A DNA stretch of 62,147 bases. It comes from a virus. Where the stretch lies: positions 1 through 62,147 of the IMG/VR virus record IMGVR_UViG_3300042868_003080; one strand, given 5' to 3'. The notes under the pieces are model-generated. The model did not search any database. It was not told the origin of the DNA and was given only the letters and a program-made list of their open reading frames with translations. This document shows, one piece after another, positions 1 through 62,147 of this stretch (within the stretch, counting starts at the first letter, position 1; the number at the start of each line of letters is the position of its first letter). A program made the position numbers and the translations under genes.

Positions 1-118
1 CATAGATGCCGTTCTGGGTCTCATCGGTCTGCTCATAAACAAGGACGCGGTCAGCGACGCTAACCGTCACGCCGTCGATAACTAGCGCCGCTTGAGTGCC
101 AGCATTAGTCAGGGTAGC
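1..118. repeat. Terminal direct repeat, left copy
   Basis: These 118 bases are identical to the last 118 bases of the window. The repeat lies inside a tail-fibre reading frame, an unlikely place for a true packaging repeat, and the frame is continuous if the two copies are merged. I read it as the overlap of a circular assembly or a circularly permuted genome. Confidence 0.95.
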
Positions 119-706
119 GCCGACCCCGGCGGTGCCGTTGTTGTATGTCGCGTTCAGATTGATGGGGCTTTCGACCCGCACCGGCTGGTGGAAGTGAATA
201 CCGCTTGAGGCTACTGTATCGACGTACTGTTTGTTGGCGATGTCAGTGTTGCTGGCTGGTGCCGTGCTGACCGTGCCCGTGGTCAGCGCAATGGACGTAA
301 TGTCGGTGTTGGCACCTGAAGCCGCTGCGCTGAGGTTAGTCCGTGCCGTAGACGCCACAGTTGCCCCAGTACCACCATTTGCAACAGGTAGTGTTCCGTA
401 ACCCTCAGTTATAGCGCGCTCAGCCGGGTAAGTGACGAATACGTTAGATAGGCCAGTAAGCGAGATTTTAGACCCACCGTCGCTAGATGACAGCACGGTA
501 TCACGGGAGAGCGTAGTCCCCGACGATGTGTAGGTGCCTATCCCGACTTCCCACGCTGTGTCGCTGGTGATTGTGTAGTATGTGGTGTTACCATTGCCGA
601 TAGTCGAAAACGATTGATAGCCAGCAACAGCCCCAGCAAGTGTTACCGTGCCGGTTCCTGTGGTAGTAGTCGTTTCCTGTACGCGATCCGCAAGGGTAAG
701 TGCCAT
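1..706 (-). CDS. Tail fibre protein, N-terminal part (continues across the circular junction)
   Basis: The first 235 residues of a fibre that ends at the right edge (60480). The ATG at 706-704 overlaps the upstream stop by one base (TAATG). The N-terminus (MALTLADRVQETTTTTGTGT) followed by GYQSF and TIGNGNTTYYTI is typical of phage tail-fibre or collar N-termini that attach to the particle. The repeat-type motif VANGGTGAT appears near residue 110 and recurs in the C-terminal part. Joining 706-1 to 62029-60480 gives 751 residues without a stop. It is Thr/Ser/Gly/Ala-rich, as beta-helical fibres are. The role is virion attachment to the host surface. Confidence 0.85.
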   Translation of the reverse strand, partial: MALTLADRVQETTTTTGTGTVTLAGAVAGYQSFSTIGNGNTTYYTITSDTAWEVGIGTYTSSGTTLSRDTVLSSSDGGSKISLTGLSNVFVTYPAERAITEGYGTLPVANGGTGATVASTARTNLSAAASGANTDITSIALTTGTVSTAPASNTDIANKQYVDTVASSGIHFHQPVRVESPINLNATYNNGTAGVGATLTNAGTQAALVIDGVTVSVADRVLVYEQTDETQNGIY

Positions 707-1176
707 TATGCAATCCTGATGATAGCGGTGGTGTTAGTGGCCGTTGGGAAGATGATGGTGAAATCACCGTCCGTTGAAGTCTTATCCGAACCAAAGTCCA
801 ATACAGCAACAGAAGCGTTGGATATCGTAGTGTTCGCGTTCGAGTTAGCTGAAGGCGTTGTGTTATAGATCAAAGCGCCACGAGCCGTAATGGTTGCGTT
901 AGCGAAGGTCAGGTCAGCAAAGTCCGTGAAACCCGTACCTGTGGACGCGTTGTTGGTTGATGTAACAACACCAAGGTTAGTCAACGTACCACCACCAGCG
1001 GTGTAGTTTGTGCCGGTTACTTCGTTAGACGAAGTGTATGTGGCGGTGTTGGCGTCAATCGTAGCCGACGAGGTGTACATCGCCAACTTAAAAGTATCGC
1101 CGCCTACGCGGAAGTCGTGCACAGCCAACATAAGCTCGGCCTTAAACGACGTGGTCATTGCTTGAGTAATTGCCAT
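706..1176 (-). CDS. Putative virion structural protein, 156 aa
   Basis: Begins MAITQAMTTSFKAEL and continues as a beta-rich, Thr/Asn/Ala-rich protein with no Cys. This family sits next to tail-fibre genes in many uncultured aquatic phages (from memory). It is the gene immediately before the 751-aa fibre and shares a TAATG junction with it, so the two are probably co-translated. A tail or fibre-base component is inferred from position and composition; no catalytic motif is visible. Confidence 0.6.
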   Translation of the reverse strand: MAITQAMTTSFKAELMLAVHDFRVGGDTFKLAMYTSSATIDANTATYTSSNEVTGTNYTAGGGTLTNLGVVTSTNNASTGTGFTDFADLTFANATITARGALIYNTTPSANSNANTTISNASVAVLDFGSDKTSTDGDFTIIFPTATNTTAIIRIA

Positions 1177-1188
1177 TTCGTGGCCTCC

Positions 1189-1473
1189 TTATGTATCAAG
1201 TATCGAGGTAAGCTCTGGATACCCCGCCTGTTTAAATTTGTTTACCAGAGTTACGTTATGCGACCGCACAGCTTCGTACATATAATGCACGAGCACTCCA
1301 CGGATACTGTCTTTGAAGGCTTCAGCTTGGTCACGGATAGCAGGATGTGCGTTGCTGCCGACATAGATAATCTTATCCAACGCACGCTCGGCAACTTCTT
1401 CCGGCGTGAAGCCACGTCCTTGGGTCGCCATAACCATGACGTTGCCAATAGTGCCTGAAACGGGGTCAAACAT
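1189..1473 (-). CDS. Conserved phage protein, 94 aa, function unknown
   Basis: Starts MFDPVSGTIGNVMVMATQGRG, then a helical region with GFTPEEVAERALDKIIYVG and HPAIRDQAEAFKDSIRG. It looks soluble and alpha-helical. It lies between the adaptor gene (1483-2163) and the fibre-associated gene, all on the minus strand with gaps of about 10 bases. I recognise the type from related phage tail regions but know no function. Confidence 0.6.
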   Translation of the reverse strand: MFDPVSGTIGNVMVMATQGRGFTPEEVAERALDKIIYVGSNAHPAIRDQAEAFKDSIRGVLVHYMYEAVRSHNVTLVNKFKQAGYPELTSILDT

Positions 1474-1482
1474 CTATATCTC

Positions 1483-2163
1483 CTACGAAACCGGATAACG
1501 CACTTGTGGCGTCCGGTACATATCTTGGCGGTTCTTACCTTCGCCAAGTTGCTTGAGCATCGCCATCGCGTTGTCGTACCGTTTCTGATACTCAGCGTTG
1601 ACGTCCTGCTCGCCCTTCATAAAGACATACGCTTCAATGAGCGAACCATAAAGCAGCGCGCTATCGAAGTTATCACCCAGCCACGACGTCCCAGCAGTTA
1701 CGATGGACTCTGGGTAGTAGAAGTAGTGCAGTTCGACTGCATAGTTCGCGTCTGGCGTTGGCCCCAGAATGTATGAGTTCTCGTCAAAATAGGCGTAGTG
1801 CGTGGGGATACCCGTGCTTGATGGGTTAGGGAACGACTGTCGGATGAAGCTGACGTCCTTATTGAGTAGATACTCATAACGCCCAGTATCGTCGATAACC
1901 GCCATAGAGAAGTTAGCCAGCCAGTCTGAAGGCACTGCGAGGTACTTGTTGCCTGACGTCATGTTACCCGTCACGTTCTTACGTAGGTCAAGCAGCTGCA
2001 CCGTGTTAAAGATGCGCTGCTCAGCCTGTTCGATAAACGTGTTGATCTGTTCGGTAGACGTCAACGTCACCGTGCTGGAGCCGTCAGAGCCGGTCCATGA
2101 GGTGTTGGGGAAGTCGTTTTCGACGTACCCTTTGATTGTCTCGAACAGTTCAGCGTAGTTCAT
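1483..2163 (-). CDS. Head-tail adaptor / tail tubular A-like protein
   Basis: A 226-aa protein with a helical N-terminus (MNYAELFETIKGYVEND), a helical pair with INTFIEQAEQRIFNTVQ, then beta-rich LAVPSDWLANFSMAVID, and a C-terminal helix with KRYDNAMAMLKQLGEGKNRQD. This order (helical base, beta insert, long C-terminal helix) fits the T7 gp11 / P22 gp4-type adaptors that sit under the portal. It is one of two such proteins here; the other is at 2825-3565. The assignment rests on fold-like pattern and position, not a diagnostic motif. Confidence 0.6.
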   Translation of the reverse strand: MNYAELFETIKGYVENDFPNTSWTGSDGSSTVTLTSTEQINTFIEQAEQRIFNTVQLLDLRKNVTGNMTSGNKYLAVPSDWLANFSMAVIDDTGRYEYLLNKDVSFIRQSFPNPSSTGIPTHYAYFDENSYILGPTPDANYAVELHYFYYPESIVTAGTSWLGDNFDSALLYGSLIEAYVFMKGEQDVNAEYQKRYDNAMAMLKQLGEGKNRQDMYRTPQVRYPVS

Positions 2164-2309
2164 TATGCCAACTTCTTGCTGCTATGCGTGCCCTTAGTTG
2201 CCGCACCCGTACCGCGAGTCTTCACAGTCTGAGTGTTAGCAATGTTGTTAGGGTAACCTGAATTGTTCTTCACAATCGGCACCTGCTTTGGTTGCTTATA
2301 TTCAGCCAT
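2163..2309 (-). CDS. Small basic phage protein, 48 aa
   Basis: I use the ATG at 2309 (MAEYKQPKQVPIVKNNSGYP) rather than the longer upstream frame. A GGGGAAGG purine tract precedes this ATG, and the upstream frame overlaps the separate small gene at 2302-2427. The protein is basic and rich in Thr, Gly and Asn, ending SSKKLA. It looks unstructured and may bind nucleic acid or be packaged. Function unknown. Confidence 0.55.
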   Translation of the reverse strand: MAEYKQPKQVPIVKNNSGYPNNIANTQTVKTRGTGAATKGTHSSKKLA

Positions 2310-2427
2310 TTTTATTGACCTTCCCCATGTCTTTCTTGGGCTTGCTGCCGCTCTTCTGGTTCGCAATCTTCGCCAGATTACGGCCCATTTTTAGCATCTG
2401 CGTATTTGTCTTGCCACCTTTAGCCAT
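2302..2427 (-). CDS. Very small basic protein, 41 aa
   Basis: ATG at 2427, stop TGA at 2304-2302, overlapping the next gene's start by 8 bases. The sequence begins MAKGGKTNTQMLKMGRNLAK and is about one quarter Lys/Arg. GGAG lies 7 bases upstream of the ATG. The preceding gene ends at 2429, so the gene fills an otherwise empty slot. Like other tiny MAKGG-type proteins nearby it may be a packaged or capsid-associated basic peptide; this is inference. Confidence 0.6.
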   Translation of the reverse strand: MAKGGKTNTQMLKMGRNLAKIANQKSGSKPKKDMGKVNKNG

Positions 2428-2428
2428 T

Positions 2429-2821
2429 TTAATTCTCCGTCTCGATTGTTACGGTCCCTACTTGACCACTACCTAATAGCGTATTTGGGAGACCAAATAA
2501 ACCCAAAGGATTATCTAACCCAACAGGGTTCCACCCCCACTGAATTATGCGACTACCGTCACTTGGGTTGTTGTTCGGGTTGAGACCCGCTTGGTAGTAG
2601 CTGTTGTCTGGGCGTGGATTGCGCAGAGCTTGTGGGTCATCCACAGGATACATACCAAGCTGCAACTGCGGCTGATCAGGTTCCCAACACGTAGGGCACA
2701 CCAGAATGTTGACGTTCTTGGTCTTAATGACGAGCCGCTTGAGTTCCTTCAGCTTATAGCGGAAGTTACAACGGTCGCACTGGGCGATTGCCCACTTACC
2801 AGATGCAAACCGATTAGGCAC
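2429..2821 (-). CDS. Zinc-ribbon-like phage protein, 130 aa
   Basis: Starts with GTG at 2821 (MPNRFASGKWAIAQCDRCNF). Two CxxC knuckles, CDRC near residue 15 and CPTC near residue 42, are about 25 residues apart, as in zinc ribbons. The C-terminal half is Asn/Pro/Gly-rich. It lies between the two adaptor-type genes and is probably a small tail or connector component that folds around zinc. No enzymatic motif is seen. Confidence 0.6.
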   Translation of the reverse strand: MPNRFASGKWAIAQCDRCNFRYKLKELKRLVIKTKNVNILVCPTCWEPDQPQLQLGMYPVDDPQALRNPRPDNSYYQAGLNPNNNPSDGSRIIQWGWNPVGLDNPLGLFGLPNTLLGSGQVGTVTIETEN

Positions 2822-2824
2822 ACG

Positions 2825-3565
2825 TCACCGGAAATACTGACGAGGCGCAAGGCGTAATGGTGCCTTCTCGCGGTCCTCATCAGCAGCCTGCTGCCAGAGT
2901 TCTTCGTACTGCATCTTCAACCCAACAGAACGCTCAAGTGCACCGGGGATTTTCAAGGATAGGTGATACGCGAGACCAGCCACCATACAAGGGATGAACC
3001 TAAACGGTATATCTTGCGTAGTAACACCATCACCAGCATCCTGTAATCGGCGCAAGCGCCAGTAGACAAAGGTATAGAAGTTATCTTGGTCTGGGGCTGG
3101 CCAGACGTTAATCGACGGGTGATCGACACCCGTAGTCGAGTTAGTGCCCGCAGGCCGTCCACCTGCCGGATAGGTCGCACCTGACTGGCGGTTAATCCAT
3201 ACCTGAATAGGACGCCCTTGAGCGTTCTTGTTCGGAATTGTCGAGTACGTATCGACGCTGATACGGTTAATTGTGATGTCGGTCTGCTGCTCCCCAGTCT
3301 GGGTGCGCACGACATGCTCAAGCAAGTCGATGGTATCGACGGGTAAATCGTAAACAATCTGCCCCTGCACCATGGGGATTGACCCCTGCTCGATGGTCCA
3401 CAGGTTAATACCGCGATTGGCCCACTCAATAGTGAGCAGGTTCAAGCTACGGCGCGCAGTACGTAAGTCATAACCCGTGCGGAGTTCTGCACCGCAACGC
3501 TCAAAAGCCTCTTCGACTAAGTCGTTGAGGTTGAGGTTAAATGTGCTGGTGCCCGAGGTAGTCAT
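2825..3565 (-). CDS. Head-tail connector / adaptor protein, 246 aa
   Basis: The N-terminal helical segment includes LNDLVEEAFERCGAELRTGYDLRTA, then SLNLLTIEWANRGINLWTIEQ, followed by beta-rich VYDLPVDTIDLLEHVVRT and a C-terminal helix with LERSVGLKMQYEELWQQAADED. The helix-strand-helix plan and length match podovirus head-completion or tail-accessory proteins (P22 gp4 / T7 gp11 class). It probably forms a ring on the portal. It overlaps the downstream-strand neighbour at 3562 by ATGA. The exact structural equivalent is uncertain. Confidence 0.6.
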   Translation of the reverse strand: MTTSGTSTFNLNLNDLVEEAFERCGAELRTGYDLRTARRSLNLLTIEWANRGINLWTIEQGSIPMVQGQIVYDLPVDTIDLLEHVVRTQTGEQQTDITINRISVDTYSTIPNKNAQGRPIQVWINRQSGATYPAGGRPAGTNSTTGVDHPSINVWPAPDQDNFYTFVYWRLRRLQDAGDGVTTQDIPFRFIPCMVAGLAYHLSLKIPGALERSVGLKMQYEELWQQAADEDREKAPLRLAPRQYFR

Positions 3566-3957
3566 CTGTATTTCGCCGCCTTCTTCGCTATGGCCTTCGG
3601 CTGCTTAACAAACTGTTTGCCAGCCTTAATACCTGCGCGTTTCGCCTTACTTGTAGCAGAGTATTCCTGCGAACTCAAAGCCTCACGTGCTTTCTTAGGT
3701 AAGTAGCGCTCACCCGTGGCTTTCGACCCTTGAGTAGACGGCTTGCCCGACTTGGTTCCCCAGTCTTCCTTGGTCCATTTGGACAGAGATTTCTGCGCTT
3801 CTGTCTTTGGGCCACTATAACTGCCGCCAGACTTCTTATACCGCTGGGTCGCAAGCTGGGCTTTTCGGGCGGACCATTGACCTGCGTTTCCACCCTTCGT
3901 GCCAGCCTTTACGCTGGCAACGATGCGCTTCCATTTAGGTTCGTCCGACCGAGCCAT
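3562..3957 (-). CDS. Basic protein resembling DUF5872, 131 aa
   Basis: A highly basic protein (MARSDEPKWKRIVASVKAGT) with KGGNAGQWSARKAQLATQRYK and SLSKWTKEDWGTKSGKPS, then GERYLPKKAREALS. The KWTKEDW..GERYLPKKA pattern is what I remember of the DUF5872 family found in phages and large DNA viruses; no function is established. The Lys-rich C-terminus suggests nucleic-acid binding. It heads a run of five small Lys-rich genes between the tail adaptors and a glycosyltransferase-like gene. Confidence 0.6.
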   Translation of the reverse strand: MARSDEPKWKRIVASVKAGTKGGNAGQWSARKAQLATQRYKKSGGSYSGPKTEAQKSLSKWTKEDWGTKSGKPSTQGSKATGERYLPKKAREALSSQEYSATSKAKRAGIKAGKQFVKQPKAIAKKAAKYR

Positions 3958-4241
3958 TACTTCTTCTTAAAGCCCTTCAGCATCTGCGCAAACCGTGCAC
4001 GTTGGCCTAACTTACCTGGAGCCTTAGCGGCCTTAGCAAGTTTACCTGCTGGGATTGGCTTGCCCTTCTTGGCACCAAGAGCCGAGCGCAGTGCACCCGG
4101 CTTCTTGATAGCCTTCGAAATGTCGAGCTTCCCGCCTTTGGCGTACATGGTCACTTCGTCGGGGTTATCCTTCCGACGAATTGTCTTCGCCCCCGGCATT
4201 TTAGAAGGGTTTATAGCCCCCATACCCCGACAAGCGCGCAT
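3957..4241 (-). CDS. Lysine-rich phage protein, 94 aa (or 88 aa)
   Basis: Two starts are possible. The ATG at 4241 overlaps the upstream stop as TGATG. The ATG at 4223 gives MGAINPSKMPGAKTIRRKDN, which looks like the conserved N-terminus of this kind of phage protein. NPDEVTMYAKGGK follows, then an Ala/Lys/Gly-rich tail ending in KKK. It is probably disordered and basic. The function is unknown. Confidence 0.55.
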   Translation of the reverse strand: MRACRGMGAINPSKMPGAKTIRRKDNPDEVTMYAKGGKLDISKAIKKPGALRSALGAKKGKPIPAGKLAKAAKAPGKLGQRARFAQMLKGFKKK

Positions 4242-4582
4242 CAGACCATTTTACCTTTAGTCTTGCCCTTCTTGGCAATACCGTCAGCAGATTTGTGACC
4301 ACCAACAAGACCGCCTGAAGCGTAGCATTTGCCGCCGCCAGCCTTCTTGACCATTGCACGGCCCTTGGTATCAGCCGACTTCTTCTTCATTGCAGCGCCG
4401 AACTTAGGTGCCATCTTTCCACCTTTCGCCATACCTGGCGTAGCGTTGCGCTTCGCCAATTCCTTAAGGAACTCTTTACGCTCTGGGGTCAACGGCACGG
4501 TGTTTGCACCGCCAGTGATTGGTTCTTTCGGCGTTTTCGGCGTGTTTGTTGGCGTTTTTGGTGTTTTCTTCTTATCCATCAT
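4241..4582 (-). CDS. Lysine-rich phage protein with KGKTKGK tail, 113 aa
   Basis: The N-terminus has repeats of TPK (KKTPKTPTNTPKTPKEP), then PERKEFLKELAKRNATPG, then a Gly/Lys region. The last residues, SADGIAKKGKTKGKMV, closely match the end of the protein at 5083-5259 (RADGCATKGKTKGKFV), so the two share a C-terminal signal. It overlaps its upstream neighbour by ATGA. A role in the particle, for example DNA- or capsid-associated, is inferred only. Confidence 0.55.
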   Translation of the reverse strand: MMDKKKTPKTPTNTPKTPKEPITGGANTVPLTPERKEFLKELAKRNATPGMAKGGKMAPKFGAAMKKKSADTKGRAMVKKAGGGKCYASGGLVGGHKSADGIAKKGKTKGKMV

Positions 4583-4827
4583 GACTTTGTCCTTCCTATC
4601 TCTTCAACTTTAGCTTCGAGGCGTTCGAAGGCCCGATCAAACCGGTCACCAAGCCTATCGACCATTACATTAACTTCAGCGCGAGTGACATGTTCACGCG
4701 CCACTTCTTCGCGGGTCTTATTGAGCAGGATGCCGAGACGATCCAACTCGTCGATCTTCCCCCTAAGGAAGAAGCCCATTACCGCCACCACGATGCTAAG
4801 TGCGATGTTCCAGAGCATCATTTCCAT
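4579..4827 (-). CDS. Small membrane-anchored coiled-coil protein
   Basis: 82 residues: a single membrane segment at about 5-21 (MMLWNIALSIVVAVMGFFLR) followed by a charged coiled coil with KIDELDRLGILLNKTREEV and DRLGDRFDRAFERLEAKVEE. This N-in, helix-out plan occurs in small phage membrane proteins of holin or spanin type and in unassigned aquatic-phage proteins. The main lysis genes lie elsewhere (54.1-55.4 kb), so I do not call it a holin. Confidence 0.6.
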   Translation of the reverse strand: MEMMLWNIALSIVVAVMGFFLRGKIDELDRLGILLNKTREEVAREHVTRAEVNVMVDRLGDRFDRAFERLEAKVEEIGRTKS

Positions 4828-4828
4828 G

Positions 4829-5083
4829 TCAGCACTTCCAAGCCCTGAGGCTTTTGTTGATGCGGCTGTTGGGGTCGTTCGCGGTCTTCTTGCTGGTCAG
4901 CTTCTTCTTCATCCCAGACATCCGAGCACAGAATGACTTCTTACGCGGACCACCTTCAGGCTGCGGAGCCTTAAGCCCCGGCTTACCCGGATTGGCTTTG
5001 TTGTAAGACGCACGACCCTTGGCGTTCAGCCCGCCAGACTTCGCTTTGCCTTCTTTGCGTTGCCATGCGGGCGTCTTAGCCAT
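4829..5083 (-). CDS. Basic protein resembling DUF6321, 84 aa
   Basis: Begins MAKTPAWQRKEGKAKSGGLN, then AKGRASYNKANPGKPGLKAPQ and FCARMSGMKKKLTSKKTAND, ending RINKSLRAWKC. This is the pattern I remember for DUF6321 (AWxRKEGKxxxGGLNAKGRxSY), a small phage family without known function that is also found near capsid and tail genes. It shares a TAATG junction with the neighbouring gene. Confidence 0.6.
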   Translation of the reverse strand: MAKTPAWQRKEGKAKSGGLNAKGRASYNKANPGKPGLKAPQPEGGPRKKSFCARMSGMKKKLTSKKTANDPNSRINKSLRAWKC

Positions 5084-5259
5084 TAGACAAACTTACCCTT
5101 GGTTTTGCCCTTGGTCGCGCAGCCGTCGGCACGCTTCGAGGCGGAACCGCCAGCGGCAAGCTTAGTCGGGGTCTTACCCTTGTGCATGTTGCGCTCGTGC
5201 TTATGCACGGCTGAGGCGATCATAGCCTTGTCCTGCTTAAGGTCTGCCTTATCCATCAT
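5083..5259 (-). CDS. Small basic protein with KGKTKGK tail, 58 aa
   Basis: I choose the ATG at 5259 (MMDKADLKQDKAMIASAVHK) because it overlaps the glycosyltransferase-like gene's stop as ATGA; a longer frame would lie inside that gene. It contains KHERNMHKGKTPTKLAAGGS and ends RADGCATKGKTKGKFV, a tail shared with the protein at 4241-4582. It is probably a helical head followed by a disordered basic tail. Function unknown. Confidence 0.6.
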   Translation of the reverse strand: MMDKADLKQDKAMIASAVHKHERNMHKGKTPTKLAAGGSASKRADGCATKGKTKGKFV

Positions 5260-5993
5260 GCTGCATCCTTCTGTGCGGGGACAACCATCGGGTAGAGAAT
5301 ATCGTCGCCGTAGTTGCCGATATATTCCTGTACGCCCATGTGGCCCAGTGTGATTGTGGGGTCTACCCACACTTCAAAGCCAAGTTCCCGTGCACGGTCG
5401 CAGAAGAGGAAATCTTCTCCGATATAACCTTCGTCGGTAACAAGGAAATCGAACATGGCGTTTAGCATGCGGTCAGACCGCGTGTCGTAGTAGCTCCACT
5501 CTGGGTGGGCTTCCGACATCTGCTCAAACACTTCGCGGCGCACCAGCATAAATGCTGTAGCTACGCGCTTCGCACGAACCAGACCCATCTGGTTCATGGT
5601 GAGTTGGTTGTTCTCGTCGTGGTCGAGAGTAGCGATATAATTTTTGGTTTCGCTGCGCGTACGGGGAACCGCAGCTACAATACCCTTCTTAGGGTCGGTG
5701 CCCCACGCCATAAGGCGGAACACATCTTCCGGCTCGAAGTTAATGTCCGAGTCGATGAACATTAGGTAGTCGCACTTTGACTCTAGCAGGTCTTGCGCCA
5801 GCAGGTTGCGTGCACGAGAAACAACCGAACACCCGCATATGCTGCCGATGTGAAGTTCAATTCCGTGTGCCGCAGCCTGCTGAGCAAAACGAGCAAGAGA
5901 AACAGCTAGCTTCAAGGATACCTTGAAGTCGTACGCTGGAAGAGCGATGAAGACGCTCTTACCAGCTAAGTCGTAGCTTTGTTCCTGTTGCAT
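5256..5993 (-). CDS. Glycosyltransferase-like protein (GT-A fold), late copy
   Basis: 245 residues. The N-terminus SVFIALPAYDFKVSLKLAVS is a nucleotide-sugar-type Rossmann start, with the DxD-type motif FIDSDINFEP (DSD about 81-83). Downstream EDFLFCDRARELGFEVWVD and GHMGVQEY resemble the acceptor side of family 2-like transferases. It would transfer a sugar from an activated donor to a virion protein or host glycan; the acceptor is unknown. It is placed among head and tail genes, so virion glycosylation is a reasonable guess. A second member lies in the early block (29675-30433). Confidence 0.65.
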   Translation of the reverse strand: MQQEQSYDLAGKSVFIALPAYDFKVSLKLAVSLARFAQQAAAHGIELHIGSICGCSVVSRARNLLAQDLLESKCDYLMFIDSDINFEPEDVFRLMAWGTDPKKGIVAAVPRTRSETKNYIATLDHDENNQLTMNQMGLVRAKRVATAFMLVRREVFEQMSEAHPEWSYYDTRSDRMLNAMFDFLVTDEGYIGEDFLFCDRARELGFEVWVDPTITLGHMGVQEYIGNYGDDILYPMVVPAQKDAA

Positions 5994-5996
5994 ATA

Positions 5997-6470
5997 TCAC
6001 CCGTAGAAGATGGTGGCATGGACGTTAGCATCAGTAAATGCCCGAATACCGGTTTCTGCCAATATACCTTCGCCGGGGATAACAATGCTGTATGCCGTAG
6101 CGTTCTGTGAGTCCGCTTGAAGCAATACCCGAGGCCACACAACAACAGCACCGCTAGCGCCACCGGTATTAGGTACAGCCACAGTGAAGGTGTCTGTACC
6201 TGTTACAGTGACTAGGTATGGGTCATCCCCTAAATCCCAATCAAGATACGCCCACTGCCCAGTCGAGAGACCGTGATTAACCGCAGTTATCGTAGCCGTA
6301 GTGGTGGACCGAGCATATGTGCCGGTTACCGATACGTCATCGGCAAACACTGTGTACCGTGTAGCGGTAACGAGGGGGGAGATAACCGCCCCCTTGAGAC
6401 GTGTGCGATACCCTACCGCCAACCCACTGGTGGCAATGTGGATAGATTTGACATCATATTGCATACCCAT
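5997..6470 (-). CDS. Virion structural protein, beta-rich, 157 aa
   Basis: Starts at the ATG at 6470 behind AAGAAGGAGAA. The sequence is beta-rich with ATITAVNHGLSTGQWAYLDW and VTVTGTDTFTVAVPNTGG, a pattern also present in the 643-aa tail protein at 50052-51983 (AHGAQTGDYVVIAGV... TYEVTRVDNFIFTYTV). This Ig-like or beta-sandwich module is common in phage decoration and tail proteins. It is located directly downstream of the capsid genes. The precise role is unknown. Confidence 0.6.
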   Translation of the reverse strand: MGMQYDVKSIHIATSGLAVGYRTRLKGAVISPLVTATRYTVFADDVSVTGTYARSTTTATITAVNHGLSTGQWAYLDWDLGDDPYLVTVTGTDTFTVAVPNTGGASGAVVVWPRVLLQADSQNATAYSIVIPGEGILAETGIRAFTDANVHATIFYG

Positions 6471-6501
6471 CAGTATTCTCCTTCTTAGAGGTTGTTACCG
6501 A

Positions 6502-6870
6502 TTAAGCAGCGGTTGTGAGCGCAGTCCAAGTGGTCGAGCCGTTCGTATTGATGTACGCACGGTCACCAGTACCCGAACCATCGCTACGCAGGTAGAGCGA
6601 ACCCTTAGCTGCAGCAATCGTCGGAGCGCCTGAACCCATGTATACGCCCATGCCAGCAGCAGTATTGGTGCCGATGAAAGCAGCAGCGCCGCCAGCCGTG
6701 AGGGCTGAACCGCTAAGAGTAGTAACAGTGCCTGTAGCGGCCAAAGAAGTTACCGAAGTAGCTGCGCCAAATGTACCAGTTACGGTTACAGCGCCGGTCG
6801 TGGCGTTGATTGAAATTGTCTGGAAGCCGTTCTCAGAACGAACTGGACCGTTAAATGTGGTATTAGCCAT
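6502..6870 (-). CDS. Head fibre-like structural protein, 122 aa
   Basis: Low-complexity Thr/Ala/Gly-rich N-terminus (MANTTFNGPVRSENGFQTIS, TGAVTVTGTFGAATSVTS) and a C-terminal motif GSLYLRSDGSGTGDRAYINT ending in GSTTWTALTTAA. This C-terminal signature recurs in many phage structural proteins that I remember as head-fibre or capsid-associated. It is the first gene after the capsid terminator and has a GGAGATAAATC ribosome site, so it may be transcribed at a reduced level by read-through. Confidence 0.6.
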   Translation of the reverse strand: MANTTFNGPVRSENGFQTISINATTGAVTVTGTFGAATSVTSLAATGTVTTLSGSALTAGGAAAFIGTNTAAGMGVYMGSGAPTIAAAKGSLYLRSDGSGTGDRAYINTNGSTTWTALTTAA

Positions 6871-6973
6871 GATTTATCTCCTGTGTAGTAGCACTCGTAC
6901 GTACCGTCTCTACTAAGTCCGCTGGGCCGGTCGGTACGAATAATATCCCTAGTGCCGTAGATATAGCACAAAC

Positions 6974-7007
6974 AAAAAAGAAGGGAAGAGATTTCTCTCC
7001 TCCCTTC
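6974..7007 (-). terminator. Intrinsic terminator after the major capsid gene
   Basis: On the minus strand an arm (7007-6994, GAAGGGAGGAGAGA) pairs with TCTCTTCCCTTC (6991-6980) and is followed by six T (6979-6974). It lies 37 bases past the capsid stop codon. It would set high capsid expression apart from the tail genes that follow. Confidence 0.75.
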
Positions 7008-7043
7008 CCCCCGTTCCCTTGAGCTACGCTCTCGGGGAAACTA

Positions 7044-7955
7044 TTAGGCTGCGCCTTCGCTGCCGTACATACCCAGAGGGTCTGACCAGCCGAACGAATA
7101 ACGCTCACGAGCCTTGTAACGTACGTTACCAGTATCGAAGTCACCGTCCATGCCCGTCGCCATTGGCGTACGAACAAAGTGCTTCAGACCGTTTGGCACG
7201 TCGGTGGTCAAGAACCACGCGTCAGTGTCGGTCAAGAAGTGGTTTACGGCGTAACCTTCTGGGATCGAGCCGTTCGACTTCAGTGCGTTGATGTCGTTGT
7301 CTGCAGTCGAAACGCGAAGTTCGGTTTCGAGCAAGCGAGTAGCAACAAACATCAGGCTTGGCGGTACGACAAGCTTACGCGGTTTAGCCGCGATGAGCAG
7401 GCCACGTTCATCCGTCCACGCTGCGATCTGAATTACAGCCGCTTCAAGCGACGTTTCGTTCAAATCAGCAGGAGTGCTTGGGATGTTCGAGTTCGTGCCA
7501 CCAGAAACCAATGGGTGCGAAGCCGAGAACAATGGTTGACCGTCACCGCCAGTGTAGTCGGTGTCGAAGCCGTTGTTCAAGACTGCAGCAGCCTTAGTTT
7601 GCTTGGTGTAGGCCATGGCGCGAGCCAGTGCCTTCGTGTAACGCGACGACAAGGAGTCGTACAAGTTATCTTCAATCGCTTCTTCCGTGAGCGAGAACCC
7701 GAGGGCAATCGTTTCATGGTTGTAGCGAGCAGTGAAGACTTCCTGTGCGTTGTCGTACGCGATGGCCGAACCTTCGTTCTTGACTGGAGCAGCCGAGAAA
7801 CCAGAAAGCTTTGTTTCTTCTTCGAACGAACGCTCGGAAGTTTCAGTTTCGTAGATTTCTTTGTGCTCTTCGCCGTAACGTGCATACTCGAGGCCGAACA
7901 AAGCGTTCAGTCCGGGCAACAGTTCTTTAAGAAGTTGTGCGCGTGAAATTGCCAT
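7044..7955 (-). CDS. Major capsid protein
   Basis: 303 residues, starting MAISRAQLLKELLPGLNALF, with NHETIALGFSLTEEAIEDNL, SSRYTKALARAMAYTKQTKA and, near the C-terminus, FDTGNVRYKARERYSFGWSD. This sequence pattern is the major head protein of many uncultured aquatic podovirus-like phages (from memory). It follows scaffold and head-protein genes and precedes a strong terminator, as expected for the most abundant protein. It should assemble the icosahedral shell on the scaffold encoded at 9071-10024. No protease-cleaved delta domain is evident. Confidence 0.85.
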   Translation of the reverse strand: MAISRAQLLKELLPGLNALFGLEYARYGEEHKEIYETETSERSFEEETKLSGFSAAPVKNEGSAIAYDNAQEVFTARYNHETIALGFSLTEEAIEDNLYDSLSSRYTKALARAMAYTKQTKAAAVLNNGFDTDYTGGDGQPLFSASHPLVSGGTNSNIPSTPADLNETSLEAAVIQIAAWTDERGLLIAAKPRKLVVPPSLMFVATRLLETELRVSTADNDINALKSNGSIPEGYAVNHFLTDTDAWFLTTDVPNGLKHFVRTPMATGMDGDFDTGNVRYKARERYSFGWSDPLGMYGSEGAA

Positions 7956-7967
7956 TGTTCAGTCTCC

Positions 7968-8585
7968 TTATGCCAGACCGGTTGGGTTGAGGTAGCTGTG
8001 GGTGCCTTGGTTCCACTTGACGATAACTTCGGTGTAAGAACCGGGGTTACCTGCAATAGCGGTCTCAGGAACAACGTCCACAACGCGGATTGGCCACGTC
8101 GAAGTAGTACCTTCGGTCGAGTCTACACCGACCTTAGAGTTACCGTTCGAAGTTGAACCTACGTTGTTCGCACCGTTAGCGAGCTTGAGGTTCGAACCAA
8201 CAGCAGCCTGTGTTACATAGCTGACAGTGTTCGAGTTGGTACCAGCGCATACAGCGACCTTGAACAACGCATCAGGGTCTTCCTGAATGTACGCTGTGAC
8301 GTCACTGATGTTCGTGGTGCCGGGGTAGTACTGACGGAATGTCAGACCAAAGGTTGGGTCCGTATAGGTACAACCGAGGAAAACACCGACTGGGGTTGCA
8401 GCGTCTGTACCAGTGTCCTTGCCAACAGTACCGCCTGCGAGCAACTTAACGACGTCACCATAGAAAATGGCAGTCGAAGAGTTGGTTGCGATTGGAAGTT
8501 GACGAGTAGCACCAGCAAAAACCTGTCCGCCAATCAAGTTGATTGGGATTAGCCCGTAAGGGCTGGTAACAGAAGGGTATGCCAT
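7968..8585 (-). CDS. Head decoration/structural protein, 205 aa
   Basis: Starts MAYPSVTSPYGLIPINLIGG, beta-rich throughout, with a VFLGCTYTDPTFGLTF segment and a Ser/Asn/Gly-rich middle, ending NQGTHSYLNPTGLA. It sits 12 bases upstream of the capsid gene in the same operon. Its size and content fit capsid decoration proteins that stabilise the shell. The identity rests on position and memory of similar genomes. Confidence 0.65.
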   Translation of the reverse strand: MAYPSVTSPYGLIPINLIGGQVFAGATRQLPIATNSSTAIFYGDVVKLLAGGTVGKDTGTDAATPVGVFLGCTYTDPTFGLTFRQYYPGTTNISDVTAYIQEDPDALFKVAVCAGTNSNTVSYVTQAAVGSNLKLANGANNVGSTSNGNSKVGVDSTEGTTSTWPIRVVDVVPETAIAGNPGSYTEVIVKWNQGTHSYLNPTGLA

Positions 8586-8601
8586 TTTATAGCTCCTTTA
8601 G

Positions 8602-9069
8602 CTATTTGCCTTTGCCAAATGACGTCGTAGACCGTTTTTCCCTAAAGAGTGGCATACGAGCGTCGTTCTCACGCATGAAGTTATTGTCCACGGAGTCCAT
8701 CTGAGACTGGTTTTTGCTAGCGAAGTATTCCTTACGCTGGCGCATCAGTTCTTCTGGTGCCTTGCACAACAACAGTCCTGCGACTTCGATGTTGTCTTTG
8801 AAACGGCTGTCAGGGTCTACCAACATCTGGAACTGAGGTTGTTCCTTGATGCTAACCGGCTCCCAACCTTCTCGTAGTTTGGACGAGATATTGCGAGGGT
8901 CATTCTGGCCCATTGATGCTACACGTATCCAACGATACGCATAACCTGCTTCTTTGTCCGGTTCTGGCAGGGTCGATGCCGGTTGCCATACTTTTGGACG
9001 TTCAGCGTCTGCACGAGTTTCGCGAGGGGCGCGTTCTGCGGTTGCCCTGTTGTCAGCTACATTAGTCAT
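8602..9069 (-). CDS. Conserved head-region protein, 155 aa
   Basis: Charged N-terminus (RATAERAPRETRADAERPKV), then YRWIRVASMGQNDPRNISSK and LREGWEPVSIKEQPQFQMLV, then RQRKEYFASKNQSQMDSVDN. The YRWIRV..DPRNI..KLREGWEPV block is conserved in head regions of related phages, always between scaffold and capsid genes. Possibly an assembly factor or minor head protein. No function is established. Confidence 0.6.
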   Translation of the reverse strand: MTNVADNRATAERAPRETRADAERPKVWQPASTLPEPDKEAGYAYRWIRVASMGQNDPRNISSKLREGWEPVSIKEQPQFQMLVDPDSRFKDNIEVAGLLLCKAPEELMRQRKEYFASKNQSQMDSVDNNFMRENDARMPLFREKRSTTSFGKGK

Positions 9070-9070
9070 C

Positions 9071-10024
9071 TTATTTCTCCATCTTCATTAGTTCACGGGC
9101 ATACTGTTCAGGCGTTAAACCTAGACGTTTTGCGATTGCCAATTGGGACTGCTTCAACACAATCTTTTTGGGGGACCGTGTTCGTGAGGCTGGAGCGACG
9201 ACCGATGACGCTTTTTGTTCGCGTGCAGCGGGTCTGGTATCACCATTATCCATTTCATCTCCGAAGTACTCGGAGAAGCGACGACGCATAGTTTTGTCTA
9301 TGACGCCCCAATATTCGTCGGTGCCTGCAAATTGCGGGCCACGTTCATTTATGAGCCTCTGGTGAAGCCCAAGAGCAGATGCAGTCATTTCCGGGTCTGT
9401 GCCCCACCACGTATTGCGCTCTTGCCACGCCATAGTTTTAGGGTCAGGCGTCGGAATTTGCACCTGCTGTTGAGGTATTTCTACCTCGTTATATTCCTCC
9501 TGTAAAGTAGGGACATAATTTTCAAGTTGTTGTATCTTATACGACGCTTTGTTTAGCTTTTCTTGAGCTTCAATAACGCGGTCAGTATCACCAGCTTCAT
9601 AAGCATCACGGTATTCCCGACGCGCTTCACTTAGCTCAAACTCCGCAGTTTGCTTATAGCTACCCATCAAGGACTGTTCGCCCTGTGCAAGCGTGCTCTT
9701 CAACCTACGGTTCTCTTCGAGAACGCGTTGTGCAACAGAAAGAGCTTCTGCCTTTTCGCGCATCTCGCGTTCTTTTTCACGGCGTTCGTCGTGCCAGACT
9801 TTCTTCATCTGTTTCAGACGGGTCTTTACCTTGTCAGAATAGTCTTCAAGCTCGTCGGCTTCTAACTCTTCAACAAGTTCCTTCGGCATTGGCTCACGGC
9901 CACGATCTGCTTCAGGGGTATCATCTTCAATTTCAATTTCCGGCTTATCAGCCTCAGAAACGGGGGTTTCGTCTTCGACTTCGTAGGAAAAATCCTCGAA
10001 GTCGTCATCATTCTGCATACTCAT
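9071..10024 (-). CDS. Head scaffolding protein
   Basis: 317 residues. The N-terminal third is very acidic (FEDFSYEVEDETPVSEADKP, then PKELVEELEADELEDYSDKV). A long charged coiled coil follows (LKQMKKVWHDERREKEREMR to KLNKASYKIQQLENYV), then a basic C-terminus with KKIVLKQSQLAIAKRLGLTP. Acidic head, coiled coil and basic capsid-binding tail is the classic scaffold plan. The C-terminal basic helix probably binds the capsid protein. Its location just upstream of the head genes supports this. Confidence 0.75.
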   Translation of the reverse strand: MSMQNDDDFEDFSYEVEDETPVSEADKPEIEIEDDTPEADRGREPMPKELVEELEADELEDYSDKVKTRLKQMKKVWHDERREKEREMREKAEALSVAQRVLEENRRLKSTLAQGEQSLMGSYKQTAEFELSEARREYRDAYEAGDTDRVIEAQEKLNKASYKIQQLENYVPTLQEEYNEVEIPQQQVQIPTPDPKTMAWQERNTWWGTDPEMTASALGLHQRLINERGPQFAGTDEYWGVIDKTMRRRFSEYFGDEMDNGDTRPAAREQKASSVVAPASRTRSPKKIVLKQSQLAIAKRLGLTPEQYARELMKMEK

Positions 10025-10054
10025 TTTACTTCTCCTTTGTACGGGTTACGTCCG

Positions 10055-10489
10055 TTAAGCGCGGGAAATGCCCCGAGGGTCTTCAACAACACCTTCTACG
10101 CTGTCGTCGTTGATTAGGCGGAACTCACGACCGTGAATTTTCACACGGCTACCTGCCATTGGGCGGGTAAGGATGAAGTCACCTTCTTGGCACCATGGGC
10201 CAGACGGGAAGCGTTTCTCGTCCTTGTAGCAATCTGGACCCATCTTCAGCACCATAAGCACTGGGGTGGTGAGTTCTTCATACTGCTTGGTCGAGTCGGC
10301 CTTGAAGATACCGCCAGCGGTCTTCTCTTCGACTTCAGGGAGAGCGCACAGAATGCGATAGCCTGATGGGTCGGGAAGCTGCTTTGCACGGTCTTCTACC
10401 GGAACTTCGGGTTCTTTGTCTGCTGCCACAATGGGTTTGCCGTTAAGGCCCACTAACGAGGGGGTGGTGACCCCAACAATATCAGTCAT
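10055..10489 (-). CDS. GroES-like co-chaperonin
   Basis: 144 residues from the ATG at 10489, which overlaps the neighbouring stop by 8 bases. The core reads GYRILCALPEVEEKTAGGIF, a match to the GroES N-terminal strand and the K(S/T)AGGI start of the mobile loop. VLMVLKMGPDCYKDEKRF and DFILTRPMAGSRVKIHGREF follow, and then INDDSVEGVV near the end, matching the GroES terminal strands. It would cap host GroEL in place of GroES, probably to enlarge or adapt the chamber for capsid folding, as T4 gp31 does. Placement beside scaffold and portal supports this. Confidence 0.8.
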   Translation of the reverse strand: MTDIVGVTTPSLVGLNGKPIVAADKEPEVPVEDRAKQLPDPSGYRILCALPEVEEKTAGGIFKADSTKQYEELTTPVLMVLKMGPDCYKDEKRFPSGPWCQEGDFILTRPMAGSRVKIHGREFRLINDDSVEGVVEDPRGISRA

Positions 10490-10676
10490 CGTCTTGTTCC
10501 ATTCTTTGTGCGGCTTCAGCAATGAAACCGTTTGTAATCATAAGCCCGCGAATAATTCCGCAGGCATATTTGTATTCCCCATGGTCCTTTGCGGTACCAC
10601 GGGCGAGATCGACGCTAAGTAAGTCGATCTCCTCCTGCACCTTTTTTGACAGGTGCATCAGTAACTCATGTGTCAT
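10482..10676 (-). CDS. Small helical phage protein, 64 aa
   Basis: MTHELLMHLSKKVQEEIDLL, then AKDHGEYKYACGIIRGLMIT and a C-terminal AEAAQRMEQDDD. It is alpha-helical and soluble. It overlaps the portal stop (ATGA) and the co-chaperonin start (8 bases), so the three are translationally coupled. Proteins with this GEYKYACGIIRGL pattern recur near portals of podoviruses; the function is unknown. Confidence 0.55.
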   Translation of the reverse strand: MTHELLMHLSKKVQEEIDLLSVDLARGTAKDHGEYKYACGIIRGLMITNGFIAEAAQRMEQDDD

Positions 10677-13174
10677 TCATTCTCCTTAGGCATTGCTTGG
10701 TTGGGAACGGGTTGTTCACTTTGCATGGCTTCGCGGGCAACTTCGATACCCATACGAAGACCTTCTGCTTCCTGCTTAGCTTCCAATTGACCCTTGGAAG
10801 TGGCAAGTTTTGCGCCGACGTTTAGGCCAGCTATCTCTTCTTGTGACTGGATGCGCATTTGCTCAAGTTCGAGGCGGTCACTCTTATCAGCCGCATCAAC
10901 CTGTAGCCTTTGCTTCTTGAGTTCGAGTTCGCCCTGCTTGATCTGAAGCTCACCCTGTTTGATCTGAAGTTCCTGTTGCTGCATCTGGACGATTGGGTCC
11001 TGCTGCATCTGTTGGTTCTTCTGTTGTTGGGCTTCCACTTGGTTCTTCTGTAGCAGTTGTTGTGCTGCTTGTGCCGCCAGACGGGAAACTGCCAACTCAG
11101 TATCTTCATCCATCTCAGCGTTTGGCGGAGGCAGTGGTACACCGGCCTGTTCTTCGACCTGCTTGCGGTACTCGAACGCAAGGTGTTCAGCGATGTGGGA
11201 CTGCATAGATGCCATCATTGCCTGCGCGTTCGGGTTCTGACCCATAAGCTCCATAATCTTGGGGTCTTGCATAGCAGCCGTGTGGACTGCGATGTGGGCC
11301 TGATGATCTTGGTAGAGGAACGCCTTGACCGGCTTACCGTTCAGGACATCCATATTCTCAGACACAGGGTCACGCGGCTTCATGTCGTCACCGTCTTTGA
11401 GCGGTACGAGTTTGTTAGCGTTCTTGATACCTAGCACCTCAAGCATCTGGCGGTGTAGATAGGGCAAGTCGTAGATTTGCGGCGCGCCTTGAGCCAACTG
11501 AATAACTGCCTGATACTGCACAATTTTCTGCGCCATTGTCGCAGCGTTGGGATCAGATACTGGGATAACATCGACATTGTCATAGTCAGACTTCTTAGCC
11601 CGACGACTGCCTTCTTCTGGCTCAAAGCTATACGTTTCTGGCGTATAATCGCGGATGATACCCTTAAGAAGCTGGAACTCGCGCTTCATCGCGTAGTGGA
11701 CGCGTGCCTGCACGGCACTCATCATCTTCAACGTACGCTCAAGAATAGCCAGCGTGGTACCCACAGGAGCCTGTGCAGACATGTCAGACACCTTCATGTC
11801 CGCCATACCCGCGAAGCGACGACCTTCGTCTACGATGGTCCCAAGGAGGCTGTAGAGCACTTGGCTTGGCTCTTTATACGGCAGCGGCATGATATTGTCG
11901 CGCATCGTACCCGACGCTACGTCCACATCGCGCCATTCCGCAGGGCTTATCGGGGTGTCGTCACCCTTGACGCGCAAGCCCTTAGTTTTGAATCCACCCG
12001 GTAGATTAGATAGAGTACCAGCATCGACAAGCTGACGAATAAGGCTGGTACCAGACTTAGCAAAAGCACCAATAAGGTGAATAAGGCCAAAAGCGTAGAA
12101 GCCAAAGCCCGGAACGTACGAATAATGTACGAAGTGGTTGCGCTTAAGCTTTTTCTTGTCATCGGGGTTCCAGTTACGACGGATGGATAGGACCGTTTCG
12201 GTCTCTTTATCTATGGTAATGACGTACGGAAGCGCGATTTCGAGGTCATTCTCGTCCTCGGAGCGGTATTCATCGTCTTCAATGACCAAATCCACGTGCA
12301 TTTCCAGTAGTTTATACCGGTCATCGGTCTCTGCACGGAAGCCAAGTTGCTCCGAAATCTTCTGCTCGACCTCATCCATCGAATTGACGGGGTCTGGTAG
12401 GTCTACATCACGGTAAAAACCCGAAGCTTGGAGCTTTTTAAGCTCGTTCGGGGTCTTCCGCATCACATGGGTGACGCGTTCAGCGACTTCCAAGCTGGAC
12501 GCGCCATAAGGTACGACTACATCTTCTGCAGCAACGTACATGGAGACTTGACGACCGAGTGACGGGTCGAAATACACCTTCTTGAATGCGTTACCTGCAA
12601 GGCCCAACCCCCACAACATGCGCTCATGCTCAGGGCGATATTCGACCATCACATCGGTCAACTGATAATTCATGTCTTCTTGGACGCGTGCAGCGGCGTC
12701 CTTCTTCTCGTTAGTCTCTTTACCGATAATCTGCGTACGCACCGGCCCTTGGGCTGGGAATGTCTCGCTCATAGTCTCGGCTTGGAACTTGACGACAGCC
12801 TCGGACAGCAGTGGGTGATGCACACCACAGGCTCCGGGCCAAGGTTCTGTGCGGTCTTCGACCTTCATACCGAGCAGTTCGAGGCCGTCTACATAAGTCT
12901 GTATCCAGTCCTTGCGGCTGCTAATATCTTCATTAAACTCGCCGATCAGGTCGCCAGCAAGCTCTGCGAGCACGCCTTCATCCATATCTTCGGCTAGGTT
13001 ATCGTTAAAGTCGCCCTCATCCTCGCTCGGATCGATCTCGATCTCAAACCCATCCATGCCAATACGGACACTCTCAGGGTCTTCGATCTCGATCTCGATG
13101 TCAGGACCCTCGTCCATCTCCATCATCGGAGACATCCCCAGCGGGGCTTGGTTGAGCGACTTATCGATGTCCAT
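10673..13174 (-). CDS. Portal protein
   Basis: 833 residues, the length of P22-class portals. An acidic N-terminal extension is followed by WIQTYVDGLELLGMKVEDRT and EPWPGACGVHHPLLSEAVVK, then GFGFYAFGLIHLIGAFAKSG and AGMADMKVSDMSAQAPVGTT, which form the conserved core. The C-terminus is a Gln/Glu-rich coiled coil with two tandem copies of ELQIKQG, likely the long helical barrel seen in P22. It forms the dodecameric DNA gate and terminase dock. Synteny with the terminase gene 300 bases away confirms the role. Confidence 0.85.
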   Translation of the reverse strand: MDIDKSLNQAPLGMSPMMEMDEGPDIEIEIEDPESVRIGMDGFEIEIDPSEDEGDFNDNLAEDMDEGVLAELAGDLIGEFNEDISSRKDWIQTYVDGLELLGMKVEDRTEPWPGACGVHHPLLSEAVVKFQAETMSETFPAQGPVRTQIIGKETNEKKDAAARVQEDMNYQLTDVMVEYRPEHERMLWGLGLAGNAFKKVYFDPSLGRQVSMYVAAEDVVVPYGASSLEVAERVTHVMRKTPNELKKLQASGFYRDVDLPDPVNSMDEVEQKISEQLGFRAETDDRYKLLEMHVDLVIEDDEYRSEDENDLEIALPYVITIDKETETVLSIRRNWNPDDKKKLKRNHFVHYSYVPGFGFYAFGLIHLIGAFAKSGTSLIRQLVDAGTLSNLPGGFKTKGLRVKGDDTPISPAEWRDVDVASGTMRDNIMPLPYKEPSQVLYSLLGTIVDEGRRFAGMADMKVSDMSAQAPVGTTLAILERTLKMMSAVQARVHYAMKREFQLLKGIIRDYTPETYSFEPEEGSRRAKKSDYDNVDVIPVSDPNAATMAQKIVQYQAVIQLAQGAPQIYDLPYLHRQMLEVLGIKNANKLVPLKDGDDMKPRDPVSENMDVLNGKPVKAFLYQDHQAHIAVHTAAMQDPKIMELMGQNPNAQAMMASMQSHIAEHLAFEYRKQVEEQAGVPLPPPNAEMDEDTELAVSRLAAQAAQQLLQKNQVEAQQQKNQQMQQDPIVQMQQQELQIKQGELQIKQGELELKKQRLQVDAADKSDRLELEQMRIQSQEEIAGLNVGAKLATSKGQLEAKQEAEGLRMGIEVAREAMQSEQPVPNQAMPKENE

Positions 13175-13441
13175 TTACTTAACTTTCTTAGCTAAGGTTT
13201 TAGCCACTGTGAGTGCTGGAGAAACAGATGCCGCCACTTCGCCTACGCGAACTGCGGTTTCCGCTACGTCTCCGATGAGGTCGAACACGTTCTTTTTCTT
13301 TTTAGTCTGCGTCTGGTTCGCGCCTGCTACAGCATCGGCGTATTCTATGCCCTCTGCGCGTGCTTCGTTGAAGGCCGTACGCTGGTCATCCGACCATTTC
13401 GACCATTGTGTCTTACCGATAGGAAATAAAGCCTTGACCAT
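13175..13441 (-). CDS. Small protein between terminase and portal, 88 aa
   Basis: N-terminus MVKALFPIGKTQWSKWSDDQ, then helical RTAFNEARAEGIEYADAVAG, a KKKK stretch, and an amphipathic C-terminal helix (VFDLIGDVAETAVRVGEVAA) ending in KTLAKKVK. It shares a one-base junction with terminase and sits one base from the portal gene. It may be a small virion or packaging accessory protein. Function unknown. Confidence 0.55.
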   Translation of the reverse strand: MVKALFPIGKTQWSKWSDDQRTAFNEARAEGIEYADAVAGANQTQTKKKKNVFDLIGDVAETAVRVGEVAASVSPALTVAKTLAKKVK

Positions 13442-14973
13442 TAGTAATACCCCTGATTGCGATTTGACCTAAAGTACACGATATCTTCCGGCTCGTCTAG
13501 GTTCGTAGTCACATAACCACCACGCCTGAACCTATGCAGGGCCATAGACACCGTATCGACATAGTCATCGTTAGCTCCGGCAGGAAATTCAGCCACTTCG
13601 TCGATCACTTCTTCCGCCCAGCGCGTTGCTGGTGCCCATACCCGCCCAGAGGCAAATATGTCTGCGACGCCGTTCAACCGGCTAATCTTGTCATTACCCC
13701 GCGTGGGGGTAAATTCTTGCACCGGTATGCCCATGGCCCGCATCTCGTAGATGAGCGGCGCACCTGATGCCTTCTTTTCAATGATGACGCCGTCTGGTTG
13801 CCACTCTTTATATTCTTCGACAGCCACACGCTTAAGCTCTGGGAACTCCATGCGGTCTCGGAAGGCATTCAGGAGGATGATATTAGCCTGTGTGATGCCA
13901 TTGTCGTCTGGGTGGTAGAACACACCCCATGTAGTGCATGCACTGTAGTCGGCTCGGCTGGTCTTCTCGAACGCCGTATCCCATACCTGCAGGATAAAGT
14001 CGCAAGCAGGCGGGTTGTCACTCTCCCATTCCATCCACCACTCGCGCTTGACGATGGCTGCGCTTTCCGAGATGGGGTTCTGCTGATACTGCGCCATCCA
14101 CTTACTGTTCGGGACGTCGCGCTTAACTTTCTCAAGTTCTTCGATCTGCCAGAACTCAGGCCACAGCGGAGCGCCTGAAGGTAAAATCGCTGGAAATTCA
14201 ATGACTTCCCACTCATCGAGGCTGTCATTAGCAGCCGCATCCTTGAGTATCTGCCCTGTCAGGTCACGCTTCGACCACCGCGTCATCACGATGATGATGG
14301 CACCGCCTGGCTGGAGACGCTGACGTGGCCCTGAGGTATACCACTCGTAGGTCTTGTCGTAGATGTCGGGGTTAGTTTCTGCGATAGCAGCTTCTTGTTC
14401 CGAGTGCGGGTCATCGATGATGAGCACGTCAGCACCCTTACCGGTCACCGCACCGCCCACACCGATAGCGAAGTAATCACCCCCTTTCGACGTATTCCAC
14501 CGACCAGCCGCCTTACTGTCCGCAGCCAGCACGAGATCGGGGAATGTCTCGTGGTACACCTCTGTATCCACCAAGTTACGCACTTTACGACCGAAGCCTA
14601 CAGCTAGTTCACCTGTGTGCGACGCCTGAATGACCTTTTTATGGGGATTGAGTCCGAGGAACCATGCAGGGAGCAGGTAAGAGGCGAACTCCGACTTAGT
14701 GTGTCGCGGTGGCATGTTAATAATGAGCCGTTTAAGCTCACCACGAGCAACGCGCTCGAAGGCATCTGCCATTTTTGCATGGTGCCGTCCCCCTATGAAT
14801 GTCGGCCAGACCTGCTCTACGAACTTCAGGAACCGCCTGCGCGCCAAGTCTTGTGTCTTAAGCTTCTCTAACTTCTCTAGCTCGGCCAACAACTGCTCTT
14901 GCTCTGCCAAGGACAAGGCAGGCAGTATCGTCGGGATGTCGTTCAGGGAGATGTTTTCGAAGGGAGAGGCCAT
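13441..14973 (-). CDS. terL: Terminase large subunit
   Basis: 510 residues. ATPase domain: deviant Walker A at 88-94 (PPRHTKS), Walker B at 182-188 (DVLIIDD) followed by PHSEQE, and coupling motif around 229-235 (VMTRWSK). Nuclease domain: Asp332 (QVWDTAFEKTSRADYSACT), Glu399 (VIIEKKASGAPL) and Asp470/474 (GANDDYVDTVSMALHRF). It pumps DNA into the capsid through the portal and cuts the concatemer. The Walker A lacks the usual GK(T/S) loop but fits the terminase variant. Its start overlaps the neighbour's stop as TAATG. Confidence 0.9.
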   Translation of the reverse strand: MASPFENISLNDIPTILPALSLAEQEQLLAELEKLEKLKTQDLARRRFLKFVEQVWPTFIGGRHHAKMADAFERVARGELKRLIINMPPRHTKSEFASYLLPAWFLGLNPHKKVIQASHTGELAVGFGRKVRNLVDTEVYHETFPDLVLAADSKAAGRWNTSKGGDYFAIGVGGAVTGKGADVLIIDDPHSEQEAAIAETNPDIYDKTYEWYTSGPRQRLQPGGAIIIVMTRWSKRDLTGQILKDAAANDSLDEWEVIEFPAILPSGAPLWPEFWQIEELEKVKRDVPNSKWMAQYQQNPISESAAIVKREWWMEWESDNPPACDFILQVWDTAFEKTSRADYSACTTWGVFYHPDDNGITQANIILLNAFRDRMEFPELKRVAVEEYKEWQPDGVIIEKKASGAPLIYEMRAMGIPVQEFTPTRGNDKISRLNGVADIFASGRVWAPATRWAEEVIDEVAEFPAGANDDYVDTVSMALHRFRRGGYVTTNLDEPEDIVYFRSNRNQGYY

Positions 14974-15272
14974 TAATCTTCGCGCTTCCAGTCTTCGTAC
15001 TTCTTACCCCAATGATTGTTGTAGTGGTTCGACTCGTACAACTTCTTAAGCTCCTCGGTGTATCCGGGGATGTACACCGCTGACTCCTCGGGGGGCTTGG
15101 CGTAAGTACGCAGCCACCATCCGATGCGCAGCTTCTTAGTGCGCCTACTCCAGCGAACCTCGATGCGCAGACGACCAAACATCATCTGGCAACCGACCGA
15201 ACCTCCGTCATTGCGGGGGTAGAAGTTAAACCCTTGGCGGATTTCCTCTGTCTCGTAGCGCCAGTAAATCAT
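14973..15272 (-). CDS. Unknown phage protein, 99 aa
   Basis: Rich in aromatic and basic residues: MIYWRYETEEIRQGFNFYPR, then GRLRIEVRWSRRTKKLRIGW and AVYIPGYTEELKKLYESNHY. The middle is a beta-rich, basic stretch that could bind DNA. It lies between the two terminase genes with overlapping junctions (ATGA upstream, TAATG downstream), so it is probably produced with the packaging proteins. No family recognised. Confidence 0.55.
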   Translation of the reverse strand: MIYWRYETEEIRQGFNFYPRNDGGSVGCQMMFGRLRIEVRWSRRTKKLRIGWWLRTYAKPPEESAVYIPGYTEELKKLYESNHYNNHWGKKYEDWKRED

Positions 15273-15490
15273 TCGCCCACCTCTTCGATGGCGTCCTTAG
15301 CTGTCTTGAGCGCCCACACAGCATTTAACAGCGGGTAATGGCAATCCCCGCATACGTCATTCCATTGCGTCACGCCCGCAGGGCCGCGCCCGATATTATA
15401 CATCTGGGTTCCGGGATAAACAATTTGCGTGTCGTTTGTTATCACGACGCCGCAAATGTCGCAGGTGAGGGTCTGTTCAATTTTCAACAT
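15269..15490 (-). CDS. Zinc-ribbon-like protein, 73 aa
   Basis: MLKIEQTLTCDICGVVITND carries the first CxxC (residues 10-13) and WNDVCGDCHYPLLNAVWALK the second (CxxC near residues 47-50). The spacing and small size fit a rubredoxin-like zinc ribbon. It lies between the small and large terminase genes; some phages carry such ribbons near terminase, but no function is known. Confidence 0.6.
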   Translation of the reverse strand: MLKIEQTLTCDICGVVITNDTQIVYPGTQMYNIGRGPAGVTQWNDVCGDCHYPLLNAVWALKTAKDAIEEVGE

Positions 15491-16164
15491 TATTCTTCGT
15501 CACCTATATCCGCCAGTTGAGCTTCTTCCATCTCATCTAGCTCGCCATACTCATCGCCCCCTGCGCCACCGGGTGGCACGTACACGCCTAGCTCCTCGTC
15601 GAGGTCCATACCCACAGGCGTTACGTCGATGACATCGGCATTTAGCAGGCGTTTGATCCGCTCCTTGATTGCATTCTCAAGGCTTTCTGGCGTGGTATAA
15701 TTTATAGTTATCTCGCTGCGCTCAGTGAACAGCCCGATATCGCTGTGTTTTCCTAGCAATTCCAATGCTTTAAGCTCATACTTAATGTCGCCGCAGTCGG
15801 CGATCTCCATCAGCTTATGGGTAATTGCAGCACGCGCTTGGGCCGCATCAAATGCAAGCATCTGTCCATAGTTACGCAGGAATGACGCAGTGGCATATGC
15901 CGTATTTGTTTTTGTCAGGGCTGGGTTGAGGTTGTTTCTGCCTACCGCGTTGCGCTTGGCATCCTTGATGAGGTTCGCAAGTTTCTCTTGATCTGCGGTA
16001 CTAGGCAGTTCCAGCGGCGCACCCATCTCCACCTGAAGCTCGGCAGTGCTGCCAGCGACTTCTATCTCTTCGATGAGTGTCTTAGGTTTCTCATCATCTA
16101 GGCTGTACGGGACTTTGTGATCCCTAGTGGGTTCGACTTTTATAACGGGCATGTGGTGCAGCAT
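15490..16164 (-). CDS. terS: Terminase small subunit (putative)
   Basis: 224 residues, first gene of the late block. The central helical part includes NTAYATASFLRNYGQMLAFD, ALELLGKHSDIGLFTERSEI and TINYTTPESLENAIKERIKR. The ELLGK.SDIGLFTE block is typical of small terminases. The C-terminus is very acidic with GGAGGDEYGELDEMEEAQLA. It would recognise the packaging start and load the large subunit. A second ATG (16152) gives MPVIKVEPTRDHKV; neither start has a clear ribosome site. Confidence 0.7.
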   Translation of the reverse strand: MLHHMPVIKVEPTRDHKVPYSLDDEKPKTLIEEIEVAGSTAELQVEMGAPLELPSTADQEKLANLIKDAKRNAVGRNNLNPALTKTNTAYATASFLRNYGQMLAFDAAQARAAITHKLMEIADCGDIKYELKALELLGKHSDIGLFTERSEITINYTTPESLENAIKERIKRLLNADVIDVTPVGMDLDEELGVYVPPGGAGGDEYGELDEMEEAQLADIGDEE

Positions 16165-16193
16165 CCGGTTTGAGGGAAGCAGTGAAGGCGTGC

Positions 16194-16222
16194 GTGTAAC
16201 AGCGTGGAGCTTTGGATGTCAA
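16194..16222 (-). promoter_or_regulatory. Candidate late promoter, minus strand
   Basis: TTGACA (16222-16217), a 17-base spacer and TTACAC (16199-16194) lie about 30 bases upstream of the small terminase. The -35 box is part of a perfect inverted repeat TGTCAAGTGACA (16217-16228), which also contains the half-site seen near plus-strand promoters. The -35 is strong and the -10 weak, as for a promoter needing an activator. Confidence 0.45.
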
Positions 16223-16246
16223 GTGACAGGATTTTTTAAAAAATAG

Positions 16247-16348
16247 GGGGTGGGGGGTCTTGGATTTGGGACGATGACAGGGGGTGTTTCTGAGTGCGCG
16301 CTAAGCGGATGGTGATTGGCAGAAAAATATATGGGGTGGGGGGTCTTG
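16247..16348. repeat. G-rich direct repeat pair
   Basis: GGGGTGGGGGGTCTTG occurs exactly at 16247-16262 and 16333-16348, each followed by a similar GATTTG or ATTTG context. On the minus strand these are C-rich tracts. They stand upstream of the small terminase gene and could be a packaging or regulatory site. Confidence 0.6.
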
Positions 16349-16439
16349 ATTTGACATTGTATAGGGGGGTGATCCTGAGGGTGAGTGGTATAATGAGCAG
16401 ATTACTATGTATATGGAAGCTGCGGAGTCCCAACGTCAC

Positions 16440-16642
16440 ACAGGGGGGTCGCGGGTAGGTGGGTGCGCGCCTGGGCGCGCCTGGAGATGACCCCCGCCCG
16501 CGTTATACGCCCCCGCGTGATTTTATATCCCCGCTCGGCTGCGCGATGCGTGTGTCGCGTGTTGCGCGTATCGCGCCTGTATGCGTGCGATGCGCGTGTC
16601 GTGCCCGTGATGCGCGACGCGAGCGCGTGCGCGTCATCCGCT
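16440..16642. other. CpG-rich segment of the divergent intergenic region
   Basis: An exceptionally GC- and GCGC-rich stretch, unlike the AT-rich DNA on its right. It contains a tandem exact pair GCGCGCCTGG (16465-16474, 16475-16484) and many CGCG/GCGC tetramers around 16530-16640. Short open frames occur but none has a ribosome site or protein-like composition. I see no gene between 16165 and 16877. Confidence 0.6.
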
Positions 16643-16744
16643 TTGGGTTGGCTAGGCTTTCCACAGAAACAAAATAAAAAACTAATAAAAACAATAACTT
16701 ACCCGTCATTTACCAATTATTTTGGGCTAATGTAAAAAAACTAT

Positions 16745-16772
16745 TTGACTGTGACACGGAAAAGCCTATTCT
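16745..16772 (+). promoter_or_regulatory. Early promoter P1 with GTGACAC operator motif
   Basis: TTGACT (16745-16750), 16-base spacer, TATTCT (16767-16772). GTGACAC lies directly after the -35 (16751-16757). Upstream is GGGCTAATGTAAAAA (16724-16738), a 15-base match to the repeat region at 18.3 kb. About 100 bases separate it from the first early gene, including three tandem GATAC units at 16841-16855. Confidence 0.6.
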
Positions 16773-16877
16773 TAAAAACATCGAAACGACAAACACTGTT
16801 TCACAATCGCTACGGCAACCGTGAACGACCAGCGTCTCTCGATACGATACGATACGAAAGCTTAAGGATTTAATACC

Positions 16878-17057
16878 ATGCAAAAGTTACTAGAAGCTGC
16901 TTGTGCAGAAGTGTTGGAATATCGGGACACTAACAATCCCATGAAAGCATTAGACCGCTTGGCAAAGTACGACCGCAAGCATCCGTTCGCTCGCATCCTG
17001 CTAAGCCCTAGTGACCAACGCATGGTCCAAATGTTAATCGGGGATAATCAATCATGA
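16878..17057 (+). CDS. First early gene, unknown 59-aa protein
   Basis: MQKLLEAACAEVLEYRDTNN, then helical ALDRLAKYDRKHPFARILLS, ending MLIGDNQS. AAGGA lies 10 bases before the ATG at 16878. Its stop overlaps the next ATG (ATGA). It is small, helical and mildly basic. Being the first cistron of the early transcript, it may act in host takeover, but no function is recognised. Confidence 0.6.
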   Translation: MQKLLEAACAEVLEYRDTNNPMKALDRLAKYDRKHPFARILLSPSDQRMVQMLIGDNQS

Positions 17058-17251
17058 AACCATTAGCTAAATCATTGCACACTGTGACCGTATTGGTTCG
17101 GGTAGCGTTGGAAATCCGCAAGCGTCAATTCCCGCCATTGCCAGCCGATGCGGCTATGGAACGAGCGTTGGACATATTGGGCCTGACAGGCCAGCCAGAT
17201 AGCTACGGCCTAGCCGCGCAAGCAATCAAGCAATTAAACAAGTTTTCATAA
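17054..17251 (+). CDS. Unknown early protein, 65 aa
   Basis: MKPLAKSLHTVTVLVRVALE followed by IRKRQFPPLPADAAMERALD and AAQAIKQLNKFS. Predicted mostly helical and basic, with a short hydrophobic helix at 10-21 that is probably amphipathic rather than membrane-spanning. Translationally coupled to the preceding gene by ATGA. Unknown function. Confidence 0.55.
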   Translation: MKPLAKSLHTVTVLVRVALEIRKRQFPPLPADAAMERALDILGLTGQPDSYGLAAQAIKQLNKFS

Positions 17252-17262
17252 GGCGATTTACC

Positions 17263-17991
17263 ATGTCAAAGACACCTAACGGCTATATCCTTTATCAAGG
17301 GCCAAGCGCGATTGACGGCAAGCCAATTGTCGTGATTGCCACAGGCTTTGCGAGTAAGAGCAATAACGGCAAGACAGGCGACATGATACAAACGTGGATT
17401 ATCCGGCAGGATATCGCGCCACACTTAGCGGTAAAATCGGGTGATGATGAATCGATATGCGGGCAATGCATCCACAGGCCAGCCCTTAGGGCGCAAGTGG
17501 AAGCGACGGGCGACAAGTTTGTTCCTTGCTACGTCAAGACGTTTCAAGCGCCGTTGTCTGTCTATAACGGATTCCATCGCGGGATATATCCAGTCGCTAG
17601 CCATGATGAAGTGGCGGCCCTATGCGACGGCCTAATGGTTCGGTTCGGTTCCTATGGTGACCCTTATGCAGCACCGATTGCACTATGGCGGGCAATGGCA
17701 AGCAAAGCGCTTGGCTGGACGGGATACACGCATCAATGGCGCAAGGCTGGAACCGATTGGGCTAAGCTTGTTATGGCAAGTGCCGATTCGCTGGCCGATA
17801 TGTTAGAGGCCCATGCAAAAGGTTACCGAACGTTTCGGGTGACAGCCAAACCATTTGAGAACGTCAAGGGCGTTGAAGCAATCTGTCCTGCATCAAAAGA
17901 AAAGGGCGCTCGAACCGATTGCGCGACATGCCGCGCTTGCATGGGGACAAGCGGCAAAGCGAAAGCGTCAATCCAGATTGCACGACACTAA
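17263..17991 (+). CDS. Cysteine-cluster early protein, 242 aa
   Basis: Contains NGKTGDMIQTWIIRQDIAPH, then SGDDESICGQCIHRP with C66 and C69, plus C89 (VPCYVKTFQAPL). A second cluster at the C-terminus has C208, C220, C223 and C226 (RTDCATCRACMGTSGKAKAS). The two clusters could bind zinc or an iron-sulfur centre. I recognise the pattern as a family conserved in phages but know no activity. It has a good ribosome site and is the largest protein of the first early unit. Confidence 0.65.
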   Translation: MSKTPNGYILYQGPSAIDGKPIVVIATGFASKSNNGKTGDMIQTWIIRQDIAPHLAVKSGDDESICGQCIHRPALRAQVEATGDKFVPCYVKTFQAPLSVYNGFHRGIYPVASHDEVAALCDGLMVRFGSYGDPYAAPIALWRAMASKALGWTGYTHQWRKAGTDWAKLVMASADSLADMLEAHAKGYRTFRVTAKPFENVKGVEAICPASKEKGARTDCATCRACMGTSGKAKASIQIARH

Positions 17992-17999
17992 GGGGAAGC

Positions 18000-18176
18000 A
18001 TGATGACACAAGCAAAAACCTATCGCGCTTTCGTCCGATACGGAAACGACAAGCCGACCGAGCAATGGGCAGGACTAACGAAAGGCCAAGCGCAATGGCG
18101 TTACCATTGGATTAAACGCAATTGGTGGAATCTGTTTCGAGACTTTCGGGAGTATGGTTGGGAGCGCGAGGAATAA
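18000..18176 (+). CDS. Trp-rich early protein, 58 aa
   Basis: Start ATGATG at 18000 behind AGGGGAAGC. MMTQAKTYRAFVRYGNDKPT, then GLTKGQAQWRYHWIKRNWWN. Seven Trp in 58 residues and a positive charge make it unusual. Last cistron of the first early unit before the repeat-rich gap. Unknown; could be a nucleic-acid or protein mimic that binds a host target. Confidence 0.55.
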   Translation: MMTQAKTYRAFVRYGNDKPTEQWAGLTKGQAQWRYHWIKRNWWNLFRDFREYGWEREE

Positions 18177-18217
18177 ATCCAGGGACTTCCGGGAACTGTC
18201 ATCTCTTGTGCCGTTCA

Positions 18218-18240
18218 ATATTTGCAGACTCTGCAAATAT
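18218..18240. repeat. Perfect 10-bp inverted repeat
   Basis: ATATTTGCAG, a 3-base loop ACT, then CTGCAAATAT. It follows the stop of the 58-aa gene by 41 bases. There is no T-run after it, so it is a weak terminator candidate; an operator or origin element is also possible. Confidence 0.65.
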
Positions 18241-18272
18241 CACGAATATGTTTTCGCGTCAATCGCCGCGAT

Positions 18273-18625
18273 GCAATGTAAACAAAAAAGGCTAATGTAA
18301 TAAAAAAAGGGCTAATGTAAAAACCAATGTAAATTTTTTCGGTTTAATTTATCGTTGTTTTTCAATAGTTTACGAGCAATGTAAACAAAAACGGCTATTG
18401 TAAACAGTTTTTTAAAATGCATGGGGAAAATGAAATCTTTTGGGCAGGCTCGCAGGCTCTCCCCTGAGAGCGTATAAAATTTGCCTGCTCCATTTAATTT
18501 ATTTTTACAATATTACATTAATACAATACAACAAAAACAGCCAAAAAACCTAGGCGCAATGCCGATTCCTTTTGTAAAATTCCCAAATCCAGTTTTTTTA
18601 CATAGCACCCGTTTTTATTACAATA
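18273..18625. other. AT-rich iteron-like region, candidate replication origin
   Basis: A stretch without genes holding many copies of AATGTAA or ATTGTAA in both orientations: plus-strand copies at 18275, 18294, 18314, 18326, 18378 and 18397, and inverse copies at 18505 and 18513. A 28-base unit beginning GCAATGTAAACAAAAA is repeated with two mismatches at 18273-18300 and 18376-18403. A hairpin with stem GCTCTC/GAGAGC lies at 18455-18470. Iterons plus AT-richness between early units fit an origin, or a multi-site operator. Confidence 0.5.
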
Positions 18626-18629
18626 CCGC

Positions 18630-18664
18630 TTGACACTGTGACACGCTAAGGTAAACTGTGACAC
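18630..18664 (+). promoter_or_regulatory. Early promoter P2 with two GTGACAC sites
   Basis: TTGACA (18630-18635), 16-base spacer, TAAACT (18652-18657). GTGACAC occurs at 18638-18644 and again at 18658-18664, exactly 20 bases apart, that is on the same helical face, one between the boxes and one at the start site. A repressor at these sites would block transcription of the 18691 unit. Confidence 0.6.
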
Positions 18665-18690
18665 ACAAACAGAGAAGGGAAACTAAAATT

Positions 18691-18930
18691 ATGACACGTT
18701 CACTCAACACTATTCACCGCGATATCACCAACGATTGGGCCAAGCCATATTTCGGTGCTGTGCCATATCTGGATGCGATGCGCCATTTGGATACCATGCG
18801 GGACAAATACTACTATGACGATGCAGAATCCGTTGTCCGTTATTTCCTGTCCAACGCGACATCGTGGAAGGGTGAGACAGCGCGAGCAATCAAGGCCGAA
18901 CTAAAGGCCATGCTGAAGGGGAGCAATTGA
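18691..18930 (+). CDS. Unknown early protein, 79 aa
   Basis: I start at ATG 18691 (MTRSLNTIHRDITNDWAKPY), which follows AGAAGGGA; an upstream GTG would lie within the operator. Helical segments LDAMRHLDTMRDKYYYDD and ETARAIKAELKAMLKGSN. First gene of the second early unit. No family recognised. Confidence 0.6.
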   Translation: MTRSLNTIHRDITNDWAKPYFGAVPYLDAMRHLDTMRDKYYYDDAESVVRYFLSNATSWKGETARAIKAELKAMLKGSN

Positions 18931-18931
18931 G

Positions 18932-19183
18932 ATGTGGAAGGGACAAGCCATAGACCTAAACCGGACAGGGCAGAACTGGTTTGAGACATTGAACGATGCG
19001 TTGGACAGCGAAGGGCTGCTGGAAATGTGGCCACTAGGTTTAAACATCAATTACGACGAAACCCGTTCACTAGCAGCTGGCGGCAGATATATTTCCATCA
19101 CACGGGACAGCACAGGGCGCTATGAGCGACCGATTCACTATGTAACACAAATGGCAGATACATATCCAAGGGAAGGGAACTGA
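18932..19183 (+). CDS. Unknown early protein, 83 aa
   Basis: MWKGQAIDLNRTGQNWFETL, then NDALDSEGLLEMWPLGLNIN and beta-like RYISITRDSTGRYERPIHYV. One base after the previous stop. Mixed alpha/beta, soluble. Function unknown. Confidence 0.55.
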   Translation: MWKGQAIDLNRTGQNWFETLNDALDSEGLLEMWPLGLNINYDETRSLAAGGRYISITRDSTGRYERPIHYVTQMADTYPREGN

Positions 19184-19184
19184 G

Positions 19185-19382
19185 ATGCATAAGGTAGAGC
19201 TAACAGCAATGCAGATGCACACCATCATTGCGGCGTTGGATGATGCGAGAGGGGACTATTTCGAAAAGGCATACCATGCCGACCGCAAGGGGCATGAGAG
19301 CCGAGCAACAGACTATTACGACATATCGCAAGAGTACGAAACAATAATCTTGGCGCTGCAAGCGCAAATGAAGGGAAACTAA
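19185..19382 (+). CDS. Unknown helical early protein, 65 aa
   Basis: MHKVELTAMQMHTIIAALDD, then YFEKAYHADRKGHESRATDY and SQEYETIILALQAQMKGN. Two long helices with a charged linker, typical of a helical hairpin. GGAAGGGAAC ahead of the start gives a ribosome site. No function recognised. Confidence 0.55.
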   Translation: MHKVELTAMQMHTIIAALDDARGDYFEKAYHADRKGHESRATDYYDISQEYETIILALQAQMKGN

Positions 19383-19383
19383 A

Positions 19384-19638
19384 ATGCGTAAATATCCAAA
19401 CTACATCACGTTCGCATGGCAGCGTTGCGGGGACGATTGCGACTATGAGGTTGTCGGGACACTGAACGGGGAGACCATCGATGAAGATGCCGTATGGAAT
19501 TACCTAGTCGAGCAGACACTAGCGGCGTTGCGGCTATCAGAAAATGATGTGCAAGCATACAACCGCGAGGACGTTTATTCAGTGCTTGAACACGACGGCA
19601 CGGACTGGGAACCAATCAAAGTAGGGGCGACAGCATGA
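19384..19638 (+). CDS. Unknown acidic early protein, 84 aa
   Basis: MRKYPNYITFAWQRCGDDCD, EVVGTLNGETIDEDAVWNYL, then LSENDVQAYNREDVYSVLEH. Strongly acidic with a beta-rich start, like many phage inhibitors of host enzymes, though nothing specific is visible. It overlaps the next start by four bases. Confidence 0.55.
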   Translation: MRKYPNYITFAWQRCGDDCDYEVVGTLNGETIDEDAVWNYLVEQTLAALRLSENDVQAYNREDVYSVLEHDGTDWEPIKVGATA

Positions 19639-19874
19639 CGTTCTTTGAGACAATCACGGCAGCCCTAGGCGAAACCGATTTAAACGACGCAATCACGATG
19701 ATTCAAAAAGCTTGTGGCATAACAGACGGGGGCTTTGCGTCTCACTGGTTCGATTGCATCGCCGATGCACAATGGGACAACAACCTATCAGGTGCGAGGC
19801 TTGGGCTGCTTATGGACTACATCGCCCATGAATATACGTTTACTTTTGCCCATCTGGAAGGGGACATGGCATGA
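19635..19874 (+). CDS. Unknown acidic early protein, 79 aa
   Basis: MTFFETITAALGETDLNDAI, TMIQKACGITDGGFASHWFD, then LGLLMDYIAHEYTFTFAHLE. Helical and acidic. Linked to both neighbours by ATGA overlaps. Function unknown. Confidence 0.55.
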   Translation: MTFFETITAALGETDLNDAITMIQKACGITDGGFASHWFDCIADAQWDNNLSGARLGLLMDYIAHEYTFTFAHLEGDMA

Positions 19875-20026
19875 TTGATAGGAGCGAAGCAAGCCGAGCG
19901 ATGGCCAAGGCCATTGCATACAAGCAATGCGGTAAGGACACCGACGCAGCGCAATGGGCACGGGAACTAGTACGCATCCTGCAATGTGCAGATATACTGA
20001 AGGAAGGCCAGGGAATTCCCGGTTAA
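19871..20026 (+). CDS. Unknown early protein, 51 aa
   Basis: ATG at 19871 overlapping the previous stop as ATGA, TAA at 20024. MIDRSEASRAMAKAIAYKQC, DAAQWARELVRILQCADILK. Helical with two Cys. The coupling to the preceding gene is the main evidence that it is real. Confidence 0.5.
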   Translation: MIDRSEASRAMAKAIAYKQCGKDTDAAQWARELVRILQCADILKEGQGIPG

Positions 20027-20051
20027 AAAACCACCTATTGTAAAAAATTTA

Positions 20052-20079
20052 TTGACAAGCGTGTCACGCTAGCTATGCT
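20052..20079 (+). promoter_or_regulatory. Early promoter P3 with GTGTCAC operator motif
   Basis: TTGACA (20052-20057), 16-base spacer, TATGCT (20074-20079), the best consensus match in the window. GTGTCAC lies between the boxes (20061-20067), and TGACA AGCG TGTCA makes an inverted repeat with the -35. The preceding gap has CCTATTGTAAAAAATTT, like the 18.3-kb repeats. Confidence 0.65.
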
Positions 20080-20115
20080 GGGGACACCAGAGCAAGGGGC
20101 AAAGGAGCAAACGAC

Positions 20116-20328
20116 ATGATGTACCAGTTAATCACATATCCAACGATGTTGCGCCGCGAGGTGGTGGATACCTACCCATCGTACAAGGCCGCGACCGATG
20201 CAGCGCATAGCCGCTATCAGATTTACTATTTCGAACAGGACACCGACGTAGACTACACGGCAGCCGATTTCATCACTGAACAGGGCGCTATCTACTCAAT
20301 CGAGCCAATGAAGGGAGCAGAGGCATGA
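20116..20328 (+). CDS. Unknown early protein, 70 aa
   Basis: MMYQLITYPTMLRREVVDTY, PSYKAATDAAHSRYQIYYFE, QDTDVDYTAADFITEQGAIY. Starts after AAAGGAGCAAACGACATG, the shared ribosome cassette. Mixed alpha/beta with many Tyr. It leads the third early unit. Unknown function. Confidence 0.6.
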   Translation: MMYQLITYPTMLRREVVDTYPSYKAATDAAHSRYQIYYFEQDTDVDYTAADFITEQGAIYSIEPMKGAEA

Positions 20329-20558
20329 CCGATGTAATAACATTCATCAAACCAGAGGCCGGACTAGATGTGCACCTAGAGGTGCGGGACGTAGAAACCC
20401 ATCGCTGGCGACTAGCCGCCAAGTTTGAATATAGCATCCATGCAATGGAAGCAGCGCGAGCATTGAGCGAGGCCGACACACGGGAATGGCGCGTAGTGGA
20501 CACCCGTTGGAAAGAAGGCCCGATGATAATCACATATACCAAGGGGACAGCAGCATGA
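20325..20558 (+). CDS. Unknown early protein, 77 aa
   Basis: MTDVITFIKPEAGLDVHLEV, RDVETHRWRLAAKFEYSIHA, DTREWRVVDTRWKEGPMIIT. Beta-rich with one helix, resembling small alpha/beta folds. Coupled by ATGA on both sides. Unknown. Confidence 0.55.
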   Translation: MTDVITFIKPEAGLDVHLEVRDVETHRWRLAAKFEYSIHAMEAARALSEADTREWRVVDTRWKEGPMIITYTKGTAA

Positions 20559-20791
20559 TGGTGAAGGTAACACTGGAAGCGACACTAACATTCCCTGAGG
20601 GGACAAAGTGGCCGTCATTCGGAGAGATTGGGAGCAGGGCGTTCACCCTGCCCAACGGGGACACAATCAAGCCTTGGGTGGCGCTGGAACTGAACGACCT
20701 GCACGACCTGACGTACACACAGGTAGAGGAACTGGGCATCGAACTGATTGAAGGCGGATGCACCATCGAAGCAGCGGGGTGGGCATCATGA
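20555..20791 (+). CDS. Unknown acidic early protein, 78 aa
   Basis: Start at 20555 (MMVKVTLEATLTFPEGTKWP) overlapping the previous stop. GDTIKPWVALELNDLHDLTY, then QVEELGIELIEGGCTIEAAG. Acidic, beta strand at the N-terminus. Unknown. Confidence 0.55.
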   Translation: MMVKVTLEATLTFPEGTKWPSFGEIGSRAFTLPNGDTIKPWVALELNDLHDLTYTQVEELGIELIEGGCTIEAAGWAS

Positions 20792-20886
20792 TGGGAACTG
20801 TCATTCACGCATTAGCAGAGATATTTTTTGTCAGCGCGGGAATCTTCGCCATCTGGGCGATACACGCAACATTGAAGGGAAGGTAA
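20788..20886 (+). CDS. Tiny membrane protein, 32 aa
   Basis: MMGTVIHALAEIFFVSAGIF, then AIWAIHATLKGR. Almost the whole chain is one hydrophobic helix (about 8-27) with a positive C-terminus, so it is probably a single-pass inner membrane peptide. Its ATG overlaps the preceding stop. Such peptides can modulate host membrane proteins; the role here is unknown. Confidence 0.55.
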   Translation: MMGTVIHALAEIFFVSAGIFAIWAIHATLKGR

Positions 20887-20889
20887 GCC

Positions 20890-21129
20890 ATGACCGAAGA
20901 TATCATTGAAGCAAAGACCACAGACGAACTGAGCGACCTGCTCTGTGCATACTGCAAGGCAAACGACCTAGCGTATGAATCTTGCGATGATGTACTGTTG
21001 GATGTGTTGGCGCAGATAGAGAAACGGAAGGCTAACGCAGTGTGGCTAGATGCATTCATCACACGATGGGATGTCGTACAGGCAGACGAGGATTTTGAGT
21101 ACGCAGTAGCGATGCGGGGAGAGAAATGA
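20890..21129 (+). CDS. Unknown acidic early protein, 79 aa
   Basis: MTEDIIEAKTTDELSDLLCA, YCKANDLAYESCDDVLLDVL, then KRKANAVWLDAFITRWDVVQ. Helical, acidic, with three Cys. Coupled to the next gene by ATGA. Unknown. Confidence 0.55.
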   Translation: MTEDIIEAKTTDELSDLLCAYCKANDLAYESCDDVLLDVLAQIEKRKANAVWLDAFITRWDVVQADEDFEYAVAMRGEK

Positions 21130-21323
21130 TGTTAGATTGGGCAGAGAGCGAGAAACAGATGCTGGCCGAAGAAGCCAAGCACCTAGAGAGCATCCAGGAA
21201 ATACCGGGCTTGAACCCTGATGTGGTGGCAGCGATGGTGAGCCTGTACCGCACAGGATGGCGCGACTGCTGGATAGTAGAGATGAGGAGCCAACGGAATA
21301 AGGACACAAGCAATGTTCACTAA
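21126..21323 (+). CDS. Unknown early protein, 65 aa
   Basis: MMLDWAESEKQMLAEEAKHL, ESIQEIPGLNPDVVAAMVSL, YRTGWRDCWIVEMRSQRNKD. Helical. It overlaps the next start by 11 bases. Unknown. Confidence 0.5.
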   Translation: MMLDWAESEKQMLAEEAKHLESIQEIPGLNPDVVAAMVSLYRTGWRDCWIVEMRSQRNKDTSNVH

Positions 21324-21513
21324 GACAATGATACTGACAAGGGCCGACAAGGCATCGTGGTTGGAGACGATATGGGATGCGCTGCATGGGTACAGAGAGA
21401 TGTGCCTACCTGAGAGCGAAGAGTACGACCACATCTGGGATGACATCTGCACAGCGATGGCATGGATTGAAGAAGAAATGCTCGAAGCGGAAAAAACTTC
21501 GTTGACAACATAA
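21313..21513 (+). CDS. Unknown acidic helical early protein, 66 aa
   Basis: MFTKTMILTRADKASWLETI, WDALHGYREMCLPESEEYDH, IWDDICTAMAWIEEEMLEAE. Its last codons overlap the TTGACA of the next regulatory site. Unknown. Confidence 0.5.
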   Translation: MFTKTMILTRADKASWLETIWDALHGYREMCLPESEEYDHIWDDICTAMAWIEEEMLEAEKTSLTT

Positions 21514-21540
21514 ACAAACCCGTGTCACACATCGTGTCAC
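21502..21540 (+). promoter_or_regulatory. Regulatory site with two GTGTCAC motifs
   Basis: TTGACA (21502-21507) followed by GTGTCAC at 21522-21528 and 21534-21540, 12 bases apart, then the ribosome site AAGGAG (21541). I find no good -10 box at 16-18 bases, so this could be a promoter that needs help, or an operator only. Confidence 0.5.
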
Positions 21541-21554
21541 AAGGAGCAAACGAC

Positions 21555-21716
21555 ATGACAAAGGCAACATATTATTTCGAGGAAGACAACAAGTCGGGGA
21601 GCGGCGTGACCGCATGGGACGAATGCTATGTGGACGCAACATCAGAGACTGACGCATTGGCGCAACTTGAAAATCGCGGGGTTAACGTAACACACATCGA
21701 ACAAGTGCAAAACTAA
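21555..21716 (+). CDS. Unknown acidic early protein, 53 aa
   Basis: ATG 21555 is chosen because AAGGAGCAAACGAC precedes it; an upstream GTG frame would start within the GTGTCAC pair. MTKATYYFEEDNKSGSGVTA, YVDATSETDALAQLENRGVN, ending HIEQVQN. Beta-alpha-type small protein, acidic. Unknown. Confidence 0.55.
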   Translation: MTKATYYFEEDNKSGSGVTAWDECYVDATSETDALAQLENRGVNVTHIEQVQN

Positions 21717-21728
21717 GGGGCAAACGAC

Positions 21729-22229
21729 ATGACCACAACACTAACTAAGAAACCAGTAATCGAACTGAAGAACATCAAGCACACGGCATGGGCATCACAA
21801 GAGACCCACTGCTACCAAGCAACCCTGTACGTCGATGGCGTCAAGTGGGGGACTGTGTCCAACCAAGGACATGGGGGTGGTGATGACTTCCACAGCGAAA
21901 ACAAAAGCGATGAGGACATCAAGTGGTTGAATAACCAAATCAAGGAAACATACGACCCATACGAGTACGAGGGTTACACCCTTAAGAAAAACCTAGAGAT
22001 GGTGTGCGGTGACCTAGTCAACCAATGGCTGCGCGATAAGGACTTCAACCGCGCAATGAAGGCCAAGGTGCTGTTTACCAAGCCCGACACGCAAGGCATC
22101 TGGCAACTAGCTGTAAAGAAACCGCTGACGTTCGAGGTGATGTTAGCAAAGGCCAAGGCGCAGCACCCACACTACACATACCTTGCCGACCTGCCAGTCG
22201 ATGAGGCCAAAGCAATCTACTTCGCATAA
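21729..22229 (+). CDS. Conserved early protein, 166 aa
   Basis: MTTTLTKKPVIELKNIKHTA, then YQATLYVDGVKWGTVSNQGH with GGGDDFHSENKSDEDIKWLN, and a C-terminal region PLTFEVMLAKAKAQHPHYTY, LADLPVDEAKAIYFA. The beta-rich N-terminal half and helical C-terminal half suggest two small domains. Similar proteins occur in other phage early regions (from memory), without known function. Starts behind GGGGCAAACGACATG. Confidence 0.6.
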   Translation: MTTTLTKKPVIELKNIKHTAWASQETHCYQATLYVDGVKWGTVSNQGHGGGDDFHSENKSDEDIKWLNNQIKETYDPYEYEGYTLKKNLEMVCGDLVNQWLRDKDFNRAMKAKVLFTKPDTQGIWQLAVKKPLTFEVMLAKAKAQHPHYTYLADLPVDEAKAIYFA

Positions 22230-22239
22230 GGAGCAAACC

Positions 22240-22509
22240 ATGCGGTACAACAGACGGCATACATTCTATTTCGACTACCTGCTTGCGCGGGAGACCGAAG
22301 ACCTAGAGGTAGAGGTGGCATACATCATCGATGACGATGAGGTGATGCTACAGTCGGTGCGGCACAATGGGGCTGAACTGGAAACCACAGAGGCAGAGGA
22401 TCGCGAACTGTATGATGAGGCGCTTGACCGAGCCTCAGACGATATGATTGCAGCAGACGCCGACTATGGCGACTACCTACGCGACTCAGCCCGTGACTAT
22501 GAAGGATGA
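22240..22509 (+). CDS. Very acidic early protein, 89 aa
   Basis: Start at ATG 22240 behind AAGGAGCAAACC. MRYNRRHTFYFDYLLARETE, DLEVEVAYIIDDDEVMLQSV, then EAEDRELYDEALDRASDDMI. About one third Asp/Glu, which is DNA-mimic-like, but no specific family is recognised. Confidence 0.55.
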   Translation: MRYNRRHTFYFDYLLARETEDLEVEVAYIIDDDEVMLQSVRHNGAELETTEAEDRELYDEALDRASDDMIAADADYGDYLRDSARDYEG

Positions 22510-22512
22510 ACG

Positions 22513-22719
22513 ATGGCACAAGAGAAATATAAACGCTGGGACATAAGCCATGACCCGTCACCAACACCCATCCGTGCGTTCGACTGGATAGCTATCCATC
22601 CCGACTATGAAGCATGGACAGAGGATGGACAGTGGCAGAGCAATGGCCTGTGCGTACACGCACCCAACCGCAAAGAACTATTAGAGGCCGTCGATGAATG
22701 GGAACTAGAGAATGCCTGA
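22513..22719 (+). CDS. Unknown early protein, 68 aa
   Basis: MAQEKYKRWDISHDPSPTPI, RAFDWIAIHPDYEAWTEDGQ, then HAPNRKELLEAVDEWELENA. An extended aromatic N-terminal half and a helical C-terminus. Small proteins with this DISHDPxPIPxRxFDW-like pattern occur in phages and plasmids; function unknown. Confidence 0.55.
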   Translation: MAQEKYKRWDISHDPSPTPIRAFDWIAIHPDYEAWTEDGQWQSNGLCVHAPNRKELLEAVDEWELENA

Positions 22720-22876
22720 CGAAGAAGAGACCATCGAGAGCCTGACCGAAGCAATGCGGGGCATCATCGACTCACTAACAACACAAGCATGGTTCATATC
22801 AAACATCGTGCATAGCCTAGAAGATGCAGGGATTGAGGTGCGGGGCGTGATGAACGACCGACCACCAGTAAATTAA
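22712..22876 (+). CDS. Unknown helical early protein, 54 aa
   Basis: ATG 22712 overlaps the upstream stop by 8 bases; TAA at 22874. MPDEEETIESLTEAMRGIID, SLTTQAWFISNIVHSLEDAG, then a short beta-like IEVRGVMN. Helical hairpin. Unknown. Confidence 0.5.
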   Translation: MPDEEETIESLTEAMRGIIDSLTTQAWFISNIVHSLEDAGIEVRGVMNDRPPVN

Positions 22877-22886
22877 GGAAGAGATA

Positions 22887-23066
22887 ATGGTAACCAAACG
22901 GGAAGTAGCAGCACAGCTGCGGAAGTATGACAAGATGAGACAGGAACTACGGACACTTGAGCATGAACTAGCCAAGGCCTGTGCCGACTATGGCAGGACG
23001 CAAGGTCTATGGGGGTTCAACAAAGATCACCTACGGATGCAATTAGAAAGGGAGAAAGCAGCATGA
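22887..23066 (+). CDS. Unknown helical early protein, 59 aa
   Basis: MVTKREVAAQLRKYDKMRQE, LRTLEHELAKACADYGRTQG, then GFNKDHLRMQLEREKAA. A charged coiled-coil hairpin behind AAGGAAGAG. Its stop overlaps the next ATG. Unknown. Confidence 0.55.
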   Translation: MVTKREVAAQLRKYDKMRQELRTLEHELAKACADYGRTQGLWGFNKDHLRMQLEREKAA

Positions 23067-23215
23067 TTATCGGAGGCAAAGACCGCACATACTACCGCTT
23101 GGCGAGTGATGAGGAACTGATCGAGGAAGCCACATACAACCCCAACACAGAGTTATGCATCGCGCTGGGCGAACGCCTAGTAGATATCACCACCAAGGAA
23201 GAAGAACCTAAATGA
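23063..23215 (+). CDS. Unknown acidic early protein, 50 aa
   Basis: ATG 23063 (MIIGGKDRTYYRLASDEELI) overlaps the previous stop. EEATYNPNTELCIALGERLV follows, then DITTKEEEPK. Small alpha/beta. Overlaps the next gene's ATG. Unknown. Confidence 0.5.
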   Translation: MIIGGKDRTYYRLASDEELIEEATYNPNTELCIALGERLVDITTKEEEPK

Positions 23216-23379
23216 TCGAGACCACCAAGACCAGCAACGCTATGGCCCACATCACTATGCGTATCCCAGTAGAAACCCTGGAGTATTTCCAGCACTTCGA
23301 GAACCCGCGCACCGCCATGCGAGAGGTATTGGATGAATATGTAGCAGCACGGAATAAAAAAGAGGTTGACACTGTCTAA
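23212..23379 (+). CDS. Ribbon-helix-helix-like DNA-binding protein, 55 aa
   Basis: MIETTKTSNAMAHITMRIPV then ETLEYFQHFENPRTAMREVL and DEYVAARNKKEVDTV. A short strand with alternating residues (HITMRIP), helix one (ETLEYFQHF) and helix two (RTAMREVLDEYVA) is the Arc/MetJ ribbon-helix-helix plan; the strand would insert in the DNA major groove. The last 14 bases of the gene lie in the promoter at 23366, so it could repress its own or the downstream unit. It is a candidate to bind the GTGACAC-type sites; this is inference. Confidence 0.6.
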   Translation: MIETTKTSNAMAHITMRIPVETLEYFQHFENPRTAMREVLDEYVAARNKKEVDTV

Positions 23380-23394
23380 GGACAGAGGGATAAG
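23366..23394 (+). promoter_or_regulatory. Early promoter P4
   Basis: TTGACA (23366-23371), 17-base spacer, GATAAG (23389-23394). The spacer holds the near-palindrome CTGTCTAAGGACAG. It overlaps the end of the ribbon-helix-helix gene and lies 29 bases before the start of 23423-23623, which has an AAGGAGCAAACAAC ribosome site. Confidence 0.5.
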
Positions 23395-23422
23395 CACTCA
23401 CCGATAACAAGGAGCAAACAAC

Positions 23423-23623
23423 ATGAATAATACAAGAGAACTTCGCGCATTCCTCGTCGAACAGATGCAGGGTGTAGCTTCAGGTAAGGTCAACAGCGAG
23501 AAGGCTAAGTCCATCTCCAACCTGTCACAGCAAATCTATAACACCATCAACATCGAAGTGAAGATGGCGTTGTCGAAGGCAAAGCTGAACGGGCAGAGCC
23601 TAGATGCTGTCGAGTTTAACTGA
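23423..23623 (+). CDS. Conserved small early protein, 66 aa
   Basis: MNNTRELRAFLVEQMQGVAS, GKVNSEKAKSISNLSQQIYN, then TINIEVKMALSKAKLNGQSL. The helical pattern NTRELRxFLxEQMxGV..GxV..KAxSISxLxxQIYN is shared with early proteins of other phages and prophages. It may be a small DNA-binding or structural accessory. It overlaps the next gene by 20 bases. Confidence 0.6.
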   Translation: MNNTRELRAFLVEQMQGVASGKVNSEKAKSISNLSQQIYNTINIEVKMALSKAKLNGQSLDAVEFN

Positions 23624-24296
23624 TCTATCAGCACTTCCTGATGACCTCGTTCGTCAACTGCAAGGCACCATCGCGGACTATGAATACAGGAAAAACAAAC
23701 TGCATTCATGGCGTGAGGTGCTTGACCACGGGACGGACGAGGAAATCTTGGAGAAAGCGCAGAGAGAGTGCGGCGAGATAGCGCCCATCACCTTTGCACG
23801 GAACTACCCCAAGGATGGCTGTCGTACGATGGCAGACCTGACCCGTGAGATTGTCCCCCACGATATGCGAGAGCATCCACGCAGACCCGTCATCATGAAA
23901 GGCGCACTGTACCAGCGATATAGGAAATATTCGCTATCAGAAGGGCGCAGCGCACCGAACGGCTGGTTAATCCGTGTGCATAAACGGGCGGTGCGTATGA
24001 GCAAGAAGACGCTCACCGAGTGGGATGAGATAATAGACTTTTCCAGTAAGGTGGCGGTTAGACTTGCCGAACGACATTACGGGGTAACCTCCCCCTATTG
24101 GAGATATACTAGCCCCCCGTTGTACGAAGCTGGCCGAGGCAAAGAGTTAGTTTTGATGCGCGGACGTTGGGTTGGCCTACCCTATGAGCAATATAGAAAC
24201 GTGCAGATGTTCCAGAAGGTAATCCGCAAGACAGAGAAGCTGGAAGATCGACTGGAACTACTACGCGCAGCAAGGAAAGAACGAGCCGATGGCTAA
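23604..24296 (+). CDS. Unknown middle protein, 230 aa
   Basis: MLSSLTDLSALPDDLVRQLQ, then a helical SWREVLDHGTDEEILEKAQR, basic RVHKRAVRMSKKTLTEWDEI, and GRWVGLPYEQYRNVQMFQKV with a charged coiled C-terminal helix. No motif tells its function. It ends eight bases into the VRR-NUC gene. Its position at the head of the regulator and nuclease cluster suggests DNA or transcription work. Confidence 0.5.
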   Translation: MLSSLTDLSALPDDLVRQLQGTIADYEYRKNKLHSWREVLDHGTDEEILEKAQRECGEIAPITFARNYPKDGCRTMADLTREIVPHDMREHPRRPVIMKGALYQRYRKYSLSEGRSAPNGWLIRVHKRAVRMSKKTLTEWDEIIDFSSKVAVRLAERHYGVTSPYWRYTSPPLYEAGRGKELVLMRGRWVGLPYEQYRNVQMFQKVIRKTEKLEDRLELLRAARKERADG

Positions 24297-24606
24297 AACC
24301 CCAGAGAAAATCGTTAAGGACAAGGTTGTATCGATCCTGAAGGCTGAAGGGGTGTATTACTTCTTCCCCGCTACGCATGGCTTTGGCCGCAGCGGTGTGC
24401 CTGACATCGTGTGCTGTGTATCCGGGTATTTCCTGGCTATCGAGTGCAAGGCGGGCAAGAACAAGCTGACTGCCCTGCAAGCCAACGAGATCGAAGCGAT
24501 ACGCCGCGCTAATGGTGTGGCTGTCGTGGCTAACGAAGAGAACTGGGACATGGTGCGTCCACTGGTTCAGGAACTGTCATCAAGAGCCGCAAGGGAGGGG
24601 GCGTAA
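24289..24606 (+). CDS. VRR-NUC domain nuclease
   Basis: 105 residues: MAKTPEKIVKDKVVSILKAE, then RSGVPDIVCCVSGYFLAIEC with KAGKNKLTALQANEIEAIRR. GVPD (catalytic Asp), IECK (Glu and Lys) and the T..LQ helix form the PD-(D/E)XK core of the stand-alone VRR-NUC type. It would cut DNA at branched or flap structures, in replication, recombination or host DNA breakdown. The whole domain is the protein, as for other phage members. Confidence 0.8.
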   Translation: MAKTPEKIVKDKVVSILKAEGVYYFFPATHGFGRSGVPDIVCCVSGYFLAIECKAGKNKLTALQANEIEAIRRANGVAVVANEENWDMVRPLVQELSSRAAREGA

Positions 24607-24995
24607 TGGACTCATGGATTTTAAAGAAGCTAGGTGGGCGCGATGTAAGCCTCCTGCTTGTCGAGGAGTTGGAACTGCCTATCCGCGTGTCGCATTTACT
24701 AAAACACATGAACATCCGCACTGTGGGTCAGCTTGCAGCGCTGAGTGAGGTGGAACTACTACGCAATCCAAACTTTGGGCATAAATCACTGAAGCGACTA
24801 AAAGAAGTATTGGATGAACTCGGCGTAGAACTGCGAACCACACATATACTCACTATCGAGCAACAAATGGAGCGGGCAATGGCCCGTGCCCGTGCCGCTA
24901 AGGTAGCGTATGCAGAAGCAGCCTTAGAGGTTCAACGCATCGCTAAGCGGCTGGCAGACACCGATTTAGAGGAAATAATCCCATGCGAGTCCTAG
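24606..24995 (+). CDS. RNA polymerase alpha C-terminal domain-like protein
   Basis: 129 residues. Residues 20-76 read LELPIRVSHLLKHMNIRTVG, QLAALSEVELLRNPNFGHKS, LKRLKEVLDELGVEL, aligning end to end with the alpha-CTD of bacterial RNA polymerase. Arg27 matches E. coli Arg265, and Gly58, Lys60 and Ser61 match Gly296, Lys298 and Ser299, the DNA minor-groove contacts; Asn268 is His30. The alpha amino-terminal domain is missing. The C-terminal helix 82-116 is coiled-coil-like. It could compete with host alpha-CTD for UP elements or activators, or bind sigma. The MTase start lies 13 bases inside its end. Confidence 0.75.
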   Translation: MDSWILKKLGGRDVSLLLVEELELPIRVSHLLKHMNIRTVGQLAALSEVELLRNPNFGHKSLKRLKEVLDELGVELRTTHILTIEQQMERAMARARAAKVAYAEAALEVQRIAKRLADTDLEEIIPCES

Positions 24996-25591
24996 TAGCC
25001 TGTGAATATAGCGCCACTGTGCGCGATGCGTTCCGTGCCAAGGGGCATGATGCATGGTCTTGCGATCTGTTACCGACCGATGGTGACCCGCAATGGCATC
25101 ATGAAGGTGACATCACCGACATCCTCTACGGCGACTGGGATATGTTAATCGCGCACCCGCCCTGCACATACATGACGAACAGCGGTGTAACGTGGCTGCA
25201 TCGCGACCCTAGTCGCTGGGCCAAGCTGGATGACGCTGCACACTTCTTCAAGGAACTGTGGGACGCACCGATAAAGCGCATCGCGATAGAGAACCCCATC
25301 ATGCATAAATATGCAAAGGAACGGATCGGGGGCATCCAGCAGACGCAGACTATCCAACCCTGGATGTTTGGTCACACGGAGCAGAAGGCAACGTGCCTGT
25401 GGCTGAAGAACCTGCCACCGCTAGTACCAACGAACAACGTCAAGGAAGAGATGCTGGCACTGCCAGCCAACCAGCGCCAACGGCTACACTATCTACCGCC
25501 CAGTGCGGACAGGTGGAAGCTACGCAGCACAACATACAAAGGTATTGCCGAAGCAATGGCCGATCAGTGGGGCAGCAATGACAAGATATAA
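24983..25591 (+). CDS. Cytosine C5-methyltransferase-like protein
   Basis: 202 residues. MRVLVACEYSATVRDAFRAK is the SAM-binding first strand, GHDAWSCDLLP gives the second, DMLIAHPPCTYMTNSGVTWL holds the PPC catalytic-type motif, and AIENPIMHKYA holds ENP, equal to motif VI ENV of C5-methyltransferases. QTIQPWMFGHTEQKATCLWL and LHYLPPSADRWKLRSTTYKG complete a family known from phages. The target recognition domain is very short, so specificity or even activity is uncertain. It could modify phage DNA against host nucleases. Confidence 0.65.
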   Translation: MRVLVACEYSATVRDAFRAKGHDAWSCDLLPTDGDPQWHHEGDITDILYGDWDMLIAHPPCTYMTNSGVTWLHRDPSRWAKLDDAAHFFKELWDAPIKRIAIENPIMHKYAKERIGGIQQTQTIQPWMFGHTEQKATCLWLKNLPPLVPTNNVKEEMLALPANQRQRLHYLPPSADRWKLRSTTYKGIAEAMADQWGSNDKI

Positions 25592-25889
25592 AGGCATAAC
25601 CCAAGGCGACCAAGATATCATCAAGACAATCGGGTACATAACGGACGATAAATACATCGCGTCTTATCATGGTGTGGATGTGCGGCGCGTCACCGCCCTA
25701 CGCAAGCAGGTTGACGAACACAAAGCCAAGGAAACAAAAGCAACATACGCCAGCAACAAGAACGCACCCGCTGCGATAAACAGTGACTCCGAGCGCAAGT
25801 GGAATGCTGATGCCAAGGCAGGCTCCGCCCAGCTGCGTGATGCACTGTTTGCGTTCTTCGAGAAGCGCCAACGGGGAGAGAGCAAATGA
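25578..25889 (+). CDS. HTH-like phage protein, 103 aa
   Basis: Start at ATG 25578 (MTRYKGITQGDQDIIKTIGY), inside the end of the methyltransferase. ITDDKYIASYHGVDVRRVTA then LRKQVDEHK looks like a helix-turn-helix, with DKYIASYHGVDVRRVTALRK as the turn and recognition helix. The rest is Lys/Ala-rich with KWNADAKAGSAQLRDALFAF. A DNA-binding accessory of the modification or regulator set is likely. Confidence 0.55.
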   Translation: MTRYKGITQGDQDIIKTIGYITDDKYIASYHGVDVRRVTALRKQVDEHKAKETKATYASNKNAPAAINSDSERKWNADAKAGSAQLRDALFAFFEKRQRGESK

Positions 25890-25963
25890 CCCTGCGCCAA
25901 TTCCTACACGATAATTTCGGCTGGGATATATACGACTGGGCCGATGATGAGATTAGGTTTTAA
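25886..25963 (+). CDS. Tiny acidic peptide, 25 aa
   Basis: ATG 25886 overlaps the previous stop (ATGA); MTLRQFLHDNFGWDIYDWAD then DEIRF and TAA at 25961, directly followed by AAGGAGCAA for the next gene. The exact fit between two genes is the support for its being real; no function can be assigned. Confidence 0.4.
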   Translation: MTLRQFLHDNFGWDIYDWADDEIRF

Positions 25964-25973
25964 GGAGCAACAG

Positions 25974-26243
25974 ATGACAGACAAATACGGCAAGGTTCAC
26001 ACAGACGGGAGCCGCTCCGGTGGCCAACCATTGGACAACACAAAACCACGCTGGACGGTAACACTGACCTATTACCATGGGGATGGGCCGCGCAGCAGCA
26101 CGATTAACATCCATGAGCTTTACGAACTTCAAGACATCGTGGAGCGCGGACCTAACTTCTACGCCATTGAGAGTATCGTGATAGGGATTAACACCGACGC
26201 AGACCACCCCAAGCTAACTGTCGAAGAGGCAGCGAAGCTGTGA
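25974..26243 (+). CDS. Unknown middle protein, 89 aa
   Basis: ATG 25974 behind AAGGAGCAACAG. MTDKYGKVHTDGSRSGGQPL, then RWTVTLTYYHGDGPRSSTIN, and FYAIESIVIGINTDADHPKL. Beta-rich. Coupled to the next, a GTG start inside its stop. Unknown. Confidence 0.55.
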   Translation: MTDKYGKVHTDGSRSGGQPLDNTKPRWTVTLTYYHGDGPRSSTINIHELYELQDIVERGPNFYAIESIVIGINTDADHPKLTVEEAAKL

Positions 26244-26368
26244 CCGCAGACAACTGGCTTTTCATAACAGTCATGGGGGTAATAATCCTCGCCGCATATC
26301 TGAGCGCCACTAAGCCGAAGATAACCGAGCAAGAGCGCGAAGAGATGGAAGAGGAGTGGTGGGGATGA
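26240..26368 (+). CDS. Small membrane protein, 42 aa, GTG start
   Basis: GTG at 26240 overlaps the TGA of the gene before. MTADNWLFITVMGVIILAAY forms one membrane helix (5-21), then a charged cytoplasmic tail TKPKITEQEREEMEEEWWG. Its stop overlaps the next ATG. Probably a single-pass inner membrane protein of unknown role. Confidence 0.55.
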   Translation: MTADNWLFITVMGVIILAAYLSATKPKITEQEREEMEEEWWG

Positions 26369-26565
26369 CATTTGGTAAGGACATAAGGAAGTCTAAGTAC
26401 GGCATTAACGCGATGGAACTAAACGAGGTTCGCATATTCGATACGCCAACGGAACGAGACAAAGACCTGGTACGCCGCGCTGCACATAACCAAAACGAGC
26501 GGTCAGACCGCTATTACATGACCCGCGCCATTGGCGACACCGTACATGTAACAAGGATACGTTGA
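26365..26565 (+). CDS. Basic protein, 66 aa
   Basis: ATG 26365: MTFGKDIRKSKYGINAMELN, EVRIFDTPTERDKDLVRRAA, then SDRYYMTRAIGDTVHVTRIR. The mix of helix (ERDKDLVRRAAHNQNERSD) and final strand looks like a small DNA-binding protein of the type found in phage early regions. Function not established. Confidence 0.55.
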   Translation: MTFGKDIRKSKYGINAMELNEVRIFDTPTERDKDLVRRAAHNQNERSDRYYMTRAIGDTVHVTRIR

Positions 26566-26789
26566 TGCCGATTCGTAAGTTTGACCGTATCTTTGGGGGC
26601 GATGGTCTCTACACTGGCAAGCACGAAACCGTTGTCGAATGCGACGAGTGCGGCAAGCACATATGTTTTGAAACCGAGCACAGTTTTGGCGGCACCTACC
26701 AACCACCTGAGGTCGAGCAAAATGGCTTCACTAAAATCTTAAAGCCGGATGGGTATGATTTCATCTGTAAGGACCATGTAAAGAAATGA
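26565..26789 (+). CDS. Small CxxC protein upstream of DNA polymerase, 74 aa
   Basis: ATG 26565 (MPIRKFDRIFGGDGLYTGKH) overlaps the previous stop as TGATG; an in-frame TTG at 26562 is less likely. ECDECGKHICFE holds CxxC plus a third Cys, and ICKDHVKK a fourth, a possible zinc knuckle. It overlaps the polymerase start by ATGA. Possibly a replication accessory. Confidence 0.55.
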   Translation: MPIRKFDRIFGGDGLYTGKHETVVECDECGKHICFETEHSFGGTYQPPEVEQNGFTKILKPDGYDFICKDHVKK

Positions 26790-28603
26790 ACATCATCACA
26801 ATCGACTTCGAGACCTACTACAGCCAGCAATTCAGTCTGTCGAAGATCACCACCGAAGAGTATGTCCGTCACGATCTGTTCGAGACCATCGGCGTTGCCG
26901 TGAAGGTGGACGATGGTGAGACCCAGTGGTTCTCAGGCCCGAAGGCCGCGACTAAGAAGTTCCTGGATCAGTTCCCTTGGGATGATGCTGTGGCTGTCGC
27001 GCACAATGCTGTCTTCGACATGGCAATCCTGAACTGGCAGTTCGACATCCGACCCAAGCGCATAGTGGATACGCTATCTATAGCACGGGCCAAGCATGGC
27101 ACAGATGGTATCAGCCTTAGCCTCAAGTCGCTGGCCGAGCACTTCGGCTTAGGTGCCAAGGGTACAGAGGTTATCAATGCGCTGGGCAAGAACCGGCTGG
27201 ACTTCACAGCGGAAGAACTGGCGCGCTACGGCGACTACTGCATCAATGACGTCGAACTTACCTACGAACTATTCAAGATACTGGCTGATGGCTTCCCTAC
27301 GACAGAGTTACGGTTAATCGACCTGACACTGCGGATGTTCACGGAACCAAAGCTGACGTTGGATAAGACGGCTCTGACCGACCACTTGGCTGACGTTCAA
27401 GCTAAGAAGGAAGCCCTGATGTCGAAGCTGAACTACGACAAGGCCGATCTGATGTCGAACCCGAAGCTGGCCGATCTCCTGGAGTTTCATGGTGTCGTGG
27501 TGCCGATGAAGGTTAGCCCTGCCAATGGTAAGCAGACCTACGCTTTCGCTAAGTCGGACGAGGCGTTCAAGGAACTGCTCGAGCATGAGAACATACAGGT
27601 ACAAGCCATCGTCGCTGCGCGGCTGGGCGTGAAGTCCACATTGGAAGAGACACGCACCGAACGGTTCATCAACATCGCAGACCGAGGCACACTACCTATC
27701 CCACTGCGCTACTACGCTGCCCACACTGGACGCTGGGGCGGTGATGACAAGGTGAACATGCAGAACCTACCGCGCAAGTCACCGCTGAAGAAGGCGATAC
27801 GCGCACCAGACGGGTACTTGCTGGTCGATTGCGATTCATCACAGATTGAAGCGCGAACCTTGGCGTGGCTGGCTGGACAGGATGACTTGGTCGAAGCCTT
27901 CGACAAGGGCGAGGACGTGTACAAGATCATGGCGTCCGCCATCTACAACAAACCAATCGAGGATATCACGGACCCCGAACGCTTCGTAGGCAAGACCACC
28001 ATCCTTGGTGCAGGCTATGGCATGGGCGCTGCCAAGTTCAAGGCCCAGCTGAAGACCTTCAATGTCGATATGGAACTGGGCGAGTGCGAGTACATCATTA
28101 GGGTATACCGTGAGACCTACCCGATGATCCCGCGCCTGTGGAAGCAAGCCGGACGTGCGCTTGATGCGTTGATAGCTGGGCAGACTGCACCCTTCGGGCG
28201 TGATGGTGCGCTGGTGGTGGACGCAGACGGCATCAAGTTACCCAACGGCTTGTACATCAAGTACCCACGGCTAAGGACACAGACACAGGGCGATAGGCAG
28301 GAGATGGTCTATGATACCAAGAAGGGCCGAGCCACTATCCCTACCCGCATCTATGGCGGGAAGGCTGTCGAGAATGTGTGTCAGGCGCTGGCTCGCATCG
28401 TGATCGGTGAACAGATGCTGATGGTCGCACGGAAGCTACCTGTCGTGATGACCGTGCATGACGCTGTCGGTGCGCTGGTTAAGATCGATGAAGCTGATGA
28501 AGGCCGGACCTTCGTCGAGCAATGCATGCGGATCAGGCCCAAGTGGGCACAAGGGTTACCGTTGAACTGTGAGAGCAAGATAGGAGCAAGCTACGGTGGA
28601 TGA
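26786..28603 (+). CDS. Family A DNA polymerase with 3'-5' exonuclease
   Basis: 605 residues. Exonuclease: Exo I IDFETYY (Asp7, Glu9), Exo II AHNAVFDM (Asn74, Asp78), Exo III YCIND (Asp155). Polymerase: motif A DCDSSQIEAR (Asp350), motif B RFVGKTTILGAGYGM (399-413), motif C MTVHDAVG (His558-Asp559). It copies the phage genome and proofreads. At the position equal to E. coli Phe762 it has Leu407; in motif C the usual final Glu is Ala560. There is no 5'-nuclease domain. It is coupled to the gene before by ATGA and to the sigma-4-like gene after by an 8-base overlap. Confidence 0.9.
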   Translation: MNIITIDFETYYSQQFSLSKITTEEYVRHDLFETIGVAVKVDDGETQWFSGPKAATKKFLDQFPWDDAVAVAHNAVFDMAILNWQFDIRPKRIVDTLSIARAKHGTDGISLSLKSLAEHFGLGAKGTEVINALGKNRLDFTAEELARYGDYCINDVELTYELFKILADGFPTTELRLIDLTLRMFTEPKLTLDKTALTDHLADVQAKKEALMSKLNYDKADLMSNPKLADLLEFHGVVVPMKVSPANGKQTYAFAKSDEAFKELLEHENIQVQAIVAARLGVKSTLEETRTERFINIADRGTLPIPLRYYAAHTGRWGGDDKVNMQNLPRKSPLKKAIRAPDGYLLVDCDSSQIEARTLAWLAGQDDLVEAFDKGEDVYKIMASAIYNKPIEDITDPERFVGKTTILGAGYGMGAAKFKAQLKTFNVDMELGECEYIIRVYRETYPMIPRLWKQAGRALDALIAGQTAPFGRDGALVVDADGIKLPNGLYIKYPRLRTQTQGDRQEMVYDTKKGRATIPTRIYGGKAVENVCQALARIVIGEQMLMVARKLPVVMTVHDAVGALVKIDEADEGRTFVEQCMRIRPKWAQGLPLNCESKIGASYGG

Positions 28604-29189
28604 TGAAGAATATGAATGTCCGCTTTGGTGGCAGACCCAGGTTTCCCAAAAAGAACTGGATGCGCGCATGGCGGCAGCGACAGAGCGAGCGGAAAAAGAG
28701 ACCCAAGCACAGCGCGAGCGTAGAGAGATCAACCAGCGGCGGTGGGAGGAGTTTAAGGATGTACCCAACGGTCGCAACTGGGCGATATGGAAGCGGTACA
28801 AAGCTGGGGGTGTGAGCCAGAAAAAAGTTGCGGAAGAGTTTGGTGTAACCCCTGAACGCATAAGACAAGCAGTAGCTAAGATCGACCGAGGGATACGCAC
28901 GGTTCTTAATCGGGGTATGGCCACAATGTGGGACACCGTGCCTGACGAATACCGCGAAGGTACGTTGGGGATTGAGTTTGTGTTTACTAACGACCTTGTT
29001 GTTAACGACCGAGAGGGTTGGAAGGGATGGGATAAAGTAGACCGCTTCGGGCGTGGGCATACGTATTTCCCGCCAACCCCCGAGTGGCGCTCACGTGACG
29101 GACTGAACGACACGCGCCCAGCTATACCTCCCCCTGTTCACACCTACTACAAAACTATTATTGAAAAGGAGCAAACAGATGAAAATTAA
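28596..29189 (+). CDS. Sigma factor region 4.2-like HTH protein
   Basis: 197 residues, GTG start at 28596 overlapping the polymerase stop. A charged N-terminal helix (QKELDARMAAATERAEKETQ) is followed at 68-103 by KAGGVSQKKVAEEFGVTPER and IRQAVAKIDRGIRTVL. VAEEFGVTPERIRQ matches the recognition helix signature of sigma-70 region 4.2 (GVTRERIRQIEAKAL). Regions 2 and 3 are absent, so it is not a full sigma factor. It may bind the -35 element or the beta flap, for example as a co-factor or anti-sigma mimic. The C-terminal 80 residues are unrecognised. Confidence 0.7.
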   Translation: MDDEEYECPLWWQTQVSQKELDARMAAATERAEKETQAQRERREINQRRWEEFKDVPNGRNWAIWKRYKAGGVSQKKVAEEFGVTPERIRQAVAKIDRGIRTVLNRGMATMWDTVPDEYREGTLGIEFVFTNDLVVNDREGWKGWDKVDRFGRGHTYFPPTPEWRSRDGLNDTRPAIPPPVHTYYKTIIEKEQTDEN

Positions 29190-29493
29190 TGACTTTGGAA
29201 TGCCAGGTTTCGCTGAGTATCAGATCGATGAAAGCTGCCACCTATATAAGGTCGAGGTCTTCGACCGTGTGGAGGACGCTGAGAAGGGAACCCATACTAC
29301 GGTCGAAGGGGCACTTGTTACCCAAGACAGGGACTTGAGCCGCAACCCATCCGGTCGGCGCACTGGTGTGGTGCTACACTTCTGGAGCGAGGTGAACGCA
29401 GCGCCCGAAGATAAGTTCGTCATGTGCATATTCCAGCACAAGGGCGGCGAGTACATCGAGTTTAAAACCCTAACGGAGTATGAAGGAGAATAG
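29179..29493 (+). CDS. Unknown middle protein, 104 aa
   Basis: ATG 29179 behind AAAGGAGCAAACAG. MKINDFGMPGFAEYQIDESC, HLYKVEVFDRVEDAEKGTHT, then GVVLHFWSEVNAAPEDKFVM. Beta-rich, acidic, with Cys28. Unknown, but the strong ribosome site suggests good expression. Confidence 0.55.
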   Translation: MKINDFGMPGFAEYQIDESCHLYKVEVFDRVEDAEKGTHTTVEGALVTQDRDLSRNPSGRRTGVVLHFWSEVNAAPEDKFVMCIFQHKGGEYIEFKTLTEYEGE

Positions 29494-29495
29494 AT

Positions 29496-29678
29496 ATGGA
29501 AATTATATCAGTAGTAATAAGCGCGGCTACGCTGGCCTTCTTTAGTTACCAGCTTGGTAAGGGTAGTGCGGACGGGAAGGTCCTTACACTCAAGCGCGAG
29601 AACGAGCGGCTCAATGCCGAACTGCACAAGCTGACGGACCGCGACGAGCGTGGCCGATTCAAAGGGGGTAAGAAATGA
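29496..29678 (+). CDS. Small membrane coiled-coil protein, 60 aa
   Basis: MEIISVVISAATLAFFSYQL is a membrane helix (3-19), then GKGSADGKVLTLKRENERLN and AELHKLTDRDERGRFKGGKK form a short coiled coil with a basic end. A single-pass protein similar in plan to the one at 4579-4827. It overlaps the glycosyltransferase start by ATGA. Unknown role. Confidence 0.55.
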   Translation: MEIISVVISAATLAFFSYQLGKGSADGKVLTLKRENERLNAELHKLTDRDERGRFKGGKK

Positions 29679-30433
29679 CTGAAGAAAAACGTCCAAGCAT
29701 TATGATTGCCACCCCCATGTACGGGGGCATGTGCACGGGACACTATGTGCAAGGCTTGTTGATGACCATGGCTAAGATGCGTGACTTAGGCGTCAACGTG
29801 GCATGGTGTCAGATTATGAACGAGAGCCTTATCACCCGTGCACGTAACGACTTAGCACGAGTGTTCCTTGAGAGCGACCATGACTACCTCATGTTCATCG
29901 ACGCTGACATCGGCTTTGACGCAGAAGCTATCGCGCACCTGCTTCTGGCCGACAAGGACATCGCATGCGGTATCTACCCCAAGAAGGAAGTAAACTGGGA
30001 TAGCGTCAACCGTGCTGCCGTTGCAGGTAAGACGGACCTTGCGGACCATGCCGGAGCCTTTGTGTTCAACATGGTAGGTGGTAGCGATGTGCACACAGAC
30101 GAGACAGGCTGCATCGAAGTCCGCCACGGCGGCACAGGCTTCATGCTCATCAAGCGTAGTGTTTTTGAGCAGCTGATACCGCACGTGCCGACCTACCGCA
30201 CGTCGTCGTTCAAAGACCCAGTGACAGGCGAATATGCCAAGCCTTTGACCCACGAGTTTTTCGCCACCAGCATCGACGATACCGGTGCATTGTTGAGCGA
30301 AGATTACCATTTTTGTGAACTGTGGCGCAACCACGGCGGCAAAATACACGCCCATCCGTTCATCAAGTTGTATCATGTAGGCACGTATGTGTTTGGTGGT
30401 GACATCCTAAAGAGCGGCGGCAATCTTAAATAA
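29675..30433 (+). CDS. Glycosyltransferase-like protein (GT-A fold), early copy
   Basis: 252 residues: IMIATPMYGGMCTGHYVQGL, NESLITRARNDLARVFLESD, then DYLMFIDADIGFDAEAIAHL with the DxD motif at 76-78, and later GALLSEDYHFCELWRNHGGK with HPFIKLYHVGTYVFGG. The same plan as the late copy at 5256-5993 (ARN.LA..., FID(S/A)DI.F, GEDF.FC / SEDYHFC), so the two are paralogues. Early expression suggests it acts on DNA-bound sugars, host glycan or metabolism; the acceptor is not evident. Confidence 0.65.
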   Translation: MTEEKRPSIMIATPMYGGMCTGHYVQGLLMTMAKMRDLGVNVAWCQIMNESLITRARNDLARVFLESDHDYLMFIDADIGFDAEAIAHLLLADKDIACGIYPKKEVNWDSVNRAAVAGKTDLADHAGAFVFNMVGGSDVHTDETGCIEVRHGGTGFMLIKRSVFEQLIPHVPTYRTSSFKDPVTGEYAKPLTHEFFATSIDDTGALLSEDYHFCELWRNHGGKIHAHPFIKLYHVGTYVFGGDILKSGGNLK

Positions 30434-30445
30434 GGAGCAAATGAA

Positions 30446-30937
30446 ATGAGAAAGAAAGAAAAAGCAGCAGCAATCATCAAACTGTTAAAGAAGGGTATGA
30501 CCCCCAAGGAAGTCAGGGACCGCATTGGGGTAAGCTACAACTACGCGTGGAAACTGAAGAAGGATTTGGAGAAAGCGGTGGATGAAGTGCTGAAACCCAA
30601 ACCCGAACCCGAAGTCACGGCCAAAGCCGGTGAGTATATCGTAGTCGAGGGCGCTAAGGACGCACAAGAGGTAGACGCAATCCTTGGTAAACGGGGCGAA
30701 CAGTATGGCTCGTTCATGCAGTCTTCGGACACGGTTATCCGGATCAAGGGCATCATGCACAATGCAGTGGCCCGGAACGAAGTGCACCTGTACCCCGACC
30801 AACTACAGGCGTTGGATATGATTGCTACTAAGATAAGTCGGATTGTACACGGCAACCCCAACCACACTGATAGCTGGATTGATATAGCTGGCTATGCTAC
30901 GTTAGTGGCTGACCGTCTCCAAGGGAAAATCAGATAA
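30446..30937 (+). CDS. HTH plus DUF6378-like protein
   Basis: 163 residues. The N-terminal 45 residues form a helix-turn-helix (AAIIKLLKKGMTPKEVRDRI, GVSYNYAWKLKKDL). A Pro/Glu linker follows, and residues 72-160 read ILGKRGEQYGSFMQSSDTVI, LYPDQLQALDMIATKISRIV, HGNPNHTDSWIDIAGYATLV, a pattern I associate with DUF6378 in many phages and prophages. That domain may be MazG/nucleotide-metabolism related; this is not certain. The HTH fusion is notable. Starts behind AAGGAGCAAATGAA. Confidence 0.65.
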   Translation: MRKKEKAAAIIKLLKKGMTPKEVRDRIGVSYNYAWKLKKDLEKAVDEVLKPKPEPEVTAKAGEYIVVEGAKDAQEVDAILGKRGEQYGSFMQSSDTVIRIKGIMHNAVARNEVHLYPDQLQALDMIATKISRIVHGNPNHTDSWIDIAGYATLVADRLQGKIR

Positions 30938-30938
30938 C

Positions 30939-31607
30939 ATGACAGCGTGGTCCTACAGCAGCATCAAGACTTTCGATCAATGCCCAAAGAAGTATTATCA
31001 TCTGAAGGTAGCGAAAGACGTCAAGGATACTGCGGGGCCAGAGGCTGACTATGGCACTCAAGCGCACGAAGCAGCCGAACACTACATCAAACACGGGACG
31101 CCAATTCCTGGCAAGTTCAAGATCATGCGTCCCGTGGTTGAAACGCTGGCACAGTTTCCAGGAGAGAAGCACACCGAGTTGAAGCTAGGTGTCAAGAAGA
31201 CGGATACTGGCTACGAACCCTGTGGCTTCTTCGATAAGGACGTATGGTGGCGGGGCATCGTCGATCTGTTGATTACGAACGGCAAGACTGCCCACATGGT
31301 GGATTACAAGACAGGCAAGAACGCTAAGTATGCGGACATGAAGCAGCTGGACCTGATGGCTGGCGCAGTGTTCGTGCACTACCCAGAGATAACTAAGGTT
31401 AAATCGGGGCTGGCGTTTGTGGTGTCGAACGAGTTTCCGAAGAAGACGCACACCCGTGAGCATCTGGATACGTACCTGTCCGTGTTTGATAATCAACTAG
31501 GACAGTTGGAAGATGCGATGGATAGTGGTATGTGGAATGCCAAGACCAGCCCACTATGTGGGTGGTGTCCAGTTACGGGTTGTGAACATTACCGCCCTAG
31601 GAGATAG
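30939..31607 (+). CDS. Cas4/RecB-like PD-(D/E)XK exonuclease with Fe-S cysteines
   Basis: 222 residues. SYSSIKTFDQCPKKYYH at the start (Cys15), YGTQAHEAAEHYI (His43), GIVDLLITNGKTAHMVDYKT with Asp109 and the DYK motif (122-124), then QLDLMAGAVF (Gln136). The C-terminal CGWCPVTGCEHY has Cys207, 210 and 215. One N-terminal and three C-terminal cysteines make a 4Fe-4S clamp as in Cas4 and AddB-type nucleases. It probably resects DNA ends for recombination or replication. Coupled with the HTH gene before and helicase region after. Confidence 0.8.
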   Translation: MTAWSYSSIKTFDQCPKKYYHLKVAKDVKDTAGPEADYGTQAHEAAEHYIKHGTPIPGKFKIMRPVVETLAQFPGEKHTELKLGVKKTDTGYEPCGFFDKDVWWRGIVDLLITNGKTAHMVDYKTGKNAKYADMKQLDLMAGAVFVHYPEITKVKSGLAFVVSNEFPKKTHTREHLDTYLSVFDNQLGQLEDAMDSGMWNAKTSPLCGWCPVTGCEHYRPRR

Positions 31608-31609
31608 CC

Positions 31610-31906
31610 GTGCCGTACAAGAATAAAGCTGACCGCAAGTATACAAACGCCGCCAAATACGAAGCGCAACCCGAGCAAGTGAAGAACCGAGTTGCTCGCA
31701 ACGCTGCACGGCGCAAGCTTATGAAAGCGGGTAAGGTCAGTAAGGGAGACGGCAAGGATGTCGCTCACGTGAAAGCCTTCGACAAAGGCGGAGCGAACAA
31801 GAACGGTGTACGCGTAGAGAGTGCGTCTAAGAACCGCTCCTTCAAGCGGGACAGCAAGCGCAACCTAGTGTCGGAAACCAGTACGCGGGAACGCAAAAAG
31901 AAATAA
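31610..31906 (+). CDS. Basic HNH-like phage protein, 98 aa
   Basis: GTG start at 31610. MPYKNKADRKYTNAAKYEAQ, KNRVARNAARRKLMKAGKVS, KGDGKDVAHVKAFDKGGANK, then VESASKNRSFKRDSKRNLVS. The GDGKDV.H...GG.N..N.......SKNRS layout is that of small phage HNH proteins, but the first His-His pair is reduced to AHV, so nuclease activity may be lost. Very basic, so it probably binds DNA. Confidence 0.6.
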   Translation: MPYKNKADRKYTNAAKYEAQPEQVKNRVARNAARRKLMKAGKVSKGDGKDVAHVKAFDKGGANKNGVRVESASKNRSFKRDSKRNLVSETSTRERKKK

Positions 31907-31926
31907 CCCGCGCAAGGAGCAAACTA

Positions 31927-33486
31927 ATGCGGATCGTTGAAGACAAAGTCCTCCTCGTGGAGACACGGGACCCTGATGCTATTATATCGACAGTAAAGAA
32001 AAGCGCCTTGATGGAGACCCATCGCGGATCGTCCAAGGTTGCTGTGCATTGGGGACTGAAGGAAGCCCAGGCTTTAGCTGCCCTTGGACATGATGCGCCT
32101 TCACCGTTGCTGCGTGACTACCAGTGGACGGGTAAGTTCGCTCCGTTCGAACACCAGAAAACCACAGCGTCGTTCCTCTCACTCCGCAAGCGAGCATTCT
32201 GTTTCAGCGAGGCGGGCACAGGCAAGACAGCCAGCGTGATCTGGTCGGTAGACTACCTCATGCGGTTGGGTAAGGTTAAGCGCGTCCTTGTGCTCTGCCC
32301 ACTATCGATCATGAAGGCTGCATGGCAGCAGGACCTGTTTAAGTTCGCGATGCACCGCTCGTGCAGTGTAGCTCACGGTAGCGCCGAACAACGCAGGAAG
32401 ATTATCGCCGCTGGCTCCGAGTTCGTCGTCATCAACTTTGATGGGCTGGCTGTGGTCAAGGACGAAATCATCGCAGGCGGCTTCGATATGATCGTGGTGG
32501 ACGAGGCGACAGCCTACAAGAACCCGCAGACAACGCGGTGGAAGATACTCAAGGACATCGTCAAAGAGATAGACCCTTGGCTATGGATGCTTACTGGTAC
32601 GCCAGCCGCGCAGTCGCCCGTCGATGCTTATGGGTTGGCTAAGCTGGTGAACCCAGAGGGTTGCCCCAAGTTCTTCGGTGCGTTCCGCGACTCGGTGATG
32701 TACAAGGTGACGCAGTTTAAGTGGGCCGTGAAGCCGCAAGCCCAGTCCATCGTGCATCGCATCTTGCAGCCAGCGATCCGGTTCGAGAAGAGCCAGTGTC
32801 TCGACTTGCCGAAGGTTACCCATGTGGACCGTGACGCGCCCCTGACGCCACAGCAGAACAAGTATTACAAGATGCTCAAGAACCAGATGTGCATGGAAGC
32901 TGACGGCGAGCAGGTAAGCGCGGTCAATGCGGCGACTAACTTGAACAAGCTGCTACAGATCAGTGGAGGTGCGGTCTATTCGGATACTGGCGAGGTCGTA
33001 CAGTTCGACGTTAGCAACCGCATCAACGCCGTGTTGGAAGTGATTCGCGAAACCAACCGCAAGGTGCTGGTCTTCGTACCGTTCACGCACACCATCGAGC
33101 TATTGCGCGAAGTGCTGGAGAAAGAGAAGATCAGTTGCGAGGTCATCAACGGCAAGGTCAACCTCAACAAGCGCAGCCAGATCGTCGCTGACTTTCAGTC
33201 GCTGCCTGACCCCCGTGTGCTCATCATCCAACCACAAGCAGCAAGCCACGGCCTGACCCTGACAGAGGCAGACACAATCATCTGGTACGCACCTGTGACC
33301 AGTGTGGAGACCTACCTACAGGCAAACGCCCGTATCGATAGGCCAGGTCAGAAGCATCCTATGACCATCGTGCACATCTCCGGCAGCGAGGTAGAACATA
33401 AGCTTTACAAGATGTTACGGGGCAACATCGAGAACCACCAAAAAATAATCGATCTCTATCGTCAAGAAATTTTACAAACCGCTTGA
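31927..33486 (+). CDS. SNF2-type superfamily 2 DNA helicase
   Basis: 519 residues. Walker A GTGKT (97-101) in FSEAGTGKTASVIWSV, DEAT box (192-195) in IVVDEATAYKNPQT, SAT-equivalent MLTGTPAAQSP, then C-terminal motifs ASHGLTLTEADTIIWYAPVT and YLQANARIDRPGQKHPMTIV (motif VI). An ATP-driven translocase or helicase of the SNF2/RapA kind that phages use at the replication fork. Starts behind AAGGAGCAAACTA. Confidence 0.85.
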   Translation: MRIVEDKVLLVETRDPDAIISTVKKSALMETHRGSSKVAVHWGLKEAQALAALGHDAPSPLLRDYQWTGKFAPFEHQKTTASFLSLRKRAFCFSEAGTGKTASVIWSVDYLMRLGKVKRVLVLCPLSIMKAAWQQDLFKFAMHRSCSVAHGSAEQRRKIIAAGSEFVVINFDGLAVVKDEIIAGGFDMIVVDEATAYKNPQTTRWKILKDIVKEIDPWLWMLTGTPAAQSPVDAYGLAKLVNPEGCPKFFGAFRDSVMYKVTQFKWAVKPQAQSIVHRILQPAIRFEKSQCLDLPKVTHVDRDAPLTPQQNKYYKMLKNQMCMEADGEQVSAVNAATNLNKLLQISGGAVYSDTGEVVQFDVSNRINAVLEVIRETNRKVLVFVPFTHTIELLREVLEKEKISCEVINGKVNLNKRSQIVADFQSLPDPRVLIIQPQAASHGLTLTEADTIIWYAPVTSVETYLQANARIDRPGQKHPMTIVHISGSEVEHKLYKMLRGNIENHQKIIDLYRQEILQTA

Positions 33487-33511
33487 CAATGTATAATGTA
33501 AAAAGTATTAC
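33483..33511 (+). promoter_or_regulatory. Middle promoter before the SSB-like genes
   Basis: TTGACA (33483-33488), 17-base spacer, TATTAC (33506-33511). Its -35 overlaps the helicase stop codon. A perfect TATAAT also lies at 33492-33497 with a poorer upstream box, so two overlapping promoters are possible. Confidence 0.5.
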
Positions 33512-33518
33512 CGCCATA

Positions 33519-33589
33519 GGTAACGTCCCTTGCGACGGCGCTGATTACAAAAGGCGGACCTGAACAGACAGGTTAAGTGGGGCGTTACC
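33519..33589 (+). promoter_or_regulatory. Structured 5' leader closed by an 11-bp stem
   Basis: GGTAACGTCCC (33519-33529) pairs with GGGGCGTTACC (33579-33589), 10 Watson-Crick pairs and one T-G. Inside, ACCTG-AACAGA-CAGGT (33558-33573) makes a second hairpin. The ribosome site AAGGAG starts at 33597, right after the stem, and ATG is at 33609. This fits a regulatory RNA element or binding site for a translational repressor. Confidence 0.55.
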
Positions 33590-33608
33590 GACCAAGAAGG
33601 AGCTAACT

Positions 33609-34010
33609 ATGACAGACATGAAAGCGGACGAGCTAGTTCTCACATACCGCAAAATACGTGATGCTATCAACGAGAAGGAAGAAGCACACAAGGAAGAGAT
33701 TGCCGATCTCAAGGCACAGCAGGACGTGTTATCTGCTGCACTTCTCGACTTGTGTAACGAGCAGAATCTGGATAGCATCCGAACCCCTGCTGGGACGGTT
33801 ACGCGCACGGTGAACACCCGTTACTGGACGAACGATTGGGAGTCTACGTATGAGTTCATCAAGGAGCATGATGCTTTGCACCTGCTTGAGCAACGTATCC
33901 ATAACGGCAACATGAAACAATTTTTAGCAGAAAATCCGGACGATCTACCAGTCGGCCTTCAAGCCGATACCAAGTATGTCGTGCGCGTACGTAAACCCGT
34001 TTCGAAGTAA
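33609..34010 (+). CDS. Conserved phage replication-region protein, 133 aa
   Basis: Coiled-coil N-terminus (VLTYRKIRDAINEKEEAHKE, EIADLKAQQDVLSAALLDLC), then beta-rich TPAGTVTRTVNTRYWTNDWE, STYEFIKEHDALHLLEQRIH, and GLQADTKYVVRVRKPVSK. The RT..TRYWT.DW...Y.FI.E pattern occurs next to SSB-like genes in related aquatic podoviruses. It probably assists the SSB-like protein just downstream. Good ribosome site after the structured leader. Confidence 0.6.
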   Translation: MTDMKADELVLTYRKIRDAINEKEEAHKEEIADLKAQQDVLSAALLDLCNEQNLDSIRTPAGTVTRTVNTRYWTNDWESTYEFIKEHDALHLLEQRIHNGNMKQFLAENPDDLPVGLQADTKYVVRVRKPVSK

Positions 34011-34021
34011 GGAGATACTAA

Positions 34022-34936
34022 ATGAGCAACCTATCAATCTTTAAGCAAGCAGGTGCGGTATCGACCGCAGCTAAACGTGAACTGTCTGACCTTGGCAAAT
34101 CCCTTGCCTCTGTTAGCAACAGCCGCCGCATCCAGACCAACACTAACGGCACCTTCAAGCGTCTTGTGAACGGTGAGCAGATTGGCAAAGCCATCCGTGG
34201 TGAGTTCAACGCTATCATCGTGGACGCACTGCCTAAGGTCAGCCGCACCTTCTACGCTGGCAAGTACGATCCAGATGCCAAGCCTACCCTACCTGACTGC
34301 TGGTCAAACCTAGGCGATAAGCCTGAAGCAGCCGCTGGTAACCCACAGGCTAGCAACTGCGTGTCGTGCCCACAGAACGTCTCGGGTTCGGGCGATAACG
34401 GTAAGGGTCGTGCATGCCGCTTCCAGCGCCGCATCGCTGTTATCCTTGAGGGTGATGATTCGGGTGACGTCTATCAGTTCAACGTCCCAGCTAAGTCGCT
34501 CTTCGGTAAGGGCAACGGCAACGTGCATCCGTTCGAAAGCTACGTAAAGTTCCTGATTGCCAACGGTGAAAGCCCAGACGGCGTTGTGACCAACATCGCA
34601 TATAACCTCGACGCTGAGACAATGCAGATACAGTTCACCCCTGTGCGCGGTGTCAGCGACGAAGAGTATGCACTGGTCAAGGAAGCTCGTAACGATCCGG
34701 CTACCCGCCAGATGATTGTGCTGACGGTTGCACCACAGACGAACGCCACTGCACCGCAGGAAGAAGCTAAGCCACAACCAAAGGTCACCTACTCCGACGA
34801 GCCGGATGAGGATGAAGAAGTTGAAGCACCGAAGAAGCGTGTCTCTAAGGCTGCTGAAGACGTTGTTCCTCCGAAGAAGGACCTCGCTAATGTCCTTGCC
34901 ACTTGGGGCGATGACGATGATGAAGACGAGGACTGA
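34022..34936 (+). CDS. Putative single-stranded DNA-binding protein
   Basis: 304 residues. Body of beta-rich segments (KAIRGEFNAIIVDALPKVSR, RRIAVILEGDDSGDVYQFNV) with a Cys group CVSCPQN...C (about 117-135) that could hold zinc. The C-terminus is a long acidic, disordered tail ending in WGDDDDEDED, the hallmark of SSB proteins that recruit partners. Genome position between helicase and primase supports this. The OB fold is not visible directly, so the call is inference. Confidence 0.6.
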   Translation: MSNLSIFKQAGAVSTAAKRELSDLGKSLASVSNSRRIQTNTNGTFKRLVNGEQIGKAIRGEFNAIIVDALPKVSRTFYAGKYDPDAKPTLPDCWSNLGDKPEAAAGNPQASNCVSCPQNVSGSGDNGKGRACRFQRRIAVILEGDDSGDVYQFNVPAKSLFGKGNGNVHPFESYVKFLIANGESPDGVVTNIAYNLDAETMQIQFTPVRGVSDEEYALVKEARNDPATRQMIVLTVAPQTNATAPQEEAKPQPKVTYSDEPDEDEEVEAPKKRVSKAAEDVVPPKKDLANVLATWGDDDDEDED

Positions 34937-34938
34937 GA

Positions 34939-35169
34939 ATGTCGTACGGCTATAGCCTGAGACTTATCGAACGGAATAACCAAGCGAATGAGAGGAAGCT
35001 GGGTGTGCAACTGGGGCGGGCGTGTATTAAACACAACGTGCCTGTCGCGGTTGTCGCCAGCAGGTTTGGGGTAACCAGACAGACGGTGTATAATTGGTTC
35101 AGCGGGACTAGTAATCCTGCTGAATCCCTTCACGGCCTAGTTACCCACTACATCTCTACGCTTTCATAG
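34939..35169 (+). CDS. XRE/Cro-type HTH regulator, 76 aa
   Basis: MSYGYSLRLIERNNQANERK, LGVQLGRACIKHNVPVAVVA, SRFGVTRQTVYNWFSGTSNP. Helices VPVAVVASRFG and TRQTVYNWFSG make a Cro/CI-like HTH, with the recognition helix TRQTVYNW. A small regulator, probably of phage transcription; it is a candidate to bind the GTGACAC sites. It sits between the SSB-like gene and the primase gene. Confidence 0.7.
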   Translation: MSYGYSLRLIERNNQANERKLGVQLGRACIKHNVPVAVVASRFGVTRQTVYNWFSGTSNPAESLHGLVTHYISTLS

Positions 35170-35237
35170 GGTTCGCCCTATGATGTTTCCTATTTTTTCC
35201 AGGCGTTTTTGCGTCTGATGGCTGGTGACTGTTGTAT

Positions 35238-38114
35238 ATGACAAACTTCGATCTTCTCCAAACTGTCCAACCTGATGACGGCTACTTCGCTATTGTCGGG
35301 ATAAAGGAAGGCAGTTGGACTAAGCAGGAACTGGTTGCCACGCGGGAAGAGGTCGATGCCCTTGCCGAGGAGTATGTGGCCGAAGGCCGTAACGTCTTCT
35401 TCGGTGTTGCTAAGTATACTACGGATGAGAATCGCACTAAGGATAACGTAGCGGGACTAAAGTCTTTCTGGCTCGACATCGACTGCGGTGAAGCCAAAGC
35501 AGAGGTGAACCCGAAGACTGGCCGACCTGATGGGTACATAGATCAGGAAGCAGGGATAGAAGCACTTAAAGCTTTCCTTGCTACCACCGGTCTACCTAAG
35601 CCCATCCTCGTCAACTCAGGACGCGGGATACACGCATACTGGGCGCTGACCGAGAGCATCACCCGTGAAGAGTGGGAGCCAGTAGCAGCACGGCTGCGTG
35701 ACCTGTGCAACATCCATAAGTTCTACATCGACCCGCAGGTCTTCGAAGTGGCGCGCATCCTGCGCATACCCGACACTCTCAACTTCAAGGACAATCCTCC
35801 GAAGCCAGTGACCGTGTGGGCTAAGGCTAAGCCGGTAGACTTCGCGCTGTTCTACAAAACGCTAGGGGTGAAAACGCAAGACTTAACCCCCCTAGAAACT
35901 CCGAAGCGGGAACTATCAGACCTCGCTAAGTCCATGCAAGAAAACGTAACGTCACGCTTCAGCAAAATCATGACGCGCAGCGCAAAGGGCACGGGCTGCC
36001 AGCAGCTGCTCGACTGCTTCGAAACTCGCGATAGCCTGTCGGAAGGCCGGTGGTTCAACGCGCTGTCGGTGGCAAAGTTCTGCATCGACCAAGACACTGC
36101 AATCCATACCCTGTCTGAAGGGCATCCTGACTACGAACCAGGGAAGACGCTGCACAAGATCAAGCACATCTTGGGGCCGCACACCTGCGAAGTGTTCGAA
36201 CGTAATAACCCTGGTGGCTGCGAAGGCTGTCCGCATATGGGCAAGATTAAATCACCAATCATGTTGGGTCGCGAGGTTCAGGCAGCGACTGACGCCGACA
36301 ACGTCATCATAGAAGAACCCGAACTCGAAGGCACATTGCCGACAATCCACGTGATACCTGACTACCCCTTTCCGTTTTTCAGGGGGAAGGCCGGTGGTAT
36401 TTACCGCAAGCCGCCACTAGATAAGAACGGTGAGGAGTCGGAAGAGGGCGACATCTGTGTGCTACCTTACGACATGTACGTCCTGAAGCGCATGCGTGAT
36501 CCGGTGCTGAAAGATGTCGCGGTGATTAAAATCCATAAGCCTAAGGACGGTGTAACCGAACTTACGGTGCCCCTCACACAGGCTGTGGAACCCACGGACT
36601 TACGGAAGTTATTGGCAGGGGAGAGTATCCTCTGCGGTAAGAAGCAGTTTGAGTTCATATCGGAATACATGAGAGCATCAGTGTCGATGCTGTCTGATAA
36701 AGCAAAGGCAGAGCAAATGAGACTACAATTTGGATGGGCTGACAACGACAGCAAGTTTATCGTTGGTGATTCGGAAATCACGGTAGAGGGGGCGTATTAC
36801 AGCCCGCCATCGTCAACCACTTCGGAGATTGCACGGCGCATGGGGCCGGTAGGCTCGTTCGAAAAGTGGCAAGAAGTCTTCAACCTATACGGTACCCCTG
36901 GGCTTGAGCCACATGCGTTCGCTGCGCTTACTGGCTTCGGTGCGCCAATCTTTAAGTTCTTGGGCCAGCGCGGCGCAATGCTTAACGTCATTCACCCTAG
37001 TTCCGGTACAGGTAAGACGACGATCCTGCACATGGCTAACAGCATCTGGGGATCACCTGACGGCCTGTGCTGCGTGAAGGAAGACACGCTGAACGCTAAA
37101 ATCCTGCGGCTCGGTATGTACAACAACCTGCCGTACACCGTTGATGAAATGACCAACATGAACGACAAAGAGTTCTCGGCTCTGGTCTACAACATCACGC
37201 AAGGTCGGGGTAAAGACCGCGTCAAGGCATCGTCGAACGAACTGCGCCACAACGCAACGTCATGGCAAACAATGGCCCTATGCTCATCAAACGCATCCTT
37301 CTACGAGAAGATGGGTGTAGCTAAGAGCAGCCCAGACGGTGAGTTGATGCGCTTGGTCGAGTACAAGATTGACTACACAGATGTGCTCGACCCGTTCGTT
37401 GCCAAGGATATGTTCGACCACCAACTGATGGACAACCACGGCCATGCCGGTCGCATCTACGCAACGTGGCTCGTCAAGAACTACGAAGAAGCCAAGCGTA
37501 TCGCGCTTAACACCCAAGCTAAGCTGGATCGGGAACTGCAACTGCTGCCACGCGAGCGCTTCTGGTCAGCGGTATTGGCTGCTAACTTGGCAGGCGGCAT
37601 CATCGCCAAAGACATTGGGCTAATTAACTGGGACATGGCGCGCATCTACGACTGGGCTTGCGGCATGCTGCTTGGCCTTCGTGAAGATGTAGAACCGCCA
37701 CGCAACAACGCTATCGAGATAGTCGGTGACTTTATCCGTCGCAACACGCAGAACATCTTGGTGGTTAACGACGGGGCAGACTTGCGCTCCAACATGCATG
37801 CCGCCCCGCTACTGGAGCCTCGCGGCGAACTGATGATTCGGTGGGAGCCTGACACTAAGAAGATGTTCATTGCCGTAGCTTCGTTCAAAAAGGACTGCGC
37901 AGAAATCCAGGTCAACTATAAGGAGACCCTGCGGCAGCTTAAGGAACAGGGCGTGATGAAGGAAAAAGGCAAAGTGCTCAAGCGGATTAACAAGGGCATG
38001 AAGCTGGAAGGCCCGCCAATCTACTGCCTTGAGTTCGATACCTCGATACAGGAGTTCTTCAACGTCAGCAGCACCTTGGGTCTTGAGGTCGAAGATGAAG
38101 ATCGAGGGGGTTAG
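35238..38114 (+). CDS. Primase-helicase (AEP-like primase fused to a P-loop ATPase)
   Basis: 958 residues from the ATG at 35238 (an upstream TTG adds two). Numbered from that TTG: FWLDIDCG carries the metal Asp pair (82, 84), NSGRGIHAYWAL the SxH of archaeo-eukaryotic primases (129-134). Cys320, 330 and 333 (TCEVFERNNPGGCEGCPHMG) form a zinc or Fe-S site. Walker A PSSGTGKT at 589-596 and Walker B YTVDE at 635-639, with an ALCSSNAS sensor, make a DUF927-like helicase. It primes and unwinds at the fork. Leader of 68 bases, weak ribosome site. Confidence 0.8.
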   Translation: MTNFDLLQTVQPDDGYFAIVGIKEGSWTKQELVATREEVDALAEEYVAEGRNVFFGVAKYTTDENRTKDNVAGLKSFWLDIDCGEAKAEVNPKTGRPDGYIDQEAGIEALKAFLATTGLPKPILVNSGRGIHAYWALTESITREEWEPVAARLRDLCNIHKFYIDPQVFEVARILRIPDTLNFKDNPPKPVTVWAKAKPVDFALFYKTLGVKTQDLTPLETPKRELSDLAKSMQENVTSRFSKIMTRSAKGTGCQQLLDCFETRDSLSEGRWFNALSVAKFCIDQDTAIHTLSEGHPDYEPGKTLHKIKHILGPHTCEVFERNNPGGCEGCPHMGKIKSPIMLGREVQAATDADNVIIEEPELEGTLPTIHVIPDYPFPFFRGKAGGIYRKPPLDKNGEESEEGDICVLPYDMYVLKRMRDPVLKDVAVIKIHKPKDGVTELTVPLTQAVEPTDLRKLLAGESILCGKKQFEFISEYMRASVSMLSDKAKAEQMRLQFGWADNDSKFIVGDSEITVEGAYYSPPSSTTSEIARRMGPVGSFEKWQEVFNLYGTPGLEPHAFAALTGFGAPIFKFLGQRGAMLNVIHPSSGTGKTTILHMANSIWGSPDGLCCVKEDTLNAKILRLGMYNNLPYTVDEMTNMNDKEFSALVYNITQGRGKDRVKASSNELRHNATSWQTMALCSSNASFYEKMGVAKSSPDGELMRLVEYKIDYTDVLDPFVAKDMFDHQLMDNHGHAGRIYATWLVKNYEEAKRIALNTQAKLDRELQLLPRERFWSAVLAANLAGGIIAKDIGLINWDMARIYDWACGMLLGLREDVEPPRNNAIEIVGDFIRRNTQNILVVNDGADLRSNMHAAPLLEPRGELMIRWEPDTKKMFIAVASFKKDCAEIQVNYKETLRQLKEQGVMKEKGKVLKRINKGMKLEGPPIYCLEFDTSIQEFFNVSSTLGLEVEDEDRGG

Positions 38115-38289
38115 TTACGACATTAACTGGAAGGCATTCAGGCGAGGCACGTCGATATTTATCCCGTGCCTCGACCCCCCACGTGCCAAAGAAGAAGTCC
38201 GAGCCATACTGCGCAGGATGCGCATCAAGGTGGTTATGAAGCTCGTGATCGAAGAAAATATTAGGGGTTTACGTATTTGGCGGATGTGA
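38095..38289 (+). CDS. Small basic protein ending the replication operon, 64 aa
   Basis: ATG 38095 lies 20 bases before the primase stop. MKIEGVSYDINWKAFRRGTS, IFIPCLDPPRAKEEVRAILR, then MKLVIEENIRGLRIWRM. The pattern YDI.W..F..GTSIFIPCLD....EV occurs at this place in related phages. A basic alpha/beta protein that may bind DNA or the primase. Last gene before the terminator. Confidence 0.65.
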   Translation: MKIEGVSYDINWKAFRRGTSIFIPCLDPPRAKEEVRAILRRMRIKVVMKLVIEENIRGLRIWRM

Positions 38290-38342
38290 TTAATATGGTC
38301 GCCGGAAGTTTGCTCCTTCCTTGATGCTTGCATCATCCCCTA

Positions 38343-38376
38343 ACCCTCGGCTGCCCACTCAGCCGAGGGTTTTTTA
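38343..38376 (+). terminator. Intrinsic terminator between convergent operons
   Basis: Perfect 11-bp stem ACCCTCGGCTG / CAGCCGAGGGT (38343-38353, 38360-38370), loop CCCACT, then TTTTTT-A-TTTT on the plus strand. It ends the replication operon. The minus strand has no T-run after the stem, so it stops mainly plus-strand transcription. Confidence 0.85.
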
Positions 38377-41300
38377 TTTTTCCTTCTTCACTTCGCTGTA
38401 GGTCTGGTTGAACGCTTTGTAGACGTCGTTCAGGGCGTCACGCTTATCTTGGACGCTGGCGTAATTGCCTTCACGGTAGTCCTTGTTGATGGTCTGTATC
38501 TCGGACAAAGCTGTATCAAAGGCATCCATAACACGCGTGTCAGCCTGCACAGGGAATGCAGCTTCGTTCTCAGCCCATGCTTCGGGTTCCTCGTCGGATT
38601 TTTTGTATGTACTATGGATCGACTTAAGACGGTCATAGTCTTGGTAGAACTTGTTCATCGGAACGTACTCGCCACCCTTACCGAAGTACGTGCTGACAAG
38701 CGGGATACGTTCTGCAAGTGTCTTATCCGGCTTAGCCTCTCCGGTCAGCAGGTCTAGGGTATCACGCCCAAAACCATAAGCACCTCCGAAAATCTGCTGG
38801 GCAATATACCGGTACTGTTCGGGTTGAGCGCTTCCGGCGGATTCCACCGTGTCGGTGCCCCCAAAGAGGGAGTTCATACCTCGCGCAATGAATTTCCAAA
38901 CTTTACCGGTCTCTTCACGTCCAAGTTCTGACTTTGGCTCAGTGTTGTACTCGCCTTGGGGTGTGTAGATTTGCGATCCGAAAGCATTCCGGTTAGCCAT
39001 TAAATCACGGAGCGGTTGCAGCCCTATGTCGGGGACGAGTAAGTCAACACCAGCGGATAACCCCTCAGTGCCTTCGGCTTTGATAGGGGACGCCAGACTT
39101 ACGAAACCCGTGACGATGTTGGTGGCTGCCTCCATGGGTTCAATGTCCTGCAAGAACATCGCCATAAGCTGGCCACCTACATAGTTGAAATAACCTATAC
39201 CAAAAGCGGTTGGGACGGATGCATAGTCGTTAATGCCGGGGCCATATCGGGCGATTACCCGCGTCTGGGCAGTTACGTTATTGACCTCAAGGATATTCGG
39301 ACGCCCGTCTTCGTCGTCATCACCTGCACCAGGGCCAAAACGGTTGAACAAGTAGAGCAGCATCCCTGCGCCGACCAATTTGGTGAATAGCTTACGTGCA
39401 ATTGTGCTGTATCGCCCTTGAGAGAGTAGTTTACGCGCACCCCCAACAGTCGGGCTAAAGAAGAAACTCCAGTTATCGAGGAGAGAGGCCATTTCGCCCC
39501 GACGGGTCATGTCCAACGTAGAGTCAAGGGCCAGCGCGGCTGCGTCTTCGCGGCTGATATTCACTTCGAGCGCCGCACGATAGGTGGCGAAACGCGCATG
39601 GAGATCGAAAAGCTGAGATGCATGGTCCAACGCACCCGCTACTGCATCCTTAGCTAAGAGTGCGGCAGCAATAGGGTCGGCGCGTTTGGCAGCGGCGTAA
39701 CGCTTGATGGTCTTGGCTGTGTCCTGCGCGTAGCGCTCCGCGTCCATAATCTGCGCATGGCCGACTGCGCCCCCGTCTTCGAGGAACTGGTCGAAGAGCA
39801 GTGCCATTAGCTCGCCTTCGGCTGTGGTCGGGTCCTTACCTTTAAGGTAATTCGAGATGGTGCCCATCCCGCTCCGCACGGCGGCGATATTTCGGAGGGT
39901 CCGCTTAAAGAGTTTGGTACCTTCTGCTGGACCACCCTTAATGCCTTGCGCAGCACGAGCCGTCGCAAGAGCTTCCGAAAAGTCGCGCAACCACGATACC
40001 CCAAAAGTGAAAACGGGGCTGTAGCGGGTCTTCATCGACTTAAGAAAACTCCCGACCTCCGCGATACTGGGAATACGCATATCCATATTACCTGCACGGA
40101 AAGAATACCCTGCATGCATAATCTGATCGAGAAGGCGCGGCGTCATATTACCAAACAGACGGTATAGCGCATTACCCGCTGGGGTTTCGGCGAACTCGAT
40201 GTAATAGGGTTCGCCGTCCTTCTTGACGATCATAAGGCTGGAGTCTTTTTGCGCCGCAATCTGGTTCATATCGACTGGACCAGCGGGGCCGATCTTTGGC
40301 ATTGTCACATGTCCGCCTGGATACGTCTTTTTCTTAGGCGTGTAGACCGTGACAAGGTCCTCGTGACTTTTAGGGTCGCTGAGTATGTTGTTGAGGAAAG
40401 TTTGTTTAACCTTGTTCTGCTCGATACGAGCAATAGCAGACTGCGCATCAGTCATGAGGTTGAAGAGCGGGTTGAACGGTATCGATTTACGGCCCCGAGT
40501 CGTCATCGCTTCGCGAACACGAGTACCATTCTTTTTGGCAATACCGCGTTCTTCGTCGCTATGCGGATTAGGCTCACCATCAACCTGCATATCACCGTCT
40601 AGTGCATAACCCTTAAGCGGTGTGTAGAACGGCTGCGCCTTACGCATGGCCTCCCAAACTTTCTTAGGTAGAAGCCCAGCTTTCACCCGCTGATTACCCA
40701 TATAATCCACAAGTGCATCGTGCAGCTTAGCAACCTCACGTAGTTTGGGGCCAAGCCCTTCAAGTTCAAGTTCGTCTAGCTTTGCCTGAGCCTGAGCATC
40801 CGACATCCCCGAGCCGTTTTCCTCACCGTTGCGTTCGCGGACCAGTGCGTTACGGGCAGGAGCGCTGCGCGCCCAGAGATACATAGCTATATCCGCCGGA
40901 TCGAGACCTAGTTCTACTACCTTGTCTTCAATAGGCTGGAGGTACCAGCGGTTAAGTCGCATCTGACCACCGATTTTACGGGTCTCCAGTAGCTCAAACT
41001 TGCGCGCTACGTCGAGATCGGCAGGTAGTTTGGTAACCCCATAAGCAGCCGATAGTGCACGGGAGTAATCATATGCGGTCTTATATTTGCCTTCGAGCCT
41101 ACGCCGACTCCTGCTCCACATGCTTTTGACACGACGTTCTAGATCGGCAGCGAAGCCGATAGCTTCCGCACGAGGACGGTTAAGCGCCGCAGGGAAGGCA
41201 CCCTCGATAGTGGTAGGATCAGCCTCTAACTGCTCTTCGATTGGGCTGATATCCTCTTCAGGATTATTGATCGTCTGCTTGGTAGCAGTAGGTGCGGGCT

Positions 41301-44300
41301 GTTCGGTTACTGGCGCAGCCGCTTTAGGTGTAGGGGAAGCTACTTTTACGGCATCCGCTTTAGCCATAAACTGCAAGGCGTCATCGGCAAATTTGTTTAG
41401 CGGGCCGTCGGATTTTTTGTTATTGTTAACGTCGGCTACCCACCGAGCCAAGGTTTCAGCAGTTTCTATAGCAGCACTGGGGTCAACGAACTGCGCGCCG
41501 CGCAGCCATATAGTAGCAGCGGCGGTGTTACCACGGTCACCATAAACTTTATCAGTGGTAGGAACCAACACCGATACCTGCGTACCTACAGTGCCGTCTT
41601 TGGCGATAAATTGCTCAACTCGTACATCAGACTGACTACCAGTGGGTCTAGGGCGTCCAGGTATATCGTACTGAATTACATCGTTCGGCACCCATGCAGG
41701 CTTCTCGGCACCCGCAACAGTGGCCTGCGACCCACCATCGTACCAGAAAGCTGACACAGCCATATTTTCATACGGTACCAGTTCAACAGGCGTACCAGCA
41801 GGTGCTTCTTCCGCTACAGGCGCTTCCTGCATTACCGGCGCTTCTTCGACCACTGGCGCTTCTTCGACCACTGGCGCAGCCTCTGCTGTCGGCGCTTCTT
41901 CGATTGCTGGCGCTTCTTCCTGTACAGTTTCCTGTACAACTTCATCGGCTACCGGCACTTCTTCCTGTACAACTTCTTCGATTACCGCTTCAGGCGCAGT
42001 ACCTCGTTCAATGATTTCCGCAGGAAGCCCACCAGGCTCAACAGGAAGCTGGGCAGTAGTTATGGGTTCAGCACTCTCCGCAATCTGTGCCTCAAGTGGT
42101 GCTGCATCTCCCCGCAGCATGCGGGTTTCTTCCACAGTCGGGTCGCCAAGCGCTGGGTTCTCGTCGAGCAACTCAGTAAACCCACGGTATTTATCCGTGA
42201 TGGTCGGATCAGCAAGCACTTGGCCCAGTAATTCCTGACGCCGCTGGGTGTACTCACCTTCAGGACCGAACACCGCATTCGCTGCTTCGAAGCCACCGAT
42301 ACGCTCAATCTCGTGCCGATAAAGCGGTTTATACCCTTTTTTGCGGAGCTTGGCATCGATACTCTCAGCTTTACCGACTACGGCGCGTCTGGCTTCAAGG
42401 GCTTCAATATTTTTGATTGCCCTACGTGCTGCGGGTATATTCTTATTTGGTTGAGCGTCTAACTTAGCCCGTTCGGCTGCAATCTGCGCATCGATAGCTT
42501 CTTGGGCAGCGAGTATCTCTTCCTCTCTCCCAGTAGGTATGCGGTCATCGTACAGCACACTCTCGATAATATTCACGCGGTCAACAAGCTGCTGCCGTTC
42601 AGACGTGTCCTTCTCTTGTCCTGCAGCCGTCTCGGCATCCGATTCCGCCCGCATAGCGTCATACAGTGATGCGACTTCAACGGGTGTAGGAGCGTCAAAA
42701 CCGTTCTGAACCATGAGGGCTTCGAAGGTTTCAACTTTATCGACGGAGTTAGGGTCATTCGCGATGGCGTTAAGAGTCGCCGCACGCTGCTCACGCATTG
42801 CACGCATCGTGTCAATCTGACTTTGGATTGCTTCGTCAGAGAGTGGCGCGGAGGTTTCAGTGCTTGTCGGTTGGTCTACATCAGGAGCAGTGCCCTCCAG
42901 AGCAGCCCCTTCAGGAGGTGCGGTGACGAGACCCACATACTCGTTGTTGAGCTTCACTGCCTCGTCGAGCACAAGCATGCGGGCAATTTTAGCATCTTCT
43001 GAAAGACGCGCCCTGCGTAGACCGTTTTGCTGCTTCTGGAGGTAGGTTTCCGTCTTCTCGGGGGTACCCAACGCCATGTTGTTATTGAGCGTCGTGGTTA
43101 CACTATTGATGTAGGACTGCATATCGCTGTCAGGTTCAGCGTTCCCAAGGGCACCAACAAGCCGCTGCGTAAGTGCGGGGGCAGAAAGAGTATCAGGGAT
43201 AGGTACAGCACGAATGCCCTCGGTCGGGGCACGCATGCGATATAGTTCTTTGAGTGATGTCTGATAGACGGTGCCGTCAGCGCGACGGGCGAGCACATCA
43301 CCATTTTCATCAGGCTCGGATATCCGCTGCACCTTCTGCCGCGTGAGTTGCGACGGGTCTTCATAGCTTCCGACGTTGACGTCAAACTCTTCAATGGGTA
43401 CGTTTGCCGCCGCTGTCTGTTCGAAAGCTTTTTTACGGTTATCCGCAGCGCGTTTACCAAGAACATTCGTAAGCTCGACACCACCGCGCAGACCACCACC
43501 GACGATTGCGCCGTACATTGCTTCTTCACCGACCCCTTCGGTTACATCTTTTTCGGGGTTGTACGTCGTCTGCTCGACAACATTTTGCGCCAGTTTTGCG
43601 CCGCCTTCCTGCGCACCTTCTTCAAAGGCGGCGACACCCACACGGCCCCGCGCAGTTTTCTGGATGTCGGCTACGAGCGCACGTGCTTCCGCTGCCGCAG
43701 CTTTTGGGGACATACCACCCACCTGCACGCGCTCCGCGAGGTTTGCGATTTTCGCTGTCATAGACCCACGCAAAGAAGACGGAACACGGGCCATCATAGT
43801 GTCTAGGGTGAGAACTTCTGTAGCACCGATAGCAGCGCCGAGAGACTGTGCGAATGCGCGCACAACAGGATTAACGGTCTTCCCTGTTTCAGCTTCGTAT
43901 TGTTCAACCGCCTGACGCTGTTGTTGCGCACCAGACCCTGCGCCTAATGCAAGTTGTGTCGCTTGTTCTGCCCGTGCGATTGTAGGGACAGCACGTGTAC
44001 CAGCGACAGCCATACCCGCACGAGAAGCACCACGGAGAGCAAACGCAGGTGCGACACTACCCGCTGCTTCAGAGAGCTTACGAAGTTGCCTAGCACCTGC
44101 ACCGAACTTAGCCGCGTCGCTCTCGTCAGGTGCAAGGTAGTTTTGGATTATCTGCTCACCGAATGCTTCAGATGCTTTACCTGGGGATTCAATACCCACC
44201 CCACCCAACAGACTAGGAAGACCTGTGACATACCGGACCGCACCAGCACCAAGCCCTTTGAGTTGATCCATAGCAGCTTGGCCGAAAGACCGTTCAGGCA

Positions 44301-44661
44301 CGAGGGTACCTGTGCGCTTTATATAGTCTAGTTCGGCTTGGCTGTCTTTGACAACCCCACGATACACATCTGTATACCGGTTAAGGTTCTCACGCATACT
44401 CTTGGTTGCGCCAGGTATTTTAGCCATCCCTTCATTGGTAGCAATACTTTTCTGGTTTCTAGCAATGTCGGCGTTAAGGGATTTAATCCGCTTAGCGATT
44501 TCAGCCGACGTCTCTGGGCTAGCTTGCCTGTTGGAGACGGGAGCATTGCCCCGCGAAGAGCCTTGGACAATCCTCTGAAGGTCAGATGCCGTAGACCCTT
44601 TCGGGGCGTCTATTTCGTAGCGCCTGCCGTTATAATCATATGTGTACCGATAGTTTGCCAT
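38374..44661 (-). CDS. Giant ejection/polyvalent protein with LPD38-like domain
   Basis: 2,095 residues, the largest gene. N-terminus MANYRYTYDYNGRRYEIDAP, helical Ala-rich region with SLGAAIGATEVLTLDTMMAR, then a Pro/Glu/Ala/Val low-complexity linker of EEAPVV-type repeats (DNA about 41800-41960). Residues about 1190-1850 (KYKTAYDYSRALSAAYGVTK, LRDFSEALATARAAQG, WSFFFSPTVGGARKLLSQGR) resemble the polyvalent-protein domain LPD38. A hydrophobic segment GAGMLLYLFNRFGPGAG lies near 1770. It is probably carried in the capsid and ejected with the DNA to form a channel. Confidence 0.65.
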   Translation of the reverse strand: MANYRYTYDYNGRRYEIDAPKGSTASDLQRIVQGSSRGNAPVSNRQASPETSAEIAKRIKSLNADIARNQKSIATNEGMAKIPGATKSMRENLNRYTDVYRGVVKDSQAELDYIKRTGTLVPERSFGQAAMDQLKGLGAGAVRYVTGLPSLLGGVGIESPGKASEAFGEQIIQNYLAPDESDAAKFGAGARQLRKLSEAAGSVAPAFALRGASRAGMAVAGTRAVPTIARAEQATQLALGAGSGAQQQRQAVEQYEAETGKTVNPVVRAFAQSLGAAIGATEVLTLDTMMARVPSSLRGSMTAKIANLAERVQVGGMSPKAAAAEARALVADIQKTARGRVGVAAFEEGAQEGGAKLAQNVVEQTTYNPEKDVTEGVGEEAMYGAIVGGGLRGGVELTNVLGKRAADNRKKAFEQTAAANVPIEEFDVNVGSYEDPSQLTRQKVQRISEPDENGDVLARRADGTVYQTSLKELYRMRAPTEGIRAVPIPDTLSAPALTQRLVGALGNAEPDSDMQSYINSVTTTLNNNMALGTPEKTETYLQKQQNGLRRARLSEDAKIARMLVLDEAVKLNNEYVGLVTAPPEGAALEGTAPDVDQPTSTETSAPLSDEAIQSQIDTMRAMREQRAATLNAIANDPNSVDKVETFEALMVQNGFDAPTPVEVASLYDAMRAESDAETAAGQEKDTSERQQLVDRVNIIESVLYDDRIPTGREEEILAAQEAIDAQIAAERAKLDAQPNKNIPAARRAIKNIEALEARRAVVGKAESIDAKLRKKGYKPLYRHEIERIGGFEAANAVFGPEGEYTQRRQELLGQVLADPTITDKYRGFTELLDENPALGDPTVEETRMLRGDAAPLEAQIAESAEPITTAQLPVEPGGLPAEIIERGTAPEAVIEEVVQEEVPVADEVVQETVQEEAPAIEEAPTAEAAPVVEEAPVVEEAPVMQEAPVAEEAPAGTPVELVPYENMAVSAFWYDGGSQATVAGAEKPAWVPNDVIQYDIPGRPRPTGSQSDVRVEQFIAKDGTVGTQVSVLVPTTDKVYGDRGNTAAATIWLRGAQFVDPSAAIETAETLARWVADVNNNKKSDGPLNKFADDALQFMAKADAVKVASPTPKAAAPVTEQPAPTATKQTINNPEEDISPIEEQLEADPTTIEGAFPAALNRPRAEAIGFAADLERRVKSMWSRSRRRLEGKYKTAYDYSRALSAAYGVTKLPADLDVARKFELLETRKIGGQMRLNRWYLQPIEDKVVELGLDPADIAMYLWARSAPARNALVRERNGEENGSGMSDAQAQAKLDELELEGLGPKLREVAKLHDALVDYMGNQRVKAGLLPKKVWEAMRKAQPFYTPLKGYALDGDMQVDGEPNPHSDEERGIAKKNGTRVREAMTTRGRKSIPFNPLFNLMTDAQSAIARIEQNKVKQTFLNNILSDPKSHEDLVTVYTPKKKTYPGGHVTMPKIGPAGPVDMNQIAAQKDSSLMIVKKDGEPYYIEFAETPAGNALYRLFGNMTPRLLDQIMHAGYSFRAGNMDMRIPSIAEVGSFLKSMKTRYSPVFTFGVSWLRDFSEALATARAAQGIKGGPAEGTKLFKRTLRNIAAVRSGMGTISNYLKGKDPTTAEGELMALLFDQFLEDGGAVGHAQIMDAERYAQDTAKTIKRYAAAKRADPIAAALLAKDAVAGALDHASQLFDLHARFATYRAALEVNISREDAAALALDSTLDMTRRGEMASLLDNWSFFFSPTVGGARKLLSQGRYSTIARKLFTKLVGAGMLLYLFNRFGPGAGDDDEDGRPNILEVNNVTAQTRVIARYGPGINDYASVPTAFGIGYFNYVGGQLMAMFLQDIEPMEAATNIVTGFVSLASPIKAEGTEGLSAGVDLLVPDIGLQPLRDLMANRNAFGSQIYTPQGEYNTEPKSELGREETGKVWKFIARGMNSLFGGTDTVESAGSAQPEQYRYIAQQIFGGAYGFGRDTLDLLTGEAKPDKTLAERIPLVSTYFGKGGEYVPMNKFYQDYDRLKSIHSTYKKSDEEPEAWAENEAAFPVQADTRVMDAFDTALSEIQTINKDYREGNYASVQDKRDALNDVYKAFNQTYSEVKKEK

Positions 44662-44676
44662 GCGGCACTCCTATCA

Positions 44677-46077
44677 TCAATTAAGTGGTCGGGAAGAAAC
44701 AATCGTACCAGAGCCACCGCTGCCAGTGCCTCTCTTAGCCTTTTGCTCCTTAAGGTACTTGTTGAATTTCGGCAAATTAGTTGGGAACTTTGTTGTAGTG
44801 ATGGGAGCACGCCCAGCGAGGAGAGCGGCATTGTTAAATGCGGTACGCGCATTTGCATACTGTGTCAGCAAATCGTACGTAAGCACGTGAGTACCAGCTT
44901 TCTCAGATGCCGTAATACTTTTTGCTATAGCATCTAAGTCTTCTTTTGCCCCTTTAGCGCGTTCGGTAGCTTGTGCATAAGACAAAGGTTTTTCGCCGCT
45001 GCCGCCACTACCGCCGCTACCGCCGCTACCACGGAGGCTGGCCTCATACCTACGGAGTTGGCGATCAAGCTCATTTTCACCCTTAGTGAACGCACGGCCA
45101 GCTTCTGCTTCGCCACGCTGGAACTCACGGCCAATCTGACCTTCGCGACCTTGGATACCAGTCCGCTGCATTTCAAGTAGCTGCATAGCCTTCTGAGCGG
45201 CAACAGTGTTGCGGCCCTGTTCGAGATCGATGAGACCCTTCTGGATTTCACGCTCTTCTGCGCGACGTTCTTTTTCTGCAGCCTTAAAGCCAGGTAGTGC
45301 CGCACCGATACCTCGGGCAGCAGACTGAAGCAGAGAACCAGGCGTGTTTGCCATGGCAATCCCCGCCTCAATTAGTGCCATGTTAATATCTTTTTTACGG
45401 CCCGCTTTCAGCGCTTCAGGAGTACGTCGCTTAAGCAAGTCGGCTTCATACTCACTCGAGTATTTGGTCTCTGGCACGCCAAATAGTTTGTCCCGCATAG
45501 CAGCATTTGCCGACGGGTCTTTGTAGTTATAACCGAAGTACGTATCAGGATTGCCATCCCCGTCTTCGTCAACCTCGTCACCGGCAGCAAATGCAACCAA
45601 TCCGCCACCTGCATAGCCGTCACCGAAACCACCATTGCTAGGCTCGTCGAACATACCGTCAGGCAGAGGCATATCGGAGAGACCGCCGCCAGAAGCGTAA
45701 GGAGGTACCATACCACCCATAGCCATCATCGGCATTTCACCCTGCGGAGCAGGCATTTCTTGCGGCGGAACCACACCCATAGGTGGCGTAGCATCCATAG
45801 GCGGCATAGCCGCTGCTTCCGGTGTAGCGCCTAACCCAGCAGGTGCCGCCATCGGGGGAGGAGCCGGAGGAGCGAACACCTGCTGAGCTACAGTTTGCTG
45901 TGGCGCAGCTTCCATCTGGGCAGCAGAGCGCATACGGTCAATAAACATACCCGCCATCGTGCCCGCTGTGGGGTCAATGATCCCCATCTGCATGGCTTCA
46001 GCAATCTTCTGCTTGTTGCCGCCGTAGTCCTTGGCGATTTGTTCTGGGGACTGTAGGTCGTACGGTTTCGTTTCCAT
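44677..46077 (-). CDS. Internal virion (ejection) protein, 466 aa
   Basis: N-terminus with IAKDYGGNKQKIAEAMQMGI and IDPTAGTMAGMFIDRMRSAA, a Pro/Met/Gly-rich linker (VFAPPAPPPMAAPAGLGATP), then an Ala/Glu-rich helix with IEAGIAMANTPGSLLQSAAR and coiled coil ERRAEEREIQKGLIDLEQGR. A GGSGGSGGSGG linker follows. The MGIIDPT...MAGMFIDR block is one I know from internal proteins of related podoviruses. It would be packaged and injected. It precedes the giant gene in the operon. Confidence 0.6.
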   Translation of the reverse strand: METKPYDLQSPEQIAKDYGGNKQKIAEAMQMGIIDPTAGTMAGMFIDRMRSAAQMEAAPQQTVAQQVFAPPAPPPMAAPAGLGATPEAAAMPPMDATPPMGVVPPQEMPAPQGEMPMMAMGGMVPPYASGGGLSDMPLPDGMFDEPSNGGFGDGYAGGGLVAFAAGDEVDEDGDGNPDTYFGYNYKDPSANAAMRDKLFGVPETKYSSEYEADLLKRRTPEALKAGRKKDINMALIEAGIAMANTPGSLLQSAARGIGAALPGFKAAEKERRAEEREIQKGLIDLEQGRNTVAAQKAMQLLEMQRTGIQGREGQIGREFQRGEAEAGRAFTKGENELDRQLRRYEASLRGSGGSGGSGGSGEKPLSYAQATERAKGAKEDLDAIAKSITASEKAGTHVLTYDLLTQYANARTAFNNAALLAGRAPITTTKFPTNLPKFNKYLKEQKAKRGTGSGGSGTIVSSRPLN

Positions 46078-46079
46078 GA

Positions 46080-47408
46080 TTATCCTCCCCGGAACGTATT
46101 ATATATGCCAGCCGCAGCAAGTCCGCCGCCCAGAAGCTGTGAACCTACCGAAGCACTGGGAGCGTACGTCGTGGTTGCCGATTGGGGGGTTACTGGTACG
46201 CCGCGCAGTAAGCTGCTGTACTGCTGAAGCTGTTCCATCGGATAGTCACGCTGACGTAGGAAGTCCTGATACTGTTGATCAAGGCGTTGTTGATTAAGCG
46301 CTTGCTGCTGTGCAGCTGTACTTGTCTGCAACCCGAAGCGGGCTTGGTCGGCTTGCGATTGCGCCGAACCGATATTAGCAAGTGTCTGACCCATCTGACC
46401 AGCCTGTGCCAACCCTGCGAGACCCTGCGACGAGCCAAACTGACGAGACTGCTCTGCCATACGCTGCCTATCAAGGTCAGCCTGTTGGTTAGCTTGTAAT
46501 GCTGCAAGGCCAGTTTGCTGGTTAGCCAGTGCAGCGCGCAGTGCGTTCTCCGCGTTCATACCCTGTGCTTGGAACTGCTGTGCTTGGTTGTTGACCCGTG
46601 CCTGCTGTTCATTTGACAGGTTAGCCAGTGCGACCTGCAGCCCAGTCTGGGTGCCTAACTGTTGTGTTTGTAGTGCGGCAGCTTGGTTCTGCTGCGCCGT
46701 GGTCATACCCGCTGCGCGGTCACGCTCGAACTGCTGCTGCGCACTCTCATACGCTGACTGCAAACCACGCGACTGGATATCACCAAGCTGTTGGCCTAAG
46801 TTACGCTCACGCTCCATAGAAGCGAGGAGCTGTCGGCTACCACCATATGTGCCTTGACGGGAAGAGCCGAGGTCCTGTGCAACCTGCCCGCGCCGAGCAC
46901 TTGTAATAGCTTCGCGCATCTGAGGTTCCAGCGCCTGCTGGATAAACGGAGACATATACTGCGCAGCCTGCTGACCACCAAAACGCTCAGGTCCCTGCAT
47001 CTGGAAGTAATTAAGGTTCGGGTTGTAACCCGATTGCGCAGCTTGCATGTTCTGCGCGGCGACTTGTTGGGCCTGCACATTGCCCAACCCACTAATCTGC
47101 TGCGAACTAAACTGGCTAGGGTTATACTGCCCCGCTGCGATTGAGCGGTTCGCAACATCAGAAGCAAGGCCGGTAGCAGTACCAAACTGACCTGGTGTTT
47201 GCTGGTTTAGGATGTTACTTTGGACATCCCGCTGTTGCTGCGTAAAATCGGCAAGACGCTCTTGGCCATAAGTCTGATACGGCGTCGTTAGGTTTGCCTC
47301 TGCACGCTGCATCAACCCTTCGTAATAAGGACGTGCGTATTCGGGGAGGGATGACTGAACAACCTCCGACCGCTGTACCTGATTACTGCTACCGCCACCA
47401 CCGCCCAT
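46080..47408 (-). CDS. Gln/Ala-rich internal virion protein, 442 aa
   Basis: MGGGGGSSNQVQRSEVVQSS, LPEYARPYYEGLMQRAEANL, then almost continuous helix with high Gln and Ala (QAAALQTQQLGTQTGLQVAL, QSRQFGSSQGLAGLAQAGQM), ending in a small hydrophobic helix LGGGLAAAGIYNTF. Long Gln-rich coiled coils are typical of ejected internal core proteins (T7 gp14/15 type). Neighbours on both sides are similar. Function by position. Confidence 0.6.
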   Translation of the reverse strand: MGGGGGSSNQVQRSEVVQSSLPEYARPYYEGLMQRAEANLTTPYQTYGQERLADFTQQQRDVQSNILNQQTPGQFGTATGLASDVANRSIAAGQYNPSQFSSQQISGLGNVQAQQVAAQNMQAAQSGYNPNLNYFQMQGPERFGGQQAAQYMSPFIQQALEPQMREAITSARRGQVAQDLGSSRQGTYGGSRQLLASMERERNLGQQLGDIQSRGLQSAYESAQQQFERDRAAGMTTAQQNQAAALQTQQLGTQTGLQVALANLSNEQQARVNNQAQQFQAQGMNAENALRAALANQQTGLAALQANQQADLDRQRMAEQSRQFGSSQGLAGLAQAGQMGQTLANIGSAQSQADQARFGLQTSTAAQQQALNQQRLDQQYQDFLRQRDYPMEQLQQYSSLLRGVPVTPQSATTTYAPSASVGSQLLGGGLAAAGIYNTFRGG

Positions 47409-47409
47409 A

Positions 47410-47841
47410 TTACGCTCCTAGTCCTGCATCTGCGACTGGCAATTCATATACCTGCCAAAGTGCTTTATATCCATCGTTTTTAAAAATCTTTGACCAGCCG
47501 ACCCTACCAGAAGATTCGATCCGATCACAGTCATTATCGTACGCCCAGTGCTGCAACATTTTAAGCATGGGTGCTTTCCATTCCATACCCTCGTCACCTG
47601 CGCAAAAAACCATATCAAGGCATAGCATACGTGGGTACTGTTTAAAGCAGGTTACTGTAATGCCTTTGATCTCTTCGTCTACAAATGCAACCCAAAGATG
47701 GTGGTCATACTGCGTAATCGAGTCGAGGATATCTTCAGGTTCATACCGACCAAACGTGTACTCCGCAGCTTTACTCAGGTACGGGAAGATGCGAGGCCAT
47801 AACCCACTCACATGATCGGTAGGGATAAGCGAAACTTGCAT
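47410..47841 (-). CDS. GNAT-fold internal protein (T7 gp13-like)
   Basis: 143 residues: MQVSLIPTDHVSGLWPRIFP, YLSKAAEYTFGRYEPEDILD, SITQYDHHLWVAFVDEEIKG, ITVTCFKQYPRMLCLDMVFC, then SSGRVGWSKIFKNDGYKALW. The strand order (W.AFVDEEIKGI.VTCFK.. and C-terminal GWSKIFKNDGYKAL) is the acetyltransferase fold, as in T7 gp13. The acetyl-CoA loop RxxGxG/A is not evident, so activity is doubtful. Probably an assembly factor for internal proteins. Confidence 0.6.
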   Translation of the reverse strand: MQVSLIPTDHVSGLWPRIFPYLSKAAEYTFGRYEPEDILDSITQYDHHLWVAFVDEEIKGITVTCFKQYPRMLCLDMVFCAGDEGMEWKAPMLKMLQHWAYDNDCDRIESSGRVGWSKIFKNDGYKALWQVYELPVADAGLGA

Positions 47842-49313
47842 TATGCAAGCCCGCGACGCACTTTAGTGTCTTGGCCGCGCTTCGCCTTCTTACGGGCTTT
47901 GTGAGCCTTATTCATAAGTGAGTATAGCTTATCGGCCCCCTTCTTTGGGTTGCCTTTGCCAAGGCGGCGCACTGCGTCTGCGGGCATTAGAACCTCGTCA
48001 CGCGCAACACGTGCTGGCTGGTCGCGGCCTATACGGGCAGGGATACTATCACTTACTCCATCACCTGGACCATCAATCGGACGGCCACCAATACGACGAA
48101 GAGCTTCCATGCCTGCGTTGCTGCTGCCGTTACCGATTTCAGATACCGTGCGCGCATCGAGTACAAAGGCTCCATCCGCTAGTTCAACTTCGCCGCCATC
48201 AGCGTAGCCAGTGTCCATCTCATCAAAACCAGTGCCGGTCATATACGGTACGAAACGCTGGCCGTATTTCGGAGAACCCTTAGGTGTCTTCTTATTAACG
48301 GGTAGCAAATAGTTTTGCATAATCGGCGTACCTGGCGCAGTGCTGGAACCCGGACGCACAACTTGCCCCTGCATATTGTAGATTTCAGGCATATCTACGT
48401 CGAAGTAGCGTCGCTCTTTAGACGAACTAAGAAGCTCATCGGTAGACGGAGCAAAAGTAGCTGTGCGTCGCTGCGCAGTATACGGACCAACATAAGAGTT
48501 ATCGACCGTGCCATCCGAACCCATGGTGCCCATTGAGGGGGTCATTGCGCCGCTAACACCCTGTAGGGCACCGGAAACAGCCAGCGGAACCGCCGCCTTA
48601 CCAAGAAGTCCCGTCATGTTGCCTTTAGCGGTGTTAGCAAAGCCCTGTCCAAACCTACCTAAGAGGCCGGGGGCGGCGGACTGACCGGCAGTAGCACCAG
48701 CTATATTTCCGGTTACGTTAACAGCGCCCTCTACAGCAGGTAGTCCTAATGGGTTAGCCATATTACCTATTGCGTTTTGAGCAACATTACCTGCAGTGGC
48801 ACCCGCTGTATTAGTTGCTGCTGTTTTAGCAAGTGCACCCTGAACACCACCAGCAAGCGAAGCGCCACCAAAAGCACCAAGACCTGCTGAAAGACCCTTA
48901 GACAAACTGCCGGTCAGAGCTGTTGCACCGAGACCTGTCATAAGGCCAGCTTGCGCCGCAGTGCTAAGACCCTTGATTGCCAGCCCCGAACCCGGAAGTA
49001 TAAAGTTCATACCGATACCCAGCAGTGTGGGTAGTAGTTTCTTGAGGATGCCCGCTTCAGGCAGACCTGTTTGCGGGTTAATGGTAAGTGAGCCGCCTGA
49101 TGCCAAAGCTAGACCTTGGAGGCTGTTAACCTCTTCGGGTGTCATGTGGACGAGCATCGAGTCTTCACCGCGACCTTGCGACTGAAGTTGCTGCGCCATT
49201 GGGTTCTGAGCTACATTAAGGCCGCCCTGCATAGGAAGACCACCCGTAGTGCCGGGTATAGGAGTACCTAGCTGTGGAACATTACCCATAGGTGAAGCTG
49301 CGTTGTAGTCCAT
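47841..49313 (-). CDS. Putative ejection protein with hydrophobic Ala/Gly region, 490 aa
   Basis: N-terminus with LQGLALASGGSLTINPQTGL, then a long hydrophobic Ala/Gly/Leu region (GIGMNFILPGSGLAIKGLST to VPLAVSGALQGVSGAM) and a charged C-terminal half with ELADGAFVLDARTVSEIGNG and RIGRDQPARVARDEVLMPAD, ending in a basic KKAKRGQDTKVRRGLA. The hydrophobic stretch could insert in the host membrane during DNA ejection. It is in the internal-protein group. Confidence 0.55.
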   Translation of the reverse strand: MDYNAASPMGNVPQLGTPIPGTTGGLPMQGGLNVAQNPMAQQLQSQGRGEDSMLVHMTPEEVNSLQGLALASGGSLTINPQTGLPEAGILKKLLPTLLGIGMNFILPGSGLAIKGLSTAAQAGLMTGLGATALTGSLSKGLSAGLGAFGGASLAGGVQGALAKTAATNTAGATAGNVAQNAIGNMANPLGLPAVEGAVNVTGNIAGATAGQSAAPGLLGRFGQGFANTAKGNMTGLLGKAAVPLAVSGALQGVSGAMTPSMGTMGSDGTVDNSYVGPYTAQRRTATFAPSTDELLSSSKERRYFDVDMPEIYNMQGQVVRPGSSTAPGTPIMQNYLLPVNKKTPKGSPKYGQRFVPYMTGTGFDEMDTGYADGGEVELADGAFVLDARTVSEIGNGSSNAGMEALRRIGGRPIDGPGDGVSDSIPARIGRDQPARVARDEVLMPADAVRRLGKGNPKKGADKLYSLMNKAHKARKKAKRGQDTKVRRGLA

Positions 49314-49380
49314 TATCTCGTATCCTACCTTGTACCTACGCTTATAGCGGCAATCTGATAAAAACTAAAGCCCTTACACA

Positions 49381-50052
49381 TCATGCAATCTCCGACATAA
49401 ATTCAACCTGCACGATTGCAGACGGAGTAGCTGGAATGGCGGGTGTCACCCCTGCCGAATATGTAACCGCCGGGAAATGTTCTAGAGACACGCCTGTATT
49501 TGTAACATGCCACATAACTTGAATGTAGTCATTTGCAGCTAACTCAACCATGATGGGCGTCGTGACAATTAAGTGCGATGGGTTACCAGTACTTTTACGT
49601 GCCGCAATAGAAAACCGGCTATTAGTGTCGGGGATATCGGTTCCATTTTTGCGCAGCCAGATATCAATGTCTTGCACGTCATTGGTCGTATTCTTGAATT
49701 GAAGGCTGTAGTTAACGGTATACACACCCGCGTCTGGTACTGTGAGGCGAGAACCACTGCTGAGCGTAACCCCATCTAGGAAGTCTGACGCATCATAAGT
49801 AACAGCGTAAGCAGTGTCGATTGCAGCGGCAGTCTGGTCGGTCTGGCTTTGGAACTGCCCATAAGGAAGTGTTATATGGATACCACTCCCATAAAAATAG
49901 TCAGCGGTGTACGTCTCAGCGTTATTGCCTGTACGCGAGTCCAACTGCGAGAAGTAGTTTTCTATAACGCGGATAACCTGCCGCATATACTGCGGGTCAT
50001 ACTGTGACGGCGCGTTAGGCAGAGGAGCAGCGCGGAACTTATCAAGTGCCAT
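49381..50052 (-). CDS. C1q-like/jelly-roll structural protein, 223 aa
   Basis: Helical N-terminus (MALDKFRAAPLPNAPSQYDP, YMRQVIRVIENYFSQLDSRT) and then a beta-rich C-terminal domain: GSRLTVPDAGVYTVNYSLQF, DIDIWLRKNGTDIPDTNSRF, MVELAANDYIQVMWHVTNTG. The VPDAGVY.VNYSLQF...W.RKNG..I..T order is the C1q/TNF-like jelly roll common in phage fibres. Probably a tail-tip or receptor-binding accessory. Confidence 0.65.
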   Translation of the reverse strand: MALDKFRAAPLPNAPSQYDPQYMRQVIRVIENYFSQLDSRTGNNAETYTADYFYGSGIHITLPYGQFQSQTDQTAAAIDTAYAVTYDASDFLDGVTLSSGSRLTVPDAGVYTVNYSLQFKNTTNDVQDIDIWLRKNGTDIPDTNSRFSIAARKSTGNPSHLIVTTPIMVELAANDYIQVMWHVTNTGVSLEHFPAVTYSAGVTPAIPATPSAIVQVEFMSEIA

Positions 50053-51983
50053 TAGCGTTTACCATCTGGGCGAGCGTCCAAGCGCGGTGCGCCAAGCTGC
50101 CAGTTAACACCGAGAGTATCCGACTGGATTTTAAGCGCCATCTGACGTGCACGGGCACGGACAAATATCTGGTCTGTGTACTGGTTTACCGACGTTTCTA
50201 TAACGCGTTGTGTGTCGGCAGCGTCACCAGAGAAGCTAGACCCCGGAAAGTTCCGTGGGCGGATTTGCAGTGTGACTTCTGGGTTATCAGCTACCGAACC
50301 ATTAAAGTTAATATCGGGCAGTATACGCCGAGTTAGCATGAACTGGTCGCCGTCCTCGAGATCGAAGTCCGACGATTGGATATAGCTCTCCATAGGCAGT
50401 GCGTCGTCGTTAACGCCAAACTCATGGATGTATAGGGCACCTGCGTTTGTGCCGCCCGGAGTGTTAGTAGCTTGCGGGTAGTTCCGCAGCGCGGTGTCGA
50501 GCCATGCAGTTCGGTCTATAGTGCCGTAATACCAAATGCGCTCAAGATGGTTATAGACAACATAGGCGTCGTTATAGTCGCTCTGCGCGGATGGGTAGAA
50601 CCACCATATCTCGTTCCAACGCTCGTTAGTACCGCACACCACTTGGTCTGCTTGGTTGATGTTGAAGTTGCTGAACACGTGGTTACGCAAGGAGCATGGC
50701 AGTGTCTCGACGCGGCCTGTGTAGGCATAGAACTTGTCTTGCCCCATCCAGTACGTAATGTTGGCAGCGGATGCCATGGCGCGAGGCGACATAACTGATA
50801 TGTTATCCGCATACTCCTGAAGCCCGAACACATCTGTGGTGCCGAGAAACTGCAGGGTGAAAAGGTGCGTGTCAGTCCAGACCAAGATTTCCTGACGAGT
50901 AGGCAGTGCCCGTACGATACGCGAACCACGAGAAATGCGTAGGTCGCCAGCGGTGTTGGTCTGTGTAGGTGTCCAATCGCCCGGAGTATCTTGGTCGGCC
51001 CAGCGGATAAGCAGCGGATCAAAATCGGCAATATCTGTAGACCCAAATGGCACTGCGCCAAAGGCAATTAAGTGGCGGTCTTGCTGCGATACCAGCAACT
51101 GCATAATCTGTGCTGGAACAGCGTCAGGGTCAAACCCTTCACCATCGGCGTAATCCGCAAGGCGTATAGCTGGTGTAGACAAAGCGGGGCCGGGGTCTTC
51201 CAGCGTGCCGCGCACCCACCAGTAGCCTTCACCGTTACGGATATTCATCACAAGGTCGTTGTCGAAGTTATCAAACCACCAGTCGCGCTGAGGCAAGAAC
51301 ACAGGAGTAATGGTCCCTGTACCCCAATCACCGCGACCCCATGTACCGACATTCCACCCGTAGCCGCCAACTGTTATAGGGTTTCCGGGGCTAATCTGGA
51401 AAGATAGGTCTATGGCAGTGCCACCTGCGGCAGAAACAGTTGATGTAGCAGCCGTGCTAACTGTGTAGGTAAAGATAAAGTTGTCTACACGGGTTACCTC
51501 ATAGGTGCCGTTAATCTCCGTAATGGGGATACCACCAATGGCGGATGGACTGCCTGAACCGGTAACGCCTGCAATAACTACATAGTCGCCAGTCTGCGCA
51601 CCATGCGCAGTGGCTCCAAGGTCTACAGTAATCGTAGTTGAAGTATCAGTCGTGTTTATGCAGTTATCAGTATCGGGGGTAGAAAGCACTGGGTCAGTAT
51701 CACGTAGCGGTGTGATGTCGTAGAAGTTACCAGCAATTTCGATGTAGACTTTGACGTTGGTGCCCATAGCGAGCATGTCGTCGGAGTAAGTCGTGATCCA
51801 GTTCAACATCTGACGGCAGTAGCCGACGAAGTCACTAGGCGCAGAACGCTGCCAGCCACCAAGCTTCTCAGGATAGCCAGAGCGGAACCTGATTTTGTCG
51901 CACTCAAACCAGCCACCCTCGTTCGAGTAGTTGGTCTGGTCGCGGTTCACACCGGGCTTAAACTGGAGCTTGATGAATGGCAT
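50052..51983 (-). CDS. Tail stabilising/needle-hub protein, P22 gp10-like
   Basis: 643 residues from the ATG at 51983 (MPFIKLQFKPGVNRDQTNYS), overlapping the preceding stop by one base. RSGYPEKLGGWQRSAPS, LRISRGSRIVRALPTRQEIL, VWTDTHLFTLQFLGTTDVFG, ANITYWMGQDKFYAYTGRVE, then ERIWYYGTIDRTAWLDTALR. Repeated beta-propeller-like strands with W.D...Y.F / WMGQDKFYAYTG fit the packaged-DNA stabilising tail proteins of short-tailed phages. It closes the portal with the tail tip. Confidence 0.7.
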   Translation of the reverse strand: MPFIKLQFKPGVNRDQTNYSNEGGWFECDKIRFRSGYPEKLGGWQRSAPSDFVGYCRQMLNWITTYSDDMLAMGTNVKVYIEIAGNFYDITPLRDTDPVLSTPDTDNCINTTDTSTTITVDLGATAHGAQTGDYVVIAGVTGSGSPSAIGGIPITEINGTYEVTRVDNFIFTYTVSTAATSTVSAAGGTAIDLSFQISPGNPITVGGYGWNVGTWGRGDWGTGTITPVFLPQRDWWFDNFDNDLVMNIRNGEGYWWVRGTLEDPGPALSTPAIRLADYADGEGFDPDAVPAQIMQLLVSQQDRHLIAFGAVPFGSTDIADFDPLLIRWADQDTPGDWTPTQTNTAGDLRISRGSRIVRALPTRQEILVWTDTHLFTLQFLGTTDVFGLQEYADNISVMSPRAMASAANITYWMGQDKFYAYTGRVETLPCSLRNHVFSNFNINQADQVVCGTNERWNEIWWFYPSAQSDYNDAYVVYNHLERIWYYGTIDRTAWLDTALRNYPQATNTPGGTNAGALYIHEFGVNDDALPMESYIQSSDFDLEDGDQFMLTRRILPDINFNGSVADNPEVTLQIRPRNFPGSSFSGDAADTQRVIETSVNQYTDQIFVRARARQMALKIQSDTLGVNWQLGAPRLDARPDGKR

Positions 51984-52159
51984 TAGCTTTTCATACTCAG
52001 TACAATAGCAAACTGCTGCACCACGGCATCTGTAGCCGCAGTATCGCAAGTGCCATCAGGGTTAAACACAGCAGGTACCTCAAAATAGACGCCACCTTCA
52101 AACGTGCCCTTGGCGTACCATTCAGTTTCGTTTGCTGGGTAGAAGATTGTTAAGACCAT
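51983..52159 (-). CDS. Small phage protein, 58 aa
   Basis: ATG 52159, TAA 51985-51983 overlapping the next ATG (TAATG). MVLTIFYPANETEWYAKGTF, EGGVYFEVPAVFNPDGTCDT, then AATDAVVQQFAIVLSMKS. Beta-rich with one Cys. It fills the gap between two structural genes, so it is likely a small tail component. No family recognised. Confidence 0.55.
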   Translation of the reverse strand: MVLTIFYPANETEWYAKGTFEGGVYFEVPAVFNPDGTCDTAATDAVVQQFAIVLSMKS

Positions 52160-52163
52160 ATGC

Positions 52164-52595
52164 CTAACCCCACGTTATCGGAACGGTGCCGCTTGTGCCT
52201 AGCGGGTTGGTAAGGACGTTAACCCAAGTCCAATCACCAACGCTGTAACTGGCGCTAGCGCGTGTGAATGTTGTCCCATTTGCTACCAAGCTAGTCCAAC
52301 CTTCGTTGGGTATATTCTCGTCTGTATTTAGTAGGAGTGCCCTTACGGTCTGCGAATAAACACCGCTGTAGTAGACATCAAAATTAGTGTAATACAGGTC
52401 AGTTATATCAACCGTACCACCAAAAACGGTGTTGGACATAGCACCCATACCCGTTAGGGGGTAATACCCCGCACGGTAACCAACATACCTTGTTCCATCC
52501 GATGTAAAATCAAACGTCTGATACCCAACGGTCATTGTCGCGGAACCCGCGTATACTACACCCCCGCCAGTTAGTGAGCACATAATCCCAGTCAT
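52164..52595 (-). CDS. Fibre-associated protein A, 143 aa
   Basis: Start at 52595 (MTGIMCSLTGGGVVYAGSAT) because it overlaps the fibre stop as TAATG; a longer start lies inside that gene. TMTVGYQTFDFTSDGTRYVG, YRAGYYPLTGMGAMSNTVFG, NTFTRASASYSV-like C-terminal beta strands. Its MTG(I/V)(M/L)C(S/A)L(T/A)GG start is shared with the protein at 59920-60483. The pairing behind a fibre gene suggests a fibre cap or chaperone. Confidence 0.6.
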   Translation of the reverse strand: MTGIMCSLTGGGVVYAGSATMTVGYQTFDFTSDGTRYVGYRAGYYPLTGMGAMSNTVFGGTVDITDLYYTNFDVYYSGVYSQTVRALLLNTDENIPNEGWTSLVANGTTFTRASASYSVGDWTWVNVLTNPLGTSGTVPITWG

Positions 52596-53506
52596 TAGCT
52601 GACACCTGTGCCGCTGATTACCCATGCAGTAGAAGCAACTTTAACGCATGTCGCTAGGCCACGTTGTGCCAGTGTACGGGTGCCTGTGTTCGCAGTACCC
52701 GCAAAATACATAGTGTCCGTCGTGATGGATATGGTTTGGCTGCTGCTGCTATTGTTGAATATGACGACCGCTGTACCCACAGGAAACGCAACCGAACCGT
52801 TAGCTGGAATAACAACACCGCCAGTTGTGATTGAGATGTGCTTGCCTGCATCGGTTAGCGCCAGCGTGTAGGTAGCTGTTTGGCTGTTCTGCGGCAGACC
52901 ACGGAAGCCGGGAGCCGCTGCACCTATGGTACCTGCGTCTAGCACTGTCGTAGCAGTTAAGTTTGTGGTTGTGGCGTTCGTAGACGTCAGGTTTGTAAGT
53001 ACCGCAGTTGTAGCGTTGAGGTTTGTAGACGTAAGGTTTACTGTAGTAAGCTCGCCAATTACGCCATTAACCGCAGCAACGTTTACAGCGGTTAGGAGCG
53101 GCGTGTATGAGAGAGCACTAACGACATTAACACCATCGCTGTATACCCAAGCTGTAGAACCTGCAGGTACGGTGATACCGGTACCAGCCGCAGTCTTAAC
53201 TACAATAGCATCTGCACAATCATTCTGGACGATGTACGGCTTTTCAATCGAAGGGACTACGAGATTGCGAGTTGAACCTCCAGTAGTGCCTGTGCAGCGT
53301 AACCGTAAGTTACGTGCCGTCTGGGATGCGTTGGTATTGCTAAGCGTCAGCGTGACGTTGGCACTGGAGAAGGTGACATCAGCAGAACCGACAATGGCTT
53401 CTTCTAGTGCAGTACCCAGGTTAGTGTTGGTGACGTCACCCCATGAGGTGTTGTTTTCACCCGTTGCCATGAGTTGGATTTTAAGGGGGCTGTAGGTACT
53501 TGGCAT
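52595..53506 (-). CDS. Tail fibre protein B, 303 aa
   Basis: MPSTYSPLKIQLMATGENNT, SWGDVTNTNLGTALEEAIVG is the particle-binding N-terminus, then beta repeats TTVNLTSTNLNATTAVLTNL. The last 100 residues (GLPQNSQTATYTLALTDAGK, HISITTGGVVIPANGSVAFP, TRTLAQRGLATCVKVASTAW) are nearly the same as the end of the 751-aa fibre. A duplicated receptor-binding or trimerisation module. Confidence 0.75.
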   Translation of the reverse strand: MPSTYSPLKIQLMATGENNTSWGDVTNTNLGTALEEAIVGSADVTFSSANVTLTLSNTNASQTARNLRLRCTGTTGGSTRNLVVPSIEKPYIVQNDCADAIVVKTAAGTGITVPAGSTAWVYSDGVNVVSALSYTPLLTAVNVAAVNGVIGELTTVNLTSTNLNATTAVLTNLTSTNATTTNLTATTVLDAGTIGAAAPGFRGLPQNSQTATYTLALTDAGKHISITTGGVVIPANGSVAFPVGTAVVIFNNSSSSQTISITTDTMYFAGTANTGTRTLAQRGLATCVKVASTAWVISGTGVS

Positions 53507-53515
53507 CTTCGTTCC

Positions 53516-54082
53516 TTACGTCGGTATCTGAGTCCAGATTACTGTGTTTCCGTCATTGACTTGCACCCATGCTCCCGTCTGGCTATCATCAACAGGTACC
53601 CAATTAGGTGTTTGGTTATCATTAATCTGACCCCAGACAAGTGCGCTAGTTATAATCCCAGCAGCCGAAACTCCTGTTGGATATACCGTAACTCCAAGCT
53701 TTAAACTAGTAGTGCCAATAAATCCAGTGGCGAATACACCTGTGGGTGTTGCGTTCTGGTTGATCTTAACGGTGGTAGTGCCGATAGAGCCAGTGGCCGA
53801 AACACTCGTGAGCGTTGTGAAGGCTTCACCCGCTACTGTAGCCACATCTACGAAACCGGTGGCCAAAACGCCTGTGGGGGTGGTGCTAGCTGTACCAGTT
53901 ACGGCAACTGTATCTACGGAGCCGGTGGCCGAAACGCCTGTAAGGGTAACCCCTATACCAAGGGAGAATGTAACAGTACCGACAGACCCAGTAGCTGAGA
54001 CGCCAGCTACGTTAACATTGTTGTTAAGTGCACCCCCGATATCAGCAAAGGGAGCGCCTGCGAAGGAGGTAAAACCAAACAT
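53516..54082 (-). CDS. Tail protein of 22-residue tandem repeats, 188 aa
   Basis: MFGFTSFAGAPFADIGGALN and then five exact-length 22-residue repeats with consensus GVSATGSVGTxxV...TPT (residues 27-136), followed by a degenerate sixth (GVSAAGIITSALVWGQI) and a C-terminal WVPVDDSQTGAWVQVNDGNT. The repeats predict a short beta-rich rod. Similar proteins occur near phage fibres. It probably links fibre parts, with a Trp-rich C-terminal cap. Confidence 0.65.
   Translation of the reverse strand: MFGFTSFAGAPFADIGGALNNNVNVAGVSATGSVGTVTFSLGIGVTLTGVSATGSVDTVAVTGTASTTPTGVLATGFVDVATVAGEAFTTLTSVSATGSIGTTTVKINQNATPTGVFATGFIGTTSLKLGVTVYPTGVSAAGIITSALVWGQINDNQTPNWVPVDDSQTGAWVQVNDGNTVIWTQIPT
53675..54004 (-). 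repeat. Five 66-bp tandem coding repeats
   Basis: Each 66-base unit codes one 22-residue repeat. The units have diverged at DNA level but keep length exactly, so the repeat number may vary among relatives by recombination. Confidence 0.7.
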
Positions 54083-54124
54083 ATGTAAGCCCCCTCCTTC
54101 CGGCTAGGTTAGCGTTATTAGGGT

Positions 54125-54307
54125 TTAGCCCCCGAGATATTGTGAAGCAGCGGCAGCTACAGTAGCGATGGTGGCAAGGATACCAGCCAGCTTAACTTTC
54201 CAGCCAAAGGCAGGTTTCGCTTCGCCGTCCATAGGAAGTATCTTACCTGCGGCTTTCCTTAGAAGCGCCTTTTCAGCTTCCTTCTTCAATGTGCTCTTAA
54301 AGTCCAT
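54125..54307 (-). CDS. Small membrane protein next to endolysin, 60 aa
   Basis: Start at 54307 (MDFKSTLKKEAEKALLRKAA) behind AAGGAGAACGACG. A basic helix first, then WKVKLAGILATIATVAAAAS forms one membrane helix at the C-terminus (about 39-57). Single-pass proteins of this plan beside a lysin are often holins or pinholin-like. The other membrane genes in the cassette make the assignment uncertain. Confidence 0.55.
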   Translation of the reverse strand: MDFKSTLKKEAEKALLRKAAGKILPMDGEAKPAFGWKVKLAGILATIATVAAAASQYLGG

Positions 54308-54318
54308 CGTCGTTCTCC

Positions 54319-54933
54319 TTATAACCAAGCAGCATACTTCTTGGTCTTAGCTTTACGGTCTTCGAGGCCGTGTGTACCACCATTAATACGCTTTGTCAGC
54401 GCAAGGATTGCAGCGTCGTTAATACCTTGGTCGCAGATGCTCCACAGCTTGTTTGCATCAAAGAACCACAAGGCGCTTTCAAAGCCCAGTTCGGTAGCCA
54501 CAAGGTCTGGATTGTCCAAAATCTCTTGTTCGCGGCCAATGTACCTACCGAATGCGCGGTAGTTGTTCTTCCCGGTGAGTTGTAAGGGGCCTCGACCCCG
54601 GTACAGCCACCCTTCGCCTGACGCTTCGTCACCATTACCCATGCGGTTTGCATATACGCGGTTGGCGATCTTCTGTGGCTGACGCTCGTAAGCCTTGGCC
54701 AGCGCATCGGTCGGAAAGTACTTCCCAAAGATGCTGCGCAAGCCCTTCGCGCCGTAGTTCAGGTTTTCGCTGAACGCCTTGAAGTTGCCGCTTTCGTGTG
54801 CCGTCTGGGCGAAGAAGTGCGCAGCGCGGTTCTTGTTTAGCTTAAAGTGGTCGCAGGCGGATTTCAATGTTCCCGGCCCGAACGCGCCATCTGGATGGCA
54901 TCCACATTTACTTTGAAGGTTCATTAAGCTCAT
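54319..54933 (-). CDS. Endolysin, GH19 chitinase-like lysozyme
   Basis: 204 residues from ATG 54933, overlapping the preceding stop by ATGA. CGCHPDGAFGPGTLKSACDH is a short peptidoglycan-binding-like start, then AAHFFAQTAHESGNFKAFSE and NLNYGAKGLRSIFGKYFP give the first catalytic Glu (47) and second Glu (56), and YRGRGPLQLTGKNNYRAFGR is the signature of the GH19 fold. It cuts the cell wall at lysis. No signal peptide, so it needs a holin. Confidence 0.85.
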   Translation of the reverse strand: MSLMNLQSKCGCHPDGAFGPGTLKSACDHFKLNKNRAAHFFAQTAHESGNFKAFSENLNYGAKGLRSIFGKYFPTDALAKAYERQPQKIANRVYANRMGNGDEASGEGWLYRGRGPLQLTGKNNYRAFGRYIGREQEILDNPDLVATELGFESALWFFDANKLWSICDQGINDAAILALTKRINGGTHGLEDRKAKTKKYAAWL

Positions 54934-55433
54934 TTGCCAGCACTCCGCCAATCAGGGAAATCGTTCGCATCGACCACGCCGTCTCCGTTGATGTCATACC
55001 GCAGGTCGCCGCGATACTTCTCCCAAGGCTCCATGTCGTCATCATCGTCATCGTTGACGCTCACTTCTGGCTCAATTTGATCGACAACGGAATTTGATGT
55101 TGCCGGATGAGAGACAACGTCAGTCAGTTCAAGTGGTGATTCGTGCGCTGGTGGTAGCGGCTCAGGCTCAGGGTCGTTGCGGTCCTCTGGTGGTGGTGGA
55201 ACCAACTCGCCCTTCATGCCCATCAGGGTGGCGTAGGAGCCAGCCACAGCGCCGACAACCGAAGTCATGACGTAGCTAAGGAGGCCGAATACGTCCTTGT
55301 TGTCGATGATTTCGTTCGACACGAACAGGCCAGCAATCATAGCGACGGTAATAGCAACGATAACAAACGCCATCGTGCGAGCAGCCATGAGAAGCGCCCT
55401 GATGCGAGCGTCCATTAGTTTATCTTCCATCAT
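54930..55433 (-). CDS. Holin-like membrane protein with EF-hand loop
   Basis: 167 residues. Two membrane helices (about 21-39, AFVIVAITVAMIAGLF; and 50-72, GLLSYVMTSVVGAVAGSYATL) then a long Pro/Glu-rich linker, a run of seven Asp-rich residues (NDDDDDDMEPWEKY), and DINGDGVVDAND (147-158), a full EF-hand calcium loop with Asp147, Asn149, Asp151, Asp155 and Asp158. It lies directly upstream of the endolysin. A holin whose soluble tail binds calcium is unusual; it may sense ions or link to the exported proteins nearby. Confidence 0.6.
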   Translation of the reverse strand: MMEDKLMDARIRALLMAARTMAFVIVAITVAMIAGLFVSNEIIDNKDVFGLLSYVMTSVVGAVAGSYATLMGMKGELVPPPPEDRNDPEPEPLPPAHESPLELTDVVSHPATSNSVVDQIEPEVSVNDDDDDDMEPWEKYRGDLRYDINGDGVVDANDFPDWRSAGK

Positions 55434-55953
55434 TATTCCTTTCTGCCAGAGGATTTTCTAGCGTCTTTTGGATACGTTCCTTCGTTTCAGCCTCAAGCTG
55501 CTTGATGCGACGCTGCTGCTCTTGGTCTTGCTGACGCAATTGCTCTATAACAGCGCGCTGCATGGCCATGTTCTGCGCGTCGCTGTTCCGGACGCTGCTC
55601 GACACCGCATCGACCGTCTGGCGCGTCCCGCTGACACTGCTGGAAATGCTGCCCGTCATATAATTCAGGGCTTCGCTGTTAATCTTGGTCAGGCGCTCAA
55701 CGCTTGTGACGCGCTCATCCAGAACCGAAATGCGGCCTTCGATACCAGATAGGTCTGGCGGCACATAGGCCGCCGTCACTTCCTTCATGGTCAAGAACTG
55801 CTGGTACACTTGAAAGCCAGCCCACAGGCCGCCGATAACCGTCGAGAACGCGGCGAAAATGATTGCGATCTTGCCGCTGCTTAAACCACCGATGTTGAAG
55901 CTAAAGCCGCTCTCGTCGAAGGCGACCTTGGGTTCTTCATCTGTACTGCTCAT
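55420..55953 (-). CDS. Membrane coiled-coil protein of the lysis cassette
   Basis: 177 residues: a short N-terminus, one membrane helix (about 26-47, SGKIAIIFAAFSTVIGGLWA), then a long coiled coil with GIEGRISVLDERVTSVERLT and AVIEQLRQQDQEQQRRIKQL. Shares end bases with both neighbours (14 and 17). Could be an inner-membrane spanin-like or lysis accessory. No lipobox is seen for an outer-membrane partner. Confidence 0.55.
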   Translation of the reverse strand: MSSTDEEPKVAFDESGFSFNIGGLSSGKIAIIFAAFSTVIGGLWAGFQVYQQFLTMKEVTAAYVPPDLSGIEGRISVLDERVTSVERLTKINSEALNYMTGSISSSVSGTRQTVDAVSSSVRNSDAQNMAMQRAVIEQLRQQDQEQQRRIKQLEAETKERIQKTLENPLAERNNDGR

Positions 55954-57424
55954 CTACCATCTCCTGCCATCGGGCATCGTTTGTCTGCATCAGTCGATAC
56001 AACTCAAAGTTTGCGTCTTGCAGCCTGCGCCTACGGTATATATCACGAATTGCGTAAAAGTCAGCCCTATCTTGCAACGACGCCTGCGTATACGCGGCGA
56101 AGCCCGGAACGGCACCCATCGCCGCGATTGTGTCGCTCTCGCCCTCAGATATTCCGCTGTCGGACTGTGGCTGATTTCCACCAGAGGTTGTGGGTTGAGA
56201 TGAGCCAAGACCCAGAACTTCAGCCGTGTTAGACATAGATAACGGACTACCCGCTGAGATTGCCATGTCCAAGGGTGACGCGCTCTGCGCCACAGACATA
56301 GTAGATACCTGCCCAAGCGCACCGCCGAATGTGGTGTCGAAGCGCACCTGTACTGTGAACGTGCTCGACGCCGATGCATCCTGCGCCTCTTGCATGGTGC
56401 CGGTTTGCTGTTGCGCGCCGCTCTGCGCCTGTTGCGTCTCCTGCATAAAGCTATCTTGCTGCTGCACGTTGTCTTCGAAGTCTACGCCTACTGCGGCCAG
56501 CGCAGCGACTTCATCAGGGTCCAACCGCTCAGCCTCATCGGCCTCAGCCACACTGACCTCTACGGCGTCCTCGACTTCTTCTATAGCAGCTTCAGGCTCT
56601 CCTACGAGTTCTACGACCTCAACGGCCTCCGCGACCTCCTCAGCCCGCTCCAGCGCAATCTCAGCGGCCTCTTGCACCTGCTCCATCACTTCAGGCTCAA
56701 GCTCCGCGCTTTGTTCAACGGCCTCGGCAATGGCAGCAACAGGGTCTGGGATGACATCGACACTGGCCGGTGGGCAGCTTGGGTCCATAGGCGTCACGTT
56801 GCAGTCAACAGTAGTGGCTGGCGCGATCCACGACAGGATGCCGGACTGGTTCTGGAGGAACTGCGCGTTGCGTCCGTAGAAAAGCGAGATGTTATCGTCC
56901 GCAGTTGGGCCAGTAATGCCTGCGGTGAAGGTGTGGCCCCCATTAAAACCCAAATTACCGTAATTGAGTTGTATCTTGCCGTCGGCAAAGAGGCCAATCT
57001 CGAAGGTGCTGCTGTTGTTTGTGCCGTATTCTTGGACGCCGTACCAGCCAAAGAGGATTGAGCCATCGTCGCGGCGATAAAAGGGGTTGCCAGTGAAGCT
57101 GATAAGGTCAGACCAGTAGGCGTAAATCGTGTTGCGCTGCGCCAGTTCGATAGGCTGACCATTGCAGCATAGATGATTGCCGCTCTGGAACGACACAAAG
57201 CCATTGCTCGACACCCAAGCGTCGGTGAATGTCTGGCCCCAATATTCAAACTCAAAACCAAGAGCCACGTTTTGCGTGTTATCGTCACCCAGATTGAGCG
57301 GCGTCATTGTCGTTGGAGCGCCATTGATCTGCGGTGGGATTAAGGCAGGCTCATAGGTCTGCGCGAAAACGGGTGTTGCGCAAGCCAGCAGAATAACCTG
57401 CAAAGCGTATGTCTTATTTCTCAA
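55937..57424 (-). CDS. Exported protein with nidogen (NIDO)-like region
   Basis: 495 residues if it starts at the TTG at 57424 (MRNKTYALQVILLACATPVF), overlapping the preceding stop by 11 bases; a TTG at 57475 adds 17 residues. KTYALQVILLACATPVFA-QT is a Sec signal peptide with cleavage near Ala21. The next 150 residues (FEYWGQTFTDAWVSSNGFVS, NTIYAYWSDLISFTGN, FEIGLFADGKIQLNYGNLGF) match the NIDO plan of extracellular adhesion proteins. A Glu/Ala-rich helix follows (EVAEAVEVVELVGEPEAAIE), then Ser/Gln-rich and a charged C-terminus. Exported in the host, function unknown. Confidence 0.6.
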   Translation of the reverse strand: MRNKTYALQVILLACATPVFAQTYEPALIPPQINGAPTTMTPLNLGDDNTQNVALGFEFEYWGQTFTDAWVSSNGFVSFQSGNHLCCNGQPIELAQRNTIYAYWSDLISFTGNPFYRRDDGSILFGWYGVQEYGTNNSSTFEIGLFADGKIQLNYGNLGFNGGHTFTAGITGPTADDNISLFYGRNAQFLQNQSGILSWIAPATTVDCNVTPMDPSCPPASVDVIPDPVAAIAEAVEQSAELEPEVMEQVQEAAEIALERAEEVAEAVEVVELVGEPEAAIEEVEDAVEVSVAEADEAERLDPDEVAALAAVGVDFEDNVQQQDSFMQETQQAQSGAQQQTGTMQEAQDASASSTFTVQVRFDTTFGGALGQVSTMSVAQSASPLDMAISAGSPLSMSNTAEVLGLGSSQPTTSGGNQPQSDSGISEGESDTIAAMGAVPGFAAYTQASLQDRADFYAIRDIYRRRRLQDANFELYRLMQTNDARWQEMVDEQYR

Positions 57425-58292
57425 CAGGGCGAAGCTCGACGTTCTCTGTCCACGCGGCGCGGGCTTCCTCACCAATCAATCCCAAGAATGGGCACGGTGT
57501 TCCGGCCATCTCCATTGCCCTAAAGACGCGGAAGTCTTGACATAGGAGGCTGACGGCGGCGACGCGCATGCCCATATCGTATAGGGTCTTGGACAGCTTC
57601 ATGCGTTCACAGTTTTGGTCACGCACAGTGCGCCCTGCTGACAGGCCAATGATTTGGGTCTGCACCGCGCCAGACTGGCCGGTGGTGCAAAGGTCTTGGC
57701 TGTAGGACATCATCGACGGTGCAATGGCACTGGGAGGCGGCGACTTAATGTTCTGGTCAATTACCTGCCGCGATACGTTTTCACTGTAGCTGGTGGACTT
57801 GCTGTCATTCACGTTGACGTTGTTGTTCTGGTTGACGTTGTTGCTCGTCTGACTGATCGTGCTTGTGTCGTTGTTTATATTCCGGTTTGTATTGTCGGAC
57901 GTACTGTTCACGCTCTGGTTGATCGTGCTGTTGCTTGTGTCGGTATTAATGTTCCGATTGGTGTTATCAGAGGTGCTGGCCGACGTGTTCTGATTAATGT
58001 TGGTCATGGTCCCAGAGTTGATATTCTGGTTCACGTTGGTGCTGGAGGTTGTGTTCTGATTGATGTTCGTCATCGTCCCAGAATTGATGTTCTGGTTCAC
58101 GTTCGTGTTGGTGTTCGTGCTAGTGGACGTGTTGTTGTTCGTGTTCGTACTAGTGGACGTATTGGTATTGGTATTGTTCGACGTGCTGTTGGTTGTCGTG
58201 TCGTAGACGTATGATATCGGCGCGCTCTGAGCGAGCACCATAGAAGTGCTGGAAATTACCGCACAAAGGGTAACGAGAGCACGCCGAAACAT
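57414..58292 (-). CDS. Exported Asn/Thr-repeat protein
   Basis: 292 residues from ATG 58292, overlapping the neighbour's stop as TAATG. MFRRALVTLCAVISSTSMVL-AQ is a signal peptide. Then about 150 residues of Asn/Thr/Ser repeats, including two copies of TNVNQNINSGTMTNINQNT and two of TSDNTNRNIN, like amyloid or curlin-type repeats. The C-terminal 100 residues are ordered with four Cys (DLCTTGQ, QNCERMK, LLCQDFR, TPCPFLG), able to form disulfides outside the cytoplasm. Precedes the NIDO-like gene. Role unknown. Confidence 0.6.
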   Translation of the reverse strand: MFRRALVTLCAVISSTSMVLAQSAPISYVYDTTTNSTSNNTNTNTSTSTNTNNNTSTSTNTNTNVNQNINSGTMTNINQNTTSSTNVNQNINSGTMTNINQNTSASTSDNTNRNINTDTSNSTINQSVNSTSDNTNRNINNDTSTISQTSNNVNQNNNVNVNDSKSTSYSENVSRQVIDQNIKSPPPSAIAPSMMSYSQDLCTTGQSGAVQTQIIGLSAGRTVRDQNCERMKLSKTLYDMGMRVAAVSLLCQDFRVFRAMEMAGTPCPFLGLIGEEARAAWTENVELRPVEK

Positions 58293-58654
58293 TACACTTC
58301 TCCAGTTGGTGGGGTAACCTCTACCCATGCCAGCGTGGCTTCATCCCAGTGATACAGCTTGCCGTCATCCGGTTGTGCTGTTGGTGCGTCCCAGAGGCAG
58401 GTGTTTTCGTTCAGCGTCCATGATGGGAATGGCTGCGGCGGAATAAACGCATCACGGCCCGCGTCGTAGGTATAACCGATGCCAGCGTAGTTTTTACGCA
58501 GCGGACGGCCTTCGGGATGTTGCCCACCGTGCGTGTTGTATGATGTCTGCACCCAAAGCGCAGGGTCTCCAAATAGGCCCGTGTCGATAACGTCCTGCTC
58601 GATGACCAGAACTTCGGTGACAATGCCGTCAATAACTCTTGCAAAATGTGCCAT
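58292..58654 (-). CDS. Tail fibre assembly-like protein, 120 aa
   Basis: MAHFARVIDGIVTEVLVIEQ, TSYNTHGGQHPEGRPLRKNY, AGIGYTYDAGRDAFIPPQPF, PSWTLNENTCLWDAPTAQPD, YHWDEATLAWVEV. The FIPPQP(F/Y)PSW.L...TC.W.AP....D...Y.WDEA...W pattern is widespread in marine phages next to fibres, resembling fibre-assembly chaperones. It follows the poly-Gly fibre gene by 9 bases. Confidence 0.7.
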   Translation of the reverse strand: MAHFARVIDGIVTEVLVIEQDVIDTGLFGDPALWVQTSYNTHGGQHPEGRPLRKNYAGIGYTYDAGRDAFIPPQPFPSWTLNENTCLWDAPTAQPDDGKLYHWDEATLAWVEVTPPTGEV

Positions 58655-58663
58655 GTGTTGTCC

Positions 58664-59869
58664 TTAGAATGTAATCGAGCCGGATGAGTTGAAGGTATAG
58701 ACAGTCAAATCCCCTGCTGTTGTAATTACAGGGGAACCTGTGGTTGATGTTGCGGGGATACGGCACGCTAAAACCACCCTGCCAGAACCACCTGCTCCGG
58801 TGCCAGAAACGTAAACACCACCCGCTCCCCCGCCCGTATTCGCAGTTCCTGAACCTGCGGCAATAGAATACGTGCCTCCGGCACCGCCACCGCCAGCGCC
58901 AGCGCCACCTTGGTAGTTATACGAGGCACCGCCGCCACCGCCGCCATATGTTATGGATGTTCCACTTATGGATGTGGCGCGACCCGCTGCGCCACTACCG
59001 GGTATCATCGCGCCAGAGCCACCGCCCCCACCGGTGTCAAAACCATTAGTGCCGTTAGCTGGCAACGCCCCGCCGCCGCCGCCGCCGGTATTGTATGTGT
59101 AATAAATATTGTCAACCCCGCCGTCTCCGCCGATACCTCCTTGTGTGCGGTCTGCGCCACCGGAGTTGCCACCATTAAAGCTGCCAGCAGTCCCCGCCAG
59201 CGCGGTATTTGACCTGAAAACACTGTTGCTCCCAGCAACGCCACTCGCGCCACCGGCTCCTACCGTGACTGTGAATGTCCCGCGTAAGAAATCTATCCCA
59301 CTAAACAACACGCCGCCGCCTCCGCCGCCTCCGCGACTACCTTGCCCACCGCCCCCAGCTACCACAGCGTAGGAGACCGTAACGGCTGGTAGATTTCCAG
59401 CTATAGTGTCCCAATTATCTGTGCCTGTTTTTAGAAGTTGAACGGAGCCACGTTGGGGGATGCTGCTAAACTCAAGGGGGGTAGTATTGCCGTTACGGTA
59501 GAGGTTAATACCCGTATTACCGAGCAAAATGGCGTTAGTTCCAGCGTTTACAACCGTGATCACTGTCCCAATCGGGAACGCAACTGACGCATTGGTCGGG
59601 ATTGTGATGGCCTGCGCGCCGGTATTGGCCGAGTATATTTGCTTGCCAGCATCGCCGAGAACCAACGTGTAGTTGCCACTTTGGACGTTCTGCGGGTACG
59701 CCACTACGCTTGCTGGAAGTGCGCTGGATGCCCACGCCGTGCCGTCGCTGGTCAGGACGTTACCGGCAGTACCGGGTGAAGTTAAGCCTGTACCACCATT
59801 ACCCGCAGGCAGTGTGCCTGACGCCGTGGATACACTTACCGGAGGAAGGATGCTTGAAAGAGTAGCCAT
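58664..59869 (-). CDS. Tail fibre with poly-glycine adhesin domain, 401 aa
   Basis: N-terminus MATLSSILPPVSVSTASGTL, then GNGGTGLTSPGTAGNVLTSD and a module (YPQNVQSGNYTLVLGDAGKQ, TIPTNASVAFPIGTVITVVN) homologous to that of two other fibres. The C-terminal half is made of Gly runs (GGGGQGSRGGGGGGGV, GGGGGGALPANGTNGFDTGG, GGAGAGGGGAGG) separated by variable loops, as in polyglycine-helix receptor tips of T-even gp38 adhesins, ending DLTVYTFNSSGSITF. Predicted receptor-binding tip. Confidence 0.8.
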   Translation of the reverse strand: MATLSSILPPVSVSTASGTLPAGNGGTGLTSPGTAGNVLTSDGTAWASSALPASVVAYPQNVQSGNYTLVLGDAGKQIYSANTGAQAITIPTNASVAFPIGTVITVVNAGTNAILLGNTGINLYRNGNTTPLEFSSIPQRGSVQLLKTGTDNWDTIAGNLPAVTVSYAVVAGGGGQGSRGGGGGGGVLFSGIDFLRGTFTVTVGAGGASGVAGSNSVFRSNTALAGTAGSFNGGNSGGADRTQGGIGGDGGVDNIYYTYNTGGGGGGALPANGTNGFDTGGGGGSGAMIPGSGAAGRATSISGTSITYGGGGGGASYNYQGGAGAGGGGAGGTYSIAAGSGTANTGGGAGGVYVSGTGAGGSGRVVLACRIPATSTTGSPVITTAGDLTVYTFNSSGSITF

Positions 59870-59919
59870 GATTATGTGCCTTCGTTAGTAATAGTCATCA
59901 CAAAAGTTCCTCTACAAAC

Positions 59920-60483
59920 CTATACCGTAAGCCACAGGTCGATACCTTGGCTATCAATACCACTACCGGCATAAACACTACTATCTGTAGTTATAGAAGC
60001 AGCAAAACTTGAGTATAAGTTGCTCGTAACATGGCTATATACGCTACCTACAAGAGTGCCATAAAAAGACCCTGATGTATATACTGATGCACCGCTAACA
60101 CACCCGAACTCTAAAGATATGGCATAGTAATCATAATTGGCTTCGCTAGACCCAGATATAGGAGTCGTTGACAACTGACCCCCAATAAACACTTCTGAAA
60201 CAGCCTGTAGATTGCTATAGGTAGTGCCACCTAAAGCCGAATAGGCAACATCCGTTCCGCTATCTCCCGGCCATGACGTGCCGTTTATAAAGGCATTTCC
60301 AAGATATATCCCTTTGCGCCCATTGTACCCATTTGTCACGGTAAATTGAACCGCCGTTGGAGCGTTGGGGCTTTTTAAGAAATACGATTGTCCTACAACT
60401 GTTTCAGCCGAAAACTGGGCAAGAGACGTAATGACAGCCGCTCCGCCTTTACCCCCTGCTAAGGCGCATAATACTCCAGTCAT
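59920..60483 (-). CDS. Fibre-associated protein C, 187 aa
   Basis: ATG 60483 overlaps the 751-aa fibre stop (ATGA). MTGVLCALAGGKGGAAVITS, then beta-rich with GQSYFLKSPNAPTAVQFTVT, YDYYAISLEFGCVSGASVYT. It shares the MTG(I/V)xCxLxGG start with 52164-52595. Both stand right after a fibre gene that ends in the same module, so the pair fibre plus cap appears duplicated. Function inferred. Confidence 0.6.
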   Translation of the reverse strand: MTGVLCALAGGKGGAAVITSLAQFSAETVVGQSYFLKSPNAPTAVQFTVTNGYNGRKGIYLGNAFINGTSWPGDSGTDVAYSALGGTTYSNLQAVSEVFIGGQLSTTPISGSSEANYDYYAISLEFGCVSGASVYTSGSFYGTLVGSVYSHVTSNLYSSFAASITTDSSVYAGSGIDSQGIDLWLTV

Positions 60484-62147
60484 GTCACGTTACCGGAGGC
60501 CACCCAAGTTGTCGCCGCAACCTTAACACATGTAGCAAGGCCATATTGAGCTAGTGTACGTGAACCTGTACTGGCTGCGCCCGCTAGGCGCAATGTGTCA
60601 GATGTAATCGAGATTGTCTGGTTAGACCCGCTATTGTTGAATATCACAATAGTTGTTCCGATAGGGAACGCAACCGAGCCGTTTGCCGGGATAACCACGC
60701 CGCCTGTCGTGATGCTGATGTGCTTGCCCTGATCGGCCAGTGCCAGTGTGTACGACGCCGTCTGGCTGTTCTGCGGCAGGCCGCGATAACCTATGGTGTT
60801 GGCAGCAATAGTGCCAGTCGCAGTAATTGTTACGTCTTGGTCGAGTGCGGTTATGTCCGTATTTGCACCTGACGCGGCAGCGCCAAGGGCTGTTAAGGCC
60901 GCTCCTGCTGTGGTTGCGCCCGTACCGCCGTTGGCGATAGGTAGTGTATCGGAGACTTCAGATGTAAGGCTAACGGTTCCAGTAGTGAAAGCCGAGGTGC
61001 CATTACCTTTAACAACACCCGTGAGCGTAGTCGCGCCCGTGCCACCACGTGAAACACTTAGTGTGCCACTAGTCTGGCTGTTAATATCTATTACACTCGC
61101 GCCTGCACCACCCGCCTGTGCAAACACGTTCCAAGTCGTACCGCTATAGACAAGCTGGACACTGACGTTAGAGATATTGCAGACAAGGTCTTCAGACAAA
61201 CCTTCAATGGTCGAACCATTGCGGCCAACCGTGAGGTTATTTGTGGCCCATGAACTAGCGGTATCAACAACGATAACCTGATCACCGACAGCTGGGGTAG
61301 CTGGAAGCGTAACCGTGAAGGCTCCGCCGCTGGTATCAGTCTGTACGCCCTCACTGTCAGCGGCGGTATAGTTAGATGTTTTGACCGTAGTGTACGTTAT
61401 GCCACCGGCTGATGGAGGTTGCGATGACCACACCGTGCCATCGCTGGTCAGGACGTTACCCGAAGCGCCGGGTGAAGTTACTCCTGTACCACCATTAGCA
61501 GCGCCAAGTGTACCTGTAATCTGCGAAGAAAGGTCAACATTCGAAAGTGTGCCGCCCAGCGTCAAGTTGCCAGACGAGGTCACGCTACCTGTTAGTGTGA
61601 TACCATTAACCGTGCCAGTGCCGCCAACAGTGGTTACCGTGCCTGCATTAGACGTATAGCCCGAAGGGTTACTCGCAGGGTATGCACCAAGGTTAGACAG
61701 CGCCGTAGCCGCGTCAGTGGCTCCTGTGCCGCCAAGGGCAACAGCTACAGGGGCGGTTAGGCTGAAGACCGTGCCAGTCAGTGTAAGACCGGTGCCCGCC
61801 GAATAAATCTGCGCCGACGATATCTGCGCAAACGTGATGTTTGTCGTGCCAAACGTAATCGTACCCTGCGTATTGCAGGTGTAGGTCTCGCCTGCGCCAG
61901 TCGTGCCCTGCTGAACAAACACGGTCGAACCTTCGCTCAGACCGTCTGGGCTGGCGTTGACAAAAGTGTCCGCGTCACTGGAGCGTGTCAGCACCCAGTT
62001 TGTTGAGCCAGAACCTACGCTTGTTACGACATAGATGCCGTTCTGGGTCTCATCGGTCTGCTCATAAACAAGGACGCGGTCAGCGACGCTAACCGTCACG
62101 CCGTCGATAACTAGCGCCGCTTGAGTGCCAGCATTAGTCAGGGTAGC
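60480..62147 (-). CDS. Tail fibre protein, C-terminal part (continues from the left edge)
   Basis: The open frame enters at the right edge and ends at 60480; joined to 706-1 it gives 751 residues. It contains RVLVYEQTDETQNGIYVVTS, many NGGTG(A/V)T repeats (ALGGTGATDAATALSNLGAY, ANGGTGVTSPGASGNVLTSD, SRGGTGATTLTGVVKGNGTS, ANGGTGATTAGAALTALGAA) and the C-terminal module RGLPQNSQTASYTLALADQG to LATCVKVAATTWVASGNVT. Phage fibre with a beta-rich shaft and a terminal module shared with the 303-aa fibre. Binds the host receptor. Confidence 0.85.
   Translation of the reverse strand, partial: ATLTNAGTQAALVIDGVTVSVADRVLVYEQTDETQNGIYVVTSVGSGSTNWVLTRSSDADTFVNASPDGLSEGSTVFVQQGTTGAGETYTCNTQGTITFGTTNITFAQISSAQIYSAGTGLTLTGTVFSLTAPVAVALGGTGATDAATALSNLGAYPASNPSGYTSNAGTVTTVGGTGTVNGITLTGSVTSSGNLTLGGTLSNVDLSSQITGTLGAANGGTGVTSPGASGNVLTSDGTVWSSQPPSAGGITYTTVKTSNYTAADSEGVQTDTSGGAFTVTLPATPAVGDQVIVVDTASSWATNNLTVGRNGSTIEGLSEDLVCNISNVSVQLVYSGTTWNVFAQAGGAGASVIDINSQTSGTLSVSRGGTGATTLTGVVKGNGTSAFTTGTVSLTSEVSDTLPIANGGTGATTAGAALTALGAAASGANTDITALDQDVTITATGTIAANTIGYRGLPQNSQTASYTLALADQGKHISITTGGVVIPANGSVAFPIGTTIVIFNNSGSNQTISITSDTLRLAGAASTGSRTLAQYGLATCVKVAATTWVASGNVT
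62030..62147. repeat. Terminal direct repeat, right copy
   Basis: Exact copy of bases 1-118. Merging the two copies yields a circle of 62,029 bp. Confidence 0.95.

Follow-up and report, generated by a model that had tools for sequence, protein, structure and literature searches.

A phage gene for a predicted exported protein with a nidogen-like domain belongs to a conserved three-gene cassette

INTRODUCTION

Why would a phage encode an exported protein with a nidogen-like domain? The question is raised by a 62,147-base IMG/VR virus record (the whole of this stretch of DNA is called the window here), in which an initial annotation had placed such a gene next to the lysis genes. NIDO domains have been described in bacteria, and there are precedents for phage adhesins that are exported. 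A literature search turned up no paper on NIDO proteins of phages and none on a marine phage protein rich in asparagine, and the papers that mention pelagiphages together with spanins do not, as far as their titles and abstracts go, concern the genes described here. We have analyzed the gene, termed B, together with its neighbors A and C (Table 1). The three-gene unit A-B-C appears to be undescribed.

Table 1. Positions in the window of the cassette genes, their domains and the neighboring lysis-type genes
Feature	Positions	Strand	Basis
Gene A, predicted exported protein with Asn/Thr/Ser repeat and four-Cys helical domain	57414..58328	(-)	upstream of B in 73/73 loci
Gene B, predicted exported nidogen-like protein	55937..57475	(-)	maximal ORF; candidate starts none ATG; >110 relatives; dN/dS
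B signal peptide core (..ALQVILLACATPVFA before QTYEP)	57362..57427	(-)	alignment; crude signal-peptide test
B front domain, beta-sandwich of NIDO-like type; vicinal CC (LCCNG) conserved	56828..57361	(-)	AF2; hhalign to bacterial NIDO
Cys pair DCNVTPMDPSC in B	56774..56806	(-)	sequence comparison
B linker, acidic, Ala/Glu-rich then Gln/Ser-rich low complexity, variable length	56138..56767	(-)	alignment
B C-terminal ~60 aa, conserved, ends QYR	55940..56122	(-)	alignment; HMM
Gene C, coiled-coil protein with one predicted N-terminal membrane segment, ending in NPL	55420..55953	(-)	48/50 loci
Holin-like protein, two apparent membrane segments, EF-hand-like C-terminal loop (YDINGDGVVDANDFPDW)	54930..55433	(-)	sequence; neighbor, outside cassette
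GH19 endolysin, neighbor	54319..54951	(-)	PF00182 E 2.4e-12; phrog_181 E 4e-64
Small protein, one C-terminal membrane segment, possible lysis accessory, neighbor	54125..54328	(-)	sequence

RESULTS

Gene B and its export signal

The maximal open reading frame of B comprises 512 amino acids when counted from its first TTG. Its candidate starts are TTG at 57475, GTG at 57472, TTG at 57424 and TTG at 57403. In a sister group of relatives, the MLTAA group, B starts at an ATG, at the position of which the window has ACG; together with the non-ATG candidates, this leaves the true start of B uncertain. The initial annotation had given the gene an extent of 55937-57424. The end at 55937 stands, and the TTG at 57424 is one of several candidate starts in a frame that continues to 57475. 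The hydrophobic core ahead of the QTYEP cleavage region is kept with every candidate start, although only just with 57403. By a crude signal-peptide rule, a Sec-type N-terminus is present in 42 of 56 distinct B relatives compared to 52 of 266 background ORFs, and several of the B proteins failing the rule are members of a group with uncertain start codons. Such an N-terminus would imply export at least to the periplasm.

Two scans of IMG/VR viral contigs yielded at least 110 and at least 130 relatives of B, respectively. The dN/dS values are 0.06-0.15 for the front domain, 0.05-0.17 for the C-terminus and 0.15-0.21 for the linker where computable. Low dN/dS values in a family of more than 110 relatives indicate that B is a selected protein and not a chance ORF. 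It is well supported by sequence that gene B is real and that its product can be expected to be exported by the infected cell. The relatives, the dN/dS values and the signal-peptide rule, as well as the profile comparison described below, support the original proposal that this phage gene encodes an exported nidogen-like protein.

The front domain is a remote relative of NIDO

No significant Pfam or PHROG match was obtained for the B protein of the window, a search of the window genome with the NIDO family PF06119 returned none, and Pfam and PHROG scans of the B relatives gave nothing significant. The three strands quoted as NIDO-like in the initial annotation are all found in the ORF translation. 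One phage relative (L177) matches PF06119 weakly, with an E-value of 0.0064 and 16.9 bits against a cut-off of 25. A genome scan located domains 28-38% identical to the B front domain in secreted bacterial proteins, often in tandem, the carriers being Planctomycetes, Actinobacteria, Zixibacteria and Cloacimonadota. The vicinal CC motif of the B front domain also occurs in the planctomycete repeats. Six of the ten bacterial regions tested match PF06119 at E <0.01, below the cut-off, and a seventh at 0.019. The genomes of those bacterial matches hold PF06119 proteins above the cut-off, and the phage B profile matches these same proteins. Alignment by hhalign of the phage profile to six regions from the above-cut-off bacterial NIDO proteins resulted in a probability of 99.3% and E 9e-21, which is a single-template value and optimistic, the boundaries of the NIDO regions having been set with the phage HMM. 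An unrelated control alignment in the same comparison scored 0.2%.

The AF2 model of the B front domain, based on a 39-sequence alignment and including flanking residues, is confident and all-beta (pLDDT 88.1, pTM 0.83). Nothing significant was retrieved when this model was searched against the PDB with Foldseek (best E 0.79), where there is no solved NIDO-like comparator. Against BFVD, Foldseek retrieved A0A6J5P7T5, an uncharacterised phage protein 86% identical to the B front domain, and the other significant matches are a few distant uncharacterised viral proteins. The structure prediction called for by the initial annotation has given a confident all-beta model that does not contradict a NIDO fold, the comparison with NIDO being one of profiles and not of solved structures.

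By these profile comparisons, the B front domain is a remote NIDO homologue. It shares strand motifs, a W-D motif and length with the NIDO domain (PF06119) of nidogen and of bacterial secreted proteins. It differs in that the B protein of the window lies under Pfam detection and in that the domain is present as a single copy on a phage-specific linker and C-terminus. The NIDO identity proposed earlier thus holds as a remote relationship, traced through the family profile, the bacterial intermediates and weakly L177, but not as a Pfam match of the window protein itself.

Modular architecture of B

In the alignment of the B family, the front domain is conserved, the linker is variable and acidic or of low complexity, and the last 60 residues are very conserved. 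Many marine B proteins have tandem Cys repeats (C..NPLY...C.GY..AY) between the front domain and the linker, and the DCNVTPMDPSC segment of the window protein looks like one degenerate copy of such a repeat. The tandem repeats in the B proteins of L185, L192, L208 and L211 are ~20-30 residues long and belong to no Pfam or PHROG family.

The B proteins examined for their front domain numbered 68, one from the window, 58 from IMG loci and 9 from named phages. An HMM of the front domain detected the NIDO type in 50 of them and not in the remaining 18, a share that may be inflated, since the sample was drawn from the 80 loci most similar to the A domain of the window. An HMM of the C-terminus, built from NIDO-type members only, finds 8 of the 9 non-NIDO IMG B proteins, including the L216 type, at 47-80 bits. 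For gp53 of HTVC115P the same HMM gives 20.9 bits, with E 1.7e-5 for a nominal database of 1000 sequences; none of the eight remaining B-position proteins of named phages is found by it, and the B-position gene in two roseophages and MW202481 may be unrelated to B. A modular B, with a swappable beta front domain (NIDO-like in most members, other predicted beta domains in some) on a shared C-terminus, is well supported by sequence. At the search sensitivity applied, none of 50,697 annotated phage records gave a match to B or to two divergent relatives, with the exception of divergent B genes reached through A, and the isolated C-terminus gave one chance match (E 6) among annotated phage records.

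Gene A encodes an Asn/Thr-repeat protein

The likely start of A is at 58292. In the A protein of the window, a 137-residue Asn/Thr/Ser repeat is combined with a helical C-terminal domain that has four conserved cysteines (57417-57698). By the same crude rule, a Sec-type N-terminus is found in 51 of 56 distinct A proteins, against the background of 52 of 266 ORFs. Across relatives, the repeat has a median length of 156 aa and a maximum of 464, with 36% Asn and 27% Thr. Asn residues recur at a spacing of two at 1.64x the expected rate and at a spacing of one at 0.72x. Such alternation would resemble an extended beta strand or Asn ladder, as in amyloid or beta-solenoid sequences. The AF2 model for A is of low confidence (pLDDT 68).

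The A pattern gave at least 600 matches in IMG/VR viral contigs, at least 595 of them confirmed. The C-terminal domain of A also matches the Pelagibacter phages HTVC115P, HTVC023P, HTVC202P, HTVC033P, Mosig and Baldr, the roseophages CRP-207 and CRP-810, Votkovvirus S28C10 and two Manatee Spring phages. A search with the A domain of 385 genomes of the class of genome G029 matched only one already known MAG, and A therefore looks phage-restricted. A close cassette relative on a 4.1 kb Alphaproteobacteria MAG contig (L217) was binned in a 1.4 Mb alphaproteobacterial genome, which may point weakly to the host group or may be an artefact of binning.

Membership of A in the T4 Spackle family, considered on the basis of a PF25676 match at E 0.14, was rejected after hhalign to T4-type Spackle proteins gave 1.1%. 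Spackle is also absent among the PDB matches of the A HMM and among the Foldseek matches of the low-confidence A model. No curlin is found among the Pfam matches of A up to E 10, and A, B and C match no CsgG family there.

A, B and C form a fixed unit

A lies upstream in all 73 B loci with room upstream, and C lies downstream in 48 of 50. B follows A wherever the contig is long enough, the loci without B ending within 2.2 kb. These counts indicate that A-B-C is a fixed unit in phages of several kinds. The carriers include Autographiviridae, the T4-like Mosig, other isolates and contigs of up to 170 kb. In the window, C overlaps the end of B by 17 bases; a membrane segment is apparent in C and its tail is coiled-coil-like, as read from its sequence. 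The order A-B-C, sometimes with a small gene between, is seen in HTVC115P, HTVC023P, HTVC202P, Baldr, Mosig and Votkovvirus S28C10. In the examined Pelagibacter phages and S28C10, the next large gene after A encodes a protein of 430-610 residues with an apparent beta-type front, an acidic linker and a helical end, and within a few genes after it comes a putative small membrane/coiled-coil protein ending in NPL. The order linkage of the three genes, as well as the predicted Sec-type signals of A and B, is well supported by sequence.

The cassette genes are annotated as hypothetical, doubtfully (lysozyme, TonB, DUF2730, OmpA, carbohydrate binding), or not at all. The C homologues of two roseophages, CRP-810 gp51 (L115 6162-6584) and CRP-207 gp73 (L117 3292-3873), carry the annotation 'lysozyme', which is apparently wrong. 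The gene between A and C in these two phages is without recognisable kinship to B. Downstream of the cassette, L200 and L168 have bacterial-looking genes (a twin-arginine-type exported protein and a TonB-like C-terminal protein), which suggests a prophage edge or a chimeric contig. Downstream of C in L177 are a class-3-lipase-like protein (GHSLGGALAELTALKLH) and a small lipoprotein.

Neighboring lysis genes and the search for spanins

The adjacency to lysis genes noted in the initial annotation is confirmed by the GH19 endolysin (Table 1). The EF-hand-like loop YDINGDGVVDANDFPDW of the holin-like neighbor is also present in the relatives L141 and L161. Tail-fibre-like genes occupy 58664-62099, with the cassette directly downstream. 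Elsewhere in the window, the product of 38374-44661 (2095 residues) contains LPD38 (PF18857), a domain that belongs to the very large polyvalent proteins of phages.

Comparable surroundings are found in several relatives. As judged from sequence, L133 has a GH19 endolysin in the cassette context, and in HTVC023P a peptidase M15 comes directly after C. In S28C10 and HTVC202P the cassette immediately or nearly immediately precedes the large terminase gene, and in Baldr C is directly before the terminase. In T7, the holin, Rz and Rz1 genes (17.5-18.7) lie between tail fibre and terminase, which is a comparable place. The cassette of S28C10 is also close to tail-fibre-like genes. In the T4-like Mosig the cassette is beside neither lysis genes nor, in the stretch read, structural genes, and in L163 it adjoins an Hsp20-like gene and is probably not beside lysis genes.

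A lipobox scan, in which the controls lambda Rz1 and T7 18.7 were recovered, detected no plausible lipoprotein of the outer-membrane spanin type in the window, HTVC202P and S28C10, or in the 50 kb covered in each of HTVC115P and HTVC023P. HTVC019P, which gave no match to A, is likewise without a plausible spanin lipoprotein, so that cassette-bearing phages are not the only ones to lack it. L133/L216 has the cassette as well as an apparent Rz/Rz1 pair, and other small lipoproteins are near the cassette in L169, L177, L205 and L212. The idea that the cassette replaces a missing spanin is weakened as a genomic correlation by HTVC019P, which gave neither a match to A nor a plausible lipoprotein, and by L216, which has both cassette and apparent spanin pair. 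Considering these same two cases, the link between cassette and lysis is suggestive only. A search with PF03245 over 19 records found none; the apparent Rz of L216 was missed too, making this null result uninformative. B as the partner in a canonical two-component spanin was excluded, B having no lipobox.

DISCUSSION

We tentatively favor, as a possibility somewhat short of an even chance, that A-B-C is an inner-membrane-tethered, exported envelope complex produced late in infection, with help in lysis, possibly in opening the outer membrane, as its likeliest use. That B is accompanied by an exported Asn/Thr-repeat protein and a coiled-coil membrane protein, both conserved, suggests such a tethered complex more than a free adhesin. 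We infer the complex, its topology, its ligand and its timing, the last from the gene neighborhood only. B would be the exported ligand-binding arm of a three-protein complex made late. C would be anchored in the inner membrane, its coiled coil extending into the periplasm, and the C-terminus of B would dock on C, or on A. The acidic linker of B could span the periplasm, with the front domain gripping a glycan or protein that is specific to the host and belongs to its cell wall or outer membrane. Without a lipobox in B, attachment to the outer membrane would depend on such a putative ligand. The Asn/Thr repeat of A, with its alternating Asn, may form extended beta structure or a filament in the same space. 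Our guess is that the cassette acts at lysis with holin and endolysin to disturb the outer envelope or tie it down, and so does the work of spanins with parts that are not spanins.

The comparison with the Rz/Rz1 spanins (lambda; T7 18.5/18.7) has two sides. The cassette resembles them in its position near endolysin or terminase and in the pairing of C, with one predicted N-terminal membrane segment and an apparent coiled coil, with a predicted exported partner. However, this partner, at 430-1070 aa, is a beta-domain protein that lacks a lipobox, the unit invariably includes a third gene, A, and PF03245 is unmatched, in what is an insensitive test. More doubtful is the larger proposition that A-B-C constitutes an unrecognised envelope-breaching or -remodelling machine of aquatic phages that works without lipoprotein spanins. 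Its parts would be an exported Asn/Thr-repeat protein, an adhesin whose front domain can be exchanged, and a coiled-coil anchor in the inner membrane.

A surface adhesin or fibre, with A and B leaving or spanning the outer membrane to coat or aggregate infected cells or to bind lysis debris, is in our view unlikely. Domains of the NIDO-like and other beta types are typical extracellular binding modules, the bacterial relatives of the B domain sit in secreted proteins, and the composition and Asn spacing of the A repeat are as for an amyloid or beta-solenoid strand. There is also a precedent in the phage-encoded curli of pelagiphages, exported adhesion systems in aquatic phages whose role is debated (PMC9599517, PMC7029224, PMC9004378). 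The cassette is like these T8SS genes in encoding predicted exported proteins of adhesion type in aquatic phages, in a block moving between unrelated phage families. It differs in having a membrane coiled-coil protein instead of CsgG, CsgF and curlin. A cassette without an outer-membrane secretion channel or anchor, in which C is nearly always there and inner-membrane-like and A has no curlin Pfam match, argues against a surface role, as does the fact that no clumping was reported for a phage with curli pore genes (PMC9004378).

Superinfection exclusion in the periplasm, in which A (and B) would keep a second phage's injection apparatus from working, as T4 Spackle does, appears improbable. The cassette is found among late genes, whereas Spackle (gp61.3) has been described as an early product (PMC7677548). 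Although A is, like Spackle, a predicted secreted protein with a Cys-containing helical domain and came near to PF25676 in Pfam, it has no detectable homology to Spackle in the profile comparison and the PDB searches described above. Still less probable is a virion component, in which A, B and C would enter the particle as a fibre or an injected membrane device with their signal-like N-termini unused: the cassette lies close to tail-fibre-like genes in the window and S28C10, but signal peptides are retained in A and B over divergent relatives, tailed-phage particles assemble in the cytoplasm, and the Mosig cassette is away from structural genes in the stretch read.

For the tethered envelope complex that we tentatively prefer, the isolated cassette-bearing phages are direct targets for genetics and proteomics. 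The cassette is represented in the confirmed IMG/VR contigs carrying A, at least 595 in number, and in cultured SAR11 phages, yet its genes are annotated as hypothetical, doubtfully or not at all. A predicted exported adhesin with an interchangeable binding domain and a kept anchor would bear on the ways in which these abundant phages, where recognisable spanin lipoproteins were not found, break through, modify or shield the host envelope.
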